A program made the position numbers and the translations under genes. From contig JAURWC010000076.1 of assembly GCA_030655135.1 (NCBI GenBank), positions 62,001-126,000 of the forward strand: a DNA stretch of 64,000 nucleotides, in the 5' to 3' direction. Shown one piece after another: positions 1 through 64,000 of this stretch (the first letter of the stretch is position 1; the number at the start of each line of letters is the position of its first letter). Under the pieces are notes generated by a model. The model saw nothing but the letters and a program-made list of their open reading frames with translations. It was not told where the DNA came from and did not search any database. Source of the DNA: Hyphomicrobiaceae bacterium (GTDB lineage Bacteria > Pseudomonadota > Alphaproteobacteria > Rhizobiales > Hyphomicrobiaceae).

Positions 1-2
1 GC

Positions 3-380
3 GACCAGCATCCCTTCGACACCGAGGAGGTCGACCAATGCGCCCACCGTACGTTCGATCTGTTGCGCCGTTGCGGCTTGGAGCTGACCTCGCGCGACCA
101 GATCACGACGACGCCAGCGGACTTCAACAGGCTGTTTCCGGGAACGGGCGGGGCGCTATACGGCCCGGCATCACACGGGTGGACGGCATCCTTCAGCCGG
201 CCGACGGCGCGGACGCCGGTGCCGCGCCTCTACCTGGCGGGCGGCAGTACACATCCGGGGCCGGGCGTGCCGATGGCGGCTCTGTCGGGGCGGATGGCGG
301 CGGCGCGCGTCTTGAGGGACTTGGCTTCGACGCGCCGGTCGCACCCGGCGGCTACGTCTGGTGGTACGTCGACGCGATAA
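3..380 (+). CDS. crtD: Methoxyneurosporene dehydrogenase CrtD, 3' end only
   Basis: This is the C-terminal ~125 residues of a CrtI/CrtD-type FAD-dependent carotenoid desaturase; the 5' part lies beyond the left edge. The frame is open from base 3 and ends at TAA 378-380. It carries the C-terminal FAD-binding signature of the family (LYLAGGSTHPGPGVP), followed by a helix ending GRMAAARVLRD. CrtD introduces the C3,4 double bond in the spheroidene/spirilloxanthin pathway. The separate complete crtI at 9311 and the adjacent crtC make CrtD the natural reading. The 3' end overlaps the crtC reading frame. Confidence 0.88.
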   Translation, partial: DQHPFDTEEVDQCAHRTFDLLRRCGLELTSRDQITTTPADFNRLFPGTGGALYGPASHGWTASFSRPTARTPVPRLYLAGGSTHPGPGVPMAALSGRMAAARVLRDLASTRRSHPAATSGGTSTR

Positions 381-1273
381 GCGACGACGGTCAGCATGCT
401 CTGACCATCATCGCTTTCATCGGCAGCGTGTTCTCGCCTTATTACGCGGCTGCGCGGCGGCTTGGCTGGAGCGATCCGGAGAACTTCTGTGCCGTCAACG
501 TCGCGCTTTATGAGCCGCGACGGAAGTTCTGGTCACTGACGGAGCGGACGCGACGCGACCTGCGGCGCAATCGCGATTCCCTGGCTATCGGCCCAAGCAG
601 CCTGCTGTGCGACGGCAATGCTCTGGTGATCGACATCAACGAACTGACGGTGCCGGTGCCACGGCGCATTCGTGGCACCGTACGGGTCACCCCGACGGTG
701 ACGAACGACAAGGTCATGCATTTGGACGAGGCGGGACGGCATCGCTGGCGGCCGATCGCGCCCCATGCGCGCGTAAGGGTGGAGTTGCACGATCCACGCA
801 TTCGCTGGGAGGGAGCCGCATACCTCGACACCAACTCCGGAGACGAGCCGTTGGAGGACGCATTCTTGGCATGGGACTGGTCGCGCGCCCACACCCCTGA
901 CGGCACGACCATTACCTACGACGTGACGCGGCGCGATGGGTCCAAAGGCTCGCTCGGCCGCATTTTCGACCCTAGTGGACGAATGCGTACTCCAGGTTTG
1001 CCGCCCACGGTCCCGCTGCCGGCTACCCACTGGCGGATCGCCCGGAACGTCCGGTGCGACGTTGAATGTTCGCCGCACGTGGTGCGCACACTGGAAGATA
1101 CACCTTTCTACGCCCGCTCCGTCGTCGAGACGCATTTGGGCAGCAAGCCGGTGACGGCAATCCACGAAAGCCTTTCGCTGTCTCGCGTTGCAAACCCGAT
1201 CGTCCGCTGCATGCTTCCATTCCGCATGCCGCGTAAAAGATTCCGGCATCCGAACGATGTCTGGCGCGCTTGA
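179..1273 (+). CDS. crtC: Hydroxyneurosporene synthase / carotenoid 1,2-hydratase CrtC
   Basis: CrtC hydrates the terminal 1,2 double bond of acyclic carotenes during spheroidene or spirilloxanthin synthesis. The frame contains typical CrtC blocks: PGGYVWWYVDAISDDG, AFIGSVFSPYYAAARR, the ENFCAVNVALY segment and a C-terminal HESLSLSRV stretch near FRMPRK. The start is uncertain. No ATG, GTG or TTG lies in frame between 179 (GTG) and the conserved PGGY block near 345; the only ATG is at 38, deep inside crtD. A later GTG at 428 would give 281 residues but would lose conserved sequence. The overlap with crtD implies translational coupling. Confidence 0.8.
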   Translation: MDGILQPADGADAGAAPLPGGRQYTSGAGRADGGSVGADGGGARLEGLGFDAPVAPGGYVWWYVDAISDDGQHALTIIAFIGSVFSPYYAAARRLGWSDPENFCAVNVALYEPRRKFWSLTERTRRDLRRNRDSLAIGPSSLLCDGNALVIDINELTVPVPRRIRGTVRVTPTVTNDKVMHLDEAGRHRWRPIAPHARVRVELHDPRIRWEGAAYLDTNSGDEPLEDAFLAWDWSRAHTPDGTTITYDVTRRDGSKGSLGRIFDPSGRMRTPGLPPTVPLPATHWRIARNVRCDVECSPHVVRTLEDTPFYARSVVETHLGSKPVTAIHESLSLSRVANPIVRCMLPFRMPRKRFRHPNDVWRA

Positions 1274-1343
1274 CATCCTGGCTCAACGCACCGACGATCT
1301 GTCAGAGCCCCATAAAGAGGGCAGCCGTGGAGGATCGCTTTGC

Positions 1344-1365
1344 GTCTCAGTCATTACATTGAGAC
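1344..1365. promoter_or_regulatory. Inverted repeat upstream of bphP (candidate operator)
   Basis: GTCTCA and TGAGAC form a perfect 6-bp inverted repeat with a 10-nt spacer, 43 bp upstream of the bphP ATG in the 134-bp crtC-bphP gap. It does not match the PpsR pattern TGT-N12-ACA. It could be an operator or part of a terminator, although no T-tract follows. The binding factor is unknown. Confidence 0.35.
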
Positions 1366-1407
1366 CGCGTTGCCGCGCGCCGCTCTACTTTCGGGCGGGC
1401 GTGTGTT

Positions 1408-3681
1408 ATGACTCGTTCGCAACCCGCCGTAAAAGACGCCGTAACCGCCAAGAACGTGGATCTTTCGAACTGCGACCAGGAATTGGTTCAGTTTCCTGGC
1501 GCCATCCAGCCCCACGGGGCAATGCTCATTGTCGATGAGCCGGACTACATTATCCGCCAGGCGAGCGCCAACTGCGAAGCGATCATCGGCCGGTCTGCGA
1601 ACGACGTGCTCGGCAAGCGCGTCGCGGACGTGTTCGCTGCCGCCCCGCGCATGCTGGAGCAGATGCAGCGCATGTCGCTCGAGAACGGGCCCGTGCATGT
1701 CGTGCGGGAGTCGTTTGCCGGCGCCACCAACGGGGTCAACATTTTCGCGCATCGCTGCGGCGGTGTCCTCATCCTGGAAGTCGAGACGATTGCCGATCCG
1801 GCGGCCGAACCTACGACGCATCTGTATTCCGACGTGCGGGAAACGATTGCGATGCTGGAGGCGTGCCAGGGTCTGCAAAATTTCTTCGACCTCGCCGTTG
1901 AGCGCATCCGGGTTTTTACCGGATACGATCGCGTGCTGGCTTACAAGTTCGCCGAGGATGGCAGCGGCCATGTGATGGCGGAAGCGATACCCGAGGGCCT
2001 GGAGCCGTATCTCGGCCTGCACTATCCTGCGTCGGACATCCCGGCGCCGGCGCGCCGCCTGTTCGGCGCGAGCTGGCTGCGCCACCTGCCCGACGTCAGC
2101 TATGAACCTGTCGCGCTTGTCGCCAACGGCCCTTCGGGAACGTCCGCTCCGATCGACATGAGCTACGCCATCCTGCGCAGCGTCTCCGTCATGTACTCCG
2201 GCTATCTCAAGAACATGGGCGTGCATTCCACGATGGTGATGCCCCTCATGAAGCAGGGGCAGCTATGGGGTCTCATCTCGGCCATGCATCATAGCGGGCC
2301 GCGGCATGTTCCCTACGAAGCGCGAATGGCAGCGGAGTTCCTGTCGCACATGCTCTCCCTGCTGATGAGCGGCAAGGAAGACGCCGACGGGTACGAGCAG
2401 CGACTACGCATGACAGCCGTCGCGGACCAGCTGGTGGAAGGCTTGTGCCGCAACCCCGATCTGCATGTGTCGCTCGTTGCGCCGGATCAGCCCAATTTAA
2501 TGTCGCTCATTCCGTCGCAAGGCGCGGCCATTGCGGCGCGCGGCAGCTTTAGCCTTATCGGGCAGACGCCGGCTGAGGACGATGTCGCGGCGCTGGTCGA
2601 CTGGCTATCAAAGATGAACCAACCGGTCTTCTGCACCGAGCAGCTGTCTGAGCTTTATCCAGCCGCCGGAAATTTCAGGTCGGTTGCCAGTGGCGTCCTG
2701 GCCGTCCGGCTGTCCCAGCAGACCCGGGATTTCCTGCTGTGGTTCCGGCCGGAGCACGTCGAAATCGTGAATTGGGCGGGGAATCCAGAGAAACCGGTCG
2801 TCGTCAGCGAGAGCGACGGCGAAGTGAAGCTGCAGCCTCGCAGGTCGTTCGCGCTCTGGAAGGAAAGCGTGACCGGGCGGTCCGAACCGTGGCGCCAAGA
2901 CGAGCGCGAAGCCGCTTCAGCGCTGCGCCAATCGATCCTCGAAATCATCTTGAGCCGTGCTGAAGAGGTCGATCGGGTCAATCGGCAGCTGGCGGAGGTC
3001 AATGTCGAGCTCGATAGTTTTGCCTATGCTGCATCGCACGATTTGAAGGAGCCGCTGCGGGGCGTGCATCACCTCGCGAGCTTCCTGAAAAGGGGTCAAG
3101 AGGGCCGCATCGACGATGAGGGCCGCCAGCAACTGGAGACCATCCTGAAGCTGACGCGGCGCATGGACGATTTGATCGAATCCCTGCTGCAATACTCCAG
3201 AACAGGCCGTGTCGAGCTGATGCTGGAGACGCACGACATGGATGAGCTGGTCGACGAGGCGCTGATGTCGTGCCGCCGGCTGTTCGCCGAACGCCCCGCG
3301 GACATTCGCCGGCCGATGCCGCTAGGGACCATCGTTTGCGATCGTGTGCGAGTGCGAGAAGTCCTCTCAAATTTGATCTCCAACGGCATCAAATACAACG
3401 ACAAGTCGCAACGCTGGATCGAGATAGGCGTGGAACGTGCCAGCCCGACACGCTATTATGTGCGCGATAACGGGATTGGGATTTCGGCCTCCGCTAAAGA
3501 TCGAATTTTTGATATTTTCCGCCGCGTTCACGGCGAGCACGAATTTGGCGGCGGCGTGGGGGCTGGACTGACGATCTCGCGCAAAACAGTTGAACGGCAC
3601 GGTGGCCGCCTCTGGGTCGACTCCTTGCCGGACGAAGGCTCGATCTTTTACTTCACCTTGGGGCCGGAGAGATCCGCATGA
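1408..3681 (+). CDS. bphP: Bacteriophytochrome sensor histidine kinase
   Basis: A 757-residue red/far-red photoreceptor with order PAS (~15-120), GAF (~140-310), PHY (~325-505), histidine kinase (~535-755). The biliverdin-linking Cys is Cys22 in the SNCDQE block. The GAF domain carries PASDIP (Asp210), and the PHY tongue carries the PRxSF motif (PRRSFALW). The kinase is Cph1-like, with FAYAASHDLKEPLRG (His544), NLISNGIKY (N box), DNGIGIS and GGGVGAGLTI. At the place of the conserved pocket His in SPxH the protein reads SVMY (Tyr263), and GLISAMHH is one residue longer than the usual GLIACHH. The stop overlaps the next ATG by 4 bp, so kinase and regulator are coupled. Photochemistry cannot be read from sequence. 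Confidence 0.95.
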   Translation: MTRSQPAVKDAVTAKNVDLSNCDQELVQFPGAIQPHGAMLIVDEPDYIIRQASANCEAIIGRSANDVLGKRVADVFAAAPRMLEQMQRMSLENGPVHVVRESFAGATNGVNIFAHRCGGVLILEVETIADPAAEPTTHLYSDVRETIAMLEACQGLQNFFDLAVERIRVFTGYDRVLAYKFAEDGSGHVMAEAIPEGLEPYLGLHYPASDIPAPARRLFGASWLRHLPDVSYEPVALVANGPSGTSAPIDMSYAILRSVSVMYSGYLKNMGVHSTMVMPLMKQGQLWGLISAMHHSGPRHVPYEARMAAEFLSHMLSLLMSGKEDADGYEQRLRMTAVADQLVEGLCRNPDLHVSLVAPDQPNLMSLIPSQGAAIAARGSFSLIGQTPAEDDVAALVDWLSKMNQPVFCTEQLSELYPAAGNFRSVASGVLAVRLSQQTRDFLLWFRPEHVEIVNWAGNPEKPVVVSESDGEVKLQPRRSFALWKESVTGRSEPWRQDEREAASALRQSILEIILSRAEEVDRVNRQLAEVNVELDSFAYAASHDLKEPLRGVHHLASFLKRGQEGRIDDEGRQQLETILKLTRRMDDLIESLLQYSRTGRVELMLETHDMDELVDEALMSCRRLFAERPADIRRPMPLGTIVCDRVRVREVLSNLISNGIKYNDKSQRWIEIGVERASPTRYYVRDNGIGISASAKDRIFDIFRRVHGEHEFGGGVGAGLTISRKTVERHGGRLWVDSLPDEGSIFYFTLGPERSA

Positions 3682-4529
3682 CGGTGCGCAGCGTCCTTTC
3701 TGTCGAAGATAGCGACACCGACTTCATGGCATTGCAGTTCGCGCTCAATGCGGCCGGCGTGAACGTGCCGCTGACGCGATGCGCCACGGGGCGCGAGGCC
3801 ATGACGTGGATGGAGAACGCGCCCTCTTGCGACCTGTCGGAGCGGACGTCGCTTGTGCTTATGGATCTCAATCTGCCCGGCATCGATGGATTGCAGCTGT
3901 TGAAAGCGGTTCGCCAGCGCGATCCCAAGCGGCAGGTGCCCGTGATCGTGTTGACGACATCCTCTCACCCGCGCGACATCGCGAGCTGCTACGAGGCCGG
4001 CGCGGACGCCTATCTCACCAAGCCGCTGGCTCTCGAGGACTGGGAAAGCAAGGTCGGTTCGTTGACGGAGTATTGGCTCACCGCGGCCGCCGGCAAGTCC
4101 GGCTTCAGGCCCGTCGGGCACTTCAGCGGCAGCGACGCTGCATCGCGCCATGAAACACTGGCGCGCACGATCGAACGCGAGGTCATTCCGCGTCTGCTGC
4201 TGGCGCACGAAACAGACGCGCACGGCTCGGGCAGTGGTGGCTTGATCGGCAATTCGTTTACCCCCGGAGAAGATGTCGTTGCGGAACTTGCCCGCCTTGT
4301 TCTAGAGGCCGATGTCGCGACAGCCGCGAGATTCGTCGAATCCGTGCGCGGCCCCAGGACAAGCATCGATTCCATTTTCCAGCAGCTCATTACGCCGGCC
4401 AGCCGGCTCGTCGGCGACCTGTGGAAGACCGACCACTGCAGTTTTCTGCAGTTTTCGCAGGCTCTGGAACGGTTGCAACAACTGCTCGTCGAACTTGATC
4501 TCGACGGCAACTGCGAAACCCGGCACTAA
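3678..4529 (+). CDS. Rcp1-type response regulator fused to a PpaA/AerR-like helical domain
   Basis: A 283-residue protein. Residues ~5-130 are a receiver domain of the phytochrome-partner (Rcp1) type: acidic pair E10/D11, phospho-acceptor Asp63 in LVLMDLNLPGIDG, and Lys115 in YLTKPLALED. Residues ~158-275 closely match the N-terminal half of PpaA/AerR encoded at 23565-24434: IEREVIPRLLLAH against IEADIIPKLLLAH, then IF..L.TP..RL.G.LW..D.C.F with QQ.L..L. The DxHxxG cobalamin motif and Rossmann half of PpaA are absent because the protein ends first. This is therefore not a simple Rcp1. By inference it may connect BphP phosphorylation to the PpsR/PpaA circuit. ATGA overlap with bphP. Confidence 0.88.
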   Translation: MTVRSVLSVEDSDTDFMALQFALNAAGVNVPLTRCATGREAMTWMENAPSCDLSERTSLVLMDLNLPGIDGLQLLKAVRQRDPKRQVPVIVLTTSSHPRDIASCYEAGADAYLTKPLALEDWESKVGSLTEYWLTAAAGKSGFRPVGHFSGSDAASRHETLARTIEREVIPRLLLAHETDAHGSGSGGLIGNSFTPGEDVVAELARLVLEADVATAARFVESVRGPRTSIDSIFQQLITPASRLVGDLWKTDHCSFLQFSQALERLQQLLVELDLDGNCETRH

Positions 4530-4609
4530 CCCACCACGCAAAATTTCCGTCTCGGCTCGCGGGTACAAAATGCGCGTGACGTATCGCGTTGGCGGGGTTA
4601 TAAAGCCCT

Positions 4610-5572
4610 ATGCCAGAGAACTTGACACCTTTGACTGTCATTTTATCTAGACCGCGGGGTTTCTGTGCCGGTGTCGTGCGAGCCGTGCAGATGGTTGAGG
4701 AAGCGCTGCAGCGGTATGGCGCGCCGATCTATGTTCGTCACGAGATCGTCCATAACAAGCATGTCGTTGCTGACCTGAGAGCGCGGGGCGCCATCTTCGT
4801 GGATGACGTGGCCGAGATCCCTGAAGGCGCGATTACGATTTTCAGCGCGCATGGCGTTGCTCCCGACGTCGAGCAGTCGGCAGACGCGCGCCATCTCGAC
4901 GTCATCGATGCGACTTGCCCTCTTGTGCGCCGTGTGCACAACGAGGGGAGGCGCTATGCGCAGATGGGCTACGACGTCGTGCTGATCGGCCATCGTGGTC
5001 ACCCGGAGGTCGAGGGGACGAGCGGGCAGATCGGCGGACGGCTGCACATCGTCGGGACGCCGGCCGAGGTGGACACCCTGAACGTCGAAGATCCCGCGCG
5101 GGTCGCTTTCGTGACACAAACGACTTTGAGCGTGTCCGATACCCAGGACACCATTTCCGCTTTGAAGCGCCGGTTCCCCCGCATCGCGGGACAGGACACG
5201 AAGGACATCTGCTATGCGACGCAGAACCGCCAGAACGCTGTCGCCGACCTATTGAAGCGCGTCGACCTTTTGCTCGTCGTTGGGTCCGCCAACAGCTCGA
5301 ATGCCAACCGGCTGCAGGAGATCGGCCGCAGCGCGGGCGTGCCCAGCTATCTAATCGACGGGCCGGCCGGTATCGATGCCGCCTGGCTGCGTGATGTCGC
5401 TACGGTTGGCATCACGGCCGGCGCCTCGGCCCCGGAGATACTCGTCCAAGACACGTTGAAATTCCTGGCGTCGTTGCGCCCGGTTGTCGTCACGGAGATG
5501 GACGGTCGCGACGAGGCCGTCCGGTTTCGTCTGCCCGACAGGTTCGTCGCAAAGGCAGAAGTCAGGGTTTAG
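4610..5572 (+). CDS. ispH: 4-hydroxy-3-methylbut-2-enyl diphosphate reductase IspH (LytB)
   Basis: Last enzyme of the MEP pathway; it makes IPP and DMAPP. It has 320 residues, the normal length. The three iron-sulfur cysteines are visible in RGFCAGV, DATCPLV and KDICYATQNRQ, with the EVEGT and SSNANRL active-site segments. It stands 80 bp after the phytochrome regulator and 14 bp before bchI, so it is placed to be co-expressed with Mg chelatase. Together with dxs at 11926 it puts both the first and the last MEP-pathway steps inside the PGC. The ATG at 4610 has no strong Shine-Dalgarno, but the protein alignment begins there. Confidence 0.95.
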   Translation: MPENLTPLTVILSRPRGFCAGVVRAVQMVEEALQRYGAPIYVRHEIVHNKHVVADLRARGAIFVDDVAEIPEGAITIFSAHGVAPDVEQSADARHLDVIDATCPLVRRVHNEGRRYAQMGYDVVLIGHRGHPEVEGTSGQIGGRLHIVGTPAEVDTLNVEDPARVAFVTQTTLSVSDTQDTISALKRRFPRIAGQDTKDICYATQNRQNAVADLLKRVDLLLVVGSANSSNANRLQEIGRSAGVPSYLIDGPAGIDAAWLRDVATVGITAGASAPEILVQDTLKFLASLRPVVVTEMDGRDEAVRFRLPDRFVAKAEVRV

Positions 5573-5586
5573 CAAAGGCGATCGAT

Positions 5587-6612
5587 ATGCGCGCGCTCTA
5601 TCCGTTCACCGCAATCATCGGCCAGGACGAGATGCGGCTGGCGCTGCTTATTGCGGCCGTCGACCCGACGATCGGCGGCGTTCTCGTCTTCGGCGATCGC
5701 GGAACCGGCAAGTCGACCGCGGTCCGCGGGCTGGCGTCGCTGCTGCCGCCGATGCGCGCGGTGTGCGGATGCAAATATCATTGCGATCCTGGCGCGAACG
5801 GCTCGGGCTGCGACGATTGCCAGGAGCGCGGCCGCGAAGGTCCGCTGCCGAGCGAATTGGTTGCGGTGCCCGTCGTCGACCTGCCGCTGGGTGCCACCGA
5901 AGACCGGATCGTCGGCGCACTGGATCTCGAGCGCGCCCTGACGCGCGGCGAAAAGGCGTTCCAGACCGGCCTGCTGGCGCGCGCGCATCGCGGCTTTCTC
6001 TATATCGACGAGGTCAACCTGCTGGAGGACCACCTCGTCGATCTTCTGCTCGACGTGGCGGCGTCGGGCGAGAACGTCGTTGAGCGGGAAGGGCTCAGCG
6101 TGCGCCACCCGGCTCGCTTCGTGCTGGTCGGCAGCGGGAACCCGGAAGAAGGCGAGCTGCGTCCGCAACTGCTGGACCGGTTCGGCTTGTCGGTGGAGGT
6201 GCGCACGCCCCAGGATATCGCCACGCGCGTTGAAATCGTGCAGCGGCGCGACGCGTTCGAGCGCGCACCGGCGGCGTTCGCAGCGGCTTGGCAGGGTGAG
6301 GACGAGGCCGTACGCGCGCAAATCGAGGCCGCCCGGCGCCTACTGCGGTCAGTCGACGTGCCGACATCGATAATGGAGCAGATGGCGCGGCTGTGCTCAG
6401 GGCTCGGCACCGACGGCTTGCGCGGAGAGCTGACGTTGATGCGCGCTGCGCGGGCTACCGCTGCTCTGGATGGCGCAACGACGGTGACGGCGGAGCACGT
6501 CCGTGGCGTGACGCCGCTGGCGCTGCGCCATCGGCTGCGGCGCAATCCGCTCGAAGAAGCCGGCTCTACTGCGCGCATCGATCGCGCGGTCGTGGAGGCT
6601 TTCGGTGCCTGA
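5587..6612 (+). CDS. bchI: Magnesium chelatase ATPase subunit BchI
   Basis: AAA+ subunit of the Mg chelatase that inserts Mg2+ into protoporphyrin IX with BchD and BchH. It has 341 residues. Walker A is GDRGTGKST, Walker B is GFLYIDEVNLL, sensor 1 lies in VGSGNPEEGELRPQLLDRFG (the arginine-finger region). A conserved Cys cluster (CGCKYHCDP, then CDDC) lies near residues 60-80, as in BchI/ChlI. It overlaps bchD by 8 bp, so the two interacting subunits are translationally coupled. Confidence 0.97.
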   Translation: MRALYPFTAIIGQDEMRLALLIAAVDPTIGGVLVFGDRGTGKSTAVRGLASLLPPMRAVCGCKYHCDPGANGSGCDDCQERGREGPLPSELVAVPVVDLPLGATEDRIVGALDLERALTRGEKAFQTGLLARAHRGFLYIDEVNLLEDHLVDLLLDVAASGENVVEREGLSVRHPARFVLVGSGNPEEGELRPQLLDRFGLSVEVRTPQDIATRVEIVQRRDAFERAPAAFAAAWQGEDEAVRAQIEAARRLLRSVDVPTSIMEQMARLCSGLGTDGLRGELTLMRAARATAALDGATTVTAEHVRGVTPLALRHRLRRNPLEEAGSTARIDRAVVEAFGA

Positions 6613-8347
6613 CGCAAAGACGGCATCAGGCGCGGGAGCAGCGCTCAGCGATGCGGACTGGGCAGCGGCCATCGTGGCGATGGACCCTGCCGTTGTTGGC
6701 GGCGTCGTGATAAGGGCGCGCCACGGGGAGGATGCCGACTCCTGGCTTAGGCTTTTGCGCGGTCTTCTGTCGCCCGGAACGCCCGTGCGGCGCGTGCCGG
6801 GACATATCACTGATGACCGGCTGCTCGGCGGGCTGGATCTGGCGGCAACGCTGGCGGCCGGACGGCCGATGGTGGCGAGCGGTCTGCTGGCTGAGGCCGA
6901 CGGCGGCTTATTGGTACTGCCGCTGGCAGAGCGCGTGGCGGCTGCGACGGCGGCGCATCTGGCAGCGGCTCGCGATCTCGGCGAGGTGCTGATCGAGCGC
7001 GACGGTTTCACCTGCCGCGCACGGGCGCGGTTCGGCGTCATCGCGCTCAACGAGGGCCGCGACGACGAGCAACCGCCAGCCAACCTGACAGACCGGCTAG
7101 CGATCCATATCGATCTTGCGGCATCCCCGCCTACCGCCGATGCCGGCGCACTATCTACGCTGGTTGATAGAGCGCGCAGCACCGGTGCGGACGTGACCAT
7201 ATCCACTGAAATTACGGAGGCGATTTGCGGCGCTGCGGTGTCACTCGGCATCGGATCACTGACAGCGTCAGTGTTTGCCGTGCGTGTGGCGCGGATCGCG
7301 GCTGCGCTGGCGGGGCGAACGGCCGTCGCCGAAGACGATGTCATCCTTGCCGCGCGGCTCGTGCTTGGGCCTCGCGCAACAACAATTCCCGCGTCACCCG
7401 AGCAGCCGGAAGAGCAATCCGCGCCTGACGCAAGCGACGGGCAATCCGCTGACGACGAGACGACAGGCGAACTAAAAGATGTTGCCGTGGAAGCAGCGCG
7501 GGCTTCGCTGCCGCCGGGGCTGCTCGCGCAGCTCACTGCTTGCGCGAATCGCAGCAACGCAACGGGGGCCGGCCGCAGCAAACAACCGCACACGGCCAGC
7601 CGGCGTGGGCGAAGCGTCGGCGTCAAGCGCGGCCCACCAAGCGGTGGGGCGCGCTTGAATCTGATCGAGACGCTGCGCGCGGCCGCGCCGTGGCAGAGGA
7701 TGCGCCGGCAGAACGACAGGCCGGGGCGCGTCGAAGTCCGCGCTGATGATTTCCGCGTGCGCCGCCTCAAACAGCAAGTTGCGGCCACGACAATCTTTCT
7801 GGTGGATGCGTCCGGCTCAAGCGCGCTGCATCGCCTCGGCGAGGCGAAGGGTGCCGTGGAGCTGCTGCTGGCGGACTGCTACGTTCGGCGTGACCAGGTT
7901 GCCATGATCGCCTTCAGCGGACGCGGCGCGGAAGTACTGTTGCCGCCGACGCGGTCTCTGGCACGCGCCCGGCGCAGCCTGGCCGATCTGCCCGGCGGCG
8001 GCGGTACACCGCTGGCAGCCGGGATTGATGCCACGGCGCTGATGGTGGAGGCAGTGAAGCGCAAGGGGCAGGCGCCCGGTGTCGTCATTCTCACGGACGG
8101 CAAGGCAAATCTAACCCGGGCAGGGACCGGCGGGCGTAGTGTTGCCGAGGAAGAAGCGCTCACAGCCGCGCGGGCCATGCGCCTGCTTAATGCCAAGGCC
8201 ATTGTCATCGATACCTCGCCGCAGCCACAGCCGCAGGCCGCGCGCGTGGCCGACGCGCTCGGTGCGCGCTATCTTCCGTTGCCGCGTGCAGACGCAGAAA
8301 CACTCTGCCTAGCAGTGAAGGCGCAGCAGGACAGGAGAGGCGCGTGA
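6605..8347 (+). CDS. bchD: Magnesium chelatase subunit BchD
   Basis: 580-residue partner of BchI. The N-terminal half is a degenerate AAA+ module without a good Walker A. A low-complexity acidic/Pro/Ala/Gln linker (~260-300) follows, then basic residues. The C-terminal VWA/integrin-I domain has the MIDAS motif DASGSS and the conserved FSGRGAE and GGGGTPLAAG segments. The start is GTG at 6605, inside the end of bchI. The 3' end overlaps bchO by 4 bp (GTGA). BchD forms the platform on which the BchI hexamer assembles. Confidence 0.95.
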   Translation: MPDAKTASGAGAALSDADWAAAIVAMDPAVVGGVVIRARHGEDADSWLRLLRGLLSPGTPVRRVPGHITDDRLLGGLDLAATLAAGRPMVASGLLAEADGGLLVLPLAERVAAATAAHLAAARDLGEVLIERDGFTCRARARFGVIALNEGRDDEQPPANLTDRLAIHIDLAASPPTADAGALSTLVDRARSTGADVTISTEITEAICGAAVSLGIGSLTASVFAVRVARIAAALAGRTAVAEDDVILAARLVLGPRATTIPASPEQPEEQSAPDASDGQSADDETTGELKDVAVEAARASLPPGLLAQLTACANRSNATGAGRSKQPHTASRRGRSVGVKRGPPSGGARLNLIETLRAAAPWQRMRRQNDRPGRVEVRADDFRVRRLKQQVAATTIFLVDASGSSALHRLGEAKGAVELLLADCYVRRDQVAMIAFSGRGAEVLLPPTRSLARARRSLADLPGGGGTPLAAGIDATALMVEAVKRKGQAPGVVILTDGKANLTRAGTGGRSVAEEEALTAARAMRLLNAKAIVIDTSPQPQPQAARVADALGARYLPLPRADAETLCLAVKAQQDRRGA

Positions 8348-9249
8348 GCAAACGGCTCGTCTGGAACCGCGACGGGCTGGACTGGCCCAATCGCGAGGCC
8401 AGCCGCTTCGTGACGGCGGGCGGGTTGACTTGGCATGTCCAGGTGATGGGCAACGGCCCCGTGATCTTGCTCATTCACGGAACTGGGGCCTCCACGCATT
8501 CCTGGCGCGACGTGCTCCCGCGGCTGGCTCTGACGCACACGGTGGTCGCGCCCGATCTTCCGGGACACGGCTTTACATCCAGCCCCGATGCAGCCGGATT
8601 TTCGCTGCCCGGCATGGCGAGGGGTTTAAGTGCTCTCATGACCGAACTGGATCTTCGTCCCGAGGTTGCCGTGGGCCATTCGGCCGGTGCGGCAATTCTC
8701 ATTCGCGCTGCACTCGACCGCCGCATTTCACCGTCGGCGATCATCAGCCTGAATGGGGCGTTGCTGCCGTTCGGCAGCGTGTTCGGGATGTTCTTTTCCC
8801 CCGTGGCAAAGCTGCTGGTCAGCGCACCTACCGTGCCGAGCCTCCTATCGTGGCGGGCGGAAAAGATCGATCGAGTCGAACGCATTCTGCGCGGCACGGG
8901 CTCCAGAATAGACGCGATTGGGCTGGATCTTTACGCGCGGCTGTTTCGCAATCCGGGACATGTCGCGGCCGCCCTGGGCATGATGGCCAACTGGGACCTC
9001 CGATCGCTGACTTATGACCTGCCGCGGTTGCGCATCCCGCTCTTCCTGATCGCCGGAGGCGAAGATACCGCCATTCCTCCGCAGCAAACTTTTAGGGTGC
9101 GAGACATGCTGCCGTCCGCGACGACCACCTATTTGCGAGGCCTGGGCCATCTGGCACATGAGGAAGATCCCGAGACGGTGAGCGGCTACATCGAGCGCGT
9201 TGCGGCGCGGCAAGGCGTGCCTGCGCGCAAAAGTGCGGTGGCCAGCTGA
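8344..9249 (+). CDS. bchO: Alpha/beta-hydrolase BchO
   Basis: Alpha/beta-hydrolase of 301 residues, linked by position to Mg chelatase in nearly all purple-bacterial bchIDO operons. Visible features are the HGTGASTHSW oxyanion region, the nucleophile elbow GHSAGAA, the acid-bearing GGEDTAIPP loop and the late His in LGHLAHEE. The GTG start overlaps the bchD stop. The family is thought to act around protoporphyrin metallation, but no reaction is proved. A second, membrane-anchored hydrolase lies at 40318. Confidence 0.93.
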   Translation: MSKRLVWNRDGLDWPNREASRFVTAGGLTWHVQVMGNGPVILLIHGTGASTHSWRDVLPRLALTHTVVAPDLPGHGFTSSPDAAGFSLPGMARGLSALMTELDLRPEVAVGHSAGAAILIRAALDRRISPSAIISLNGALLPFGSVFGMFFSPVAKLLVSAPTVPSLLSWRAEKIDRVERILRGTGSRIDAIGLDLYARLFRNPGHVAAALGMMANWDLRSLTYDLPRLRIPLFLIAGGEDTAIPPQQTFRVRDMLPSATTTYLRGLGHLAHEEDPETVSGYIERVAARQGVPARKSAVAS

Positions 9250-9257
9250 AAGCACTT

Positions 9258-9276
9258 GCGTCACTTTGGCTGACGC
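9258..9276. promoter_or_regulatory. GCGTCA-N7-TGACGC inverted repeat upstream of crtI
   Basis: A perfect 6-bp inverted repeat that starts 8 bp after the bchO stop and ends 7 bp before the PpsR-type palindrome at 9284. Its odd spacing differs from TGT-N12-ACA. It may be an accessory operator or a weak hairpin after bchO. Confidence 0.35.
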
Positions 9277-9283
9277 TATTTAA

Positions 9284-9301
9284 TGTCCAGTTATGTTGAC
9301 A
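9284..9301. promoter_or_regulatory. PpsR/CrtJ-type operator at crtI
   Basis: TGTCCAGTTATGTTGACA fits the PpsR/CrtJ pattern TGT-N12-ACA exactly, with the strong TGACA half. It covers the first possible crtI ATG (9293), which favours the ATG at 9311 as the true start. PpsR is encoded at 22092-23522 of the same cluster, so aerobic or light repression of crtIB is the likely role. Confidence 0.75.
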
Positions 9302-9310
9302 CTTTCACCG

Positions 9311-10825
9311 ATGCAACGGCCGGACAGCGGTGTAACCCCGCAACGTCCGCATGCTATCGTCATCGGCAGCGGGTTCGGTGGCCTGGCTGCTGCGATCCGC
9401 CTCGGCGCGCGGGGCTGGCGTGTCACGATCCTGGAAAAGAACGACAGGCCTGGCGGCCGCGCCAGTGTGTTCCGGCAGGACGGCTTCACGTTCGATGCCG
9501 GCCCGACGATCGTAACCGCGCCGTTTTTGTTCGAAGACCTCTGGCACCTGTGCGGACGAGAGCTGGTGCAGGATATCGACCTTCGCGCCTTGGACCCGTT
9601 CTATCGCGTGCGCTTCGACGACGGCGAGATATTCAATTGTTCGGGAGATGCCGAAGCGATGCGCGCGCAAGTGGCGCGGCTGTCACCGGGAGACGTCGCC
9701 GGCTATCAGCAGTTCATGCGGCTGGCCGAGGACATCTATCGTGTGGGGTTCGAGCAGCTGGGCCACGTCCCGTTCTCGTCGTGGACGGACATGGCGCGCG
9801 TTCTGCCAGACCTCGTGCGGCTGAAAAGCTATCGCAGCATTCATGGCCTGGTGGCATCGTACGTGCGCGATCCGCGCATCCGGTTCGTGCTGAGTTTCCA
9901 TTCGCTGTTCGTCGGCGGCAATCCGTTCAACGTGACGTCGATCTACGGGTTGATCGCGTTTCTGGAACGCCGCTGGGGCGTGCATTTTCCCATGGGCGGC
10001 ATGGGAGCGCTCGTCGACGGCCTGGTGAAACTTGCCAGCCAGCAGGGCGCAACGATTTCGTATGGGGCCGAGGTTCGCCAGATCATCGTTCGCGACGGCA
10101 CCGCGACGGGCGTGCTGCTCGCGGATGGCCGGACGATTGACGCCGACATCGTCGTGTCGAACGCAGACTCGGCCTGGACCTACCGGCACCTCGTGCCCGC
10201 CAGCGCGCGGCGGCGGTGGACCGATCGCAAGATCGAACGGGCGCGCTATTCCATGGGGCTCTTCGTCTGGTACTTCGGCACCTCGCGCCGCTACCCGGAT
10301 TGCCCGCATCATTCGATCCTGCTGGGACCGCGTTATCGCGACCTGCTGCACGACGTGTTCGAACGCAAGCACCTGGCGCCGGATATGAGCCTCTACCTGC
10401 ACCGGCCGACGGCGACGGACCCGTCGCTTGCTCCGGACGGCTGCGACGGCTTCTACGTGCTGTCTCCGGTGCCACATCTCGACAGCGGCACGGACTGGGC
10501 AACGATGGCCGAGCCTTACCGGGCGGCGATTGCAAAGGTGCTGGATGCCGTAGCGCTGCCGGGCTTCGAGCAGCACGTGGTGACGTCTCGCGTGATGACG
10601 CCGCAGCACTTCCAAGACGATCTGCTGTCGTTCAAAGGCGCGGGCTTCGGCCTGGAGCCAGTGCTGACGCAGAGCGCCTGGTTCCGCCCGCACAACCGCA
10701 GCGAAGATATTGCCAATCTCTATCTCGTCGGCGCCGGCACCCATCCGGGTGCGGGCGTGCCTGGCGTTCTCTCTTCAGCCCGCATTCTGGATACGGTCGT
10801 GCCCCATGCAGCTGCATTTGCTTGA
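9311..10825 (+). CDS. crtI: Phytoene desaturase CrtI
   Basis: FAD-dependent desaturase that converts phytoene to neurosporene or lycopene. The FAD dinucleotide fold IVIGSGFGGLAAAIRL stands at the N-terminus, followed by the GGRAS region. The C-terminal signature is LYLVGAGTHPGAGVPGVL, the same fold as in CrtD at the left edge. I chose ATG 9311 rather than ATG 9293 (six residues longer) because 9293 lies within the PpsR palindrome; neither has a clear Shine-Dalgarno. The 3' end overlaps crtB by 20 bp, as in the usual crtIB pair. Confidence 0.95.
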   Translation: MQRPDSGVTPQRPHAIVIGSGFGGLAAAIRLGARGWRVTILEKNDRPGGRASVFRQDGFTFDAGPTIVTAPFLFEDLWHLCGRELVQDIDLRALDPFYRVRFDDGEIFNCSGDAEAMRAQVARLSPGDVAGYQQFMRLAEDIYRVGFEQLGHVPFSSWTDMARVLPDLVRLKSYRSIHGLVASYVRDPRIRFVLSFHSLFVGGNPFNVTSIYGLIAFLERRWGVHFPMGGMGALVDGLVKLASQQGATISYGAEVRQIIVRDGTATGVLLADGRTIDADIVVSNADSAWTYRHLVPASARRRWTDRKIERARYSMGLFVWYFGTSRRYPDCPHHSILLGPRYRDLLHDVFERKHLAPDMSLYLHRPTATDPSLAPDGCDGFYVLSPVPHLDSGTDWATMAEPYRAAIAKVLDAVALPGFEQHVVTSRVMTPQHFQDDLLSFKGAGFGLEPVLTQSAWFRPHNRSEDIANLYLVGAGTHPGAGVPGVLSSARILDTVVPHAAAFA

Positions 10826-11903
10826 AACCGCCCCCGTCGTCGATCGCAGCGACATCGCGCACTGCCGCGCGCTGTTGCGCCACGGGTCCAAGACGTTCTA
10901 CGCCGCATCGTTCCTACTGCCGCGGTGGCTGCGCGAGCCAGCTTCCGCACTCTACGCGTTCTGCCGGCAGGCCGACGACTGCGTCGACGTCGATGGCGGC
11001 CGCCTGCAGGCCATCGGGGAGCTGCGGCGGCGCTTGGATCGCGCCTACCATGGCCGGCCGGCCACCAATGCGGTCGACCGCGCTTTTGCAGCTACGGTGC
11101 GCTCGTTCGCCGTCCCGCGCGATCTTCCCGAGGCGTTGCTGGCCGGTCTGGAGTGGGATGCGGCCGGCCGGCGCTACGAGGATCTCGCGGAGCTGAATGC
11201 CTATGCCGCGCGCGTTGCCGGCACGGTGGGCGCGATGATGGCGGTGTTGATGGGCGTGCGTTCGCCGCAGCTGGTTGCACGTGCCTGCGATCTCGGCATC
11301 GCCATGCAGCTGACCAATATCGCGCGCGATGTCGGCGAGGATGCCCGGCTAGGACGGATCTACCTGCCGCTGACCTGGATGCGCGATGCAGGCATCGATC
11401 CCGACGCGTGGCTGGCCAACCCAGCGTTCACGCCTGCGCTCGGCTCCGTTATCGCCCGCCTGCTCGATGCAGCCGACGACTATTACGCGCGCGCGGATGC
11501 CGGCATTGCCCGGCTTCCCGCCTCGTGCCGTCCTGGCATTCGCGCCGCGCGTACCCTTTATGCGGAGATCGGCCATCAGCTGCGGCGCGACAACTACGAC
11601 TCCGTTACGTCGCGCACAGTGGTTTCGATGCAGCGCAAGTTGCAGCTGCTGGCGCGCGCCGCCGGGTTGCCCGGCGCGAAGCGCGGCGAGCACGACGCGC
11701 CCTGCATCGCGCAAGCGCAATTCCTGGTCGACAGCATCGAGCCCAGTCCGGCCAATCAAGACTCCGCCGATGCCACCTTGCGCTGGTGGGATCTACCAGG
11801 ACATGCCGTTTGGGTCATCGATTTGTTCGAGCGGCTGGAGCAGCGCGACCGCGGCGCATACGAAACTAACTCATCCCCAGGTGCAACCGCGCAGCTCACG
11901 TAA
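10806..11903 (+). CDS. crtB: Phytoene synthase CrtB
   Basis: Condenses two geranylgeranyl diphosphates to phytoene, the first committed carotenoid step. Both Asp-rich motifs of the squalene/phytoene synthase family are visible: [10 protein letters not shown] and [18 protein letters not shown]. The [10 protein letters not shown] segment between them is also typical. The start is the ATG at 10806 inside the end of crtI; the longer open frame upstream is a crtI shadow. The protein is about 365 residues. It is followed after 22 bp by dxs, so crtIB-dxs form one unit. Confidence 0.95.
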
Positions 11904-11925
11904 TGCGCAAGCCAAAGGTGCCGGC

Positions 11926-13869
11926 ATGAAACCGATCGACACGACGACCATTGCCAGCCGCACGCCGCTTCTGGATCTGGCGGCCACGCCGCGCGACTTG
12001 CGCAAACTCGACGAAGCGCAGCTGCCGCAGCTGGCCCAAGAATTGCGCGACGAAACGATCAATGCGGTTTCCGTAACGGGTGGTCACTTGGGCGCGGGCC
12101 TTGGCGTCGTTGAGCTGACCGTGGCGTTGCATTGGGTGTTCGACACGCCGACTGACAAGGTGATCTGGGATGTCGGCCACCAGGCCTACCCGCACAAGAT
12201 TTTGACGGGGCGCCGCGACCGCATTCGCACGCTGCGGCAGGGCGGCGGCCTCTCCGGCTTCACAAAGCGCGCGGAAAGCGAATACGATCCGTTCGGAGCC
12301 GCGCACTCCTCGACGTCGATATCCGCGGGCCTTGGCATGTGTGCTGCGCGCGATTTCAAGGGCGAGAACAACAATGTCATCGCCGTCATCGGCGATGGCG
12401 CCATGAGCGCGGGCATGGCCTATGAGGCCATGAATAATGCCGGCGCCAACGATGCACGCCTGATCGTCATCCTCAACGACAACAACATGTCGATTGCGCC
12501 ACCGACTGGCTCGATGTCGCGATATCTTTCGCGCGCCACTTCGAGCGCGACGTATCTGCACCTGCGTGACATCGCCAAGCAGTTCGCCCGGAAGCTGCCG
12601 AAGCAGTGGGAGCGGCGGGCGGCGCGGATGGAAGAGCTGTCGCGAACCTACTGGTCCGGCGGCGCGCTGTTTGAGGAACTGGGCTTCTACTATGTCGGGC
12701 CGATCGACGGGCACGACCTGACGCAGCTGTTGCCCGTGCTTAAGAACGCGCGCGATGCCAAGCAGGGCCCGATCCTCATTCACGTCGTGACGCAGAAAGG
12801 CAAGGGCTACAAGCCCGCCGAGGACTCACGCGACAAGTATCATGGCGTCGTGAAGTTCAACGTGATCACGGGCGCGCAGGACAAGCCGAAACCAAAGGCA
12901 CCCTCGTACACGCGCGTGTTCGGCGACAGCCTTGTGGCGGAAGCGCGCAAGGATGCGCGCATCGTCGGCATTACGGCGGCAATGCCGGAAGGGACTGGCA
13001 TCGATATTCTCGCCAACGCGTATCCCGAGCGCGTCTTCGATGTCGGCATCGCCGAGCAGCACGCTGTGACGTTTGCGGCGGGGATGGCGGCGGACGGCAT
13101 GAAGCCGTTCGCAGCGATCTACTCGACTTTCCTGCAGCGCGCCTACGACCAAGTCGTGCATGACGTCGCAATCCAGAAGCTGCCCGTGCGCTTTGCGATC
13201 GATCGCGCAGGGCTCGTCGGTGCGGACGGCCCGACGCACGCCGGATCGTTCGACGTGGCCTACCTCGGTTGCCTGCCTGGCTTCGTAGTGATGGCCGCGG
13301 CCGACGAGGCGGAGCTGCGCCACATGGTTGCAACGGCCGCCGCCTACGACGATGGGCCGTCGGCCGTGCGCTATCCGCGCGGCGAGGGCACCGGCGTGGC
13401 GCTGCCGGCCGAAGGTGTACCGCTGGCCATTGGCAAGGGGCGCGTGCTGCGTGAGGGCACGACGGTTGCGCTGTTGTCGTTGGGAACGCGGCTGCAGGAC
13501 TGCCTGGCGGCGGCCGACCAGCTCGCGGCGCTCGGTCTGTCGGCAACGGTTGCGGATGCGCGGTTCGCCAAGCCGTTCGACAAGGATCTTCTGCGCCAGC
13601 TGGCACGGCATCACGAGTTGATCGTGACAGTGGAAGAAGGATCGATCGGCGGCTTTGGATCACACGTCATGCAGTTCCTCAGCGCCGAAGGCGCGCTTGA
13701 TGGCGCGGTGCGCATGCGTTCGCTGGTGTTGCCGGACGTCTTTATCGACCACGACAAACCGGAGGCGATGCTTGCCCAAGCGGGGCTCGACGCCCACGGC
13801 ATTGTCGCCTCCGTCATGGCTGCATTGCGGCGCGATGTAGTGCCAATCGTCTCCGGGCTGCACGCTTGA
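11926..13869 (+). CDS. dxs: 1-deoxy-D-xylulose-5-phosphate synthase Dxs
   Basis: TPP-dependent first and usually rate-controlling enzyme of the MEP pathway. It has 647 residues. Visible are [10 protein letters not shown], the TPP/Mg motif [18 protein letters not shown], the pyrimidine-domain [12 protein letters not shown] and a C-terminal transketolase domain with [12 protein letters not shown]. The start is ATG 11926; the frame stays open far upstream only as a crtB shadow. PGC-borne dxs is known from other phototrophs and usually duplicates a housekeeping copy; whether this genome has a second dxs cannot be seen here. Confidence 0.96.
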
Positions 13870-13878
13870 GACGGCGAC

Positions 13879-14022
13879 GTGTCGCCGGGTACAGGATATA
13901 TAGAACTGATCCTTGTTTTCGGCGTCGCGCTTGCCCTTGGCCTTTGGGAATTGTGGCGCATTCGCCGCGACATACGCCAGACGCGCGCTCGAAAGCACGA
14001 CGAGCGGGGGAACGGCGCTTAG
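13879..14022 (+). CDS. Small single-span membrane protein (47 aa)
   Basis: A short frame from GTG 13879 to TAG 14022, 9 bp after dxs. It has one hydrophobic span (IELILVFGVALALGLWELW) followed by a strongly basic tail (RIRRDIRQTRARK), so the tail should be cytoplasmic. The next gene repeats the same design (IELWIVLAFAAAWGVLEW, then basic), so this is probably real and not chance. Function unknown; it could assist a membrane complex. Confidence 0.6.
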   Translation: MSPGTGYIELILVFGVALALGLWELWRIRRDIRQTRARKHDERGNGA

Positions 14023-14053
14023 GCCTAAGGCGAGCATCCAGGCAGGACCGCCA

Positions 14054-14263
14054 ATGTCATTTGATCCTTTTGCGCTTATCGAGCTTTGGATCGTTCTCGC
14101 ATTCGCTGCAGCCTGGGGTGTTCTGGAATGGCAGGGGCGGCGCCTCGACAGGCTGCGCGAGGCCCGCGAACGTGCCGCAGACGACAAAACTCCTCAAACT
14201 GCGACCACACACTCCATCCAAGAAACACACGATTCCCACGGCGCAAGGCCGCCACCGGGTTGA
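14054..14263 (+). CDS. Small single-span membrane protein (69 aa), paralogue-like to the preceding one
   Basis: Starts at ATG 14054. One N-terminal hydrophobic span with IELW at its start and VLEW at its end, then a charged coiled segment (RRLDRLREARERAADD) and a His/Pro-rich tail. The layout IEL-span-W-E-x-x-basic matches the 47-residue protein just upstream, which suggests a tandem duplication. Its place between dxs and the pseudoazurin gene suggests expression with the PGC. No family function is known to me. Confidence 0.6.
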   Translation: MSFDPFALIELWIVLAFAAAWGVLEWQGRRLDRLREARERAADDKTPQTATTHSIQETHDSHGARPPPG

Positions 14264-14356
14264 CGTGGCATCAGCAACGGTCGAGGGTCACGGAAATCGC
14301 CGCAATGGGAAGAGGGCGGACATTCGGCCTGGTTGGCTTCACCTGGGAGATTGAAC

Positions 14357-14839
14357 ATGACTGCTTCCACCGCAAATCTTTGGGCCGTCGCTGGTCTCGT
14401 GTACGCACTTGCCGGAGCTGCGCTGCTCGCACTGTCCGTCTTCGCCGCACCCCAGCCGGCGCATAATGCCCCAAGCCGCGACATGCGCCGCTCGATCGAA
14501 CAATGGCTTGATGCGCGGATTGGCGCAGCGCTCATCGTGGCGGGATTTTTCCTGCAGGCGACCGGCTCCATCGGAACGGCGACGCTGAACACGCCGGCAA
14601 TCTTCGTGCTGCTGGGGTTGGCGTTGGCCGCAGCATATTATGGCTTGACCAAGGATTTGATCGTCGAGAAGTTGGCTGACGCCTCGCCGCATGCCTCGCC
14701 AGCGTATGATGTCGCTGTGGTGGAGCACCCTGAGCCGGTCATCGCGCCGGTGGTTCTTGTCCCTGTTTCCGAACCTACAGCAGCGGCGGTAGAAGCCGAG
14801 CAGGTGATCATCGACCTTCGCCGCGAAAGCACTGGCTGA
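14357..14839 (+). CDS. Membrane protein of unknown function (160 aa)
   Basis: ATG 14357 is preceded by GGAG at a suitable distance, so it is preferred over the upstream in-frame start at 14333. Three hydrophobic stretches are visible: residues ~7-31 (LWAVAGLVYALAGAALLALS), ~55-72 and ~80-98. A Val/Pro/Glu-rich soluble tail follows. I do not recognise the family. It is the last of three plus-strand membrane proteins after dxs and converges on the pseudoazurin gene. Confidence 0.65.
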   Translation: MTASTANLWAVAGLVYALAGAALLALSVFAAPQPAHNAPSRDMRRSIEQWLDARIGAALIVAGFFLQATGSIGTATLNTPAIFVLLGLALAAAYYGLTKDLIVEKLADASPHASPAYDVAVVEHPEPVIAPVVLVPVSEPTAAAVEAEQVIIDLRRESTG

Positions 14840-14873
14840 AGCGACGGCCTGTACACCTACCCGGCTACCCTAG

Positions 14874-15314
14874 TTACTTCACTTCGGCGAACAGCTCCGT
14901 AAAGCGCTTGCCGGCTGCGCCGGGTGCTTTGAAGGCCTTTGCCTTGTCGAGGTTCGTCGGCTTGCCGACTTCGATGAGGGCTACCATGCCCATCAGGTAG
15001 TGCGGCGTGCACTTGACGCCGTACACGCCTTCCTTGTCGACGGTCATCGTAACGTCCTGGCTAATGGCACCTTTGACCGGCTTGGCGCCTTCAGGCCACA
15101 TGTCCGGTATCGACTCGACGCTGTGACCTTTGTCGGTCGAGACGAATTTGATGGTATCGCCCGGAGCGGCCATCGTGAACGCAGGCTCAAACTGCATTTG
15201 CTTGTTGCCGGACTTGTTCAGCATTTTGATGACGTGCTCGGCTGCTTGTGCGGGAGCCATCGACATCAGGCTTAAAACGGCCGCCGTGATTGCGATCTTT
15301 GTAAAGCTGGGCAT
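14874..15314 (-). CDS. Pseudoazurin-type blue copper protein
   Basis: Periplasmic cupredoxin of 146 residues. The signal peptide MPSFTKIAITAAVLSLMSMA ends at AQA-AEH. The type-1 copper ligands are visible: His in DKGHSVESI, then Cys, His and Met in KCTPHYLMGM (spacing C-x2-H-x4-M), as in pseudoazurins. The start is ATG 15314, with a strong AGGAGG just upstream on the minus strand. The protein could carry electrons to a terminal or nitrogen-oxide reductase, or to the photosynthetic chain; the PGC position makes the last attractive but unproven. Confidence 0.9.
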   Translation of the reverse strand: MPSFTKIAITAAVLSLMSMAPAQAAEHVIKMLNKSGNKQMQFEPAFTMAAPGDTIKFVSTDKGHSVESIPDMWPEGAKPVKGAISQDVTMTVDKEGVYGVKCTPHYLMGMVALIEVGKPTNLDKAKAFKAPGAAGKRFTELFAEVK

Positions 15315-15507
15315 CGTGTCCTCCTGGGTTGTCTTCTTTGCCGTTTGGCGGCTGGCCAGCGCCGTGCTGAAAACTGCTGCTGCAGTAACGAGTTCCACGG
15401 AGGCCGTGCCGGCCGCTGCTTGGCGAACTGGTGTCTCGCTTCATGCGAACACGCGGTCGCGCATGAACGCGATCGCCGACTGGTACGTTGCCGGGGAGCA
15501 TTCGGTT

Positions 15508-15957
15508 CTAGGCGTTCGTATTCACCAGATGTGTGACCTTCTTGGTCGAGTGGCGAATGTCGTCGAGCCGCTGGATGAGGATGTCTCGCATGCCAATCAC
15601 GCCCAACAGCGTCTTGCCATCGGTGACTGGTAAGTGGCGAATCCGGTTCTCGCGAAGCACTTTCGCGGCGTCCGATATTTTGTCAGTTGGCGCGCAGCTG
15701 ATCACCGTCTTGGTCATCAAGGCTGACACCGGCATGCTGTGGAGCTCCCCGAGATGCGTCGCAAGCGCATAGGCGACATCGCGTTCGGAGATGATGCCGT
15801 CGACAGAGCGGCCGTCAGCACTAACGATCAAGGCGCCAACCTGCTCGTCGCGCAGTCTGCGAGACAGCGTCGCGATTGTGTCGGTCGGTTGGATGGTGCT
15901 CACACTGTCGCCCTTCTGTTCCAGGACGTCGGCGACCTTCGATGATGCCTTTTTCAT
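15508..15957 (-). CDS. Tandem CBS-domain protein A
   Basis: A 149-residue protein made of two CBS domains (a Bateman module), with VGALIVSADGRSVDGIISERDVAYAL and the IRHLPVTDGKTLLGVIGMRDIL segment. Such stand-alone CBS pairs bind adenosine nucleotides and act as energy sensors or regulators of partner proteins. An SD-like AGGAAA precedes the ATG. It is a close relative of the next gene (15991-16425), so the pair looks like a tandem duplication. Partner unknown. Confidence 0.88.
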   Translation of the reverse strand: MKKASSKVADVLEQKGDSVSTIQPTDTIATLSRRLRDEQVGALIVSADGRSVDGIISERDVAYALATHLGELHSMPVSALMTKTVISCAPTDKISDAAKVLRENRIRHLPVTDGKTLLGVIGMRDILIQRLDDIRHSTKKVTHLVNTNA

Positions 15958-15990
15958 GATGACGTTTCCTGTTGTTATTATTGTTCCGCC

Positions 15991-16425
15991 TCAGCGCGCT
16001 GCAATCACGGCGTCACGCAGGACGTTGGCCTCCAGCTGCACCTCTTCGAGGCGGTGTTTCAGCACGTCGCCTGATGTGACGATGCCGGCCAGCCTGTCGT
16101 TGTCGACAATGGGTAAGTGGCGGATGCGGCGTTGCGTCATCACGCGCATCACCTGGACGATCGACTCGCGCGGGCCGCTGGTGATGACGGCCTTTGTCAT
16201 CAGATCGCGAACGGGCACGGCGTGCAGACCCGGCCCGTGCTTGGCCAAGCCGTAGGCGATGTCGCGTTCCGAGATGATGCCGTCGAGGGAACGTCCGTTG
16301 TCGCTTACCACTAGCGCACCCACGCGCTCCGCGCTTAGGCGTTGGGCACAGACCATCGCGCTGTCGTCAGAGCGGATCATTTTCACTGATGCGCCCTTGC
16401 TCTTGAGAATGTCAGAAACCAGCAT
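15991..16425 (-). CDS. Tandem CBS-domain protein B
   Basis: 144 residues, two CBS domains with the same architecture as the neighbour 34 bp downstream: VGALVVSDNGRSLDGIISERDIAYGL, then RRIRHLPIVDNDRLAGIVTSGDVL. It starts 11 bp after the end of the HAD-like gene, so HAD-CBS-CBS-pseudoazurin may be one minus-strand transcription unit. A nucleotide-sensing role is inferred from the family only. Confidence 0.88.
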   Translation of the reverse strand: MLVSDILKSKGASVKMIRSDDSAMVCAQRLSAERVGALVVSDNGRSLDGIISERDIAYGLAKHGPGLHAVPVRDLMTKAVITSGPRESIVQVMRVMTQRRIRHLPIVDNDRLAGIVTSGDVLKHRLEEVQLEANVLRDAVIAAR

Positions 16426-16435
16426 GGCGTTTTCC

Positions 16436-17092
16436 TTATGCGATCATGGCCATTGAGAGGAGGCGAGATGCGGTGGCAGTCGCCTTGGCGCGGGCGTGAA
16501 CGTCTTCAAGCAATGTGATGACTGCCGTGTCATGCGCCACACCGGAACTGGGGGAAATTGCCAGCTTGTCCAACGCCACGATGCCGGCATTCGCAGCTGC
16601 GTCGAACCCTTCAGCGAGGCATTCGATCGTGATGCAGGCTGTGGCAGGCATCGTCAGTGCAGCCAAGGCGCCGTTATGAGTCTCGGCAGCAGCGATGTCG
16701 AGGCGCACTTCCGGCATGGCTTGGCCCGGCGGCACGATGGCGCAGAGGCGCAACCCCGTCGCGCGGGCAGCTTCGGCGATAGCGATCATGTCCTTGTCGG
16801 CAGATGCCGTTCCGGCGGCCAAGTCCCGGCATACCGCCGCGTGACGCCGCCTGACTGCTGCCAGGAGATGCTGCAAATCCTCACTGTTGCGCCAGCGGGG
16901 GCGCTCCGTCCGAATGAACACGTCGAGCACGTCACTGCCGCCCGACAGCCGGTGAAGCCGCGCATACGACGCGGCATCCCATTGCCACGGCAGGCCGGCC
17001 TCGTGGAAGACACGATTGAAGGCATCACGCTCGACGTCGCGCCGATCGACCAGCGTTTCCATGCCGAACAGTATCGCTTGAAGTCTCATCAC
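16436..17092 (-). CDS. HAD-superfamily-like protein with degenerate catalytic motif
   Basis: A 218-residue protein with the outline of a CbbY/beta-phosphoglucomutase-type HAD phosphatase: an N-terminal motif followed by a helical cap and a Rossmann core. The expected catalytic DxDGT reads LFGMETLVD, so both nucleophile and acid Asp are replaced (Gly and Glu), and later motifs are hard to find. It is probably catalytically inactive or changed in chemistry. CbbY-like proteins often lie near Calvin-cycle genes, and the divergent neighbour is a CbbR-like regulator; that link is suggestive only. Confidence 0.6.
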   Translation of the reverse strand: MMRLQAILFGMETLVDRRDVERDAFNRVFHEAGLPWQWDAASYARLHRLSGGSDVLDVFIRTERPRWRNSEDLQHLLAAVRRRHAAVCRDLAAGTASADKDMIAIAEAARATGLRLCAIVPPGQAMPEVRLDIAAAETHNGALAALTMPATACITIECLAEGFDAAANAGIVALDKLAISPSSGVAHDTAVITLLEDVHARAKATATASRLLSMAMIA

Positions 17093-17222
17093 GCGCCCTC
17101 TGGTTCAGGTGCATCACGATGCGGACAGCGATGAGGCCACCGTACTCCCATCGAATTTCACGCGGAGCACTCTTCATCGGCCTTGCGTTGCTGACAGGAG
17201 GTCTAAACGAAGGTACGCTCCT

Positions 17223-17246
17223 AACCGTCAATCTGACCTGACGGTT
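17223..17246. promoter_or_regulatory. Perfect inverted repeat in the promoter of the LysR gene
   Basis: AACCGTCA and TGACGGTT form an 8-bp perfect inverted repeat with an 8-nt spacer, 32 bp before the LysR ATG at 17279 and in the divergent gap with the HAD gene. The size and place suit a LysR-type autoregulatory operator. Confidence 0.55.
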
Positions 17247-17278
17247 GCAGCCCACCAAATCGCTTTAGCTTTGCCTCC

Positions 17279-18244
17279 ATGAAAGATCTTCTTAAGGGCC
17301 CGATGGCGAAGACGGTGACGCTGAAACAGCTTCGCGTCATTGCTGCTATTGCGAAGAACGGCAAGATCACCGGGGCTGCCAACGACTTAGGCGTTACGCC
17401 TCCGGCGGTCGCGCTGCAGTTGAAGCTGCTGGAAGACAATGTGGGATTGGCCCTATTTAACCGTTCACCCGCTGGCCTGCGACCGACGGACGCGGGGTTC
17501 TTCATAATGGAAATCGAGAGCCGCATCGCCGCCACGCTCAACGAGTGCGACGAGGGCTTGCGGCAAATGAAGGGCCTGGGCCGCGGGCGCATCAGCGTCG
17601 CGCTCGTCAGCACGAGCAAGTACTTTGCGCCGCGTGCGCTCGCAGCATTCGCGCGAAATAATCCGAGCATCGAGTTCGAGCTGCTGGTGGGAAATCGCGA
17701 CGAGACAATCAATGCCCTGACGGAGTTCCGTGCCGACATCGCCATCATGGGGCGGCCACCGACCACGATCAAACTGGAACGGCAGGTGATTGGCGATCAT
17801 CCCCACGTGATCATTTGCAGGCCGGATCACCCGCTTGCCGAACGGCGGCAGGTGACGTTGCGCTCGCTGATGGACGACGTCTTTCTGCTGCGCGAGAAGG
17901 GCTCAGGAACCCGCATTCTCGCCGACAAATTGTTTGCGAAATCTGACGTGGAGCCGCGGGTGGGTATGGAATGCGGCAGTAACGAAACGATCAAGCAGGC
18001 AGTCATGGCGGGGCTTGGCGTCGCGTTGATCTCCGCGCACACGATCGCCGCAGAGATTTCCGAGGGACGGCTGGCGGTGCTGAATGTTCGCGGGCTGCCG
18101 ATCATCCGCAAGTGGCACGTGCTGCGCATGAAGGCGAAAAGGCTGCTGCCCGCGGGGCAAGCCTTATGGACTTTCCTCACGAAGGACGGCGCGCGCTTTT
18201 TGCCGGACGCGCTTGAACCCGATGTCGATGGCTCCACGCACTAG
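17279..18244 (+). CDS. LysR-family transcriptional regulator, CbbR-like
   Basis: 321 residues. The N-terminal winged HTH reads LKQLRVIAAIAKNGKITGAANDLGVTPPAVALQLKLLE in register with LysR proteins (quoted here only as residues ~15-52 in part: ITGAANDLGVTPPAV). A periplasmic-binding-protein-like effector domain follows, with FRADIAIMGRPP and REKGSGTRILAD, both typical of the CbbR subgroup. CbbR proteins sense NADPH or Calvin-cycle metabolites and activate rubisco operons; no cbb gene is in the window, so the target is open. ATG 17303 is an alternative start. Confidence 0.85.
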   Translation: MKDLLKGPMAKTVTLKQLRVIAAIAKNGKITGAANDLGVTPPAVALQLKLLEDNVGLALFNRSPAGLRPTDAGFFIMEIESRIAATLNECDEGLRQMKGLGRGRISVALVSTSKYFAPRALAAFARNNPSIEFELLVGNRDETINALTEFRADIAIMGRPPTTIKLERQVIGDHPHVIICRPDHPLAERRQVTLRSLMDDVFLLREKGSGTRILADKLFAKSDVEPRVGMECGSNETIKQAVMAGLGVALISAHTIAAEISEGRLAVLNVRGLPIIRKWHVLRMKAKRLLPAGQALWTFLTKDGARFLPDALEPDVDGSTH

Positions 18245-18281
18245 GTACACCCGTGTCGCACCGGGCACGTATCGCGACGCG

Positions 18282-18551
18282 CTACCCCTGCCGCAGCCGC
18301 CGTGCGAGATCCGCGAGGTGAGCTACAAGGGCGGCCAAGAGCCACGCTGCGATTGCGATCCATCCCGCGTCCGTCATCGCTGCGCGCATAGCGAGCAGCA
18401 GAAATAGACCCGGCACGAGCAGTAAAACGATATCAACGTTGCCGAGGCGGCCGTTCAGCCAGCGCGTGCCGACCAGCAATGCCACAGCTTCCAGCGCCAT
18501 GAAGGCGATGACGATGTCGACGATGCGGCCGTTAGCGAAGAGTGTCTCCAT
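18282..18551 (-). CDS. Small three-span membrane protein downstream of bchP
   Basis: 89 residues from ATG 18551 (a GTG directly precedes it at 18554). Three hydrophobic spans are visible: VDIVIAFMALEAVALLVG, VDIVLLLVPGLFLLLAM and WIAIAAWLLAALVAHL. A short basic end RRLRQG follows. It begins 22 bp after the bchP stop in the same direction and so is probably the last gene of the bchG-bchP operon. I do not recognise a defined function; membrane assembly of pigment proteins is a guess. Confidence 0.6.
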   Translation of the reverse strand: METLFANGRIVDIVIAFMALEAVALLVGTRWLNGRLGNVDIVLLLVPGLFLLLAMRAAMTDAGWIAIAAWLLAALVAHLADLARRLRQG

Positions 18552-18573
18552 CACCGTCCTCGCAATTCCGGGG

Positions 18574-19782
18574 CTATCGCGTCGGCGAAATGAGGCCGCA
18601 CAGATGCGCCAGATCTTTGAAGAAGATGCGGACGTGGGCCAGCGGATCGGCGCGGACCAACTTTTTGTTCATGTACGATTCCCACGTCAGGCGCTGCACG
18701 TCGCGGTCGTTGCACATGGTGACGAAGCGTTCGCGGCGCTTGTCGTTGGAATACCAGAACGACTGCATGATGCCCAAGATCCAGAAGACGCGGCCGTGAG
18801 TGCGCATGAAGCGCCGGCGAGCGGTGGCCAGTGCGCCGGCCTTGCCCGTTAGGAGGAACTGCTCGACCGCTTCGGCGGCGAGGCGGCCGCCCGTCATCGC
18901 GTAGTAAATCCCTTCGCCCGAAGCCGGGGCAACGACACCTGCGGCATCGCCGGCCAGTACGACGTCACGACCGTTGTCCCATCGCTTCAGCGGGCGCAAT
19001 GGTATCGGCGCGCCCTCGCGGCGTATGGTCTGCATCTTGTCCAAGCCGCAGCTGCTGCGTAGCGCGCCGGTCGCCTCGCGCAGCGAAAAACCCTTACGCG
19101 CCGTACCGGTGCCGACGCTTGCCGTGTCGCCATGCGGAAAGACCCAGGCGTAGAAGTCGGGCGAGTAGGCGCCCTGATAGTAGATGTCGCAGCGGCCGCG
19201 GTCGTAGCCATCGCCACTAACGGGCTTAGCGCCTTCCGGAATGCGGATCACCTCGTGATAGGCGAAGACGAACGGGACCTTTTTAGCTTTCGGCATCGCC
19301 TGGCGTACCACGGCGGAGTTGGCTCCATCCGCGCCGATGATTGATTTCGCGCGGACGCTTTGGGTTTCGTTCGTCTTGGTGCGATATGTGACGACGGACA
19401 CACCGTCATCGCCCCGCGTCAACGTCTCGAACGTGGCATCGATACGTTGCGCCCCGGCGGTTTTGGCGCGGTCCCGTAGCCATTCGTCGAAGACTTCGCG
19501 ATCGACCATGCCGACATAGCCGTCGCTCTGGATGGGCATTTCCACGCAGCGCGAGGCCGGCGAGAAGATGCGCGCGCCGCCGACGCGGGCGACAATGAGA
19601 TGTGACGGGATATCGAACTCGCGAATGAGGGTCGGCGGAACCGCGCCGCCGCAGGGTTTGATGCGGCCCGCACGGTCCAGCAAAAGGACTGAACGGCCCG
19701 CCAAGGCCAGCGTGTGCGCGGCCGTTGCGCCCGAAGGGCCACCGCCGACGACCACGACGTCGTAAGTCGCGAGTTGGGACAT
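18574..19782 (-). CDS. bchP: Geranylgeranyl diphosphate/bacteriochlorophyll reductase BchP
   Basis: 402-residue flavoprotein that reduces the geranylgeranyl tail of bacteriochlorophyll to phytyl using NADPH. The FAD fold VVVGGGPSGATAAHTLA is at the N-terminus, followed by KPCGGAVPP; the second FAD motif is VVLAGDAAGVVAPASGEGI. The length and these motifs match BchP. It lies 12 bp after the PucC-type carrier gene and in the bchG-bchP order usual for PGCs. Confidence 0.96.
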   Translation of the reverse strand: MSQLATYDVVVVGGGPSGATAAHTLALAGRSVLLLDRAGRIKPCGGAVPPTLIREFDIPSHLIVARVGGARIFSPASRCVEMPIQSDGYVGMVDREVFDEWLRDRAKTAGAQRIDATFETLTRGDDGVSVVTYRTKTNETQSVRAKSIIGADGANSAVVRQAMPKAKKVPFVFAYHEVIRIPEGAKPVSGDGYDRGRCDIYYQGAYSPDFYAWVFPHGDTASVGTGTARKGFSLREATGALRSSCGLDKMQTIRREGAPIPLRPLKRWDNGRDVVLAGDAAGVVAPASGEGIYYAMTGGRLAAEAVEQFLLTGKAGALATARRRFMRTHGRVFWILGIMQSFWYSNDKRRERFVTMCNDRDVQRLTWESYMNKKLVRADPLAHVRIFFKDLAHLCGLISPTR

Positions 19783-19794
19783 GCTCGTCTCCTT

Positions 19795-21120
19795 TCAGGC
19801 GGGCGATAACCCTCGAGATGACTGTTTTTGTAGTGTCGTGCGCGAAACGAGGCGCGCCGCCAGCATCGCAGCGACCAGGAACAGCAGTCCCTCGGCGGCG
19901 AACACGATGCCGTACGACTTCGCCGGGTCTTCGAATGCCAATCTCGCAATGTCGACGCCGAGCGTTCCCGCCAGGCCGCCCAGGCCGAAGGCCATGGCTT
20001 GCGCGGCACCCCACAGGCCCATGCGCGTGCCTTCGCGCGATTTCTGGCCAGTGCCGGCCAGCGTCATCATCGACCCGATGGCCGCGACGGCGAAGGCGCC
20101 ATTGGCGGCACCAAGTGCAAAGACAGCCGGCTTCAAGAGCGGTCCCGCACCCGACAGGCCGACGAGAGATAGACCGATCAGTGCGACCGCGGATGCCGCG
20201 CAGCCCCAAATCGTCCAGCCACGCATAGAGCCGATGCGCGAGCCGGCGAAGTACGAGCCGATGGAGCCCGCCGCGAGCATGCCCATGAACACGCCCTGAT
20301 GCTGCACACCGGAGAGGCTTGTCGTTTCGCCCGGCGTGAGGCCGAAGACGAGGCCGGCGAACGGCTCCAGGATGAGATCTTGCGCGTTGTAGGCCAGCAT
20401 GGCCACGAACACGAACAGTGCGAAGCGCCGCGACTCGGTTTCTGACCAGACTTGGGCCAGCGCCTGACTGAACGGCGGTGCGTCGGCCACGCTTTCGCGT
20501 TTCGGCGCGGCAGTCGTGGCCCCGCCTTCGAGCTGCCAGATGGCCAGGATCGTCAGCAGCAATGCGATCGCGCAAACGCTTGCCGTTACCGCGACCAGGC
20601 GGCCGAACGAAAATGGGTCCAGCACCGCGCCGACGGTTTTGCTGGTGACAACGATACCGGCGATCATCATCAGCCACACAACGGCAGCGGCGGCCGGGCG
20701 GCGTTCAGGTGCAACACGCGTCGCGAGAAGCGCCAAGAGATTTGTGCCGCATGCACCGACGCCGATGCCGATCAAGACGTAGGCGATGACGGAGCCCGCT
20801 AGACCGATCCAGACGCTGGCGGTCATCGCAGCCGTGGCTGCAGCGGCGCCGACCCCGCCGGCGGCAAGGATTGCCATGCCACCGATGATCCACGGCGTGC
20901 GCCGGCCGCCGACGTCCGAGCCATAGCCCCAACGCGGACGTAGAGCCTGCACCGCATAATGCAGTGCGACGAGAGCACCCGGGAGCGTCGCAAGCAGCGC
21001 AAGCTCAACTACCATCACCCGATTCAACGTCGAATTGGTGATGGCGACGATCGAGCCCAGCGCCACCTGCACGAGACCCAATCTCACGATGCCGATCCAG
21101 CCGAACGTACGCTCGTTCAT
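19795..21120 (-). CDS. PucC-family major facilitator (Bch2-type), between bchG and bchP
   Basis: 441-residue membrane protein of the PucC/LhaA/Bch2 branch of the major facilitator superfamily, with about twelve hydrophobic spans. Family blocks visible are NSTLNRVMVVELALLATLPG, GYGSDVGGRRTPW and LILEPFAGLVFGLTPGETT. The ATG at 21120 overlaps the bchG stop by 4 bp; the longer open frame upstream is a bchG shadow. Members escort bacteriochlorophyll or help assemble antenna complexes. It is related to LhaA at 33421 but is a separate subfamily. Confidence 0.92.
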   Translation of the reverse strand: MNERTFGWIGIVRLGLVQVALGSIVAITNSTLNRVMVVELALLATLPGALVALHYAVQALRPRWGYGSDVGGRRTPWIIGGMAILAAGGVGAAAATAAMTASVWIGLAGSVIAYVLIGIGVGACGTNLLALLATRVAPERRPAAAAVVWLMMIAGIVVTSKTVGAVLDPFSFGRLVAVTASVCAIALLLTILAIWQLEGGATTAAPKRESVADAPPFSQALAQVWSETESRRFALFVFVAMLAYNAQDLILEPFAGLVFGLTPGETTSLSGVQHQGVFMGMLAAGSIGSYFAGSRIGSMRGWTIWGCAASAVALIGLSLVGLSGAGPLLKPAVFALGAANGAFAVAAIGSMMTLAGTGQKSREGTRMGLWGAAQAMAFGLGGLAGTLGVDIARLAFEDPAKSYGIVFAAEGLLFLVAAMLAARLVSRTTLQKQSSRGLSPA

Positions 21121-22028
21121 GGCATTGCCTCCACGATTGGACGAATGGCGACGGCGGCGATCATCATGCCTGTGACGTAGAGGCTGACGCCGGTCGCGTT
21201 GTACCAAGGTGCGAGTTCTCGCGGGCTGCCGATGAGCTTTTTCATCAGCGCGATTTGGACCGCGAGCGATACGGCGATCGCAGCCGCGTAGAGCGGCAGT
21301 CCCCACGACGCCAGAAGCAGAACGACAATCGCTTGCGGCGCGGCCATCATGGCACAGGCGACGAGCGCGGCTCGTTCGGCACCGAGCTGCACGGGAAGAG
21401 ACGCCACGCCGGACCGCTTATCGCCTTCGATGGATTTGAAGTCGTTCAGTGTCATGATGCCGTGGGCGCCGAAGCTGTAGAGACCGGCGATGGCGAACAC
21501 CGGCCATCCCGGAAGCGCCGCGGCCATCACGGTTGCGCCGGTCAACCACGGCAACCCCTCATAGCAGGCCGCGACTGCGCTATTGCCCCACCAGCCGTTG
21601 GCTTTCAGACGCAACGGGGGCGCGCTGTAGGCCCACGCCATAACCAAGCCGAACGCCGCGCCGATGAAAACCCAAAGACCCAGGGCGCTCGCGACAAGCA
21701 GCGAGAGCAGCGTCCATGCAACGGCGATGTGGAAGCCCCACTCACCTGGAATACGGCCCGATGGAATTGGGCGGTTGGGCTCATTGATGGCGTCGACATG
21801 CCGGTCATACCAATCATTGACGGCTTGGCTGGTGCCACACACGAGCGGCCCCGTCAGCAAAACGCCGATGGCGACAAACGCCCAGCGGCCTTCGAAAGAG
21901 GAACCAGCTGAGACGACGCCGCACGCGAACGCCCACATTGGCGGGAACCACGTGATCGGCTTCAACAGCTCGAGCACGGCGGAGGGCGCGGGAAGCGCAA
22001 AGGCTGTCTGTGTGTTGCTACGTTTCAT
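21117..22028 (-). CDS. bchG: Bacteriochlorophyll a synthase BchG
   Basis: 303-residue UbiA-type prenyltransferase that esterifies bacteriochlorophyllide a with geranylgeranyl diphosphate. The Mg/diphosphate-binding motif NDWYDRHVDAINEPNRPIPS is present, as is the second Asp-rich segment LNDFKSIEGDKRSGVASL. About eight or nine membrane spans. The ATG lies only 2 bp from a PpsR-type palindrome, so expression is likely repressed by PpsR. It is coupled to the PucC-type gene by an ATGA overlap. Confidence 0.97.
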   Translation of the reverse strand: MKRSNTQTAFALPAPSAVLELLKPITWFPPMWAFACGVVSAGSSFEGRWAFVAIGVLLTGPLVCGTSQAVNDWYDRHVDAINEPNRPIPSGRIPGEWGFHIAVAWTLLSLLVASALGLWVFIGAAFGLVMAWAYSAPPLRLKANGWWGNSAVAACYEGLPWLTGATVMAAALPGWPVFAIAGLYSFGAHGIMTLNDFKSIEGDKRSGVASLPVQLGAERAALVACAMMAAPQAIVVLLLASWGLPLYAAAIAVSLAVQIALMKKLIGSPRELAPWYNATGVSLYVTGMMIAAVAIRPIVEAMP

Positions 22029-22030
22029 GG

Positions 22031-22048
22031 CGTCAATCTAGATTGACA
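22031..22048. promoter_or_regulatory. PpsR/CrtJ-type operator at bchG
   Basis: On the minus strand this reads TGTCAATCTAGATTGACG; the inner 16 bp (22032-22047, GTCAATCTAGATTGAC) are a perfect palindrome. One outer base differs from TGT-N12-ACA. It ends 2 bp before the bchG ATG, leaving no room for a Shine-Dalgarno. Confidence 0.75.
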
Positions 22049-22065
22049 CCTGCGCCGCACGAAGT

Positions 22066-22086
22066 CCAGAGCCGTTCAGGCTCTGG
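22066..22086. terminator. Hairpin downstream of ppsR
   Basis: CCAGAGCC and GGCTCTGG form a perfect 8-bp stem with a 5-nt loop, 6 bp after the ppsR stop in the direction of its transcription. No T-run follows, so it is at best a weak or Rho-aided terminator or a 3' stabiliser separating ppsR from bchG. Confidence 0.45.
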
Positions 22087-22091
22087 AGGCG

Positions 22092-23522
22092 TCAATCGTC
22101 GTCGTCATCGTCGGGGCCGCTCAAGCCGAAGCGATGCAGCTTGGAATAGAGGCTCTGCCGGCTCAGGCCCAGCATCTCCGCGGCGGAGGCGCGGTTGTTC
22201 TTCGTCAGCTCAAGCGCTGCTTCGATGCACAGCTTCTCGATCACGTCAGTCGTTTCGCGAACCAGTTCCTTCAACGAGACACGGCCGACTAAGCCAGTCA
22301 GCTGTTCTACCGAACGTGGCAACTCACCCTTCGGTTGGGGCTTTGGCTGGTCGCGGCGCCCGAAGTTGCGGATCGTGAAGCCATAGCAGGGATACTCGCC
22401 GTTCAACACCGAGACCGCAGAGATCTCCACGTCCTCGTGCGATCCGTACTGGCCGCGCACGATCGTCGAGAAGCGGCGGACAGAGCCGTGTTCGCGCATA
22501 TTCGATACGAGCGCTTCGACATCGACCCCCGGGCGGCCGACCCAGCGATCCAGTGGTTCGCCACGCGCTTGCTCTTCCGTGGCCAGCTGCGCCAAGTCGA
22601 GGAAGGCGGGATTTGCGGTCAAGATGCGCCGCTCGGGATCGGTCACGACGAAGCCGTCGGGCAAACTTTCGACTACGTTGAGCAGCTTGGAGTTGGCGCG
22701 CGGAGCCACGCCGCCGTCAGTCGACGACAAGCGGATCAGAAAGTGCGCCGAGTTCTCCTGCCTGAACAGCGAGGCGGAGATCATGCTTTCCTGGCCAGAC
22801 TCGCTCAAGCGGGCGACAATTTCGTCAGCCTGGCCGGCATTGCGAGCGGCGGCCAGGTTCGCTTGCACAGCCTTCGCGCTTTCGGGCTCGAACAGTTCGA
22901 GAAACCGGCGGCCAAGCAAGCGCTTGGCGCTGCGGCCGAGAAGCTCGGTCGCGGCAGGATTTGCTTCCACCACCTTCATCGACGTGGCGTCAACGATGAT
23001 CACCGGCTCCGAAGCGATCTGGAACAGGAGGCGATAGCGCGTCTCGGCATGGCGCAGGCGCGCGTACTCGCGCTCCATTGTTTGCTGAGCATCAACCAGG
23101 CGTTGCTGAAGGGCGGCCACCGTCCTGAGATCGCGCCCGACGGCCACGAGCCGGCCGCCGTTTCCGATCTGGACGGCCGCAAAGCGGATCGGGATACCGG
23201 CTGGAGTTTTCTTCGATGCATGATTGACCTGGCGCCAGCGCAATGGCGCCTTCGCGTTTGCGGCATCACGAATCAGCTCTTCGATCTTGGTCCGGGATTC
23301 CACGGTAACGGTTTCGACCCAAGGCTGGCCGACCCACTTCTCAAATCCCTCATTGGCAAGATCGTCGTTGCTGAACGCAACATCGCGAATGATGCCTTTT
23401 GCGTCGACGATCAAAGCGATGTCGGCCGCAGCCGCAATCAACTTGGCAGCTGTTTCAGCCTCCAGATCGCCGAGCGTTCTCTTCGGGGCCCGGAACACAA
23501 TTCCTGCTTCTCGAGCGAACAC
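22092..23522 (-). CDS. ppsR: Transcriptional repressor PpsR/CrtJ
   Basis: 476-residue redox- and light-responsive repressor of photosynthesis genes. Three PAS-like segments are visible (about 25-140, 160-275, 285-395; for example IIVDATSMKVVEANPAATEL and FVVTDPERRILTANPAF), joined by a Gln-rich coiled segment. The C-terminal Fis-type HTH reads NNRASAAEMLGLSRQSLYSK, preceded by a Cys in IEKLCIEAALEL, the place of the redox Cys known in CrtJ/PpsR. The protein ends in a run of six Asp. It stands downstream of its antirepressor gene ppaA, 42 bp away. Confidence 0.96.
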   Translation of the reverse strand: MFAREAGIVFRAPKRTLGDLEAETAAKLIAAAADIALIVDAKGIIRDVAFSNDDLANEGFEKWVGQPWVETVTVESRTKIEELIRDAANAKAPLRWRQVNHASKKTPAGIPIRFAAVQIGNGGRLVAVGRDLRTVAALQQRLVDAQQTMEREYARLRHAETRYRLLFQIASEPVIIVDATSMKVVEANPAATELLGRSAKRLLGRRFLELFEPESAKAVQANLAAARNAGQADEIVARLSESGQESMISASLFRQENSAHFLIRLSSTDGGVAPRANSKLLNVVESLPDGFVVTDPERRILTANPAFLDLAQLATEEQARGEPLDRWVGRPGVDVEALVSNMREHGSVRRFSTIVRGQYGSHEDVEISAVSVLNGEYPCYGFTIRNFGRRDQPKPQPKGELPRSVEQLTGLVGRVSLKELVRETTDVIEKLCIEAALELTKNNRASAAEMLGLSRQSLYSKLHRFGLSGPDDDDDD

Positions 23523-23564
23523 CGCTGTTTTCCTTCAGCCAGACGCTTCAGCACTTGCTGGTAC

Positions 23565-24434
23565 TCAACATTGCCATGCGCTGGTGTCAAGCAAACTGGA
23601 AATCCGGGGGACGGCCCTTCGCCCGTCTGGGGCCGTAGCATCTGCACCGACTTGCCTTACAAACTCGGGGTGCTCGAGGAAAAGGCGTCCGCCGACCATG
23701 ACCTTGAGGTCTGAGTCGACGGCGCTCTTCCTGATCGCCCGGATGATGGCGGCCAGCCCATCAACCGGCGTATCATTCGTGAATGAAAGTCCGACGACGT
23801 CGAACCGCTCCAATCGGGTGCAGCGTAGCAACGCATCGTACGAGGCGGGTTCGCCAGTGACCTCCCACCCCGCACGACGGAAAAACTCGCGAATGATCTG
23901 AATGCCGAAGCCATGATCGTCGCCCGGCGCCGCAATAAGCAGGGCACGGCGAGCGCGCGGTCTGGCGTGCGGAACTCGTTCATAGAATTCCGGCGCAAGG
24001 TCGCGCAACATCTGCTGCATCTGCGAAAGCGCGAGCGTAACATCCGTGAAATCACAAATGTCTTCGTTCCAAAGTTCGCCCAATAAGCGCGCAGACGGCG
24101 TGAACAGCTCAAGGAAAATGCCGGAAATGGGCGTGCCGCGCCGGCGCAACGCCGTAATCATGTGTGCGGCGGCTTTGCCGTCGCCGCGAAGTAGATAGCG
24201 CGAAAAGGCGATGACGTCATCGGCGGTAACGCTTGCCGGCTGCTCTTGGGACACGTCATGCGCCAGCAGCAGCTTGGGTATGATGTCGGCCTCGATGACC
24301 TTCGATAACTTGGCGTGAGCGGCTTTGTTGAGCTTGGGTTTGGATTGAACGGCTTTGGGACGCAACGACTCCCATCCGCCACCACCGCCAACCGGCCAGT
24401 GGTCAAAATTCGCGAGCGACCTGAAACCAGACAT
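23565..24434 (-). CDS. ppaA: Cobalamin-binding antirepressor PpaA/AerR
   Basis: 289 residues from ATG 24434, which has an AAGGGG Shine-Dalgarno; a GTG/ATG start further upstream is less likely. The N-terminal half is a helical SCHIC/B12-binding-2-like domain (IIPKLLLAH; GELWNEDICDF). The C-terminal half is a Rossmann cobalamin-binding domain with DxHxxG in PGDDHGFGIQI and a following VVGLSFTNDTP. AerR/PpaA proteins bind B12 in the light and modulate PpsR/CrtJ. The gene is upstream of ppsR and divergent from bchF, the standard PGC layout. Its first half is closely matched by the response regulator at 3678. Confidence 0.95.
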   Translation of the reverse strand: MSGFRSLANFDHWPVGGGGGWESLRPKAVQSKPKLNKAAHAKLSKVIEADIIPKLLLAHDVSQEQPASVTADDVIAFSRYLLRGDGKAAAHMITALRRRGTPISGIFLELFTPSARLLGELWNEDICDFTDVTLALSQMQQMLRDLAPEFYERVPHARPRARRALLIAAPGDDHGFGIQIIREFFRRAGWEVTGEPASYDALLRCTRLERFDVVGLSFTNDTPVDGLAAIIRAIRKSAVDSDLKVMVGGRLFLEHPEFVRQVGADATAPDGRRAVPRISSLLDTSAWQC

Positions 24435-24716
24435 TGGTCCCCTTCCCCCCGCTGGCGACCTGCTAACGCAGACCATCTGCCAAGCGGACTACAAACTCGC
24501 CTTCGTTCGCCGCCTCGAAACGGGCCGCGTTTTTTCTATTGCGTCAGTTAACCACAGTTGACACTGTGCGATCAAGTCACCTGGACAGTGAGCCTCGAAA
24601 CTAAAAAAATGTAAAGTAGATTTTACGTCCAATTTAGTTGACACTTCTCGATATGCGGTCGTACTCTTTCGTTAAGGCTCATGCACTCGCATGGCAGACG
24701 AGGGAGAAAGAGCCCA
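24435..24716. promoter_or_regulatory. Divergent ppaA-bchF control region
   Basis: 282 bp without a gene. It holds two PpsR-like palindromes (24546-24563, one mismatch and weak symmetry; 24626-24643), a CACAGT-TGAC-ACTGTG inverted repeat at 24553-24568 and an A/T-rich stretch around 24600-24640 suitable for promoter elements. It must drive ppaA-ppsR leftward and the bchF superoperon rightward. Confidence 0.7.
24626..24643. promoter_or_regulatory. PpsR/CrtJ-type operator upstream of bchF
   Basis: CGTCCAATTTAGTTGACA matches TGT-N12-ACA with one mismatch; on the minus strand it begins with the strong TGTCAA half. It lies 73 bp before the bchF start. The weaker AGT-N12-ACA at 24546-24563 is 62 bp further upstream, so two sites may cooperate. 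Confidence 0.65.
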
Positions 24717-26512
<1,796 letters not shown>

Positions 26513-26514
26513 AC

Positions 26515-28063
26515 ATGCAGCTGACGCTCTGGACTTACGAAGGCCCCCCGCACATCGGCGCGATGCGCATCGCGACGGCGATGAAGGGCGTGCATTACGT
26601 GCTGCACGCGCCGCAGGGTGACACCTACGCGGATTTGCTTTTCACGATGATCGAGCGCCGCGATCGCCGGCCGCCGGTGACCTACACGACGTTCCAGGCG
26701 CGCGATCTCGGTGGCGATACGGCGGAGCTGTTCAAGTCTGCCGCGCGCGAGGCTTACGATCGCTTCCAGCCCGATGCGCTGTTGGTCGGCGCCTCGTGCA
26801 CCGCTGAACTCATTCAAGACGATCCCGGTGGTTTGGCAAAGGCACTTGGACTGCCGGTGCCTGTCGTGCCGCTGGAGCTGCCTGCCTATCAGAAGAAGGA
26901 AAACTGGGGCGCGGCGGAAACGTTCTACCAACTGGTGCGAACATGCGCGGCGCCGTCTGTGCCGGCGCCTGGATGGCAGCGGCCGCCGCGCGGCGATGCG
27001 CGCCCGCGCTGTAATATCCTTGGACCGACGGCGCTTGGCTTCCGGCATCGTGACGATCTGGTCGAGGTGCGTACGTTGCTAGATGAACTGGGCATCGACG
27101 TAGTCGTCGCCGCGCCGTTGGAGGCAACGGTTCAGGACCTGATGCGGATCGGCGACGCCGACTTCAACGTCGTGATGTATCCGGAACTTGCCGGCCAGGC
27201 GGCGCAGTGGCTGGAACGCACGTTCCGCCAGCCGCGCACGAAGACTGTGCCGATTGGGGCCGCAGCGACGCAGGACTTCATTCGCGAAGTCGCAACACTG
27301 GCCGGCGTCGATGCCGAGCCGTTGCTGAACGCCCGCAAGTCGCGCCTTCCCTGGTATTCGCGCTCGGTGGACTCGACGTATCTCACCGGAAAGCGCGTGT
27401 TCATCTTTGGCGATGCGACGCACGCGATCGCCGCGGCACGCATTGCCCAGACCGAATTGGGCTTCAAGGTCGTGGGCCTCGGTTCGTATTCACGTGAGTT
27501 CGCGCGCGACGTGCGCGAAGCTGCAAAACTGTATGACGTCGAGGCGCTGATCACCGACGACTACCTCGAAGTCGAAGCGAAGGTGCAGGAGCTGCAGCCG
27601 GAGCTGGTGCTTGGCACGCAAATGGAACGCCATATCGCCAAGCGACTGGGCGTTCCCAGCGCCGTGATTTCAGCGCCGATGCATGTTCAGGATTTTCCCG
27701 CGCGCTACTCACCGCAGATGGGCTTCGAAGGCGCCAATGTAATTTTCGACAGCTGGGTACACCCGCTGATGATGGGACTGGAAGAGCACCTGCTCGCCAT
27801 GTTCCGCGACGACTTCGAATTCCACGACGATGCCGCGCCCTCACATCTGGGCCACGGCACTGCGCAGCGTGTCGAGGCCGAGCCGTCGGCGCCTGTCGCC
27901 AGCGCGCCCGCGCCGCAGATGCCGGTGTCGTCCATCATTTGGGCCGCAGAGGCCGAGAAGGAACTGTCCAAAATCCCGTTCTTCGTTCGCGGCAAAGCTC
28001 GCCGCAATACCGAGCGCTACGCAAGCGAGCGTGGCGTTGCAACAGTCACCATCGAGACGCTTT

Positions 28064-28092
<29 letters not shown>
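26515..28092 (+). CDS. bchB: Light-independent protochlorophyllide reductase subunit BchB
   Basis: 525-residue NifK-like subunit that binds protochlorophyllide with BchN and supplies the unusual Asp ligand to the iron-sulfur cluster ([13 protein letters not shown]). [14 protein letters not shown], the C-terminal [15 protein letters not shown] block and an Ala/Pro-rich linker before a small helical C-terminal domain ([17 protein letters not shown]) match the family. The start is ATG 26515. The 3' end overlaps bchH by 29 bp. Confidence 0.97.
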
Positions 28093-32706
<4,614 letters not shown>

Positions 32707-32722
32707 GTTGGAGTGCCGTTTG

Positions 32723-33424
32723 ATGCCGACGCTGTCTTACCTGGAACGCCGTGGCGAGCTTGAGACCTACTTCGACCGGACTGCGGCCGACGCCTGGAAA
32801 CGGCTGACGTCAGACGTGCCGGTCAGCGGCATCCGCAAGACGGTGCGCGCCGGGCGCGACCAGATGCGCAATACGTTGCTGTCGTGGCTGCCGGACGATC
32901 TGACCGGTGCGCGCATCCTCGATGCCGGGTGCGGCACGGGTGCACTCGCCTATGAACTTGCACAGCGTGGCGCCGACGTCGTCGCCACCGATCTGTCGTC
33001 GACGCTGATATCTCTCGCACGCGATCGCTCGCCGGCCACCCCCGGGCGCGGACGCGTCGAGTTCCGCGTCGGCGACTTTCTCTATCGCGACCTCGGCCGC
33101 TTCGATCACGTCGTGGCCATGGACAGTCTGATCCACTACCGCGCGCCCGACATGGTTGGCGCATTGGCGCAGATGGCGGCGCGCACCGAGACCAGCGTGG
33201 TCTTCACGTTTGCGCCGCGCACGCCGTTGCTGGCGACGATGCACGCCGTTGGCCGCTTGTTTCCGCGCGGCGACCGGGCGCCGGCCATCGAGCCCATCAG
33301 CCGCTCGGGCCTGGGCGCCCGCATCGAACGCGATGCGGCCCTGACGCAATGGCGCGAAGGCCGCGAGCATCGCGTGACGACCGGTTTCTATATGTCGCAT
33401 GCGCTGGAGCTTGTCCGCGCATGA
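32723..33424 (+). CDS. bchM: Mg-protoporphyrin IX methyltransferase BchM
   Basis: SAM-dependent methylation of Mg-protoporphyrin at the C13 propionate. 233 residues from ATG 32723, which has GGAG 9 bp upstream; the in-frame GTG at 32693 lies inside bchL and is less likely. Motif I is ILDAGCGTGALAYELA. The N-terminus (YLERRGELETYFDRTAADAW) and the C-terminal RVTTGFYMSHALE are typical of BchM/ChlM. Overlaps lhaA (ATGA). Confidence 0.96.
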   Translation: MPTLSYLERRGELETYFDRTAADAWKRLTSDVPVSGIRKTVRAGRDQMRNTLLSWLPDDLTGARILDAGCGTGALAYELAQRGADVVATDLSSTLISLARDRSPATPGRGRVEFRVGDFLYRDLGRFDHVVAMDSLIHYRAPDMVGALAQMAARTETSVVFTFAPRTPLLATMHAVGRLFPRGDRAPAIEPISRSGLGARIERDAALTQWREGREHRVTTGFYMSHALELVRA

Positions 33425-34854
33425 TGGGGATCAACGACAAACTGGCGAGCAAGTGGGTTCTGCTGAGCCCGCGGTTCCTGCCGTTTGCCGACGCGGCGAC
33501 CGCGGAGCTGCCGCTGGGCCGCTTGTTGCGGCTGTCGATGTTCCAGGTTTCCGTCGGCATGGCACTGGTGCTGCTGAACGGCACACTGAACCGCGTGTTG
33601 ATCGTGGAAATGGGCGTGCCAAGCTTCCTGGTGGCACTGATGGTGTCGTTGCCGCTGTTGTTCGCGCCGCTGCGGCCGCTGATCGGGTTCAAGTCGGATA
33701 CGCACCGCTCGGTGCTCGGCTGGAAGCGCGTGCCGTACATCTGGTTCGGTACGATGTTGCAGTTCGGCGGACTTGCCATCATGCCATTCGCGCTGATCAT
33801 TCTGTCCGGCGATACGCACGGGCCGGCCTGGCTGGGCCATGTTGCATCGGCTGTGGCGTTCCTGCTCGTCGGCGCCGGGCTGCACACGACGCAGACGGCG
33901 GGGCTGGCGCTTGCCGTGGATCTGGCGCCGGAGAAGTCGCGGCCGCGCGTCGTGGCATTCCTCTACGTGATGCTGCTGATTGGCATGGTCTTCAGCGCGC
34001 TGGTGTTTGGGCTGGTGTTGCAGAACTTCTCGCAGATCAAACTCATCCAGCTGATCCAGGGAGCGGCGGTTGCCACGTTCTTCTTCAACGTCATCGCGTT
34101 GTGGAAGCAGGAGGCGCGTGATCCGTCCAAGACCGCTGCCGAGCTGCCGCGTCCGGATTTCTGGGAGCAATGGGTTCAGTTCAAGCATGGCGGCCGCGTC
34201 AGCCGCGTGCTGCTCGCCGTGGCGCTCGGCACCGCCGGCTTCAGCATGCAGGACATTCTGCTTGAGCCGTACGGCGGCGAAGTGCTGCACCTGGGCGTCG
34301 CCGCCACGACCGTTCTCACCGCGCTGCTCGCAGCCGGAACGCTGTGCGCCTTCGCATTCGCGGCCCAGGCACTCGAGAAGGGCACAGACCCCTATCGCAT
34401 CGCGGGCTACGGCGCACTGATCGGCGTCGTGGCGTTCTCGCTGGTGATCTTTGCCGCGCCGCTCGGCTCAGCTTTCCTATTCCGCGCGGGCGTCGTGCTC
34501 ATCGGCTTTGGCGGCGGACTGTTCGGCGTCGGCATGCTGACCGGGGCGATGACGCTGGCTGAGAACGGTTTCAGTGGCATGGCACTTGGGGCCTGGGGCG
34601 CCGTACAGGCGTGTGCCATGGGCGGGGCCATCGCGCTCGGCGGCGCCATTCGCGATGTCGTCGCGCATTTGGCCGATGCCGGTCACCTCGGCCCGGCACT
34701 GGTCGGCCCGGCGGTCGGCTACGGCTTCGTCTACTACATCGAGATTCTGCTTCTGTTGATCACCATGGCTGTTGTCGGGCCACTCGTGCGTAACGCGCGT
34801 GTGGAGCGATCGCCGCCGCAAGCGAAATTTGGATTGGCCGAGTTCCCCGGCTGA
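33421..34854 (+). CDS. lhaA: Light-harvesting 1 assembly protein LhaA (PucC family)
   Basis: 477-residue, twelve-span PucC-family protein. Blocks visible: NGTLNRVLIVEMGVPSFLVA, FKSDTHRSVLGWKRVPYIW, AGFSMQDILLEPYGGEVLHL and GMALGAWGAVQACAMGGAIA. Placement between bchM and puhA is the classical position of lhaA, needed for LH1 assembly. The start is ATG 33421 (ATGATG), overlapping the bchM stop. Confidence 0.95.
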   Translation: MMGINDKLASKWVLLSPRFLPFADAATAELPLGRLLRLSMFQVSVGMALVLLNGTLNRVLIVEMGVPSFLVALMVSLPLLFAPLRPLIGFKSDTHRSVLGWKRVPYIWFGTMLQFGGLAIMPFALIILSGDTHGPAWLGHVASAVAFLLVGAGLHTTQTAGLALAVDLAPEKSRPRVVAFLYVMLLIGMVFSALVFGLVLQNFSQIKLIQLIQGAAVATFFFNVIALWKQEARDPSKTAAELPRPDFWEQWVQFKHGGRVSRVLLAVALGTAGFSMQDILLEPYGGEVLHLGVAATTVLTALLAAGTLCAFAFAAQALEKGTDPYRIAGYGALIGVVAFSLVIFAAPLGSAFLFRAGVVLIGFGGGLFGVGMLTGAMTLAENGFSGMALGAWGAVQACAMGGAIALGGAIRDVVAHLADAGHLGPALVGPAVGYGFVYYIEILLLLITMAVVGPLVRNARVERSPPQAKFGLAEFPG

Positions 34855-34875
34855 CCACACTGGGAGGGTTACGCA

Positions 34876-35703
34876 ATGAAGGGCGCGATCACGCAGTATA
34901 TCGACGCAGCGCAAGTGGTTCTGTATTTCTTCTGGGCATTCTTCGCCTATCTCGTCTACTACCTGCGCCGCGAGGATAAGCGCGAGGGCTATCCGCTCGC
35001 CTACGAGCGCCAGGATACGGCGCCGTATCTCAACTTCCCGCCCATTCCCAGTGCCAAGACGTTCGTGCTGCCGCATGGCGGCGTGACGTACGCTCCGCGC
35101 GTGGGCGAGAGGGAGCCGGAGTACAATGCGTCACCTATTGCCCCATGGCCTGGAGCGCCGCTGGAGCCGAACGGCGACGGGCTGAACGACAAAGTGGGCC
35201 CTGGCTCCTACGCCCTGCGCGCCGACACGCCCGATCTGACCCTTGATGGCATGCCCAAGATCGTGCCGTTGCGCATCGCATCGGGGGAGAAACTCGTGAC
35301 CCACGACAAGCAGGGCGTCGAGGCGACATCAGGGAGCTACCATCACTTCACGCTGAGCCCGCGCGATCCCGATCCGCGCGGCATGGCCGTCATCGGCCTT
35401 GATGGGGCAGTGGCGGGCACCATCACGGATGTGTGGATCGACGTCTCCGAAGTGATGATCCGCTATCTGGAACTTCAGGCGCCCGGTGCCGCCGGCACCG
35501 TTCTGCTGCCGATCAACTTTGCACGTATCGATGCGCGGCGCGGGCAGGTCAAAGTGAAAGCGCTGCAAGCTGCACAGTTCTCCGGCGTGCCGGGGCTCAA
35601 GTCGCCGCAGCAGATCACGTTCCAGGAAGAAGACCGCATCTGTGCCTACTACGGCGGCGGTACGCTCTATGCCACCACGCTTCGCCGGGAGTCGCTGCTG
35701 TGA
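34876..35703 (+). CDS. puhA: Photosynthetic reaction centre H subunit PuhA
   Basis: 275 residues. One N-terminal membrane span (AAQVVLYFFWAFFAYLVYYL) is followed by RREDKREGYPL and the PRC-barrel cytoplasmic domain, ending DRICAYYGGGTLYAT. It caps the L/M core and shapes proton uptake to QB. A GGGAGG Shine-Dalgarno precedes the ATG. pufL and pufM are not in the window. The stop overlaps the GTG of puhB. Confidence 0.98.
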   Translation: MKGAITQYIDAAQVVLYFFWAFFAYLVYYLRREDKREGYPLAYERQDTAPYLNFPPIPSAKTFVLPHGGVTYAPRVGEREPEYNASPIAPWPGAPLEPNGDGLNDKVGPGSYALRADTPDLTLDGMPKIVPLRIASGEKLVTHDKQGVEATSGSYHHFTLSPRDPDPRGMAVIGLDGAVAGTITDVWIDVSEVMIRYLELQAPGAAGTVLLPINFARIDARRGQVKVKALQAAQFSGVPGLKSPQQITFQEEDRICAYYGGGTLYATTLRRESLL

Positions 35704-36350
35704 GAGAACACGAGATAGAGCCGGTCCCCGGTTTGCCAGAAGAGCTTCCGAAAGGCGAAGCGATCCTTTGGCAGGGCACGCCCGACTGGCGTGATATAGC
35801 CCTTCGCGTACTGCACGTGCGCGGCGTTGCGGTCTACTTTGCTGCGCTATTCGGTTACCTCGGCTGGGCTGCCTACCAGGGCAGCGCGCCTGTCGAGGCC
35901 GCGGTGATGACGACACTGCGGCCCGTGCCGATCGCGGCGGGTGCGATCGTATTCCTAGGACTCATCGCCTACGCCATCGCGCGCACGACAATGTACACGA
36001 TCACCAGCCAGCGCATCGTCATGCGCTTCGGGCTGGCATTGCCAATGACGGTGAACATCCCGTACGGGCTCGTGCAAGCCGCAAATCTCAGCGAGCACGG
36101 ACGCTGTGGCGACCTTGCGCTGGATCTCAACGCACCGCGCCAATCGCTGATCGTGTTGTGGCCGCACGTGCGGCCCTGGCATACGACGAAGCCGCAACCG
36201 ATGATGCGTTCGCTTGCCGACGCCCGGGTTGTGGCAACGACGCTGGCCGGCGCCCTGCGGGCATTCCACGGCGCCAACGCCACCGTGACGCGGACTGAGA
36301 CCGCGCCTGCCAATGATCTCGTTCACACCTCCGAACACGCTGCCGCCTGA
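35700..36350 (+). CDS. puhB: Reaction centre assembly protein PuhB
   Basis: 216 residues from GTG 35700 (GTGA overlap with puhA). Three hydrophobic spans are visible, then a PH-like segment with TMYTITSQRIVMRFGLALPM and LALDLNAPRQSLIVLWPHVRP cut into family blocks. PuhB assists reaction-centre assembly in Rhodobacter. Its 3' end runs into a conserved region just before puhC, whose Shine-Dalgarno lies at the puhB stop. Confidence 0.92.
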   Translation: MREHEIEPVPGLPEELPKGEAILWQGTPDWRDIALRVLHVRGVAVYFAALFGYLGWAAYQGSAPVEAAVMTTLRPVPIAAGAIVFLGLIAYAIARTTMYTITSQRIVMRFGLALPMTVNIPYGLVQAANLSEHGRCGDLALDLNAPRQSLIVLWPHVRPWHTTKPQPMMRSLADARVVATTLAGALRAFHGANATVTRTETAPANDLVHTSEHAAA

Positions 36351-36363
36351 GGAGTACGCCGCC

Positions 36364-36819
36364 ATGGCCGACGCACCGTTTCCCCCAATTCCACGTGCCA
36401 TCCTGCTTGCAGCAGCGGCACTGGCGTGCGGTGTGATCGTCGTGGCGGGGACCGCCCGCACCACCGACATCGGTGTCTCGCGCGTGGAATACGCCGCGCC
36501 GGCCGCTCGGCGCGACGTTCGCTTTGCTGACCAGCCCGACGGATCGGTCGCGGTTTCGGACGCAAACAGCAACGAGGTCGTGGCCGTGTTGGAACCGGGT
36601 ACCAACGGCTTCGTACGCATCATGATGCGTTCGCTCGCCAAACACCGGCAGGACATGGGCATCGGCGCCGAACCAGCCTTCGCACTCACCCGCTGGGACG
36701 ATGGACGCCTCAGCATTCTCGACCCCGTAACCGGACAGCACAGAGATCTGTCCGGTTTCGGCAAGACCAACGTCAACGACTTCGCAAAGCTTCTTCTGGC
36801 CGGGAGGGCATCTCAATGA
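36364..36819 (+). CDS. puhC: Photosynthetic complex assembly protein PuhC
   Basis: 151 residues from ATG 36364, which has GAGGAG 9 bp upstream; the longer in-frame start at 36313 would overlap puhB. One N-terminal membrane anchor (AILLAAAALACGVIVVAG), then a periplasmic domain with VAVLEPGTNGFVRIMMRSLA and FALTRWDDGRLSILDPVTG, typical of PuhC. PuhC is needed for normal reaction-centre/LH1 organisation. Overlaps the next gene by 4 bp. Confidence 0.92.
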   Translation: MADAPFPPIPRAILLAAAALACGVIVVAGTARTTDIGVSRVEYAAPAARRDVRFADQPDGSVAVSDANSNEVVAVLEPGTNGFVRIMMRSLAKHRQDMGIGAEPAFALTRWDDGRLSILDPVTGQHRDLSGFGKTNVNDFAKLLLAGRASQ

Positions 36820-37121
36820 TCACGGACTTCATCGCGCCACGACAACGGCTCGACGTGCCCTGCACGATCGAGATCGAGAACACGTTCGAAAGCCTGCACG
36901 CGCACGTCGAACTTGACGGCGGGCTTCACATCAATGCCGGCGACGAAGTGCTCGTGCACGGTGAACCCGTGCGGGTCGCGTACGGCGAGAAGGTGACACT
37001 GCGGCGCAACGCGACCGTCACGCGTGCCAACTGGATTGATCGTGTGGTGACGCGGGCATTGGCGCGTCTGGAATTCACCGAGCTTTATGAAGTCAGCTTC
37101 TCGTCAGGGAGCAAGCTATGA
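36816..37121 (+). CDS. Conserved small PGC protein between puhC and acsF (101 aa)
   Basis: A soluble, beta-rich 101-residue protein ([39 protein letters not shown]). It overlaps both neighbours by 4 bp (ATGA), so it is translated with puhC and acsF. A small gene at this position occurs in several purple bacterial clusters, but I know no assigned function. Strict coupling to acsF suggests a role in the cyclase step or reaction-centre assembly; that is inference. Confidence 0.75.
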
Positions 37122-38182
37122 CCATAGAAACATTAGGCCGCCCCAACGAATCCACGATCGCGGCGCAGACTGACACGATGCTGAGCCCCCGCTTCTATAC
37201 GACGGACTTTGAGGAGCTCGACAAGATGAGCGTCGACGGGGTGCGCGCGGAGTGGGACGTGCTGATCAACGAAATGCGAGCCGACCCCAATAAGGGGCAC
37301 TTCAAGCGCACGAAAGACTGGGAAATCATAGATCTTGAGACGCTTCCCGTTGGCTTGCGCAAGGAACTGCTGGACTTCCTCGTCAGCTCGCTGACAGCAG
37401 AGTTCTCGGGTTGCGTGCTTTACGCGGAAATGAAAAAGCGGGGCAAGAACCCGGATATCGTCGAGCTGTTCAAGTTCATGAGCCGCGACGAGGCACGCCA
37501 CGCCGGGTTCATCAACGATGCGCTGCGCGACTTCGGGATCGGCGTCGATCTGGGCTTCCTGACCAAGGCGAAGAAGTACACCTTCTTCCGGCCGAAGTTC
37601 ATTTTCTACGCGACGTACCTGTCGGAGAAGATCGGCTACGCGCGCTACATCACCATCTTCCGGCATTTCGAGCGTCATCCGGAGCGCCGCTTCCATCCGA
37701 TCTTCAAGTGGTTCGACAAGTGGTGCAACGACGAGTTCCGCCACGGCGAAGCGTTCGCGCTGTTGATGCGGGCCAATCCCGACTTCCTGAAGGGCATGAA
37801 CAAGCTGTGGGTGCGGTTCTTCCTGCTGGCGGTCTACGCGACGATGTACGTGCGCGATCACGCCCGTCCGGAGTTCCATAAGGCGCTCGGCATGACGCCG
37901 ACCGACTACGATATGCGCGTCTTCCGGATCACCAACGAAATCTCCAAGCAGGTTTTTCCAGTGGTTCTGGACATCGAGAACCCGAAATTCCTCGAAGGCT
38001 TGGAGCGGTTGCGTCTGGTGAACGAGAAGCTGACGGAGGCTGGCGAACACCAGGGCCTCGTCGCCAGAGCAAAACGCGCCGGACTGGGCGCGCAGGCGGC
38101 GGTTGCCTTTGCGCGGCTGTTTCTGATGCGCCCCGTTACGAACGAACTGCCGGAATCGAGCCGGCTGCAGCCGGCCTGGTAG
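37118..38182 (+). CDS. acsF: Mg-protoporphyrin IX monomethyl ester oxidative cyclase AcsF
   Basis: Oxygen-dependent di-iron enzyme that forms the isocyclic E ring. 354 residues. Ferritin-like ligands are visible: [24 protein letters not shown] and [13 protein letters not shown]. The presence of AcsF and the absence of bchE in the window show that this cluster can make bacteriochlorophyll with oxygen; an anaerobic bchE elsewhere cannot be excluded. Overlaps the 101-residue gene upstream. Confidence 0.97.
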
Positions 38183-38191
38183 GAGAGAGCC

Positions 38192-39046
38192 TTGGACACA
38201 GTCTTCGCCATCGTGTTCACGCTGTTCGTCTGGTGGTTCAGCACCGGTGCGGTGCTGTACCTGGTCGGCATGCCCAGCCAGACGTTCGGCGTGTCCATGC
38301 TGACGGCGACGGCGGCAGCTGGTCTGGCGCTGTTCGGCCTCGTCGTGACCAGCGGCGAGCAAACGGTTGCGAGCGCATTCTGCGCATTCTCCTGCGCACT
38401 TGTGGTGTGGGCCTGGCACGAGATGAGCTTCCTCACGGGGTTCGTCACTGGGTCGCGCACGACGGCCTGCCCCAAGGACGTGACAGGATGGACACGCTTC
38501 GTCGTAGCCACGCAGACGCTCATCTATCATGAGGTGGCTATTGCAGTGACGGCGGTTGCGATCGCCTGGTTCACTTGGGACGCGCCCAACCAATATGGCC
38601 TCTGGACGTTCCTGGTACTCTGGATCGCAAGGCTTAGCGCAAAGTTCAACGTGTTCCTCGGCGTGCCGAACCTCAGCGAGGAATTCCTGGCGCCGCACCT
38701 CAAGTATCTCGCCACCTACTTTCGCCGGAGGCCGATGAACATGCTGTTCCCGGTCTCGGTCACGTTGTCGACGCTGGCCACGGCTACTTTCGTTATCGCG
38801 GCGGCGGCCCCGGCTGCAACGGACTTCGAGACCGCCGGGTGGACGCTGATCGCGACAATGGGGGCGCTGGCCGTTATCGAACACTGGTTTCTCGTCGTGC
38901 CGCTACCGGCCGCGGCGCTGTGGAGTTGGGGACTGAAATCACGCGCGCCCGAAACATCGGTCACGCACAACATCGTTCCACTGAGCCGGCCTATCCGGGA
39001 AACGGCCCAGTGTGAGGACATATCGGGAGGACGCCATGCGGTATGA
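38192..39046 (+). CDS. puhE: Putative photosynthetic complex assembly protein PuhE
   Basis: 284-residue membrane protein of the PuhE (DUF3623) family with about seven hydrophobic spans. Visible features are the motif [17 protein letters not shown], the [11 protein letters not shown] segment and the central [19 protein letters not shown]. The start is a rare TTG at 38192, well supported by AGGAGAG. It overlaps hemA by 11 bp. PuhE affects bacteriochlorophyll flux in Rhodobacter. Confidence 0.92.
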
Positions 39047-40268
39047 CAAAACGTTCCAGGACAAGATCGACGCGCTGCACGCGGAGGGACGCTATCGCAT
39101 CTTCGCCGACCTGCGGCGCCGGCGCGGCTCGTACCCTGTCGCCGAACACTTCAGCCCGGAGCGGGTTCGCGATGTGCAGGTGTGGTGCTCGAATGACTAC
39201 CTCGGAATGAGCCAGCATCCATCCGTCATCAAGGCCATGCACGAAGCGCTCGACAGCGTCGGTGCCGGATCGGGCGGCACGCGCAACATCTCTGGCACGA
39301 CGCACTATCATGTCGAACTGGAGGCCGAGATCGCGGACCTGCACGGCAAGCAGTCTGCGTTGTTGTTCACGTCGGCCTACATCGCCAATGACGCGACGCT
39401 ATCCACTCTGGTCAAGCTGATGCCGGGCACGGTGATATTCTCAGACGAGAAGAACCACGCGTCCATGATCGAGGGCATCCGTCACGGCGGCGGCGACAAG
39501 CACGTCTTCCGGCACAACGATGTCAGCGATCTGGAAGCCAAGCTAAAGAAGTATCCCAAGGGTACGCCGAAGATCATCGCCTTCGAGAGTGTCTACTCAA
39601 TGGATGGGCACATCGCGCCGGTTGCCGCGATCTGCGACCTAGCGGAAAAATACAACGCGCTGACCTATCTGGACGAGGTGCACGCCGTCGGCATGTATGG
39701 CCCACGCGGCGGCGGTATCGCCGAGCGCGAAGGTGTGATGCATCGCATTGACATCATCAACGGCACGCTCGCCAAGGGCTTCGGCGTGATGGGCGGTTAT
39801 ATCGCCTCCAGCCGCGCCTGCTGCGATGCCATCCGCTCGTATGCGCCAGGGTTCATCTTCACGACGTCGCTGGCGCCGGCGATCGCCGCCGGCGCGCTGG
39901 CGAGCATCCGGCACCTCAAGGCCAGCACGGCTGAACGCGCGCGGCATCAGGAGCGTGCTGCCACGCTTAAGGCGCAGCTGAAACTGCGGCGCCTGCCTGT
40001 GGTCGATAACCCGAGCCACATCGTGCCCGTGATGGTCGGCGATCCCGTGCACTGCAAGGCCGTGACTGACGTACTGCTGGATCGCTACGGCATCTACGTA
40101 CAGCCGATCAACTATCCGACGGTGCCGAAGGGCACGGAGCGCATGCGCTTCACGCCGTCGCCCGTGCATACCGACGAGCAGATGGACTATCTGATCGGCG
40201 CGCTGGAAACGCTCTGGGCGGCCTGCCCGGTGGCGAACGGCACTTATGTAAGGCTGGCGGCGGAATAG
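39036..40268 (+). CDS. hemA: 5-aminolevulinate synthase HemA
   Basis: PLP enzyme that condenses glycine and succinyl-CoA, the first tetrapyrrole step in alphaproteobacteria. 410 residues from ATG 39036 (GGGAGG upstream). Visible are [45 protein letters not shown] and the PLP-lysine segment [15 protein letters not shown]. Its place at the end of the bch-puh operon links precursor supply to pigment demand. Confidence 0.97.
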
Positions 40269-40317
40269 CGCTCAATTGATCCGGCGTTCGACTGTCTAAG
40301 GGATGTGAGGGGCAGTC

Positions 40318-41259
40318 GTGCAGACCACGACACAGATCGTACTCGCTTGCATTGCCGCGGCAGTGCTTGGGGCCGGCATCTACCTATGGACGCCGGACAA
40401 GGCGCTGTCGGAACTCGAGCCGAAGTATCTGAAATCCAAAAATGACTATCTGGCCGTGGCAGGGATGCGCCTGCACGTCCGAGATACCGGTCCACGAGAC
40501 GCGCCTGTCCTCATGTTGCTGCACGGCTTCGGCGCCAGCCTGCACACCTGGGAGCCATGGGCGAAAACGCTGGAGATGACGTATCGGGTCGTTCGCTTGG
40601 ATCTTCCCGGGTTCGGACTGTCGGGGCCTGCCCCTGCCAACGACTACTCCGACGGCCGCTCCAGCGACATCTTGCTGGCGCTGATGGATGATTTGGGGAT
40701 CAGCCGCGCCACCGTGATCGGCAACTCGGTCGGAGGGCGGATAGCGTGGACGTTCGCGGCAGCGCATCCTGAAAAAATCGAAAAGCTGGTGCTGATTTCG
40801 CCCGACGGTTTTGCAAGTCCGGGGTTCGAGTACGGCAAGGCCACGGCCGTCCCGGCCGTCTTGCACCTGATGCGATACGTTCTGCCGAAAGCAATGCTGG
40901 CGCCCAATCTTGCCGCCGCCTATGCAGACCCCGCGTTCATGAGCGATGCACTTCTCGATCGCTACTATGATTTGATGCTGGCGCCCGGCAATAGGGCCGC
41001 CATGATTGCGCGCATGGAGCAAACTGTGCTGACGCCCCCACAACCGGTGTTGCGGAGCATTTCTGCGGAAACGCTGCTGCTTTGGGGCGAAAAGGACGGG
41101 ATGATACCCGTTGCAAACGCCGCCGATTACATGCGCGAAATGCACCATGCTACGCTCGTCACGCTTCCCGGCATCGGCCATCTGCCTCACGAAGAAGCAC
41201 CGGAGGTATCGATCCTGCCGCTACAAACCTTTCTCGCCCGGCCGGCCGCGCCCCGTTGA
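40318..41259 (+). CDS. Membrane-anchored alpha/beta-hydrolase
   Basis: 313 residues from GTG 40318, preceded by GAGGGG. An N-terminal span (IVLACIAAAVLGAGIYLW) anchors or exports it. Then comes an alpha/beta-hydrolase fold with LLHGFGASLHTW, nucleophile elbow GNSVGGRIA, acid loop GEKDGMIPV and His in PGIGHLPHEE. It resembles BchO in outline but has the anchor and a different elbow. It lies between hemA and bciA, so a tetrapyrrole- or carotenoid-linked substrate is possible. Substrate unknown. Confidence 0.85.
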   Translation: MQTTTQIVLACIAAAVLGAGIYLWTPDKALSELEPKYLKSKNDYLAVAGMRLHVRDTGPRDAPVLMLLHGFGASLHTWEPWAKTLEMTYRVVRLDLPGFGLSGPAPANDYSDGRSSDILLALMDDLGISRATVIGNSVGGRIAWTFAAAHPEKIEKLVLISPDGFASPGFEYGKATAVPAVLHLMRYVLPKAMLAPNLAAAYADPAFMSDALLDRYYDLMLAPGNRAAMIARMEQTVLTPPQPVLRSISAETLLLWGEKDGMIPVANAADYMREMHHATLVTLPGIGHLPHEEAPEVSILPLQTFLARPAAPR

Positions 41260-41409
41260 CGCTTGTGTCGCCGCTGGACTGGAGCTGCCGCAAGAGGAAG
41301 GGGTTTTGGAGAAGGACCGGCAGCTTCGCCTTGCGCTGCATGTCGCCACGGTATCGGTTTGCCACCTGTTGATCATGCGACGCGCCTGCGCCATGCTTCC
41401 TTACAAACG

Positions 41410-42468
41410 ATGAACGAGACAGCGAACGAACAGACCCTCCGCCAATCCTCCCGGCCCCGGCGCGTGTTCGTCTTGGGCGCCACGGGAACGATCGGCCGTG
41501 CGACGGTGCCCGCGCTGCTGCAGCGCGGGCATGACGTAGTGTGTTTCGTGCGTCCGCGCTCGGGCGCTGGCGGGGCGATGGTACAGGACGCCAACAGACG
41601 CCTGCTCGACGGCGCAGACGTCAGGTTGGGTGATCCGGCAGACCCTACTTCACTCTGCCGAGACGGTTTTCGCGGCGAACGCTTCGACGCGCTGGTGTCT
41701 TGCCTCGCCTCTCGAACCGGAGCGCCGAAGGACGCGTGGGCCATTGATTATCGTGCCCATGTCCAGGCACTGACGGCCGCCAAAGAAGCCGGCGTGTCGC
41801 AGATGGTGCTGCTGTCGGCGATCTGCGTCCAGAAACCCTTGCTGGCGTTCCAGCATGCCAAGCTCGCGTTCGAGAAAACGTTGATTGAGTCTGGCCTCAC
41901 GTATTCCATCGTCAGGCCCACAGCATTTTTCAAATCCCTTTCAGGCCAGGTCGACCGGCTCAAGAAGGGCCGCCCCTTTCTGGTGTTCGGCGATGGCACG
42001 TTGACGTCATGCAAGCCGATCAGCGATGACGATCTGGGCCGCTACCTGGCGGAATGCCTCGATGACGAGAGCCGGTTCAATCGCGTGCTGGCAATCGGCG
42101 GTCCTGGCGCGGCGATTACGCCGAGACAGCAGGGCGAGCATCTGTTCCACCTGTTGGGGCGAGAACCAAAGTTCCGGCATCTTCCTGTTGGCTTGCTGGA
42201 CGGCATCGTCGGGTTGCTGGCGGCACTGGGCCGCGTCGTCCCATCGATAGCCGACAAGGCCGAACTGGCACGCATCGCCCGTTACTACGCCACCGAGTCG
42301 ATGCTCGTTCTGAATGCGGAGACCGGACGTTACGACGCCGCCGCCACACCCTCGACCGGCTCGGAGACGCTGTTTGACTTCTATCAGCGTCTCGTCACGG
42401 GCGAAGCATCCGTCGACCGCGCGGATCACGCCGTTCTTAGAACAGAAAGCCAACAGCAAGCTTGGTAA
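41410..42468 (+). CDS. bciA: Divinyl (proto)chlorophyllide a 8-vinyl reductase BciA
   Basis: NADPH-dependent SDR/NmrA-type reductase of the C8 vinyl group. 352 residues from ATG 41410; the in-frame region upstream is not conserved. The NADPH motif is VFVLGATGTIGRATVPALL. YSIVRPTAFFKSLSGQVDRL and KPISDDDLGRYLAECL match BciA. Last pigment gene of the cluster on this side. The BchXYZ route can also reduce C8, so BciA may be one of two systems. Confidence 0.92.
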   Translation: MNETANEQTLRQSSRPRRVFVLGATGTIGRATVPALLQRGHDVVCFVRPRSGAGGAMVQDANRRLLDGADVRLGDPADPTSLCRDGFRGERFDALVSCLASRTGAPKDAWAIDYRAHVQALTAAKEAGVSQMVLLSAICVQKPLLAFQHAKLAFEKTLIESGLTYSIVRPTAFFKSLSGQVDRLKKGRPFLVFGDGTLTSCKPISDDDLGRYLAECLDDESRFNRVLAIGGPGAAITPRQQGEHLFHLLGREPKFRHLPVGLLDGIVGLLAALGRVVPSIADKAELARIARYYATESMLVLNAETGRYDAAATPSTGSETLFDFYQRLVTGEASVDRADHAVLRTESQQQAW

Positions 42469-42507
42469 GCCTCCGCAAGGGATAATGCGATTTTCTGCTG
42501 GAAAGGT

Positions 42508-42582
42508 GGCGCCCCGTAGGGGTTTCGAACCCCTGTTACCAACGTGAGAGGCTGGTGTCCTAGGCCACTAGACGAACGGGGC
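42508..42582 (-). tRNA. tRNA-Glu (anticodon CTC)
   Basis: The minus strand folds as a 75-nt tRNA. The acceptor stem GCCCCGT pairs with ACGGGGC, discriminator G, and CCA is encoded at 42508-42510. The anticodon stem CCAGC/GTTGG encloses loop CTCTCAC, giving anticodon CTC (Glu, codon GAG). The T arm has AGGGGTTCGAAACCCCT. It marks the right boundary of the PGC. ALA is made by HemA here, so this tRNA serves translation. Confidence 0.95.
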
Positions 42583-42599
42583 AGCTCTCGAAGCCGCTA

Positions 42600-42628
42600 C
42601 GTATAGGTAAGCAGGCCGCCCGGATCAA
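42600..42628 (-). promoter_or_regulatory. Sigma-70-type promoter of tRNA-Glu
   Basis: On the minus strand TTGATC (42628-42623) and TATACG (42605-42600) are separated by exactly 17 nt and end 17 nt before the tRNA 5' end. Both boxes are close to consensus, and the spacing predicts a transcription start about 10 nt before the tRNA. Confidence 0.65.
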
Positions 42629-42773
42629 GCCCGAAGGTGGGGCGCCAGAGCAGCAATCAGACAATTGCTGACGCGCTTCTCCAGAGCGGGCGTGCCGCAC
42701 CCGGACGAATCGTGTATGCGCCGTATATAGGCCCGCAATCAGAGGGTTAGCGGGCGCTCGCGGATCGGAAAGC

Positions 42774-43472
42774 ATGCAGGACACGGCGCAACTCCAGCAC
42801 AAACCGAAGCCGCAGGTCGTTTCGCTGCCCGCGCGGCCGGAACGGGTTGCCGCTCCACCTGGACCTGCGAAACCCGACGGGCAAACGCGGGGCTCGGCAG
42901 AGCGTCTGTTGAAAGCGATGCGGCTGGTCAAGCGGGCGCGCTTCAATGCGCATGAGCGGCTCGAATCCAAGCACGTGATGAGCGTGGCGGCGTTCACGTT
43001 TGCCACGGTGTTCGAGATTTCGCTGTCGCTGCTGCCGGTCGTCTACGGCGCGAATATCGCGCCGGACGTGCGCTCGTTCATCGACTACGCGGCGATCGTG
43101 ACCGGGCTGTTCCTGTTCGGCTTCGGCCTCGTGGTTGGCCTTGCCAACTATCAGACGCGCGCGGTGTTCCTGCAGCGCTGTGCCATGGACCTTGCCAATC
43201 TCGGTCGCGAAATGGAAATCGCCATGCCGCTGACGGTGGCGGAGCTGCAGGATTACCGGCGGCGCTACCACGAGATCGAGGCGCGGTGTCCGTTCAATCA
43301 CTCCGCCGTCGATCTGGAACTGGCGCAGGCCCATCGCAATGACAAACGAGCGGTACGCAAGGCGAAGTTCGGCGAGGCCATGGATATCTACGGGCCATAT
43401 GTGCTGGCAGCGCTCGCGTACCTCAGCCTGTGGGCAACGTTCTGGCTGATGCTGAACGCGACGGGGCGCTAG
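42774..43472 (+). CDS. SLATT-like two-span membrane protein
   Basis: 232 residues. A Pro/Ala-rich N-terminus precedes RFNAHERLESKHVMSVAAFT, then two hydrophobic spans (ISLSLLPVVYGANIAPDV; YAAIVTGLFLFGFGLVVGLA) and a long charged helix with YRRRYHEIEARC. A C-terminal hydrophobic segment (YVLAALAYLSLWATFWLML) follows. This resembles the SLATT domain of pore-forming effectors in nucleotide-signalled defence, but no cyclase, SLOG or peptidase partner is adjacent, so a housekeeping membrane role is equally possible. Confidence 0.6.
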   Translation: MQDTAQLQHKPKPQVVSLPARPERVAAPPGPAKPDGQTRGSAERLLKAMRLVKRARFNAHERLESKHVMSVAAFTFATVFEISLSLLPVVYGANIAPDVRSFIDYAAIVTGLFLFGFGLVVGLANYQTRAVFLQRCAMDLANLGREMEIAMPLTVAELQDYRRRYHEIEARCPFNHSAVDLELAQAHRNDKRAVRKAKFGEAMDIYGPYVLAALAYLSLWATFWLMLNATGR

Positions 43473-43492
43473 ACGAACCTTGCCGCCCGGAC

Positions 43493-44431
43493 CTACGGCA
43501 GCCACCCCTTGTCCAGATCCAACGCCTGACGATCGACCTGCTTGCCGGACTTTGCCGTGTGCGTTGCCGTCCAGGCGAGATGGGTGCCGCCTTCGATCGA
43601 GGAGCGAGAGCGCAGGGTGATGGCGATCGTGTCGCCGGACTTGCCATCCAGGGGGCGAAGCAATGGAAAATAAAGCTGTTCCCAGTGGGTCGCGGGCGCA
43701 CCGGGCGCGGTGGACAGCGTGACGCCTTCGACAAGCTCGGCGATCCACCAAGCGGCGAAGCCGTGCACCGGCGTGGCAGCGTCGAGTTTCCAGGCCGCTT
43801 CGCCCTTGCGATCGGCCTTGGCGGGACAGGTGAGGTCGACGGTGTCCCAGACCTTGGCGGTTGTGCCGCCGTCGAGCAGTTCGGCCGGCTTCAGCGTGCG
43901 GACGTAGGCGTTGTTGAGGCTCATCGTCCTGGCGATCGACAGGTCGAGATCGAAGCCGACGCTATCCCAGGCGGTGAGCTCCTTGGCGATGCGGCCGGAA
44001 ATGACGGGGGCCACGACCTGCGTGATGCGGGCCGGAATGACCGTCGCGCCTGGCTTCAGGAAGCGAGCGTGGGCGTCATTCAGGGTTTCGATGATGTCTT
44101 CTTCCAGCGCATAGTTACCGAGCGTCTCCGACACGATGAGGTCGACACGCGGTGGATCCTGCATTTCGGTCGAGTGACAAGGGATGATATGGCAGGCCTT
44201 AGCGCGATTGGCCTTGAGGTGGGCTGCGGCGACGGCTGCGACCTCGGCCGTTTCGTAGAGGAAGACCTCGCGCGCACCGAGCTTGGCGGCCATCAGGCCG
44301 AGCAGGCCGGTGCCGGCGCCGATGTCGGCGACGACGGTCTTGCCCTTGACGATGCTCTTTGCCAGCGCGCGATGAAAGGCGTCGTTGCGGACGCGGTCGG
44401 CGATCAGGGTGCGGTGATATTCGATGCGCAT
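43493..44431 (-). CDS. PRMT-like SAM-dependent methyltransferase
   Basis: 312 residues. Motif I is VVADIGAGTGLLGLMAAKLGA. VSETLGNYALEEDI stands where protein arginine methyltransferases have the double-E loop; the two Glu are nine residues apart as in PRMT1 (SE...E). ATHWEQLYFPLLRPL matches the PRMT THW loop, followed by GDTIAITLR. So the fold and two signature loops are PRMT-like, rare in bacteria. The substrate is unknown and might be a protein or small molecule. The ATG overlaps the stop of the TrmH-family gene. Confidence 0.75.
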   Translation of the reverse strand: MRIEYHRTLIADRVRNDAFHRALAKSIVKGKTVVADIGAGTGLLGLMAAKLGAREVFLYETAEVAAVAAAHLKANRAKACHIIPCHSTEMQDPPRVDLIVSETLGNYALEEDIIETLNDAHARFLKPGATVIPARITQVVAPVISGRIAKELTAWDSVGFDLDLSIARTMSLNNAYVRTLKPAELLDGGTTAKVWDTVDLTCPAKADRKGEAAWKLDAATPVHGFAAWWIAELVEGVTLSTAPGAPATHWEQLYFPLLRPLDGKSGDTIAITLRSRSSIEGGTHLAWTATHTAKSGKQVDRQALDLDKGWLP

Positions 44432-45288
44432 CAGGGCCGCTGCCGGTCGAGCGAAAGGTGAGGCCCACGGATCTCAAACAGCGTCAGCGCCGTGGCGACG
44501 GCAAGGTTGAGGCTGTCGAGCCGGCCGGCCATGGGGATCTTCACGAGTTGTGTGCACGTGGCGGCCAGCGCCTGGCTGAGGCCGGGGCCTTCGCTGCCCA
44601 TGACGAGCAGGGTGGGACCGCGATAGCTGACCTTGCGGAAATCCGATGTGGCCGACAGGTGCGTGCCGACGATGTCGCCGGGCCACTCCCTGCACAGCTG
44701 CAGGAAGGACTCGCGATCCATCCGCACCAGGGGGACGGCGAAAATCGAGCCCATGGTGGCGCGGATTGTTTCACGTGCAAACGGATCGCAGCAGGTCCCG
44801 ACCAGGACAATGCCACCGGCACCCGCGGCATCGACCGTGCGCAGGATCGTACCGAGGTTGCCGGGATCGCGGATTTCTTCAAGCGCGACCCAGGTTGACG
44901 GCGGCTTGAGCTTGGCCACGACCGGCGGCTCAGCCCACCGCTGCTTGAAGACGGCGAGCACGCTTTGCGGATTGTCCTTCGCGGCGAGCTTTTCAAGGAT
45001 CGCTTCGGTGACTTCCAGCACCTCGACGCCATTTTCCAGCGCCCAGGTAACGAGCCCGCGTGCAATGCCTTCACCGGCGGAGCCGGCACGGTAGACGAGC
45101 GTTTCGGGCACGTGGCCCTGCTCGCGGGCGGTGACGATGAGCGAAGCGCCCTCGGCCACGAACAGTCCCGTCTCCTTGCGCGTCTTGCGCATGTCGAGGG
45201 CACGGATCGCCTTGATGCGATCGTTCTGCAGGCTGGTGATGGGCTTGACTTCGCTGCGCGGTGCGCGGGTGCTGCCGCCGGGCGTCAT
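44431..45288 (-). CDS. TrmH/SpoU-family RNA methyltransferase
   Basis: 285 residues from ATG 45288. It has an N-terminal L30e-like substrate-binding region (ITSLQNDRIKAIRALDMRKT, FVAEGASLIV) and a SPOUT domain. The three knot motifs are visible: LEEIRDPGNLGTILRTVDAA, LLVMGSEGPGLS and IPMAGRLDSLNLAVATALTL. It likely 2'-O-methylates rRNA or tRNA. It overlaps both neighbours by 4 bp, in an operon of three methyltransferases. Confidence 0.9.
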   Translation of the reverse strand: MTPGGSTRAPRSEVKPITSLQNDRIKAIRALDMRKTRKETGLFVAEGASLIVTAREQGHVPETLVYRAGSAGEGIARGLVTWALENGVEVLEVTEAILEKLAAKDNPQSVLAVFKQRWAEPPVVAKLKPPSTWVALEEIRDPGNLGTILRTVDAAGAGGIVLVGTCCDPFARETIRATMGSIFAVPLVRMDRESFLQLCREWPGDIVGTHLSATSDFRKVSYRGPTLLVMGSEGPGLSQALAATCTQLVKIPMAGRLDSLNLAVATALTLFEIRGPHLSLDRQRP

Positions 45289-46226
45289 GGCGATGCCGTC
45301 CAGCGCGTGAAGAGCGATGTCGGCACGGCATTGCCGCCGTCGGCGCGGATGGCGAGTTCGCCGGACTGGAAGTTGCCGCCGCGCCCGGCCAACGTTTCGC
45401 GGCACAACTGATCGAAGGCGAGAGCCGAGGCGCGGATGGCGTAGACCGTCAGCACCATCGCCGATTGGGTTGGCGCCAGCAGCTTGGCGCAGTCGTTCAG
45501 CATCGGGGGCAGGCTAGTGAAGAGATCCCAGACCTCGCCGGCGGGACCGCGGCCGAACTTCGGCGGGTCGACGAGAATGACGTGATAGGTCTTGCCGCGG
45601 CGGACCTCGCGGGCCACGAACTTCGCCGCGTCGTCGAGGATCCAGCGGATCGGCGCGTCGGCCAGCTTCGAAGCCGCCTGGTTTTCGCGGCCCCAGCCGA
45701 TGGCTTTCTTCGAGGCATCGACGTGCGTGACCTCCGCGCCCGCCGCGGCGGCCAAGAGCGATGCGGCGCCCGTATAGGCGAACAGGTTGAGCACGCGGGG
45801 GCGCTCGTTCTTTACGGCGGCGATGCGGTCCAGCATCCAATCCCAATGCGGCTTCTGTTCAGGGAACAGGCCGACGTGCCAGAGACCCTGCAGGCGACAG
45901 AGCATCGTGGCGCCCGCGACCTTGACGGGCCAGCTCTCGGGCACCGGCTTGTCCATGCGCCAGCGGCCCTTCTCCTCATCGTCACCGCTGGCGGAGAAGA
46001 TGGCGCTAGCCGCCTTCCACGCATCGGGCCGGCGCGGTTGCCAGAGGGCTTGCGGTTCGGGACGGTCGAGGGTGACGTTGCCGAAGCGTTCGAGCTTGCG
46101 GCCGGCGCCGCTGTCGAGCAGGGCATAGCCGTCGAAGCCCGGCATCTCGATCAGGTCCAGGCGCGCGGGGGCAGCCTGCGCAGCCTGTGCAGGTCGAGGC
46201 AGCGTACCGGTGCCCTTGCTCGTCAT
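45285..46226 (-). CDS. Class I SAM-dependent methyltransferase, RlmI/RlmK-like
   Basis: 313 residues from ATG 46226. Motif I is VLNLFAYTGAASLLAAAAGA, motif IV is VDPPKFGRGPAG, and HVDASKKAIGWGRENQ lies between, as in 23S rRNA m5C methyltransferases of the RlmI/RlmK group. It lacks a clear N-terminal PUA domain and is shorter than E. coli RlmI. First gene of the three-methyltransferase operon; ATGA overlap with the TrmH-family gene. Confidence 0.85.
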   Translation of the reverse strand: MTSKGTGTLPRPAQAAQAAPARLDLIEMPGFDGYALLDSGAGRKLERFGNVTLDRPEPQALWQPRRPDAWKAASAIFSASGDDEEKGRWRMDKPVPESWPVKVAGATMLCRLQGLWHVGLFPEQKPHWDWMLDRIAAVKNERPRVLNLFAYTGAASLLAAAAGAEVTHVDASKKAIGWGRENQAASKLADAPIRWILDDAAKFVAREVRRGKTYHVILVDPPKFGRGPAGEVWDLFTSLPPMLNDCAKLLAPTQSAMVLTVYAIRASALAFDQLCRETLAGRGGNFQSGELAIRADGGNAVPTSLFTRWTASP

Positions 46227-46366
46227 CGTATGGGATCGTTTCTCGCATGGTTGCGGCGAGGCGTAGTCATGCAAAATACGGCGCGCCCGATGCAAGTGAT
46301 TTCGCTTGTGGCTCATCACTTGTCTGGGCGCGCCGCACGCGACGGCATCGCGTTACTGAATGCACT

Positions 46367-46621
46367 TTACCTTGACGAGAGGCGCAAGCGCGCCGTCTCG
46401 ATCTCGTCCAGCAGCTGGGCCTGACGGCCGACGCCGTGGGTCTGCATGCCTTCGCTGGCCGCCGCCAGCTCTTGCAGGACATGCATACGCCAGCGCTCCA
46501 GCGTGGCCAGCTTTTCGCCACGTGTCAGCATGACTTCGTCCACCAAATCGCCGGGGAGCGAAAAAAAGCGCTCAGGATTGGACTTCGCTTCCGACGTAAC
46601 AAGACGAGCGACTTGCGACAT
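46367..46621 (-). CDS. Small conserved hypothetical protein (84 aa)
   Basis: Starts at an ATG in the MSQVARLVTSEAK segment. Predicted mostly helical and charged (RGEKLATLERWRMHVLQELA, LLDEIETARLRLSSR), without signal peptide or membrane span. I recognise a general likeness to small alphaproteobacterial hypothetical proteins but no function. It lies alone between pcm and the methyltransferase operon. Confidence 0.6.
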   Translation of the reverse strand: MSQVARLVTSEAKSNPERFFSLPGDLVDEVMLTRGEKLATLERWRMHVLQELAAASEGMQTHGVGRQAQLLDEIETARLRLSSR

Positions 46622-46746
46622 CTCTATCTCCCGGCCTAACGTTGTATTTCCAGGCCTTACGATACTACGGGTTCCGCAGTTCGACTCAGCGCAGAACACA
46701 ATGCACGGAAATTTGTTCCCAGGGAATCCGAGTTAACCACGGGCAT

Positions 46747-47403
46747 CTAACGCACCAGCGGCACGAAGCGGACGGGAAGGATCTCCTTGCGCGTCACCTC
46801 TCCGTCCGCCCGCCTTTCGATCAGCGTCAGCATCTGCTCGTCCCTACCCACCGGAATGACAAGACGCCCTTGCGGAGCGAGCTGATCGATCAGAGCAGGG
46901 GGCACCTCAGCCGGGGCAGCCGTGACGACGATGGCATCGTATGGCGCATGCTCGGGCCAGCCGGCGTGGCCATCGCGGATATCGAGCGTGGCATTGCGAA
47001 TGCCTTGGGCCCTAAGCGCTTCGGCTGCCTTCACTGACAGCCCGGCAACGCGTTCGATGCTGAACACGTGGCCGGTCAACGCAGCGAGGATGGCCGTCTG
47101 GTATCCCGAGCCGGTGCCAATTTCGAGAACGCGGTGATTGGGGGCGATGCGTGCCAGGCTCGTCATGAGGGCGACGATGAAGGGCTGCGAGATCGTCTGG
47201 CCAAAACCAATGGCGAGCGGGGCGTTGATGTAGGCCTCACCGGCGTTGGCATGTCGCACGAAGGCTTCTCGCGGCACGCGCGACATGACGTCGAGGACGC
47301 GCAGATCGAGAGGTTCAGATGGCCGCGCAGAAGCCTGCTCTAGCCGGCGTATCTCGCTGACCATCTGCTGGCGATGCGCTGCTGTGCCGGTTTCAGCGGA
47401 CAT
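46747..47403 (-). CDS. pcm: Protein-L-isoaspartate O-methyltransferase
   Basis: Repairs isoaspartyl residues in damaged proteins. 218 residues from ATG 47403. Visible are PREAFV, the family hallmark IGFGQTISQPFIVALMTSLA, motif I VLEIGTGSGYQTAILAAL and YDAIVVTAAPAEVPPALIDQ. Divergent from the bactofilin gene. Another methyltransferase near the operon at 43493-46226 but transcribed separately. Confidence 0.93.
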   Translation of the reverse strand: MSAETGTAAHRQQMVSEIRRLEQASARPSEPLDLRVLDVMSRVPREAFVRHANAGEAYINAPLAIGFGQTISQPFIVALMTSLARIAPNHRVLEIGTGSGYQTAILAALTGHVFSIERVAGLSVKAAEALRAQGIRNATLDIRDGHAGWPEHAPYDAIVVTAAPAEVPPALIDQLAPQGRLVIPVGRDEQMLTLIERRADGEVTRKEILPVRFVPLVR

Positions 47404-47587
47404 GGCGCAAAGGCCTTTCAATTTGCACGCGATGCCGTTCGTTCGCCGCGCGGTGCGAAAAGTGCCATGCTCACCCAACCGCGTCATGGGGGTGCGGGTT
47501 TCGCGGCAATTCTGTGTTCCGACACAATTCCACCACGGCGCCGCGTCACGAATTTGTGCGGGTCACAGAGTTGAGGGAGTTCGCGTA

Positions 47588-48190
47588 ATGTTCAATCGGA
47601 AGCAGGACCAGGGTCCAAAAGATACCGTGCCATTTCAGCTGCGCCGCGCCGATGGCGGGGATGCAGGCCAGGCGCAGCCGCCGCAAATTCCAGCGCAAAG
47701 CTATCAGCCGGCTTCCGTGATCGGGAACGACCTGTCGATCGAAGGGCAGAGCATCACCATCCGTTGCCAGGGCCTGCTGACCGTCAATGGCGACATCAAT
47801 GCCGACGTTCATTCCAAGCAGCTCGATGTGGGGCGTGAAGGCAATATCGCGGGATCGATTTCCGCCGAAAACGTTGAAGTACACGGCAAGGTGACCGGCG
47901 CCATTCACGGGGCGCGCGTCGTGCTGCATCCGACCGCCGACGTGGAAGGCGATATTCACACCCAGTTCCTGACGATCCAGGAAGGCGCCAGCTTCGACGG
48001 GCGTTCGCGCAAAGTGCGCGACCTGGCCGAAGTGGCACCGCGGCTCGACCGTGGCGCCGGCGCGCAACCCGTCTACCAGCAGCCAGGGCATCAGGCGCAG
48101 CCTACAGGCGCCGGCCAGCCGCAGCGTGCGCAGGAAGCACCCAAGCCGCAGTTCGGCGTGGCGCCGCCGGTGCGGCCGCTGCACTCCTGA
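47588..48190 (+). CDS. Bactofilin family cytoskeletal protein
   Basis: 200 residues from ATG 47588. The bactofilin (DUF583) beta-helix spans ~45-145, starting VIGNDLSIEGQSI, with repeated six-residue rungs such as INADVHSKQLDVGREGNIAG and AENVEVHGKVTGAIHG. Gln/Pro/Ala-rich, probably disordered tails flank the core. Bactofilins polymerise and organise cell-wall or stalk sites. A strong terminator follows. It is convergent with another beta-solenoid gene. Confidence 0.92.
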   Translation: MFNRKQDQGPKDTVPFQLRRADGGDAGQAQPPQIPAQSYQPASVIGNDLSIEGQSITIRCQGLLTVNGDINADVHSKQLDVGREGNIAGSISAENVEVHGKVTGAIHGARVVLHPTADVEGDIHTQFLTIQEGASFDGRSRKVRDLAEVAPRLDRGAGAQPVYQQPGHQAQPTGAGQPQRAQEAPKPQFGVAPPVRPLHS

Positions 48191-48212
48191 TCGAAATGGC
48201 ATTCAATCGGCG

Positions 48213-48243
48213 GGGCCGGGCGAAAGCCTGGCCCTTTCGTTTT
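48213..48243 (+). terminator. Rho-independent terminator after the bactofilin gene
   Basis: GGGCCGGG and CCTGGCCC form an 8-bp stem (one G-T pair) around a 6-nt loop, directly followed by TTTCGTTTT. It lies 22 bp after the bactofilin stop. Confidence 0.8.
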
Positions 48244-48247
48244 CAGC

Positions 48248-50686
48248 TCACTCATCGGATCGCAGCATGCCTGTGAAGCCCGTTACGGCGAGCGACGTGA
48301 GAATGAGGCCGATCAGCATTTCCAAGATGGCCGCAAGATAGAGCACGCCGCCGAGCGTCAAGGTCAGCACGGGTGGTTCCGGCGCGGCGCCAGTGCCGGT
48401 GATCTTGCCGATGTCGGGCAGCGGGACTTCGGCGAACGGCCGCCAGTTCAAGTTCGGCCGCCAGTGGTCTTCGTAACCGAATGGAATGAACGGCACGAAG
48501 ACGTCGAACGAGTAGCCCAGCGCGTTGAACGCCGGGTAACTGGTCGCGAATTTGTCTGGCGTGTAGGCGTCGCGGTTGGAGACGACGAACACCGTTTCGT
48601 CGCCGCAGCCGCGGTCGCTGCAATGGCTGGCGGCCCAGGTCCAGACGCCGGCGAAGGCGATGATCATGACCGCCATCCAAACCACCGTGCGCCAGGGGTT
48701 GTAGCCGTACAGCGCGAATAGATCGAGGATGCGCGCCTGCCAGCGCTGGCCGCGCGTGGTGGAGCGGGCACCAGCCTGGCGGCGCCGGCGCGCGATGGTG
48801 ATGGCGCGCGCGTCATCATGATAGCCCTGCCCGGACAGCCGGCTGGCCAGCTGAACCCAGGCCTGCGGCTTGAAGTGGTCGTGGATGTCGGGCAAGTCCT
48901 GCCCTTCCAGCCAGGCGACGCGGCGCTCTCCGACGCTGTCGTCATAGCGCGGCGGGGCGGTGGCACCCGCCAAGGCGCCGGACGGATTCATCAGGTGCGC
49001 ATAGGTGAAGCCGTCCAGCACGAGGTGATCGACCTCGCGGCCCGCGCTCCAGCCGCGGAAACCCGGATTGGGCGGCCAGGCGGCGGCGAAGTCCAGAAAC
49101 GAGCCGACGCGGGCGCGAGACAGATCGACGATGCCGCGCGGGCGGTCCTGCGCGGTCATCGGCATTTCGAGCGAGGCGATTTGCGCGTCGACGAAGCTCA
49201 AGACAATGTTGTCGTAGCGCGCGGTCAACGCGTCATTGGACGAGGCGATCTCGTCGGGCGGCTCAGCGGCGATCGCGGATGCTGCCGCGGCCTCGTCGGA
49301 TGGCGGCGCGGCGGCGCCGGTAGCGGGCAACGGCGCCCGTGACAGCGTGGCGCTCGTCAGCTTCGAGCCTTTGAGGTCGCAGACGCCGCTGATGTCCGAT
49401 TGATCGAGAACGACGGCACCGGCGGTCTCGAAGCCGTCGCCGAGCTCGACGTCGCGGTCGAACGTGGCCCCGCTGGCGAGAACGGCCGGGCCGCGCTCGA
49501 CCCTGATGGACGCGCTGCGCAGGCGGAACTGGTTGCCGATCTGCGCGGAGGGAAAGCGGACGAGCCCGGTGATCTTGGCGCGCGACATGAAGCACCCGCC
49601 GCGCACGTCGGCGCTGTCGCCGCGCAGGGCGATGTCGCCGGCCTGAATGCGCGCGTCCGTCAACCGCAGATGGCCGATGATCTTGGCGCCCGGGCAACTG
49701 ATTTGACCGAAGATCTTGGCGCGGGCCAGATCCCAGTTGCCACCAATGCGGATGACGTCTGCGGCGATGGCCATTTCGCCGCCCCAGATCTCAATACTTT
49801 CGGCGCGGAAGTGCTTGCCGATGTCGGCGCCTTCCAGCGAAACGGATCCGGCGATGCGAGCACCTGACAGGCTCAGTCCATTTTCGACGTGCAGGTTGTT
49901 GGCGTCGATGGCGGCCGGGGAGGCGGCGACGATCAAATGATCGGCCGCGAACTTGCCGCCGATGCGCGCGTTGGCCAGCCGCAGGGCGCCGGTGATGTTC
50001 GCACGATCGAGCAGGAGGTCGCCCGCAAGGCGCGCGCTCTCGCCATTGACGGCAATGCCGTCGCAATTGATGACGGCGTCCTCACCGTAAATGCCGGACG
50101 TCAGCTGGGCGCGCGGAAAGGACAGCTCGCCCTTGATCTTCGCGCGGCGGACGATGAGCGGCCCGGTCAAGCGCAGCCCGGCTGCCATGATGGCTGCCTT
50201 GCCGTTGCCGATCTCGGAGCCTTCGACCGCGAGCGCGCCGTTAACCTCGGCGCCGCGGATCTGCAGCACGCCGCGGACCAGGCCGCCGCCAAGGAAAATG
50301 CCGCTTTCCACCTGCACACGGTCGGCAATGATATTGCCTTCGATGGTGCAGGAATGGATGCCGAGCCGCTTCAGGCGGGCGTCGCGGATGAGAATGGCAC
50401 CGCGGTCGCCGCCGCCCTGGACGCGGGAGTGCCACAACAGGAACGGCTTGGTGAGGGTGCAGCCTTCCAGCTCGAGGCCGCCGTCGATGATGGCCTTGTG
50501 CACGCGCAGGCCGGCGGCGGGCAAGACCCAGCCCGGCCGGGCCTCCAGCAAGAGATCGCGGATGATGCTGCCACGCACGTTGTGGCGGCGCAAATCGGCC
50601 GGTTCGCCGCGGATCGTGGATTGGACAAGGAAGCGTTCCGCCTCCGTCAGATCGTCGAGCGCGGGCGGCTGCTGCGCAGCGGTCAT
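48248..50686 (-). CDS. Large beta-solenoid membrane protein (812 aa)
   Basis: Residues ~60-480 are rung-like repeats of a beta-solenoid (for example IRGAEVNGALAVEGSEIG, ARIAGSVSLEGADIGKHFRA, AKITGLVRFPSAQIGNQFRL), as in bactofilin/pentapeptide-like helices. Then come an Ala/Pro-rich linker (~485-505), a soluble segment, and two or three C-terminal spans (TVVWMAVMIIAFAGVWTWAA; LTLGGVLYLAAILEMLIGLI). Such a long membrane-anchored solenoid is uncommon. It is convergent with the bactofilin gene, so a shared cell-envelope scaffold is possible. I know no named function. Confidence 0.8.
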   Translation of the reverse strand: MTAAQQPPALDDLTEAERFLVQSTIRGEPADLRRHNVRGSIIRDLLLEARPGWVLPAAGLRVHKAIIDGGLELEGCTLTKPFLLWHSRVQGGGDRGAILIRDARLKRLGIHSCTIEGNIIADRVQVESGIFLGGGLVRGVLQIRGAEVNGALAVEGSEIGNGKAAIMAAGLRLTGPLIVRRAKIKGELSFPRAQLTSGIYGEDAVINCDGIAVNGESARLAGDLLLDRANITGALRLANARIGGKFAADHLIVAASPAAIDANNLHVENGLSLSGARIAGSVSLEGADIGKHFRAESIEIWGGEMAIAADVIRIGGNWDLARAKIFGQISCPGAKIIGHLRLTDARIQAGDIALRGDSADVRGGCFMSRAKITGLVRFPSAQIGNQFRLRSASIRVERGPAVLASGATFDRDVELGDGFETAGAVVLDQSDISGVCDLKGSKLTSATLSRAPLPATGAAAPPSDEAAAASAIAAEPPDEIASSNDALTARYDNIVLSFVDAQIASLEMPMTAQDRPRGIVDLSRARVGSFLDFAAAWPPNPGFRGWSAGREVDHLVLDGFTYAHLMNPSGALAGATAPPRYDDSVGERRVAWLEGQDLPDIHDHFKPQAWVQLASRLSGQGYHDDARAITIARRRRQAGARSTTRGQRWQARILDLFALYGYNPWRTVVWMAVMIIAFAGVWTWAASHCSDRGCGDETVFVVSNRDAYTPDKFATSYPAFNALGYSFDVFVPFIPFGYEDHWRPNLNWRPFAEVPLPDIGKITGTGAAPEPPVLTLTLGGVLYLAAILEMLIGLILTSLAVTGFTGMLRSDE

Positions 50687-50985
50687 GACTATGCTCCCTC
50701 ACGCAGCGCAGTTGTCCTGCACCGCAAGCCCCCTGGCCCTTCGCCTAAACTAGTCGGCGAAATTCGCCGGGTCGAGGGTGCACGGCAACAGTTTGCCAAA
50801 ATGCTGAACGAATAAGCACTTAGGCTCGACAAATGGGTGAGCCCGGCCGTAAGACTGCTGGCATCAGGCCTCGCAGAACGGGTTACCGCGTAGGCGGCCC
50901 GTCGGTCCAGGACATGGACAAACGCAGGCCAACTTGTGGCCAAGGCCTGGGGACGGTTCGCGTTGCGTACGCATGGAGGGACAGC
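50687..50985. other. Divergent intergenic region, no gene seen
   Basis: 299 bp between the solenoid gene and the DUF3754-like gene. In-frame starts upstream of 50986 extend into this region but code for Arg/Gly-rich sequence without similarity to the rest of the protein. No RNA gene or clear palindrome recognised. Confidence 0.5.
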
Positions 50986-52440
50986 ATGACGTCGATCGGC
51001 GTGTCGGCACCGCTTGCTGCGGCTACTGCGAAAGCCGGCTGGCAACGCCCGTTGCCGGCGCCTGAACATCCGGTGGCCGACAAGAGCATTCAGGTTGCTG
51101 GATTTGACCAGGTGCTGCCGGAAGAGGTGCGGGGCCGCGAAAAGTTCATTCCTGTGACGGCGACGGCACTGATGGACCGGCTGACGGCGTCGCGTGCCTG
51201 GCCGCGCGGCGAGGCGGCGGCAGTGCGCCGTTTCTTCCGCTACCTCGACTACTGGCGCCGCAACAAGCATAACGCCAGCCTGATCGAACTGCTGCAGACC
51301 TACGAGCCGTTCAGCCCCGACTCCGACCTGCTGATGACGCGCAGCTTCACCAAGGAAGAGCGTCGCGTGATGCAGACGCGCGTGATCCGCCAGGTGGAAT
51401 CGATCCTGGAGCAGGCGAACTACAAGCGCATCGACCCCACGGACGTCGAGATGATCCTGACGCGGGAGAGCCACTACGGCCTCGACCTGCAGGTGGACTT
51501 CACGGCATTCGAGGAGTGCCTGATCTACTATCGCGGGGCATCCAACAAGCGAGACCAGCGGCGCACGTATCGCAAGTTCTACCGCAAGGAAGAGTTCGAC
51601 GTTCCGATCTTCCAGCGGCTTTGCCTTGTGTTCAAACTGAAGCCGTTCGACGATCGCGTGCGCGAGATCATGCTGCAGAAGATGATCAGCCGCAAAGAGG
51701 CGGAGAAGATCGTCAAGCGGTTGCGCGCCGAACTGCCGCCGGCCGTGACCGACGCAAACATTTATCTGAAGCTGTTCAAGAACATTCCGCGCACCGACAT
51801 CGAGATGTGCTTTCCCAATCCGCGCGTGCGGTTCCGGGCATTCGACAAACTGAAGCTCGGCGTAACGGCCGGCGGTGGTTTGGGCATGGGGCTCGTGGGT
51901 GCGGCGGGCAAGATCGCGCTGGTGGCCAGCAATCCGCTGGCGGCGGCCGGTGCGGCCGTCGGGCTGGGCGGCATCGCCTTCAGGCAGTTCTTCAACTTCG
52001 TCAACCAGAAGCAGCGCTACATGGTGGTGCTGGCGCAGAACCTGTATTTCCACGCCATGGCCGACAACCGCGGCGTGATGATCAAGCTGACGGATCGTGC
52101 GGCCGAAGAGGACGTGAAGGAAGAGATGCTGCTCTACACCGTGCTGGTCAAGGAGCGTGCCAACCGCCGCGACTTGCCCGCGATCGATCGCGCGATCGAG
52201 GAATATCTGAAGGGCAGCTTCGGTGTGACCGTCGATTTCGACCTGGAGGACGCGCTCGGACGGCTGATCACGGACGGCCTGGTATCGGAAGCCGCGGACG
52301 GCACGTTGACGGCGCTGATGCCGCGCGAGGCGGCAACTCATCTCGACACCATGTGGGATACGTTCCTCGATAACCTGCCGGACATCGGCGACAACGAGGG
52401 CACCGAAGTGGCTCGAGATCCGAATGTGAGCCGCGCGTGA
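50986..52440 (+). CDS. DUF3754/TMEM143-like protein
   Basis: 484 residues from ATG 50986 (GGAGGG upstream). FDVPIFQRLCLVFKLKP, FKNIPRTDIEMCFP and KLKLGVTAGGGLGMGLVGA, followed by a hydrophobic segment (ALVASNPLAAAGAAVGLGGI), fit the DUF3754 family, which includes eukaryotic TMEM143. The C-terminus has a winged-helix-like end (LEDALGRLITDGLVSE). Function unknown. The stop overlaps the prmA GTG, so the two are coupled. Confidence 0.8.
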   Translation: MTSIGVSAPLAAATAKAGWQRPLPAPEHPVADKSIQVAGFDQVLPEEVRGREKFIPVTATALMDRLTASRAWPRGEAAAVRRFFRYLDYWRRNKHNASLIELLQTYEPFSPDSDLLMTRSFTKEERRVMQTRVIRQVESILEQANYKRIDPTDVEMILTRESHYGLDLQVDFTAFEECLIYYRGASNKRDQRRTYRKFYRKEEFDVPIFQRLCLVFKLKPFDDRVREIMLQKMISRKEAEKIVKRLRAELPPAVTDANIYLKLFKNIPRTDIEMCFPNPRVRFRAFDKLKLGVTAGGGLGMGLVGAAGKIALVASNPLAAAGAAVGLGGIAFRQFFNFVNQKQRYMVVLAQNLYFHAMADNRGVMIKLTDRAAEEDVKEEMLLYTVLVKERANRRDLPAIDRAIEEYLKGSFGVTVDFDLEDALGRLITDGLVSEAADGTLTALMPREAATHLDTMWDTFLDNLPDIGDNEGTEVARDPNVSRA

Positions 52441-53327
52441 CCATTCACAAGATGACGTGTGACGTTGCCGACCGGGATATGGCGCGCTCCCTTGCGGGTG
52501 CGCTGCAGGAATTGGTGATGCCGGTTCCGCATGCGCTGACGCTGTTCGAGCAGCCGGGCGCAGATGGTGCGGCTGCCACGTGGCGCATTGAGGCCTACTA
52601 CGACGAGGCGCCCGATGCCGCGGCGCTTGGTGACGAGCTGGGCGCTGTGGCCGGCGTGCCCGTGCCGGAGCTGACGATTGCGCCCGTCGAGGAGCTGAAC
52701 TGGGTGGCCATGTCGCAGGCGGCTCTGCCGCCGGTGGCCGCCGGTCGTTTCACGGTTCACGGCAGTCACGATGCCGGACGAGTGGCACGCGGGCCCAACG
52801 CCATTCTCATCGATGCGGGCGAGGCGTTCGGCACGGCGCATCATGCGACCACCTTCGGGTGCTTGTCGGCCATCGACCGGCTGACGCGCCGCCGGCGCTT
52901 CCGCAAGGTGCTGGATCTCGGTTGCGGCTCCGGCGTGTTGGCGATTGCCACGGCGCGCATGCTGCCTGCTGCGCGCATCTTCGCGACTGACCTCGACGTG
53001 CAATCCGTCGTCGTGGCGAAGAGCAACATGCGGCTCAACGGTGTCGGCGGACGCATCGAGGCATTGGTTGCCGACGGGCTGGCCGCGCCGCAACTGCGGC
53101 GGGCGGGGCAGTTCGACCTGCTGATCGCCAACATTCTTGCCGCTCCGCTGATCATGCTGGCGCGCGATATCCGCCGCGCCGTGGCGCCGGGCGGGATGCT
53201 CGTGTTGTCGGGGCTGCTGGTGCACCAGGCCGCCGAGGTGATCGCGGCGTATGTGGCAGCCGGTTTCCAGCTGACGGAGCATCGCCGCATCCTGGGCTGG
53301 TCGACGCTGACGCTGGTGCGGCGGTAG
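52437..53327 (+). CDS. prmA: Ribosomal protein L11 methyltransferase PrmA
   Basis: 296 residues from GTG 52437 (GTGA overlap). The N-terminal substrate-recognition domain is followed by the catalytic domain with FGTAHHATTFGCLSAIDRL, motif I VLDLGCGSGVLAIATARM and NILAAPLIMLARDI. PrmA trimethylates L11. In alphaproteobacteria prmA often neighbours an aminopeptidase P gene, as here. Confidence 0.93.
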   Translation: MTIHKMTCDVADRDMARSLAGALQELVMPVPHALTLFEQPGADGAAATWRIEAYYDEAPDAAALGDELGAVAGVPVPELTIAPVEELNWVAMSQAALPPVAAGRFTVHGSHDAGRVARGPNAILIDAGEAFGTAHHATTFGCLSAIDRLTRRRRFRKVLDLGCGSGVLAIATARMLPAARIFATDLDVQSVVVAKSNMRLNGVGGRIEALVADGLAAPQLRRAGQFDLLIANILAAPLIMLARDIRRAVAPGGMLVLSGLLVHQAAEVIAAYVAAGFQLTEHRRILGWSTLTLVRR

Positions 53328-53353
53328 GCTGTGCCGGCTGCTGCGCGCAAGCT

Positions 53354-53380
53354 GTTGGGTCGCGCTGCCCTTGACCCAAC
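53354..53380. repeat. 27-bp palindromic repeat, copy 1 (left of pepP)
   Basis: An imperfect palindrome starting GTTGGGTCGCGC and ending TTGACCCAAC. The reverse complement of copy 2 (55270-55296) differs from it at one base. Two looser copies lie at 55317-55346 and 55415-55442. Confidence 0.85.
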
Positions 53381-53426
53381 CTACTGCAAACCGTTTTGTG
53401 CTAGGCGTTGCGGCGGCGGAATTACG

Positions 53427-55256
53427 ATGAGCGCTCAGATGTTTCAGACGTTCGATAATGCAGCAGCGCCTGGGGCGGCCGGCGACCGGGTGAAGGACGT
53501 GCGGCGGCTGATGGCTGCGGCGAAGGTGGACGTGCTCCTGGTGCCGCGGGCGGACGAGCATCAGGGTGAGTACGTGGCGCCCTCGGCCGACCGGCTGAGG
53601 TGGCTGACCGGATTTTCCGGCAGCGCCGGGCTGGCGGCAATCGGGGCGAAGGTGGCCGCCGTATTCGTCGACGGGCGGTATACCGTGCAGGTTCGCGCCG
53701 AGTGCGACGGCGCGGTGTTCGAGTTTCCAGGCTTTGGCCGCGACAAGATCACCGCATGGCTCATCGAGAAGCTGCCGAAGGGCGGCGTCGCCGGTTTCGA
53801 CCCCTGGCTGCATCCGATCGCGGGTGTCGCGCAGCTGGAGGCCGTGCTGAAGCCGAAGGGCATCCAGCTGAAGCCGCTGCCGCGCAATCTCGTCGACAGG
53901 GCGTGGGGCGCCGAGCGGCCTGCCGAGCCTGCCGGGCCGGTTATCGTGCACCCGGCGCGCTTTGCCGGGCGCAGCGCTGAGGAAAAGCTGCAGGACGTGC
54001 AGAAGAAGCTGGTGGATGACGGGCAGGACGCCGTGATCCTGACGCTGCCGGACAGCATCGCGTGGCTGTTCAACATTCGCGGTTCCGATATCGCGCACAA
54101 TCCCGTGCCGCTGGCGTTCGCAATCGTGCCGGCCAAGGGCAAGCCGGAGATCTTCATCGCTTCCGGAAAGTTGGATCGCGAGGCGCGGGCGCACCTGGCG
54201 GCCGTGGCGAAGGTCAGTGCGCCGGAGGCGTTGACGGCGCGGGTTGCGGCGCTGAAGTCCGGCAAAAAGCGCGTGCGGCTCGATACCGGATCTGCTGCGT
54301 TCTGGTTCGGGCGGGCGCTCGGCGGTGCGAAGGGGTACGTCGCGGGCGCCGATCCCTGCGTTGCGTTGAAGGCGGTCAAGAACAAGACGGAAATCATCGG
54401 CGCGCGGGCGGCGCATGTGCGCGACGGCGCGGCGCTGGCGCGCTATCTTGCCTGGCTCGACCGCGAGGCGCCGAAGGGCACGATCGACGAGATCGAGGCC
54501 GTGACGCAGCTGGAGGCGGAGCGCGCCAAGACGCAGGCGTTGAAGGAGATCTCGTTCGATACGATCTCCGGTGCCGGACCGAACGGGGCGATCGTGCATT
54601 ACCGCGTCTCCCGCAAGACGAACCGCAAGCTCAAGTCGGGCGAGCTGTTTTTGCTCGACAGCGGCGCGCAGTATCTCGACGGCACGACGGACGTGACGCG
54701 AACGATCGCCATCGGGACGCCGAGCCGGGAGATGTGCGAACGCTTCACGCGCGTGCTGAAGGGGCACATCGCGATCGCCACAGCGGTGTTTCCCAAGGGT
54801 ACGCGCGGCATCGATCTGGATCCGTTTGCGCGGCGCGCGCTATGGGACGCGGGGCTCGACTACGATCATGGCACGGGCCATGGCGTGGGGAGTTACTTGT
54901 CGGTGCACGAGGGGCCGCAGTCGATTTCGCGCGGCGGCATGGTGCCTCTGGAGCCGGGCATGATCTGCTCCAACGAGCCGGGCTACTACAAGGAGGGCGC
55001 TTACGGCATCCGCATCGAGAACCTGGTGCTCATCAAGAAGCCGGCGAAGGTTTCCGGCGGCGATCGGGAGATGATGGCATTCGAGACGCTGACGCTGGTG
55101 CCGATCGACCGGCGGCTGGTGGTGGCGGAGCTGCTGTCGCCAAGCGAACTGGGCTGGTTGAACGCCTACCACGCCGCCGTACGCGAGGTGATCGGCCCGG
55201 AGGTCGATCCGGAAACGCGGTCATGGCTGGAAACCGCGACGGCGGCGATCGGGTGA
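53427..55256 (+). CDS. pepP: Xaa-Pro aminopeptidase (aminopeptidase P family)
   Basis: 609 residues from ATG 53427. It is the long form with two creatinase-like N-terminal domains and a C-terminal pita-bread metallopeptidase domain. Metal ligands are visible: Asp in LLDSGAQYLDGTTDVTRT, His in GTGHGVGSYLSVHEGP, and Glu in ICSNEPGYYKEG and IRIENLVL. It cleaves N-terminal residues before proline. Flanked by inverted copies of a 27-bp repeat. Confidence 0.93.
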   Translation: MSAQMFQTFDNAAAPGAAGDRVKDVRRLMAAAKVDVLLVPRADEHQGEYVAPSADRLRWLTGFSGSAGLAAIGAKVAAVFVDGRYTVQVRAECDGAVFEFPGFGRDKITAWLIEKLPKGGVAGFDPWLHPIAGVAQLEAVLKPKGIQLKPLPRNLVDRAWGAERPAEPAGPVIVHPARFAGRSAEEKLQDVQKKLVDDGQDAVILTLPDSIAWLFNIRGSDIAHNPVPLAFAIVPAKGKPEIFIASGKLDREARAHLAAVAKVSAPEALTARVAALKSGKKRVRLDTGSAAFWFGRALGGAKGYVAGADPCVALKAVKNKTEIIGARAAHVRDGAALARYLAWLDREAPKGTIDEIEAVTQLEAERAKTQALKEISFDTISGAGPNGAIVHYRVSRKTNRKLKSGELFLLDSGAQYLDGTTDVTRTIAIGTPSREMCERFTRVLKGHIAIATAVFPKGTRGIDLDPFARRALWDAGLDYDHGTGHGVGSYLSVHEGPQSISRGGMVPLEPGMICSNEPGYYKEGAYGIRIENLVLIKKPAKVSGGDREMMAFETLTLVPIDRRLVVAELLSPSELGWLNAYHAAVREVIGPEVDPETRSWLETATAAIG

Positions 55257-55269
55257 GCCCGACGCGTCG

Positions 55270-55442
55270 GTTGGGTCAAGCGCAGCGCGACCCAACACTT
55301 TGCGCGGTGCACCAACGTTGGGTCGCGCAAATGGGCTTGACCCGACCTCTAGCGTACCTCTGTGCACTTCACCGGTAACATCTTTCAAGCCGTAGCGCGC
55401 GTGGTGCACCCCGTGTTGGGTCGCGCGAAGGCTTGACCCTAC
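55270..55442. repeat. Cluster of three palindromic repeats right of pepP
   Basis: Copies at 55270-55296 (inverted, near-identical to the copy at 53354), 55317-55346 and 55415-55442 share GTTGGGTCGCGC...TTGACCC. They fill the convergent pepP-dapE gap and could fold as bidirectional hairpins. They look like a dispersed REP-type element. Confidence 0.8.
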
Positions 55443-55464
55443 TCCCCGCGTCTCCGCGAATAGA

Positions 55465-56637
55465 TCAAGCCGCCGCGAAGTAGGCGGCGATGAAGCGCTC
55501 GTAGACTTGCGTCAGCTGTTCGAGGTCGGAGACGGGGACGTGCTCGTCGACCTGGTGGATCGTTTGGTTGACGAGGCCGAACTCCACGACCGGGCAATGA
55601 TCCTTGATGAAGCGGGCATCCGACGTGCCGCCGCCCGTCGTGAGCTGCGGCGTGCGGCCGGTGACGGAGCGCACCGCGTCGACCAGCGTTGAAACGAGCG
55701 GGCCGGGCTGCGTGAGGAACACGTCGCCGGTGCCGGAGAAGGTGACGCCGTAGCGGATGTCGCGGCCATGCGCGGCGGCCTCGCACTGCAGCCGTACCCA
55801 GTCTTCGATGCGCGGACGATCCCAGATGTCGTTGTAGCGGATGTTGAACACCGCGCGCGCTTCGGCCGGAATGACGTTCGAGGCCGTATTCGGCACATCG
55901 ATCACCGTAACCTGCAGGTTCGACGGCTGGAAATGCGCCGTGCCGGTGTCGATCGTCTGGCTCGACAAGCGGTCGATCAGGCGCGCCAGCTTCGGTACCG
56001 GGTTGTCGGCCTTTTGCGGATAGGCCGCGTGGCCCTGCTTGCCGTGAACGACGAGTTCGCACACCACGGACCCGCGGCGGCCGATTTTGATCTCGTCGCC
56101 CAGCGTCTGCGGGTTCGATGGCTCGCCGACGAGGCAGGCGTCCAGCCGTTCGTCGCGATCTTTCAACCAGCTCAGCACCTTCATGGTGCCGTTGATGGAC
56201 GGACCTTCCTCATCGCCGGTGATGAGGAACGACAGCGAGCCCGCGGGCTTCGGGTTTGCCTTCAGATGGCGCAACGCGGCGGCGATGAAGCACGCCACGC
56301 CGCCCTTCATGTCGACGGCGCCGCGGCCGTAGAGCACACCGTCACGGATCTCCGCGCCGAACGGCGGTGAGGTCCAGGACTTTGCGTCGCCGACGGGCAC
56401 GACATCGGTATGGCCGGCGAAGCAGAGGTTGCGGCCCTGCGTGCCGAAGCGGGCGTAGAGGTTTTCAACGTCGGGTGTGCCGGGCTCCGAGAACGTCATG
56501 CGGTGGCAGGTGAAGCCGGCGCCGGTCAGCAGACCTTCGAGCAGGGTGAGCGCGCCGCCTTCGGCCGGCGTGACGCTTTCGCAGCGGATCAGCGCCTGCG
56601 TCAGCGCAACAGGATCGCAAGGGGTAGCGGCAGGCAT
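55465..56637 (-). CDS. dapE: Succinyl-diaminopimelate desuccinylase DapE
   Basis: Hydrolyses N-succinyl-LL-diaminopimelate in lysine and peptidoglycan synthesis. 390 residues. Zinc and catalytic residues are visible in CFAGHTDVVPVGD, YGRGAVDMKGGVACF, ITGDEEGPSING and the C-terminal GGGTSDARFI. The M20 dimerisation insert is present (VHGKQGHAAYPQKADNPVP). Start at ATG 56637. Confidence 0.95.
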   Translation of the reverse strand: MPAATPCDPVALTQALIRCESVTPAEGGALTLLEGLLTGAGFTCHRMTFSEPGTPDVENLYARFGTQGRNLCFAGHTDVVPVGDAKSWTSPPFGAEIRDGVLYGRGAVDMKGGVACFIAAALRHLKANPKPAGSLSFLITGDEEGPSINGTMKVLSWLKDRDERLDACLVGEPSNPQTLGDEIKIGRRGSVVCELVVHGKQGHAAYPQKADNPVPKLARLIDRLSSQTIDTGTAHFQPSNLQVTVIDVPNTASNVIPAEARAVFNIRYNDIWDRPRIEDWVRLQCEAAAHGRDIRYGVTFSGTGDVFLTQPGPLVSTLVDAVRSVTGRTPQLTTGGGTSDARFIKDHCPVVEFGLVNQTIHQVDEHVPVSDLEQLTQVYERFIAAYFAAA

Positions 56638-57425
56638 TTCGGCGGGGCTCCTGGTCTTGCAACACGTTCGCTGCTGATTGAATCAGCCGTCGGGGTGCGA
56701 ACGTGCTCCAACTTTGTTCTCGATTCACGCTCTCAATGCGAGAAGGCTCTAGGCCGGCGCGACCCTAGCTGTGGGACGCGTTGCGGCGCAAGTGGGCGAT
56801 CCCCTCTCCCCGTTCTTCACGGGGAGAGGGTTAGGGTGAGGGGCCGGTTCTGGCGTTGTGGCTGCGGTAAGCGCGATTGTATCGGGCGTTGACGCAAGCA
56901 GCTGCCCCTCATCCCGACCTTCTCCCCGCACGCGGGGAGAAGGAGAAGAGGCGCTCGCGCAGGCATTGCTTCTCTGTTCATGGCTGCCATCCAAAGGTTC
57001 TGGATGAAGGGTTGAATGCGTGGCCCCTGGATGGCCGGGTCAAGCCCGGCCATGGAGATGAATAGATGCCCGGAGCAATGAAACGCCGATGGCGAGATGC
57101 GCCTAAATTGCCCTTGCCTATTGGATCCCATCGCACGTTGCGCCAATTGCTGACACCCAGACGCATCCCTGCCGAATACAGACCGGCCGAGATTGCCGCA
57201 CACATGTCCAAGCTCCCCCCTTTCTCCATGGCCGCCCTTGAGGCGGCCATCCAGGGGTTCTGGATGAACCGTTGAATGCGTGGCCCCTGGATGGCCGGGT
57301 CAAGCCCGGCCATGGACAATTTATGGACCGTCGTAACAAGACGCTGACGTTGAGCGGCTGCTCGCGCAAGTCCGGTGGCTGGGCTAGGTTGCCGGTAGCG
57401 TAAATCGCAAAACGAGACCTCAAGA
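56638..57425. repeat. 788-bp gene-free region with dispersed palindromic repeats
   Basis: Between dapE and the aldehyde dehydrogenase. It holds two hairpin-rich CCCTCTCCCCG...CGGGGAGAGGG type elements (about 56793-56843 and 56905-56948), and a ~74-bp repeat present twice (about 56981-57056 and 57243-57316). Both copies share GTTGAATGCGTGGCCCCTGG and the palindrome GGCCGGGTCAAGCCCGGCC. Open frames here follow the repeats and are not believable genes. Confidence 0.8.
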
Positions 57426-58895
57426 ATGCAAAGCAAGCTCTTCATTGACGGACAATGGCAGGATTCCCGCGGCGGGGGATTGCTCGACGTCATTAATCCG
57501 GCGACCGAGCAGGTGTTTCACCAGTGCGTCGCGGGCAATGCGGCCGATATCGATGCGGCGGTGGCGGCCGCCAAGGCGGCGATGGCGGGGCCGTGGCGCA
57601 AGACGACGGGCCGGGACCGCGCCAAGATCCTGCGCGCCATCGGCGAGGGCATCGAGCGTGACAAGCAAAAGCTGGCCGAGATCGAGGTGCGCGACAACGG
57701 CAAGCCGCTGGCCGAGGCGCTCGGCGACATCGGCGATGCGGCCTATTGCTTCAATCTGTACGCCAGGTACGCCGAGGAGCTGGATGGACGGCAAGGCGCG
57801 CAGATCGACGTGCCGGATGCGCGCTTCGACTGCCGCCTGCGGTATATGCCGATCGGTGTCGCCGGGCTGATCGTGCCGTGGAACTATCCTCTGCTGATGG
57901 CGGCGTGGAAGGTGGCGCCGGCGATTGCCGCCGGCTGCGCCATGGTGCTGAAGCCGTCCGAATTCACACCGCTGACGGCGCTGGAGCTGGCGCGCATCGC
58001 GCACGAGGCGGGGCTGCCGGCCGGCGTGCTCAACGTCGTCACCGGGTTCGGCCGCGATACCGGCGCGCGGCTCGCCACGCACCCGGACGTACGCAAGCTG
58101 GCGTTCACCGGCTCGGTGGCGACCGGCATTTTCGTGGCGACGGCGGCGGCGCAGGACGTCAAGAGCGTCAGCCTGGAACTGGGCGGCAAGTCGCCCATCG
58201 TGGTGTTCGACGATGCGGACGTGGAGCAAGCCGTCGAGTGGGTGATGTTCGGCATCTTCTGGAACCAGGGGCAGGTGTGCAGCGCCACCTCGCGCATGAT
58301 CGTGCAGGAGGCCATCGCGCCCAAGCTGATCGACCGCCTGAGTGCGGAGGCCAAGAAGATCACCATCGGCGACGGCATGGCGGAGGGCACGCTGCTGGGT
58401 CCGCTCGTCAGCGCGCAGCAGTATCAGAAGGTGACCGGCTATATCGATGCCGGCCGGCGCGAGGCAACGCTGGTTACGGGCGGCGGGCGGCCTGCGCATC
58501 TCAACACCGGATATTTCCTTGAGCCGACGATCTTTGCCGACGTCAAGCCTAGCGCACGCATCTGGACCGAGGAAATCTTCGGGCCCGTGCTGGCGGTGAC
58601 GACATTCAAAGGCGAGGACGAGGCCATTGCGCTGGCGAACAACAGCAAGTTCGGGCTGGCGGCGGCGGTGATGTCAGCCGACATGGCGCGCGCGCAACGC
58701 GTGGCGGAGGCGTTCGAGGCGGGCGTGTGCTGGATCAACTGCTCGCAGCCGAACTTTCTGGAACCGCCGTGGGGCGGCATGAAGAAGAGCGGCGTCGGCC
58801 GCGAACTCGGCACTTGGGGGCTGAACAACTTCCTCGAGGTGAAGCAGATGCTCACGTACCATTCGACGGAGCCGTGGGGGTGGTATTTGAAGTGA
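57426..58895 (+). CDS. Betaine-aldehyde-dehydrogenase-like aldehyde dehydrogenase
   Basis: 489 residues, NAD(P)-dependent aldehyde dehydrogenase. PWNYPLLMAAWKVAPAIAAG, FTGSVATG, catalytic Glu in SLELGGKSPIVVF and nucleophile Cys in FWNQGQVCSATSR are all present. WINCSQPNFLEPPWGGMKKSG is typical of BADH-like plant and bacterial enzymes. No choline oxidase or transporter is adjacent, so betaine synthesis is only one option; other amino- or aliphatic aldehydes are possible. Confidence 0.9.
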   Translation: MQSKLFIDGQWQDSRGGGLLDVINPATEQVFHQCVAGNAADIDAAVAAAKAAMAGPWRKTTGRDRAKILRAIGEGIERDKQKLAEIEVRDNGKPLAEALGDIGDAAYCFNLYARYAEELDGRQGAQIDVPDARFDCRLRYMPIGVAGLIVPWNYPLLMAAWKVAPAIAAGCAMVLKPSEFTPLTALELARIAHEAGLPAGVLNVVTGFGRDTGARLATHPDVRKLAFTGSVATGIFVATAAAQDVKSVSLELGGKSPIVVFDDADVEQAVEWVMFGIFWNQGQVCSATSRMIVQEAIAPKLIDRLSAEAKKITIGDGMAEGTLLGPLVSAQQYQKVTGYIDAGRREATLVTGGGRPAHLNTGYFLEPTIFADVKPSARIWTEEIFGPVLAVTTFKGEDEAIALANNSKFGLAAAVMSADMARAQRVAEAFEAGVCWINCSQPNFLEPPWGGMKKSGVGRELGTWGLNNFLEVKQMLTYHSTEPWGWYLK

Positions 58896-58910
58896 GGCGG
58901 TGGGGAAGGG

Positions 58911-58986
58911 GTGAGTAGGGAGTAGTGAGTAGGGAGTAGTGAGTGGCAGGGGGCAGGGGGCAGGGGGCAGTGGGCAGTGGGCAGTC
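58911..58986. repeat. Short tandem repeats downstream of the aldehyde dehydrogenase
   Basis: Two copies of GTGAGTAGGGAGTA (58911-58938), then six 7-bp units GGCAGGG/GGCAGTG (58945-58986). This simple tandem DNA is unlike the surrounding sequence and is likely length-variable. Confidence 0.85.
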
Positions 58987-59020
58987 GCTACCTGCGGATT
59001 TCTTCTCAGACAAGCCCATG

Positions 59021-59156
59021 CGCCGGCGGCCGGCTTCCCGGAGGGGAGTCGCCGGCGCCAGACAAACTCCACGCGCCGGCGGCCGGCTCCCCGGAGGGGA
59101 GTCGACGGCGCCAAAGAGAACTCCGGCCGGCTCCGCGGAGGGGAGTCGACGGCGCA
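59021..59156. repeat. Three direct repeats of ~50 bp
   Basis: Copies start near 59021, 59073 and 59123 (the last truncated). They share CGGCCGGCT-CC-GGAGGGGAGTCG, with a CGCCGGCG...CGCCGGCG palindromic frame. They lie head to tail with almost no spacer. Open frames across them on both strands are repeat artefacts. From 59157 to 59697 I see no gene. Confidence 0.8.
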
Positions 59157-59697
59157 AATCAAGAAACACACGGGCGCGGGCGCGCTTGAACAGCTCATCT
59201 AGTGTAGAGAGCGCCGCTCAAGGGCGCCCGCGTCGCGGCGATTTCTGATCCGGCTCGCGTTTCTCCCGCGCCTTCGTTGCCTCTGGCCTTGTTCAGGTTG
59301 CTGGCGTAGCGGGGTTAGCCCTGTGGCGGACGCGACTGCCACGCCGTTGCCGGCACGCAGATCGCGACGAGCGAGCGCAGACCTCCTGGAGCTTCGACCT
59401 CACGTCAGGTTTCTCTTCCAGGCGCCGCATCCCTTTCACGCTGCCGGACGGATCGATCGCGCCCCGTGCTCGAAAAGGATGCGAACAGGATACGGCGCGC
59501 GTCGAGGGCGGGGATTGTTTTTGGGAGCGTGCAGCACTGCCTGCATAAAGACGGCGTCACCGCCGCGTTGGCTCTGCCGTTACTCCGCGCGGGAAATCGC
59601 AACGCAGCATCGCGGCGGTGCCTTGACAGATTGCGGCGAGAAGAAGATGCATTAACGGATTGTTTACTAGTTTAGTGCGTGGCGTCGGGGTGCGGGA

Positions 59698-60870
59698 ATG
59701 GATTGCGGGGATGGGCTTGGCTGTCAGATTTTGACGGTGCTGACTGAGAACGATTTCACTGCCAGGGTTTTGCTAAAGTGGATCGCTGATCCAACCTTTG
59801 GCTGGGTCTCAAAGTTCTTAGACGCTCATGGTGAGAAATTGATCGGCTTGGCCGGCGTCGCATTCGGCCTAGTGCGTTGGTGGAGATATCGCGAAACGAT
59901 CCTTCATCAACGCTTTTCAAAGTACATGCTTGAAAGCGACACGCGGCTCTTTGGAGCTCAGACCTATGCGCTTCAAGGCATTCAACGGCCAGGTCCAGGT
60001 GAAGCTGTTGCCATTCCACTGTTCGTAGAGGAAAGCCTGTGTTCAGTTTTCCGGGAGAAGCGGTGGGCCCATCCTGTTTTCCGTGGAAACGTACTTGGGA
60101 GCGCTGAAAAGCAACTCGCTGAAGGCGCCGCATTAATCCAAGAGCGCCTCCAAATCGCAGAAGCGGGATTGTCGTCACTCCGCCATCAGCTCGCGACAAC
60201 ACACTTACTGCGGGGTGCGATCAAGTCTGCGTCTGCTTATGATGAGCCGCATCGAGCCAGCAATGCTAACCATGCCGCGCTCACGTCGTTTAAGACCGCA
60301 CTGCAGGTGCCAGGCGAGGATCGAAATCCGATTGCAAAGGAGCTTGAGGCTCACCAGCTAAGAAAACTGGATCAACTACCTGCGGCGTTGGCGTGTTATC
60401 GCCAGGCCGAAGAATTTGCGAATGCTTTACCGGATCATCAAGACAAGCAGCTTTCGATAGCTCGAGCCAAGAGGTACCAGGCGGAAATAATCCAAGCTCT
60501 TGCGAGTACCACATTGCCTTCGGGGCAACGAGAGTTCTTAGGCAGCCGCTCTGCCTACAAGTTGCTATGCGGTGATGGTCAAAACAATGCACTGGCGCTG
60601 CGCTCCCCATTCGGTCCTTATCGGGATTGGGAACTGCTGGAACAGGGCGACACGCATTACCTAGCCGCGCTCGTCTCCAAAAATCTACGGTATGTTGAAG
60701 TACTTTCTCAGCAGCTCAGTGACGCCAAGTCGAGCTATCAGGCAGTAATTGATCAATCGATCCCCCATTGGTCAAACCAGCTTCTTCGTGACCGGGCACA
60801 TACAGGATTGGCTCGGCTCGCAAAGGCGCGATCTGGTGAATTCGAGATTGACTGGATCTGTCACCCCTAG
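59698..60870 (+). CDS. TPR-like membrane-anchored protein of unknown function (lower G+C)
   Basis: 390 residues. One hydrophobic stretch (EKLIGLAGVAFGLVRWW, ~45-62) is followed by a helical region with TPR-like pairs (LRKLDQLPAALACYRQAEEF, LSQQLSDAKSSYQAVIDQ). Base composition is visibly richer in A+T and codons differ from all neighbours, so horizontal transfer is likely. GTG 59740 is a possible later start. No enzymatic motif seen. It converges with the next gene by 4 bp and is preceded by repeat-rich DNA. Not recognised. Confidence 0.7.
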   Translation: MDCGDGLGCQILTVLTENDFTARVLLKWIADPTFGWVSKFLDAHGEKLIGLAGVAFGLVRWWRYRETILHQRFSKYMLESDTRLFGAQTYALQGIQRPGPGEAVAIPLFVEESLCSVFREKRWAHPVFRGNVLGSAEKQLAEGAALIQERLQIAEAGLSSLRHQLATTHLLRGAIKSASAYDEPHRASNANHAALTSFKTALQVPGEDRNPIAKELEAHQLRKLDQLPAALACYRQAEEFANALPDHQDKQLSIARAKRYQAEIIQALASTTLPSGQREFLGSRSAYKLLCGDGQNNALALRSPFGPYRDWELLEQGDTHYLAALVSKNLRYVEVLSQQLSDAKSSYQAVIDQSIPHWSNQLLRDRAHTGLARLAKARSGEFEIDWICHP

Positions 60871-61115
60871 ACCAAGCGAAACACCAGCCCGACGGCATAC
60901 GCGGTGCCGGTGGCCATTAGCGCGTTGCAAGCGCTTTGCAGCATGGTCGACTGGGGCACGCCGATGAGGCCGAGTTCCTTGCCGCGGCGGTAGAGGCCGC
61001 CGTACTCGGCGTGGGAGAGAGAGGCCAGCGCAAGGGCCGTCAGCGCGACGGCCCAAAGTCCGACGCCGGCATAGCCGCTTAGCGCGGCCGCGAAAATCGC
61101 GGTGTAGGCGATCAT
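60867..61115 (-). CDS. Small membrane protein (82 aa)
   Basis: Starts at ATG 61115. Hydrophobic spans IAYTAIFAAALSGYAGVGLW and VALTALALASL, and a C-terminal ALMATGTAYAVGLVFRLV, flank a soluble loop (HAEYGGLYRRGKELGLIGV). Looks like a genuine small inner-membrane protein of alphaproteobacteria; function unknown. Its 3' end overlaps the TPR-like gene end. Confidence 0.6.
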   Translation of the reverse strand: MIAYTAIFAAALSGYAGVGLWAVALTALALASLSHAEYGGLYRRGKELGLIGVPQSTMLQSACNALMATGTAYAVGLVFRLV

Positions 61116-61306
61116 GGAAGTACCCCGTCGCGCCGCCACGCGCACGGGTAAGGCGGCTGAGTGGCCACCTAAATCTGATTCCGGTCTGTGAAGCTCGCGC
61201 CCCATGTTGATAAACTGGGGACAAGTCGGATGGTTGCAAGGGGCGCGCGGGGGGCGCGCGGAGTTGCAGGCGCTGCTGCGCAGGCGGGGCCACGGCCCCG
61301 CGCCCC

Positions 61307-61343
61307 GTTCGGGGGACAGCCCCGAACCCCCGCTTTTTCTTTG
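61307..61343 (+). terminator. Terminator-like hairpin in the 61116-61403 gap
   Basis: GTTCGGGG and CCCCGAAC form an 8-bp stem with loop GACAG, followed by CCCCGCTTTTTCTTT. No plus-strand gene precedes it closely, so its use is unclear; the surrounding ~100 bp are extremely G+C-rich and palindromic. Confidence 0.4.
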
Positions 61344-61403
61344 TGAGGTGGCTGACGTGCTGGGCGGTAAGCATTTGCCGCCGAGTTGCCCGCATAGGTG
61401 CTA

Positions 61404-62159
61404 TCACGTGCCGTACTCGTCGATCCGGCGCCACCAAGGGCCGCCGGCTTCGTTGCGGCCTTTCGGGGCGCGATCGAGCCATTGGTACATGCTCCACAAG
61501 CCGTCCAGACCGCGCGCGTACGTCGAGTACGTGTGATAGACCGCGCCGTCTTGCAGTGCGAATGCGCTCATGCCGGGCCGGTCGCGATGATAGGTCGGCA
61601 CGTCGGTGCCGCAGGCCGCCGCGAACATCGCCTCCGCGCTCTCGCCGCCGCCCTCTTGGCCATCGCGCCATGGGATGTCCGGCTCGCGGCGGTAGTTGTA
61701 CTCCTTCTGTTCCTCGGTGACGTAGATGTTGAAATCGGCGTTGAAGTCGCTGGCGAACGACGAGGCCCACGCGAAGCGCCAGGCGAGGCGCTGCTTGTAC
61801 GCCTGCAGTTTTGCGAGCGGCGCGCGCGACACCGCCCAGAATGCGACGTCGTGGTTCTCCAGGTGAACGGTTATCCGATCGAAGCCGTCGGCGATCGCCG
61901 AGCACGACGGGCAGCCTGCCGTATAGTCGGGACCAAACATGAAGTGATAGACGAGCAGCTGCGAGCGGCCCTTGAAGAGATCCGGCAGTGATGCAGGGCC
62001 TTGATCCGTGTCGAAGGCGTAACTCTTGTCGACGCGGACCCAGGGCAGCTGCTGGCGCTTGCGCGCGAGGTCGTCGCTGGCCTGCGTCAATGCCTTTTCC
62101 TCGTCGAGCAGCGCCGCGCGCGCCTGCAGCCATACGTCCCGCGATACGACCGTGTGCAT
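61404..62159 (-). CDS. DUF899 thioredoxin-like protein
   Basis: 251 residues from ATG 62159. The family core is visible: RQQLPWVRVDKSYAFDTDQG, LVYHFMFGPDYTAGCPSCS (a CPSC motif at the thioredoxin position), and SRAPLAKLQAYKQRLAWRF. Members have a thioredoxin-like fold; their reaction is not established. Monocistronic by context. Confidence 0.88.
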   Translation of the reverse strand: MHTVVSRDVWLQARAALLDEEKALTQASDDLARKRQQLPWVRVDKSYAFDTDQGPASLPDLFKGRSQLLVYHFMFGPDYTAGCPSCSAIADGFDRITVHLENHDVAFWAVSRAPLAKLQAYKQRLAWRFAWASSFASDFNADFNIYVTEEQKEYNYRREPDIPWRDGQEGGGESAEAMFAAACGTDVPTYHRDRPGMSAFALQDGAVYHTYSTYARGLDGLWSMYQWLDRAPKGRNEAGGPWWRRIDEYGT

Positions 62160-62371
62160 TGGTTGTCCTCCTGCCAGACCGGTGTTTCCAAGGACGCTAC
62201 TGCACGGCAGGAACCGACAGGCAGTGAGCAGGTTCGCTGCGCGATAGGCAGGCTGCATCCGGCTTGCCCGGTGTTAGCCAGGCTTTCGCCACTCGCCGTG
62301 CTGCTTCAGCGCAACGCGGCCCGGACGCCGCGTCAGCGCGGTGGACGATCTTTTCGAGCGGCTTTGTCCGG

Positions 62372-64000
62372 TCAGAACCGCTTCAGCAGGCGTTCCAGAT
62401 AATCCAGTTCCATCGCCGGACGCTGGGCGTCGCCGAGCCTGCGGCGCAGCTCTTCCAAAATCTCGCGCGCGCGCTGCGTGTCGATTTGCTGCGGCACCTT
62501 TACCGCCGTGCCAAGGTCGGGGCCTTGCGAGCGTTGCGGGCGGCCGAGGGGGTCGCGCGGGGTGTCGCCGTTCTGGCCCATGCGGCTCGGCATGTTCTTC
62601 ATCATTTCCTTGGCCATCGACTGCGCGCCCTGACGCAGCTGGTCGAGCGCCTGGGCCTGCTGCTCGGTGGCGCCTTCCAGATCGCCACGGCCCAGCGAGT
62701 TCTCAGCCGACTCCATCGATTCCTTGGCTCCTTCGAGCTGTTCGGACGGCTGGGCACCCTGCTCGCCGATGCCCTTCTGCAGCTGCTGCAGGCGGTCGCG
62801 CAGCTGACGCTGGCGCTGGCTCAAGCCCTGGCGGCCTTCCTGGCCTTGGCCACGCTGGCCTTCGCCCTCTTCGCCGCCCTGGCCCTGCTGTTGGCCCTGG
62901 CCTTGTGATTGCCCGCCCTGCTGGCCTTTTTCGCCCTGGCCCTGGCCGCGACGCTGGCCCGACTTGTCGCTGCGCTCACCACGCTGCTGGGGACCGTTGT
63001 TGTTCTCCATGCCGAAGCGCTGCTGGTCTTTCTGCTGGCCGTTCTTTGGCTGCCGGCCCTGCTCGCGGCGCTCCTTGAAGGTCTCGTCCATCAGCTTCTG
63101 CTGATCACCGACGACGCCGCCCAGCTCGTCCATAAGCTTCAGCATCTCTTCGTTCTTCTGGGCCTGCTCCTTGTCCTGCTTGCCCTGCTGCATGCGCTCC
63201 ATCATGTCGCGCATTTCCGACAGCATCTGCTGGGCTTCCTCACGCGAGCCGTTCTTGGCCATCTCTTCGAGGTTATCCATCATGCGCTGCATGTCCTGCT
63301 GCGACATGGATTGCATGTCTTCGTTCTGGCCCTCGAACGGCTGCTGCTCGCCCTGGTCCTTGGCCAGCTGCTCCATGTAATTGTTCATGGCGTCGCGCAG
63401 CTCTTGCATCGCCTGCTTGATCTCTTCCTCCGAGGCACCCTCCTCGAGCGCCTTGGACAGCTTGTCCTGGGCTTCGCGCAAGGCTTTCTCGGCGTCGGAA
63501 AGATCGCCGTCCTCGATCTTCAGGGCGACATCCCACAGCTGCTTGATGACGCTGCGCATGCCCAGGCGCGTGCGGTCGCCCTGCAGGCGATAGGACGCGG
63601 TGCGCAGGCCGAGGTAGACGCGGTGATCTTCAATGAAGCCATCGGGCTCCATGGTCAGCGCATCGAGCGCGGTAACGACCTGGTCGCGATATCGGTGATC
63701 TTCAACCAGCTTGGAACGCTGCTCGATGACGGCGCGGGCGAGCGGCTTGGTGAAGCGGCGCTGCGGGAGGATAATCTCGATCGTGGTGCTGCGGCCGATC
63801 TGGCCGGCGACGTCCTTGGCTTCAAGCGTCAACTGCACGCGCTGGCCGGACCAGGGGTGCGAGCCGAATTCGATGTAGGTGCTGGCCTCGCCCTCCTTGA
63901 CGTTGCCGGGCGGCACTTTCAGCGTGAGTTGCGGCGGGCGCACCTTGGGCCAGCGCGGGCCTTTCAGCGCATCGGGTTGGGCCCACGCCTTGGCGGGATC
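62372..64000 (-). CDS. TIGR02302/DUF4175-like protein, 5' end outside window
   Basis: The frame is open to the right edge, so the N-terminal (membrane) part is missing. The visible ~542 residues begin with a beta-rich domain, followed by a long helical, very Gln/Glu/Met-rich region (QQDMQRMMDNLEEMAKNG), a Gly/Gln/Arg low-complexity stretch (~350-420 of the visible part) and a conserved C-terminus with ELRRRLGDAQRPAMELDYLE. This pattern matches the TIGR02302 family of Rhizobiales and relatives. Function unknown. Confidence 0.85.
   Translation of the reverse strand, partial: DPAKAWAQPDALKGPRWPKVRPPQLTLKVPPGNVKEGEASTYIEFGSHPWSGQRVQLTLEAKDVAGQIGRSTTIEIILPQRRFTKPLARAVIEQRSKLVEDHRYRDQVVTALDALTMEPDGFIEDHRVYLGLRTASYRLQGDRTRLGMRSVIKQLWDVALKIEDGDLSDAEKALREAQDKLSKALEEGASEEEIKQAMQELRDAMNNYMEQLAKDQGEQQPFEGQNEDMQSMSQQDMQRMMDNLEEMAKNGSREEAQQMLSEMRDMMERMQQGKQDKEQAQKNEEMLKLMDELGGVVGDQQKLMDETFKERREQGRQPKNGQQKDQQRFGMENNNGPQQRGERSDKSGQRRGQGQGEKGQQGGQSQGQGQQQGQGGEEGEGQRGQGQEGRQGLSQRQRQLRDRLQQLQKGIGEQGAQPSEQLEGAKESMESAENSLGRGDLEGATEQQAQALDQLRQGAQSMAKEMMKNMPSRMGQNGDTPRDPLGRPQRSQGPDLGTAVKVPQQIDTQRAREILEELRRRLGDAQRPAMELDYLERLLKRF

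Follow-up and report, generated by a model that had tools for sequence, protein, structure and literature searches.

A response regulator encoded with a bacteriophytochrome in the photosynthesis gene cluster of a Hyphomicrobiaceae bacterium carries a PpaA/AerR-type cap without the cobalamin half

How red or far-red light perceived by a phytochrome kinase might reach the repressor of photosynthesis is the question raised by two overlapping genes in a 64,000-nucleotide stretch (hereafter, the window) from a Hyphomicrobiaceae bacterium. In R. palustris, the response regulator that receives phosphate from BphP2/P3 is described as a sink, and the study calls it unclear how these bacteriophytochromes influence the protein that follows in the path (PMC6879726). 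The regulator analyzed here, RRcap, joins a receiver to a second domain that the original prediction likened to the N-terminal half of PpaA.

1408..3681, + strand: bphP, bacteriophytochrome with PAS-GAF-PHY-HisKA-HATPase architecture (Pfam); its stop overlaps the RRcap start (ATGA)
3678..4529, + strand: RRcap, REC-cap response regulator; ATG start, 283 aa; Pfam Response_reg and B12-binding_2; one of seven fusions
3678..4082, + strand: RRcap receiver domain, residues 1–135; Pfam Response_reg at residues 6–122, E 3.4e-19; phospho-acceptor Asp63
4149..4208, + strand: RRcap residues 158–177, PpaA-like IExEIIPRLLLAH segment N-terminal to the cap (alignment of seven RRcap and 39 PpaA caps)
4263..4499, + strand: RRcap four-helix B12-binding_2-type cap (PF02607), residues 196–274, with W249, F256, F259, S260, and Q267; structural match to AerR/AppA/CarH caps
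4518..4526, + strand: RRcap C-terminal tail T281-x-H283; T and H in 7/7 orthologues
23565..24476, − strand: ppaA, full-length relative with cap and cobalamin Rossmann half (GDDHGFG)

The N-terminal domain is a receiver with Asp63 and Lys115, as originally predicted: both residues, along with E10, D11, T94, Y112, and P116, are unchanged in 7/7 orthologues, and position T93 is Thr or Ser. By residue conservation, the phosphorylation site of Rcp1-type receivers is complete in all seven. Receivers fill the Foldseek matches of full-length RRcap, including the phytochrome response regulators 6xvu, 1k66, 1i3c, and 1k68, as well as 4zyl. Rcp1 and the BphP response regulators (1i3c, 6xvu, LhfD/Rpa3017 4zyl) share with RRcap the receiver type and a histidine-kinase phytochrome partner; their solved chains comprise 139–149 residues, and we take them to be single-domain proteins without an output domain. 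RRcap, in contrast, carries an extra cap domain and is not a single receiver.

Within the C-terminal part, Pfam PF02607 (B12-binding_2) matches residues 202–270 at 24.4 bits, against a curated cut-off of 23 (E 3.3e-5); HMMER searches at E-values up to 10, where filters drop most matches above ~0.1, returned no other family and no Rossmann B12-binding family. Across the whole source genome, the best match to RRcap after itself is the PpaA of the window (E 2.0e-16, residues 140–273, 36% identity), and residues 145–283 alone recover PpaA at E 9.2e-17 and 39% identity. Both motif pairs by which the domains had originally been aligned, IEREVIPRLLLAH / IEADIIPKLLLAH and IFQQLITPASRLVGDLWKTDHCSF / IFLELFTPSARLLGELWNEDICDF, are found in RRcap and PpaA, respectively. 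Chance similarity is ruled out by E-values of ~1e-16 over the whole source genome and by the seven fusions.

A model of the cap built without PpaA sequences in the alignment (mean pLDDT 70.8) matches AerR 7te2 over 84 residues (Z 11.3), AppA SCHIC 4heh over 78 residues (Z 10.8), and AppA within the AppA-PpsR2 complex 4hh3 over 78 residues (Z 10.0); all of the best 41 structural matches are B12-cap-type proteins, with unrelated entries beginning at Z 6.9. Foldseek E-values for the cap alone were weak (best 1e-2, none ≤1e-3), and the best 50 matches listed are cobalamin-cap proteins throughout. Helices in the RRcap model span residues 197–209, 213–223, 230–250, and 256–273. The originally proposed PpaA-type identity is thus upheld by the family profile, which scores above its cut-off with no unrelated family beside it, by the PpaA match in the source genome, and by the structural matches to the AerR and AppA SCHIC caps; the C-terminal domain is confirmed as a homolog of the PpaA/AerR N-terminal cap half without the cobalamin half. 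The loss of that half, also foreseen, extends to all seven fusions: none matches the Rossmann half of the window PpaA, and RRcap ends after the cap. The proposed domain boundaries (~158–275) hold for the cap; residues ~158–177 (IE..LLLAH) fall outside both the Pfam domain and the confident bundle (pLDDT <50 in the full-length model), yet are conserved in PpaA and the fusion, with P171 in 7/7 RRcap and 38/39 PpaA, R172 in 7/7 and 36/39, and H177 in 6/7 and 29/39.

AerR Gln112 and Thr105 are residues modeled against CrtJ; according to the available text, these contacts come from a model guided by AppA-PpsR, with no solved AerR complex (PMC9144470). The helix-4 counterpart of Gln112, Q267, is present in 7/7 fusions, Ser or Thr occupies the position of Thr105 in 6/7, and AerR Ser109 has no conserved counterpart position. 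The B12-facing Trp (W249) is retained in 7/7 and the B12-facing Phe (F256) in 6/7. The B12-pocket Val adjacent to the upper ligand, found in 39/39 PpaA, is Phe (F259) in 7/7 RRcap; because the PpaA Val/Thr pair (V 39/39, T 37/39) is replaced by Phe and Ser/Thr/Glu, the helix-4 surface is altered. Invariant residues specific to the fusion class are F259, T281, and H283 (7/7). The CarH/LitR Wx9EH motif, described as contacting the upper axial ligand (PMC9304148), gives way to W249-x9-F259-S260 in RRcap, with F in 7/7.

RRcap resembles PpaA/AerR (R. capsulatus AerR, 7te2) in its four-helix cap with W-x6-F and a helix-4 Gln, in the N-terminal segment that precedes the cap in PpaA, in its photosynthesis gene cluster location, and in its likely partner, PpsR; it differs in lacking the cobalamin Rossmann half (DxHxxG lower-ligand motif), in its N-terminal receiver, in having Phe for the Val ten residues past the Trp, and in not lying beside ppsR. 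AppA (BLUF-SCHIC) of Rhodobacter sphaeroides is likewise a photosynthesis regulator combining sensor input with a B12-cap-type module, whereas RRcap takes its input through a phospho-receiver whose phytochrome is a separate protein. Of SCHIC, a heme-binding cap plus Rossmann module, it contains only the cap half. CarH/LitR, which carries a MerR DNA-binding domain and uses AdoCbl, has an identical cap fold, but its Wx9EH is W-x9-F-S/T/E in RRcap. A precedent for a PpaA/AerR-like protein that still controls pigmentation without a recognizable cobalamin domain is HP1 (Rru_A0625) of Rhodospirillum rubrum; unlike RRcap, it lies beside ppsR, has a proposed redox input and, in the available text, no reported receiver, and it is a loose precedent because it has diverged so far that, in its authors' view, any related domain is unrecognizable (PMC10734443).

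Further genes of the window bear on the context of RRcap.

4610..9249, + strand: ispH-bchI-bchD-bchO, directly 3′ of RRcap (ORFs; gene names presumed)
22092..23522, − strand: ppsR, proposed target (NCBIfam TIGR02040, 506.7 bits)

The RRcap start codon overlaps the stop codon of a gene for a histidine-kinase bacteriophytochrome in 7/7 cases (ATGA in six, TGATG in one), and this BphP type and the fusion co-occur in 7 of 103 family genomes, neither being found in the others, bearing out the coupling to bphP that had been proposed. In BphP, the bilin-Cys region, PA[ST]DIP, PRxSF, and the H, N, G1, and G2 boxes were identified; the boxes occur in 7/7 BphP, the aligned N-box Asn and PA[ST]DIP likewise, and the bilin Cys in all six non-truncated sequences of the seven. 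A heme oxygenase, for biliverdin, is encoded in the source genome. The fusion precedes bchIDO-crtIB in the photosynthesis gene cluster, with gene order fixed across the seven genomes; bchI-bchD-bchO is syntenic in the other six, two of which also have ispH between RRcap and bchI. RRcap is ~18 kb from ppsR and ppaA, and so does not adjoin ppsR as ppaA proper does in the window. In the translation of the ppsR ORF, the Q-linker pattern Q..L...Q...E..Y...R falls at residue 139; it is complete in 5/5 PpsR examined.

The receiver-cap fusion is no one-genome oddity: it recurs in seven genomes (source genome included) of four genera in one family. All seven separately contain a full-length ppaA beside ppsR (G329 and G349 among them). 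The fusion ORF is intact in 7/7, with a C-terminal part 39–51% identical to that of the window RRcap, and the fusion caps form one group in the cap tree (99/98) that takes no settled position among PpaA caps; they may or may not derive from the family's own ppaA. Queried with the alignment of the seven fusions, 385 class genomes (E ≤1e-25) gave a full-length match in the source genome only, 397 order genomes (E ≤1e-34) in it and G338 only, and 398 phylum genomes (E ≤1e-34) in it only; these samples overlap, at most six candidates were scored per genome, and the other five fusion genomes are absent from the genomes with a match. The remaining class and order matches are to the receiver part or, in five class cases, to the cap part in frames of 311–384 aa; none of six receiver-part matches that were read contained a cap. 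Searching 297 order genomes with the cap alone gave matches in 54; the 20 loci retrieved were the source RRcap and 19 PpaA-type genes, and a few matches beyond these were read (the source PpaA, G257, and four others). A scan of named genomes yielded 68 loci, and no cap match was found in any of them (E ≤1e-3, frames of at least 60 aa). Among 1221 plasmid records with a match, four (H1, H2, H4, H12) cover at least 80% of the query at 23–26% identity; a further record, H19 (Polymorphobacter), matches solely in the cap part and bears the annotation "cobalamin B12-binding domain-containing protein." A wide distribution is rejected on this sampling, no fusion having been found outside the source family in the samples searched. 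No published description of the fusion was found in a literature search whose scope mostly excluded subscription papers.

The presence of a PpaA/AerR-type cap half in the partner of BphP suggests a possible direct route from red/far-red light to the photosynthesis repressor PpsR. It is somewhat probable, in our assessment, that BphP and RRcap form a light-driven two-component pair with protein–protein output onto PpsR. BphP would bind biliverdin, and red/far-red light would, through phosphotransfer, alter phosphorylation of Asp63; this in turn would change the exposure or pairing of the PpaA/AerR-type cap, whose helix 4 (S260, Q267) would dock on the PpsR Q-linker helix, where the AppA SCHIC domain binds and where AerR has been modeled. 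The docked cap might then alter, or compete for, PpaA control of PpsR, and light could thereby lead to either repression or derepression. Of this mechanism, what was observed comprises kinase and receiver signatures that are intact, a homologous cap lacking the cobalamin half, conservation, the coupling of the genes, and a PpsR with the Q-linker pattern. From the retained contact residues and genome context, we infer that RRcap acts on PpsR; its binding and modulation of PpsR/CrtJ are predicted solely from residue conservation. The altered helix-4 surface, the AerR Ser109 that is not kept, and the ~18 kb separating RRcap from ppsR and ppaA speak against docking. The AppA SCHIC module provides a precedent for binding to PpsR (PMC9144470).

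The cap could instead act on PpaA, by pairing or by swapping in trans onto its cobalamin-loaded Rossmann half, such that phosphorylation tunes a B12 photoreceptor. This reading, which we consider unlikely, would account for retention of the B12-facing W249 and F256 despite the absent cobalamin domain, draws on the separate ppaA in every fusion genome, and gives a role to the terminal H283, which could reach a cobalt; however, the Trp and Phe may be structural, and the bulky Phe in place of Val by the upper ligand more likely fills the ligand pocket. It is quite unlikely that RRcap serves mainly as a phosphate sink, or with an unrelated partner, its cap being for dimerization only: LhfD (Rpa3017), the cognate regulator of R. 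palustris BphP2/P3, is described as such a sink (PMC6879726), has the same receiver type, and is among the RRcap structure matches (4zyl), but a sink has no need of a second domain, and this cap is kept in seven species, is of the PpsR-contacting type, and lies in a cluster with PpsR. That the cap is a functionless remnant of a ppaA duplicate that decayed and was joined to the receiver by accident, as loss of the Rossmann half and changes at PpaA-invariant residues might imply, is already disfavored and highly improbable, given the single tree group, the ORF kept in 7/7, the invariant F259, T281, and H283, and the fixed gene order.

Returning to PpsR as the target, we see an even chance that RRcap represents a "phospho-AerR," a new class of two-component output in which a phosphorylation-switched, cofactor-free cap would relay a red/far-red signal to PpsR by contact, blue-light/B12 (PpaA) and red (BphP-RRcap) inputs competing at one Q-linker helix. 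In photosynthetic bacteria, RpBphP1-PpsR2 and BrBphP1-PpsR2 are examples of PpsR under bacteriophytochrome control, as predicted here for BphP-RRcap; RpBphP1 is described as complexing directly with PpsR2, with a PAS9-HOS output (PMC6899989), whereas the BphP here has its kinase complete and is paired with a regulator of its own. BphP-RRcap would thus be a compact red-light module distinct from BphP1-PpsR2. Because RRcap includes an output domain of a kind already tied to PpsR, the whole path from light to repressor is testable with three purified proteins, and would show whether an AerR/SCHIC cap suffices on PpsR without cobalamin or heme.

A possible regulatory element lies upstream of the two genes.

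1258..1275, no strand assigned: TGT-N12-ACA palindrome, 150 nt upstream of bphP, overlapping a TTGACA

We take this palindrome to fit the PpsR-type consensus; as a PpsR box it is weak, being exact in 2/6 upstream regions and occurring eight times in the window against 5.4 (range 2–11) in 30 Markov sequences. The window also encodes what is presumably an ALA-synthase-like HemA, a trait suggestive of Alphaproteobacteria, and Rfam identified in it a tRNA alone.

RRcap, the receiver-cap fusion encoded beside the bacteriophytochrome gene, is listed here with four other features of the window:

1408-3681, + strand: bphP, histidine-kinase bacteriophytochrome and presumed partner of RRcap
3678-4529, + strand: RRcap, open frame of 283 aa
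22092-23522, - strand: ppsR, proposed target of RRcap
23565-24476, - strand: ppaA
42510-42582, - strand: tRNA, the window's sole Rfam match

Pfam's Response_reg covers RRcap residues 6-122 (E 3.4e-19), and PF02607 (B12-binding_2, the four-helix cap) covers residues 202-270 with 24.4 bits vs a cut-off of 23. The original prediction, made by eye, correctly called Asp63, Lys115 and the PpaA-like motifs; its alignment of the C-terminal domain with the N-terminal half of PpaA is borne out by PF02607 and by a search of the window's own genome, in which PpaA is the top non-self match (36% identity for residues 140-273, E 2.0e-16, with the whole protein as query; 39%, E 9.2e-17, with residues 145-283 as sole query). 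The cobalamin Rossmann domain is missing, as proposed, with no such B12-binding family among the Pfam matches to RRcap. Each half is of a known kind; their combination appears to be new to us, and no description of it was found in the literature searched on this system.

In the full-length model the receiver is of good quality, residues 141-196 have low confidence and the C-terminal domain is helical. Foldseek matches to the receiver are headed by 6xvu (a Deinococcus bacteriophytochrome regulator), RcpB and Rcp1, while in VIA-align many regulators fit it about equally. The C-terminal domain was modeled separately from an alignment of seven fusions without PpaA. Rows 1-41 of its VIA-align output are B12-type-cap proteins throughout, including AerR 7te2 (Z 11.3, 84 residues, 2.8 A), AppA SCHIC 4heh (Z 10.8, 78 residues, 1.9 A) and AppA as bound to PpsR2 in 4hh3 (Z 10.0, 78 residues, 3.0 A); the best unrelated row has Z 6.9. 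Foldseek E-values are weak (best 1e-2), and all 50 matches listed are cobalamin-cap proteins. Because unrelated helical bundles can reach such Z scores, the structural match carries weight only when combined with the sequence evidence.

RRcap is not a singleton. A cap match is present in 30 of 103 genomes of the family, and the top match of each was read: 23 are PpaA-type proteins with the Rossmann half and seven are receiver-cap fusions without it (the window's own genome, G329, G338, G341, G348, G349 and G357; genera g1, g3, g4 and g130). The window's protein is 47-56% identical to the other six, and receiver-site residues E10, D11, D63, T94, Y112, K115 and P116 are invariant. A seven-fusion profile found no full-length fusion outside the family in samples of 385 genomes from the class, 397 from the order and 398 from the phylum, which overlap and were scored for at most six candidates per genome, so that rare fusions elsewhere could escape; none occurred in named genomes among 68 loci. 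In a 50-cap tree the seven form one group (support 99/98); the tree does not resolve the branching point of this group among the PpaA caps.

Comparison of the seven fusion caps with 39 PpaA caps reveals conservation of W249 and G246 (7/7 and 39/39 each), P240 (7/7, 37/39), F256 (6/7, 37/39), Q267 (7/7, 34/39) and the PRL of the IE..IIPRLLLAH segment. A Val found in all 39 PpaA is Phe259 in all seven fusions, followed by Ser, Thr or Glu vs Thr in 37/39 PpaA. T281 and H283, at the extreme C-terminus, are new and present in 7/7; this T-x-H tail (window 4518-4526) reads TRH, TLH or TIH, its Thr lies 14-15 residues past the invariant helix-4 Gln, and no similar tail stands out among the PpaA caps. 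In CarH, the Wx9EH motif touches B12 at its upper axial group (PMC9304148). In AerR, the upper ligand is capped by Trp94 and Phe101; modeling that took the AppA-PpsR crystal structure as its guide sets helix-4 residues Thr105, Ser109 and Gln112 against conserved CrtJ Q-linker residues (PMC9144470). Judged by spacing from the Trp, W249 and F259 would stand at the W and E positions of Wx9EH. Thus a B12-facing position has changed, to Phe259, and the PpsR-facing Gln, Q267, is retained. The full Q..L...Q...E..Y...R pattern occurs in all five PpsR examined (window, G348, G357, G341, G338).

A bacteriophytochrome gene lies directly 5' of the fusion in all seven genomes, with the stop and start overlapping (ATGA in six, TGATG in one); a conserved CCGGAG precedes the overlap in 7/7. 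The six other phytochromes are 68-70% identical to the window's; PA[ST]DIP, PRxSF, SHDLKEP, the N-box Asn, DNGIGI and GxGAGL align in 7/7, and D[LF]SNCD is found in all six that are untruncated. Among the 103 family genomes (ten candidates scored per genome, E<=1e-100), this phytochrome type is restricted to the seven with the fusion; two further genomes have phytochromes at 34-35% identity and no fusion. Genes that we take to be bchI-bchD-bchO-crtI-crtB lie 3' in 7/7, followed by a presumed dxs in the six whose contig continues; a putative ispH intervenes before bchI in the window and 2/6 others, and a gene that we consider crtC-like lies upstream of bphP in six uncut loci. Three fusion-less phototrophic relatives (G001, G367, G152) have bchIDO without bphP in front; the stretch examined from a fourth, G274, lacks bchI. 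Full-length PpaA is present in 7/7 fusion genomes, each time beside ppsR. Heme oxygenase, the usual source of biliverdin, is encoded elsewhere in the window's genome.

A CTTGACA element lies 139-156 nt upstream of bphP in 6/6 upstream regions (window 1258-1330, L123, L124, L125, L126, L128), with GAGGG (5/6) and GGAGGA (6/6) to its 3' side; an exact TGT-N12-ACA palindrome overlaps it in the window and L124.

The most likely mechanism is that BphP, in response to light, would alter D63 phosphorylation of RRcap, and that the phosphorylation state would alter the cap's availability for the PpsR Q-linker. The parts of this route are intact, coupled and conserved, and the partner is present; we infer phosphotransfer, docking and the sign of the effect. 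A less likely alternative is that the cap acts on PpaA instead of PpsR; conservation of the Trp that faces B12, and of the His at the C-terminus, would be compatible with this. The proposed mechanism finds a supporting precedent in R. rubrum HP1, also PpaA-like without a recognizable cobalamin domain; HP1 is reported to be required for pigmentation when cells grow micro-/anaerobically in the dark (PMC10734443). By contrast with the RRcap route, RpBphP1 is described as complexing with PpsR2 itself (PMC6899989). In R. palustris, LhfD takes phosphate from BphP2/P3 and is termed a sink, and the action of BphP2/P3 on LhfE is called unknown (PMC6879726).

At four of six loci read (L135, L139, L161, L162), an RRcap-type receiver stands alone and adjoins a receiver-plus-histidine-kinase protein, the kinase part judged by eye. 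In four genomes of genus g36 (L173, L174, L175, L176; G139, G190, G073, G030), a second PpaA-like gene has an in-frame TGA in a shared position before the cap (LAKR*EGETIS); a short form probably starts past it, an arrangement that recalls the short and long AerR isoforms.
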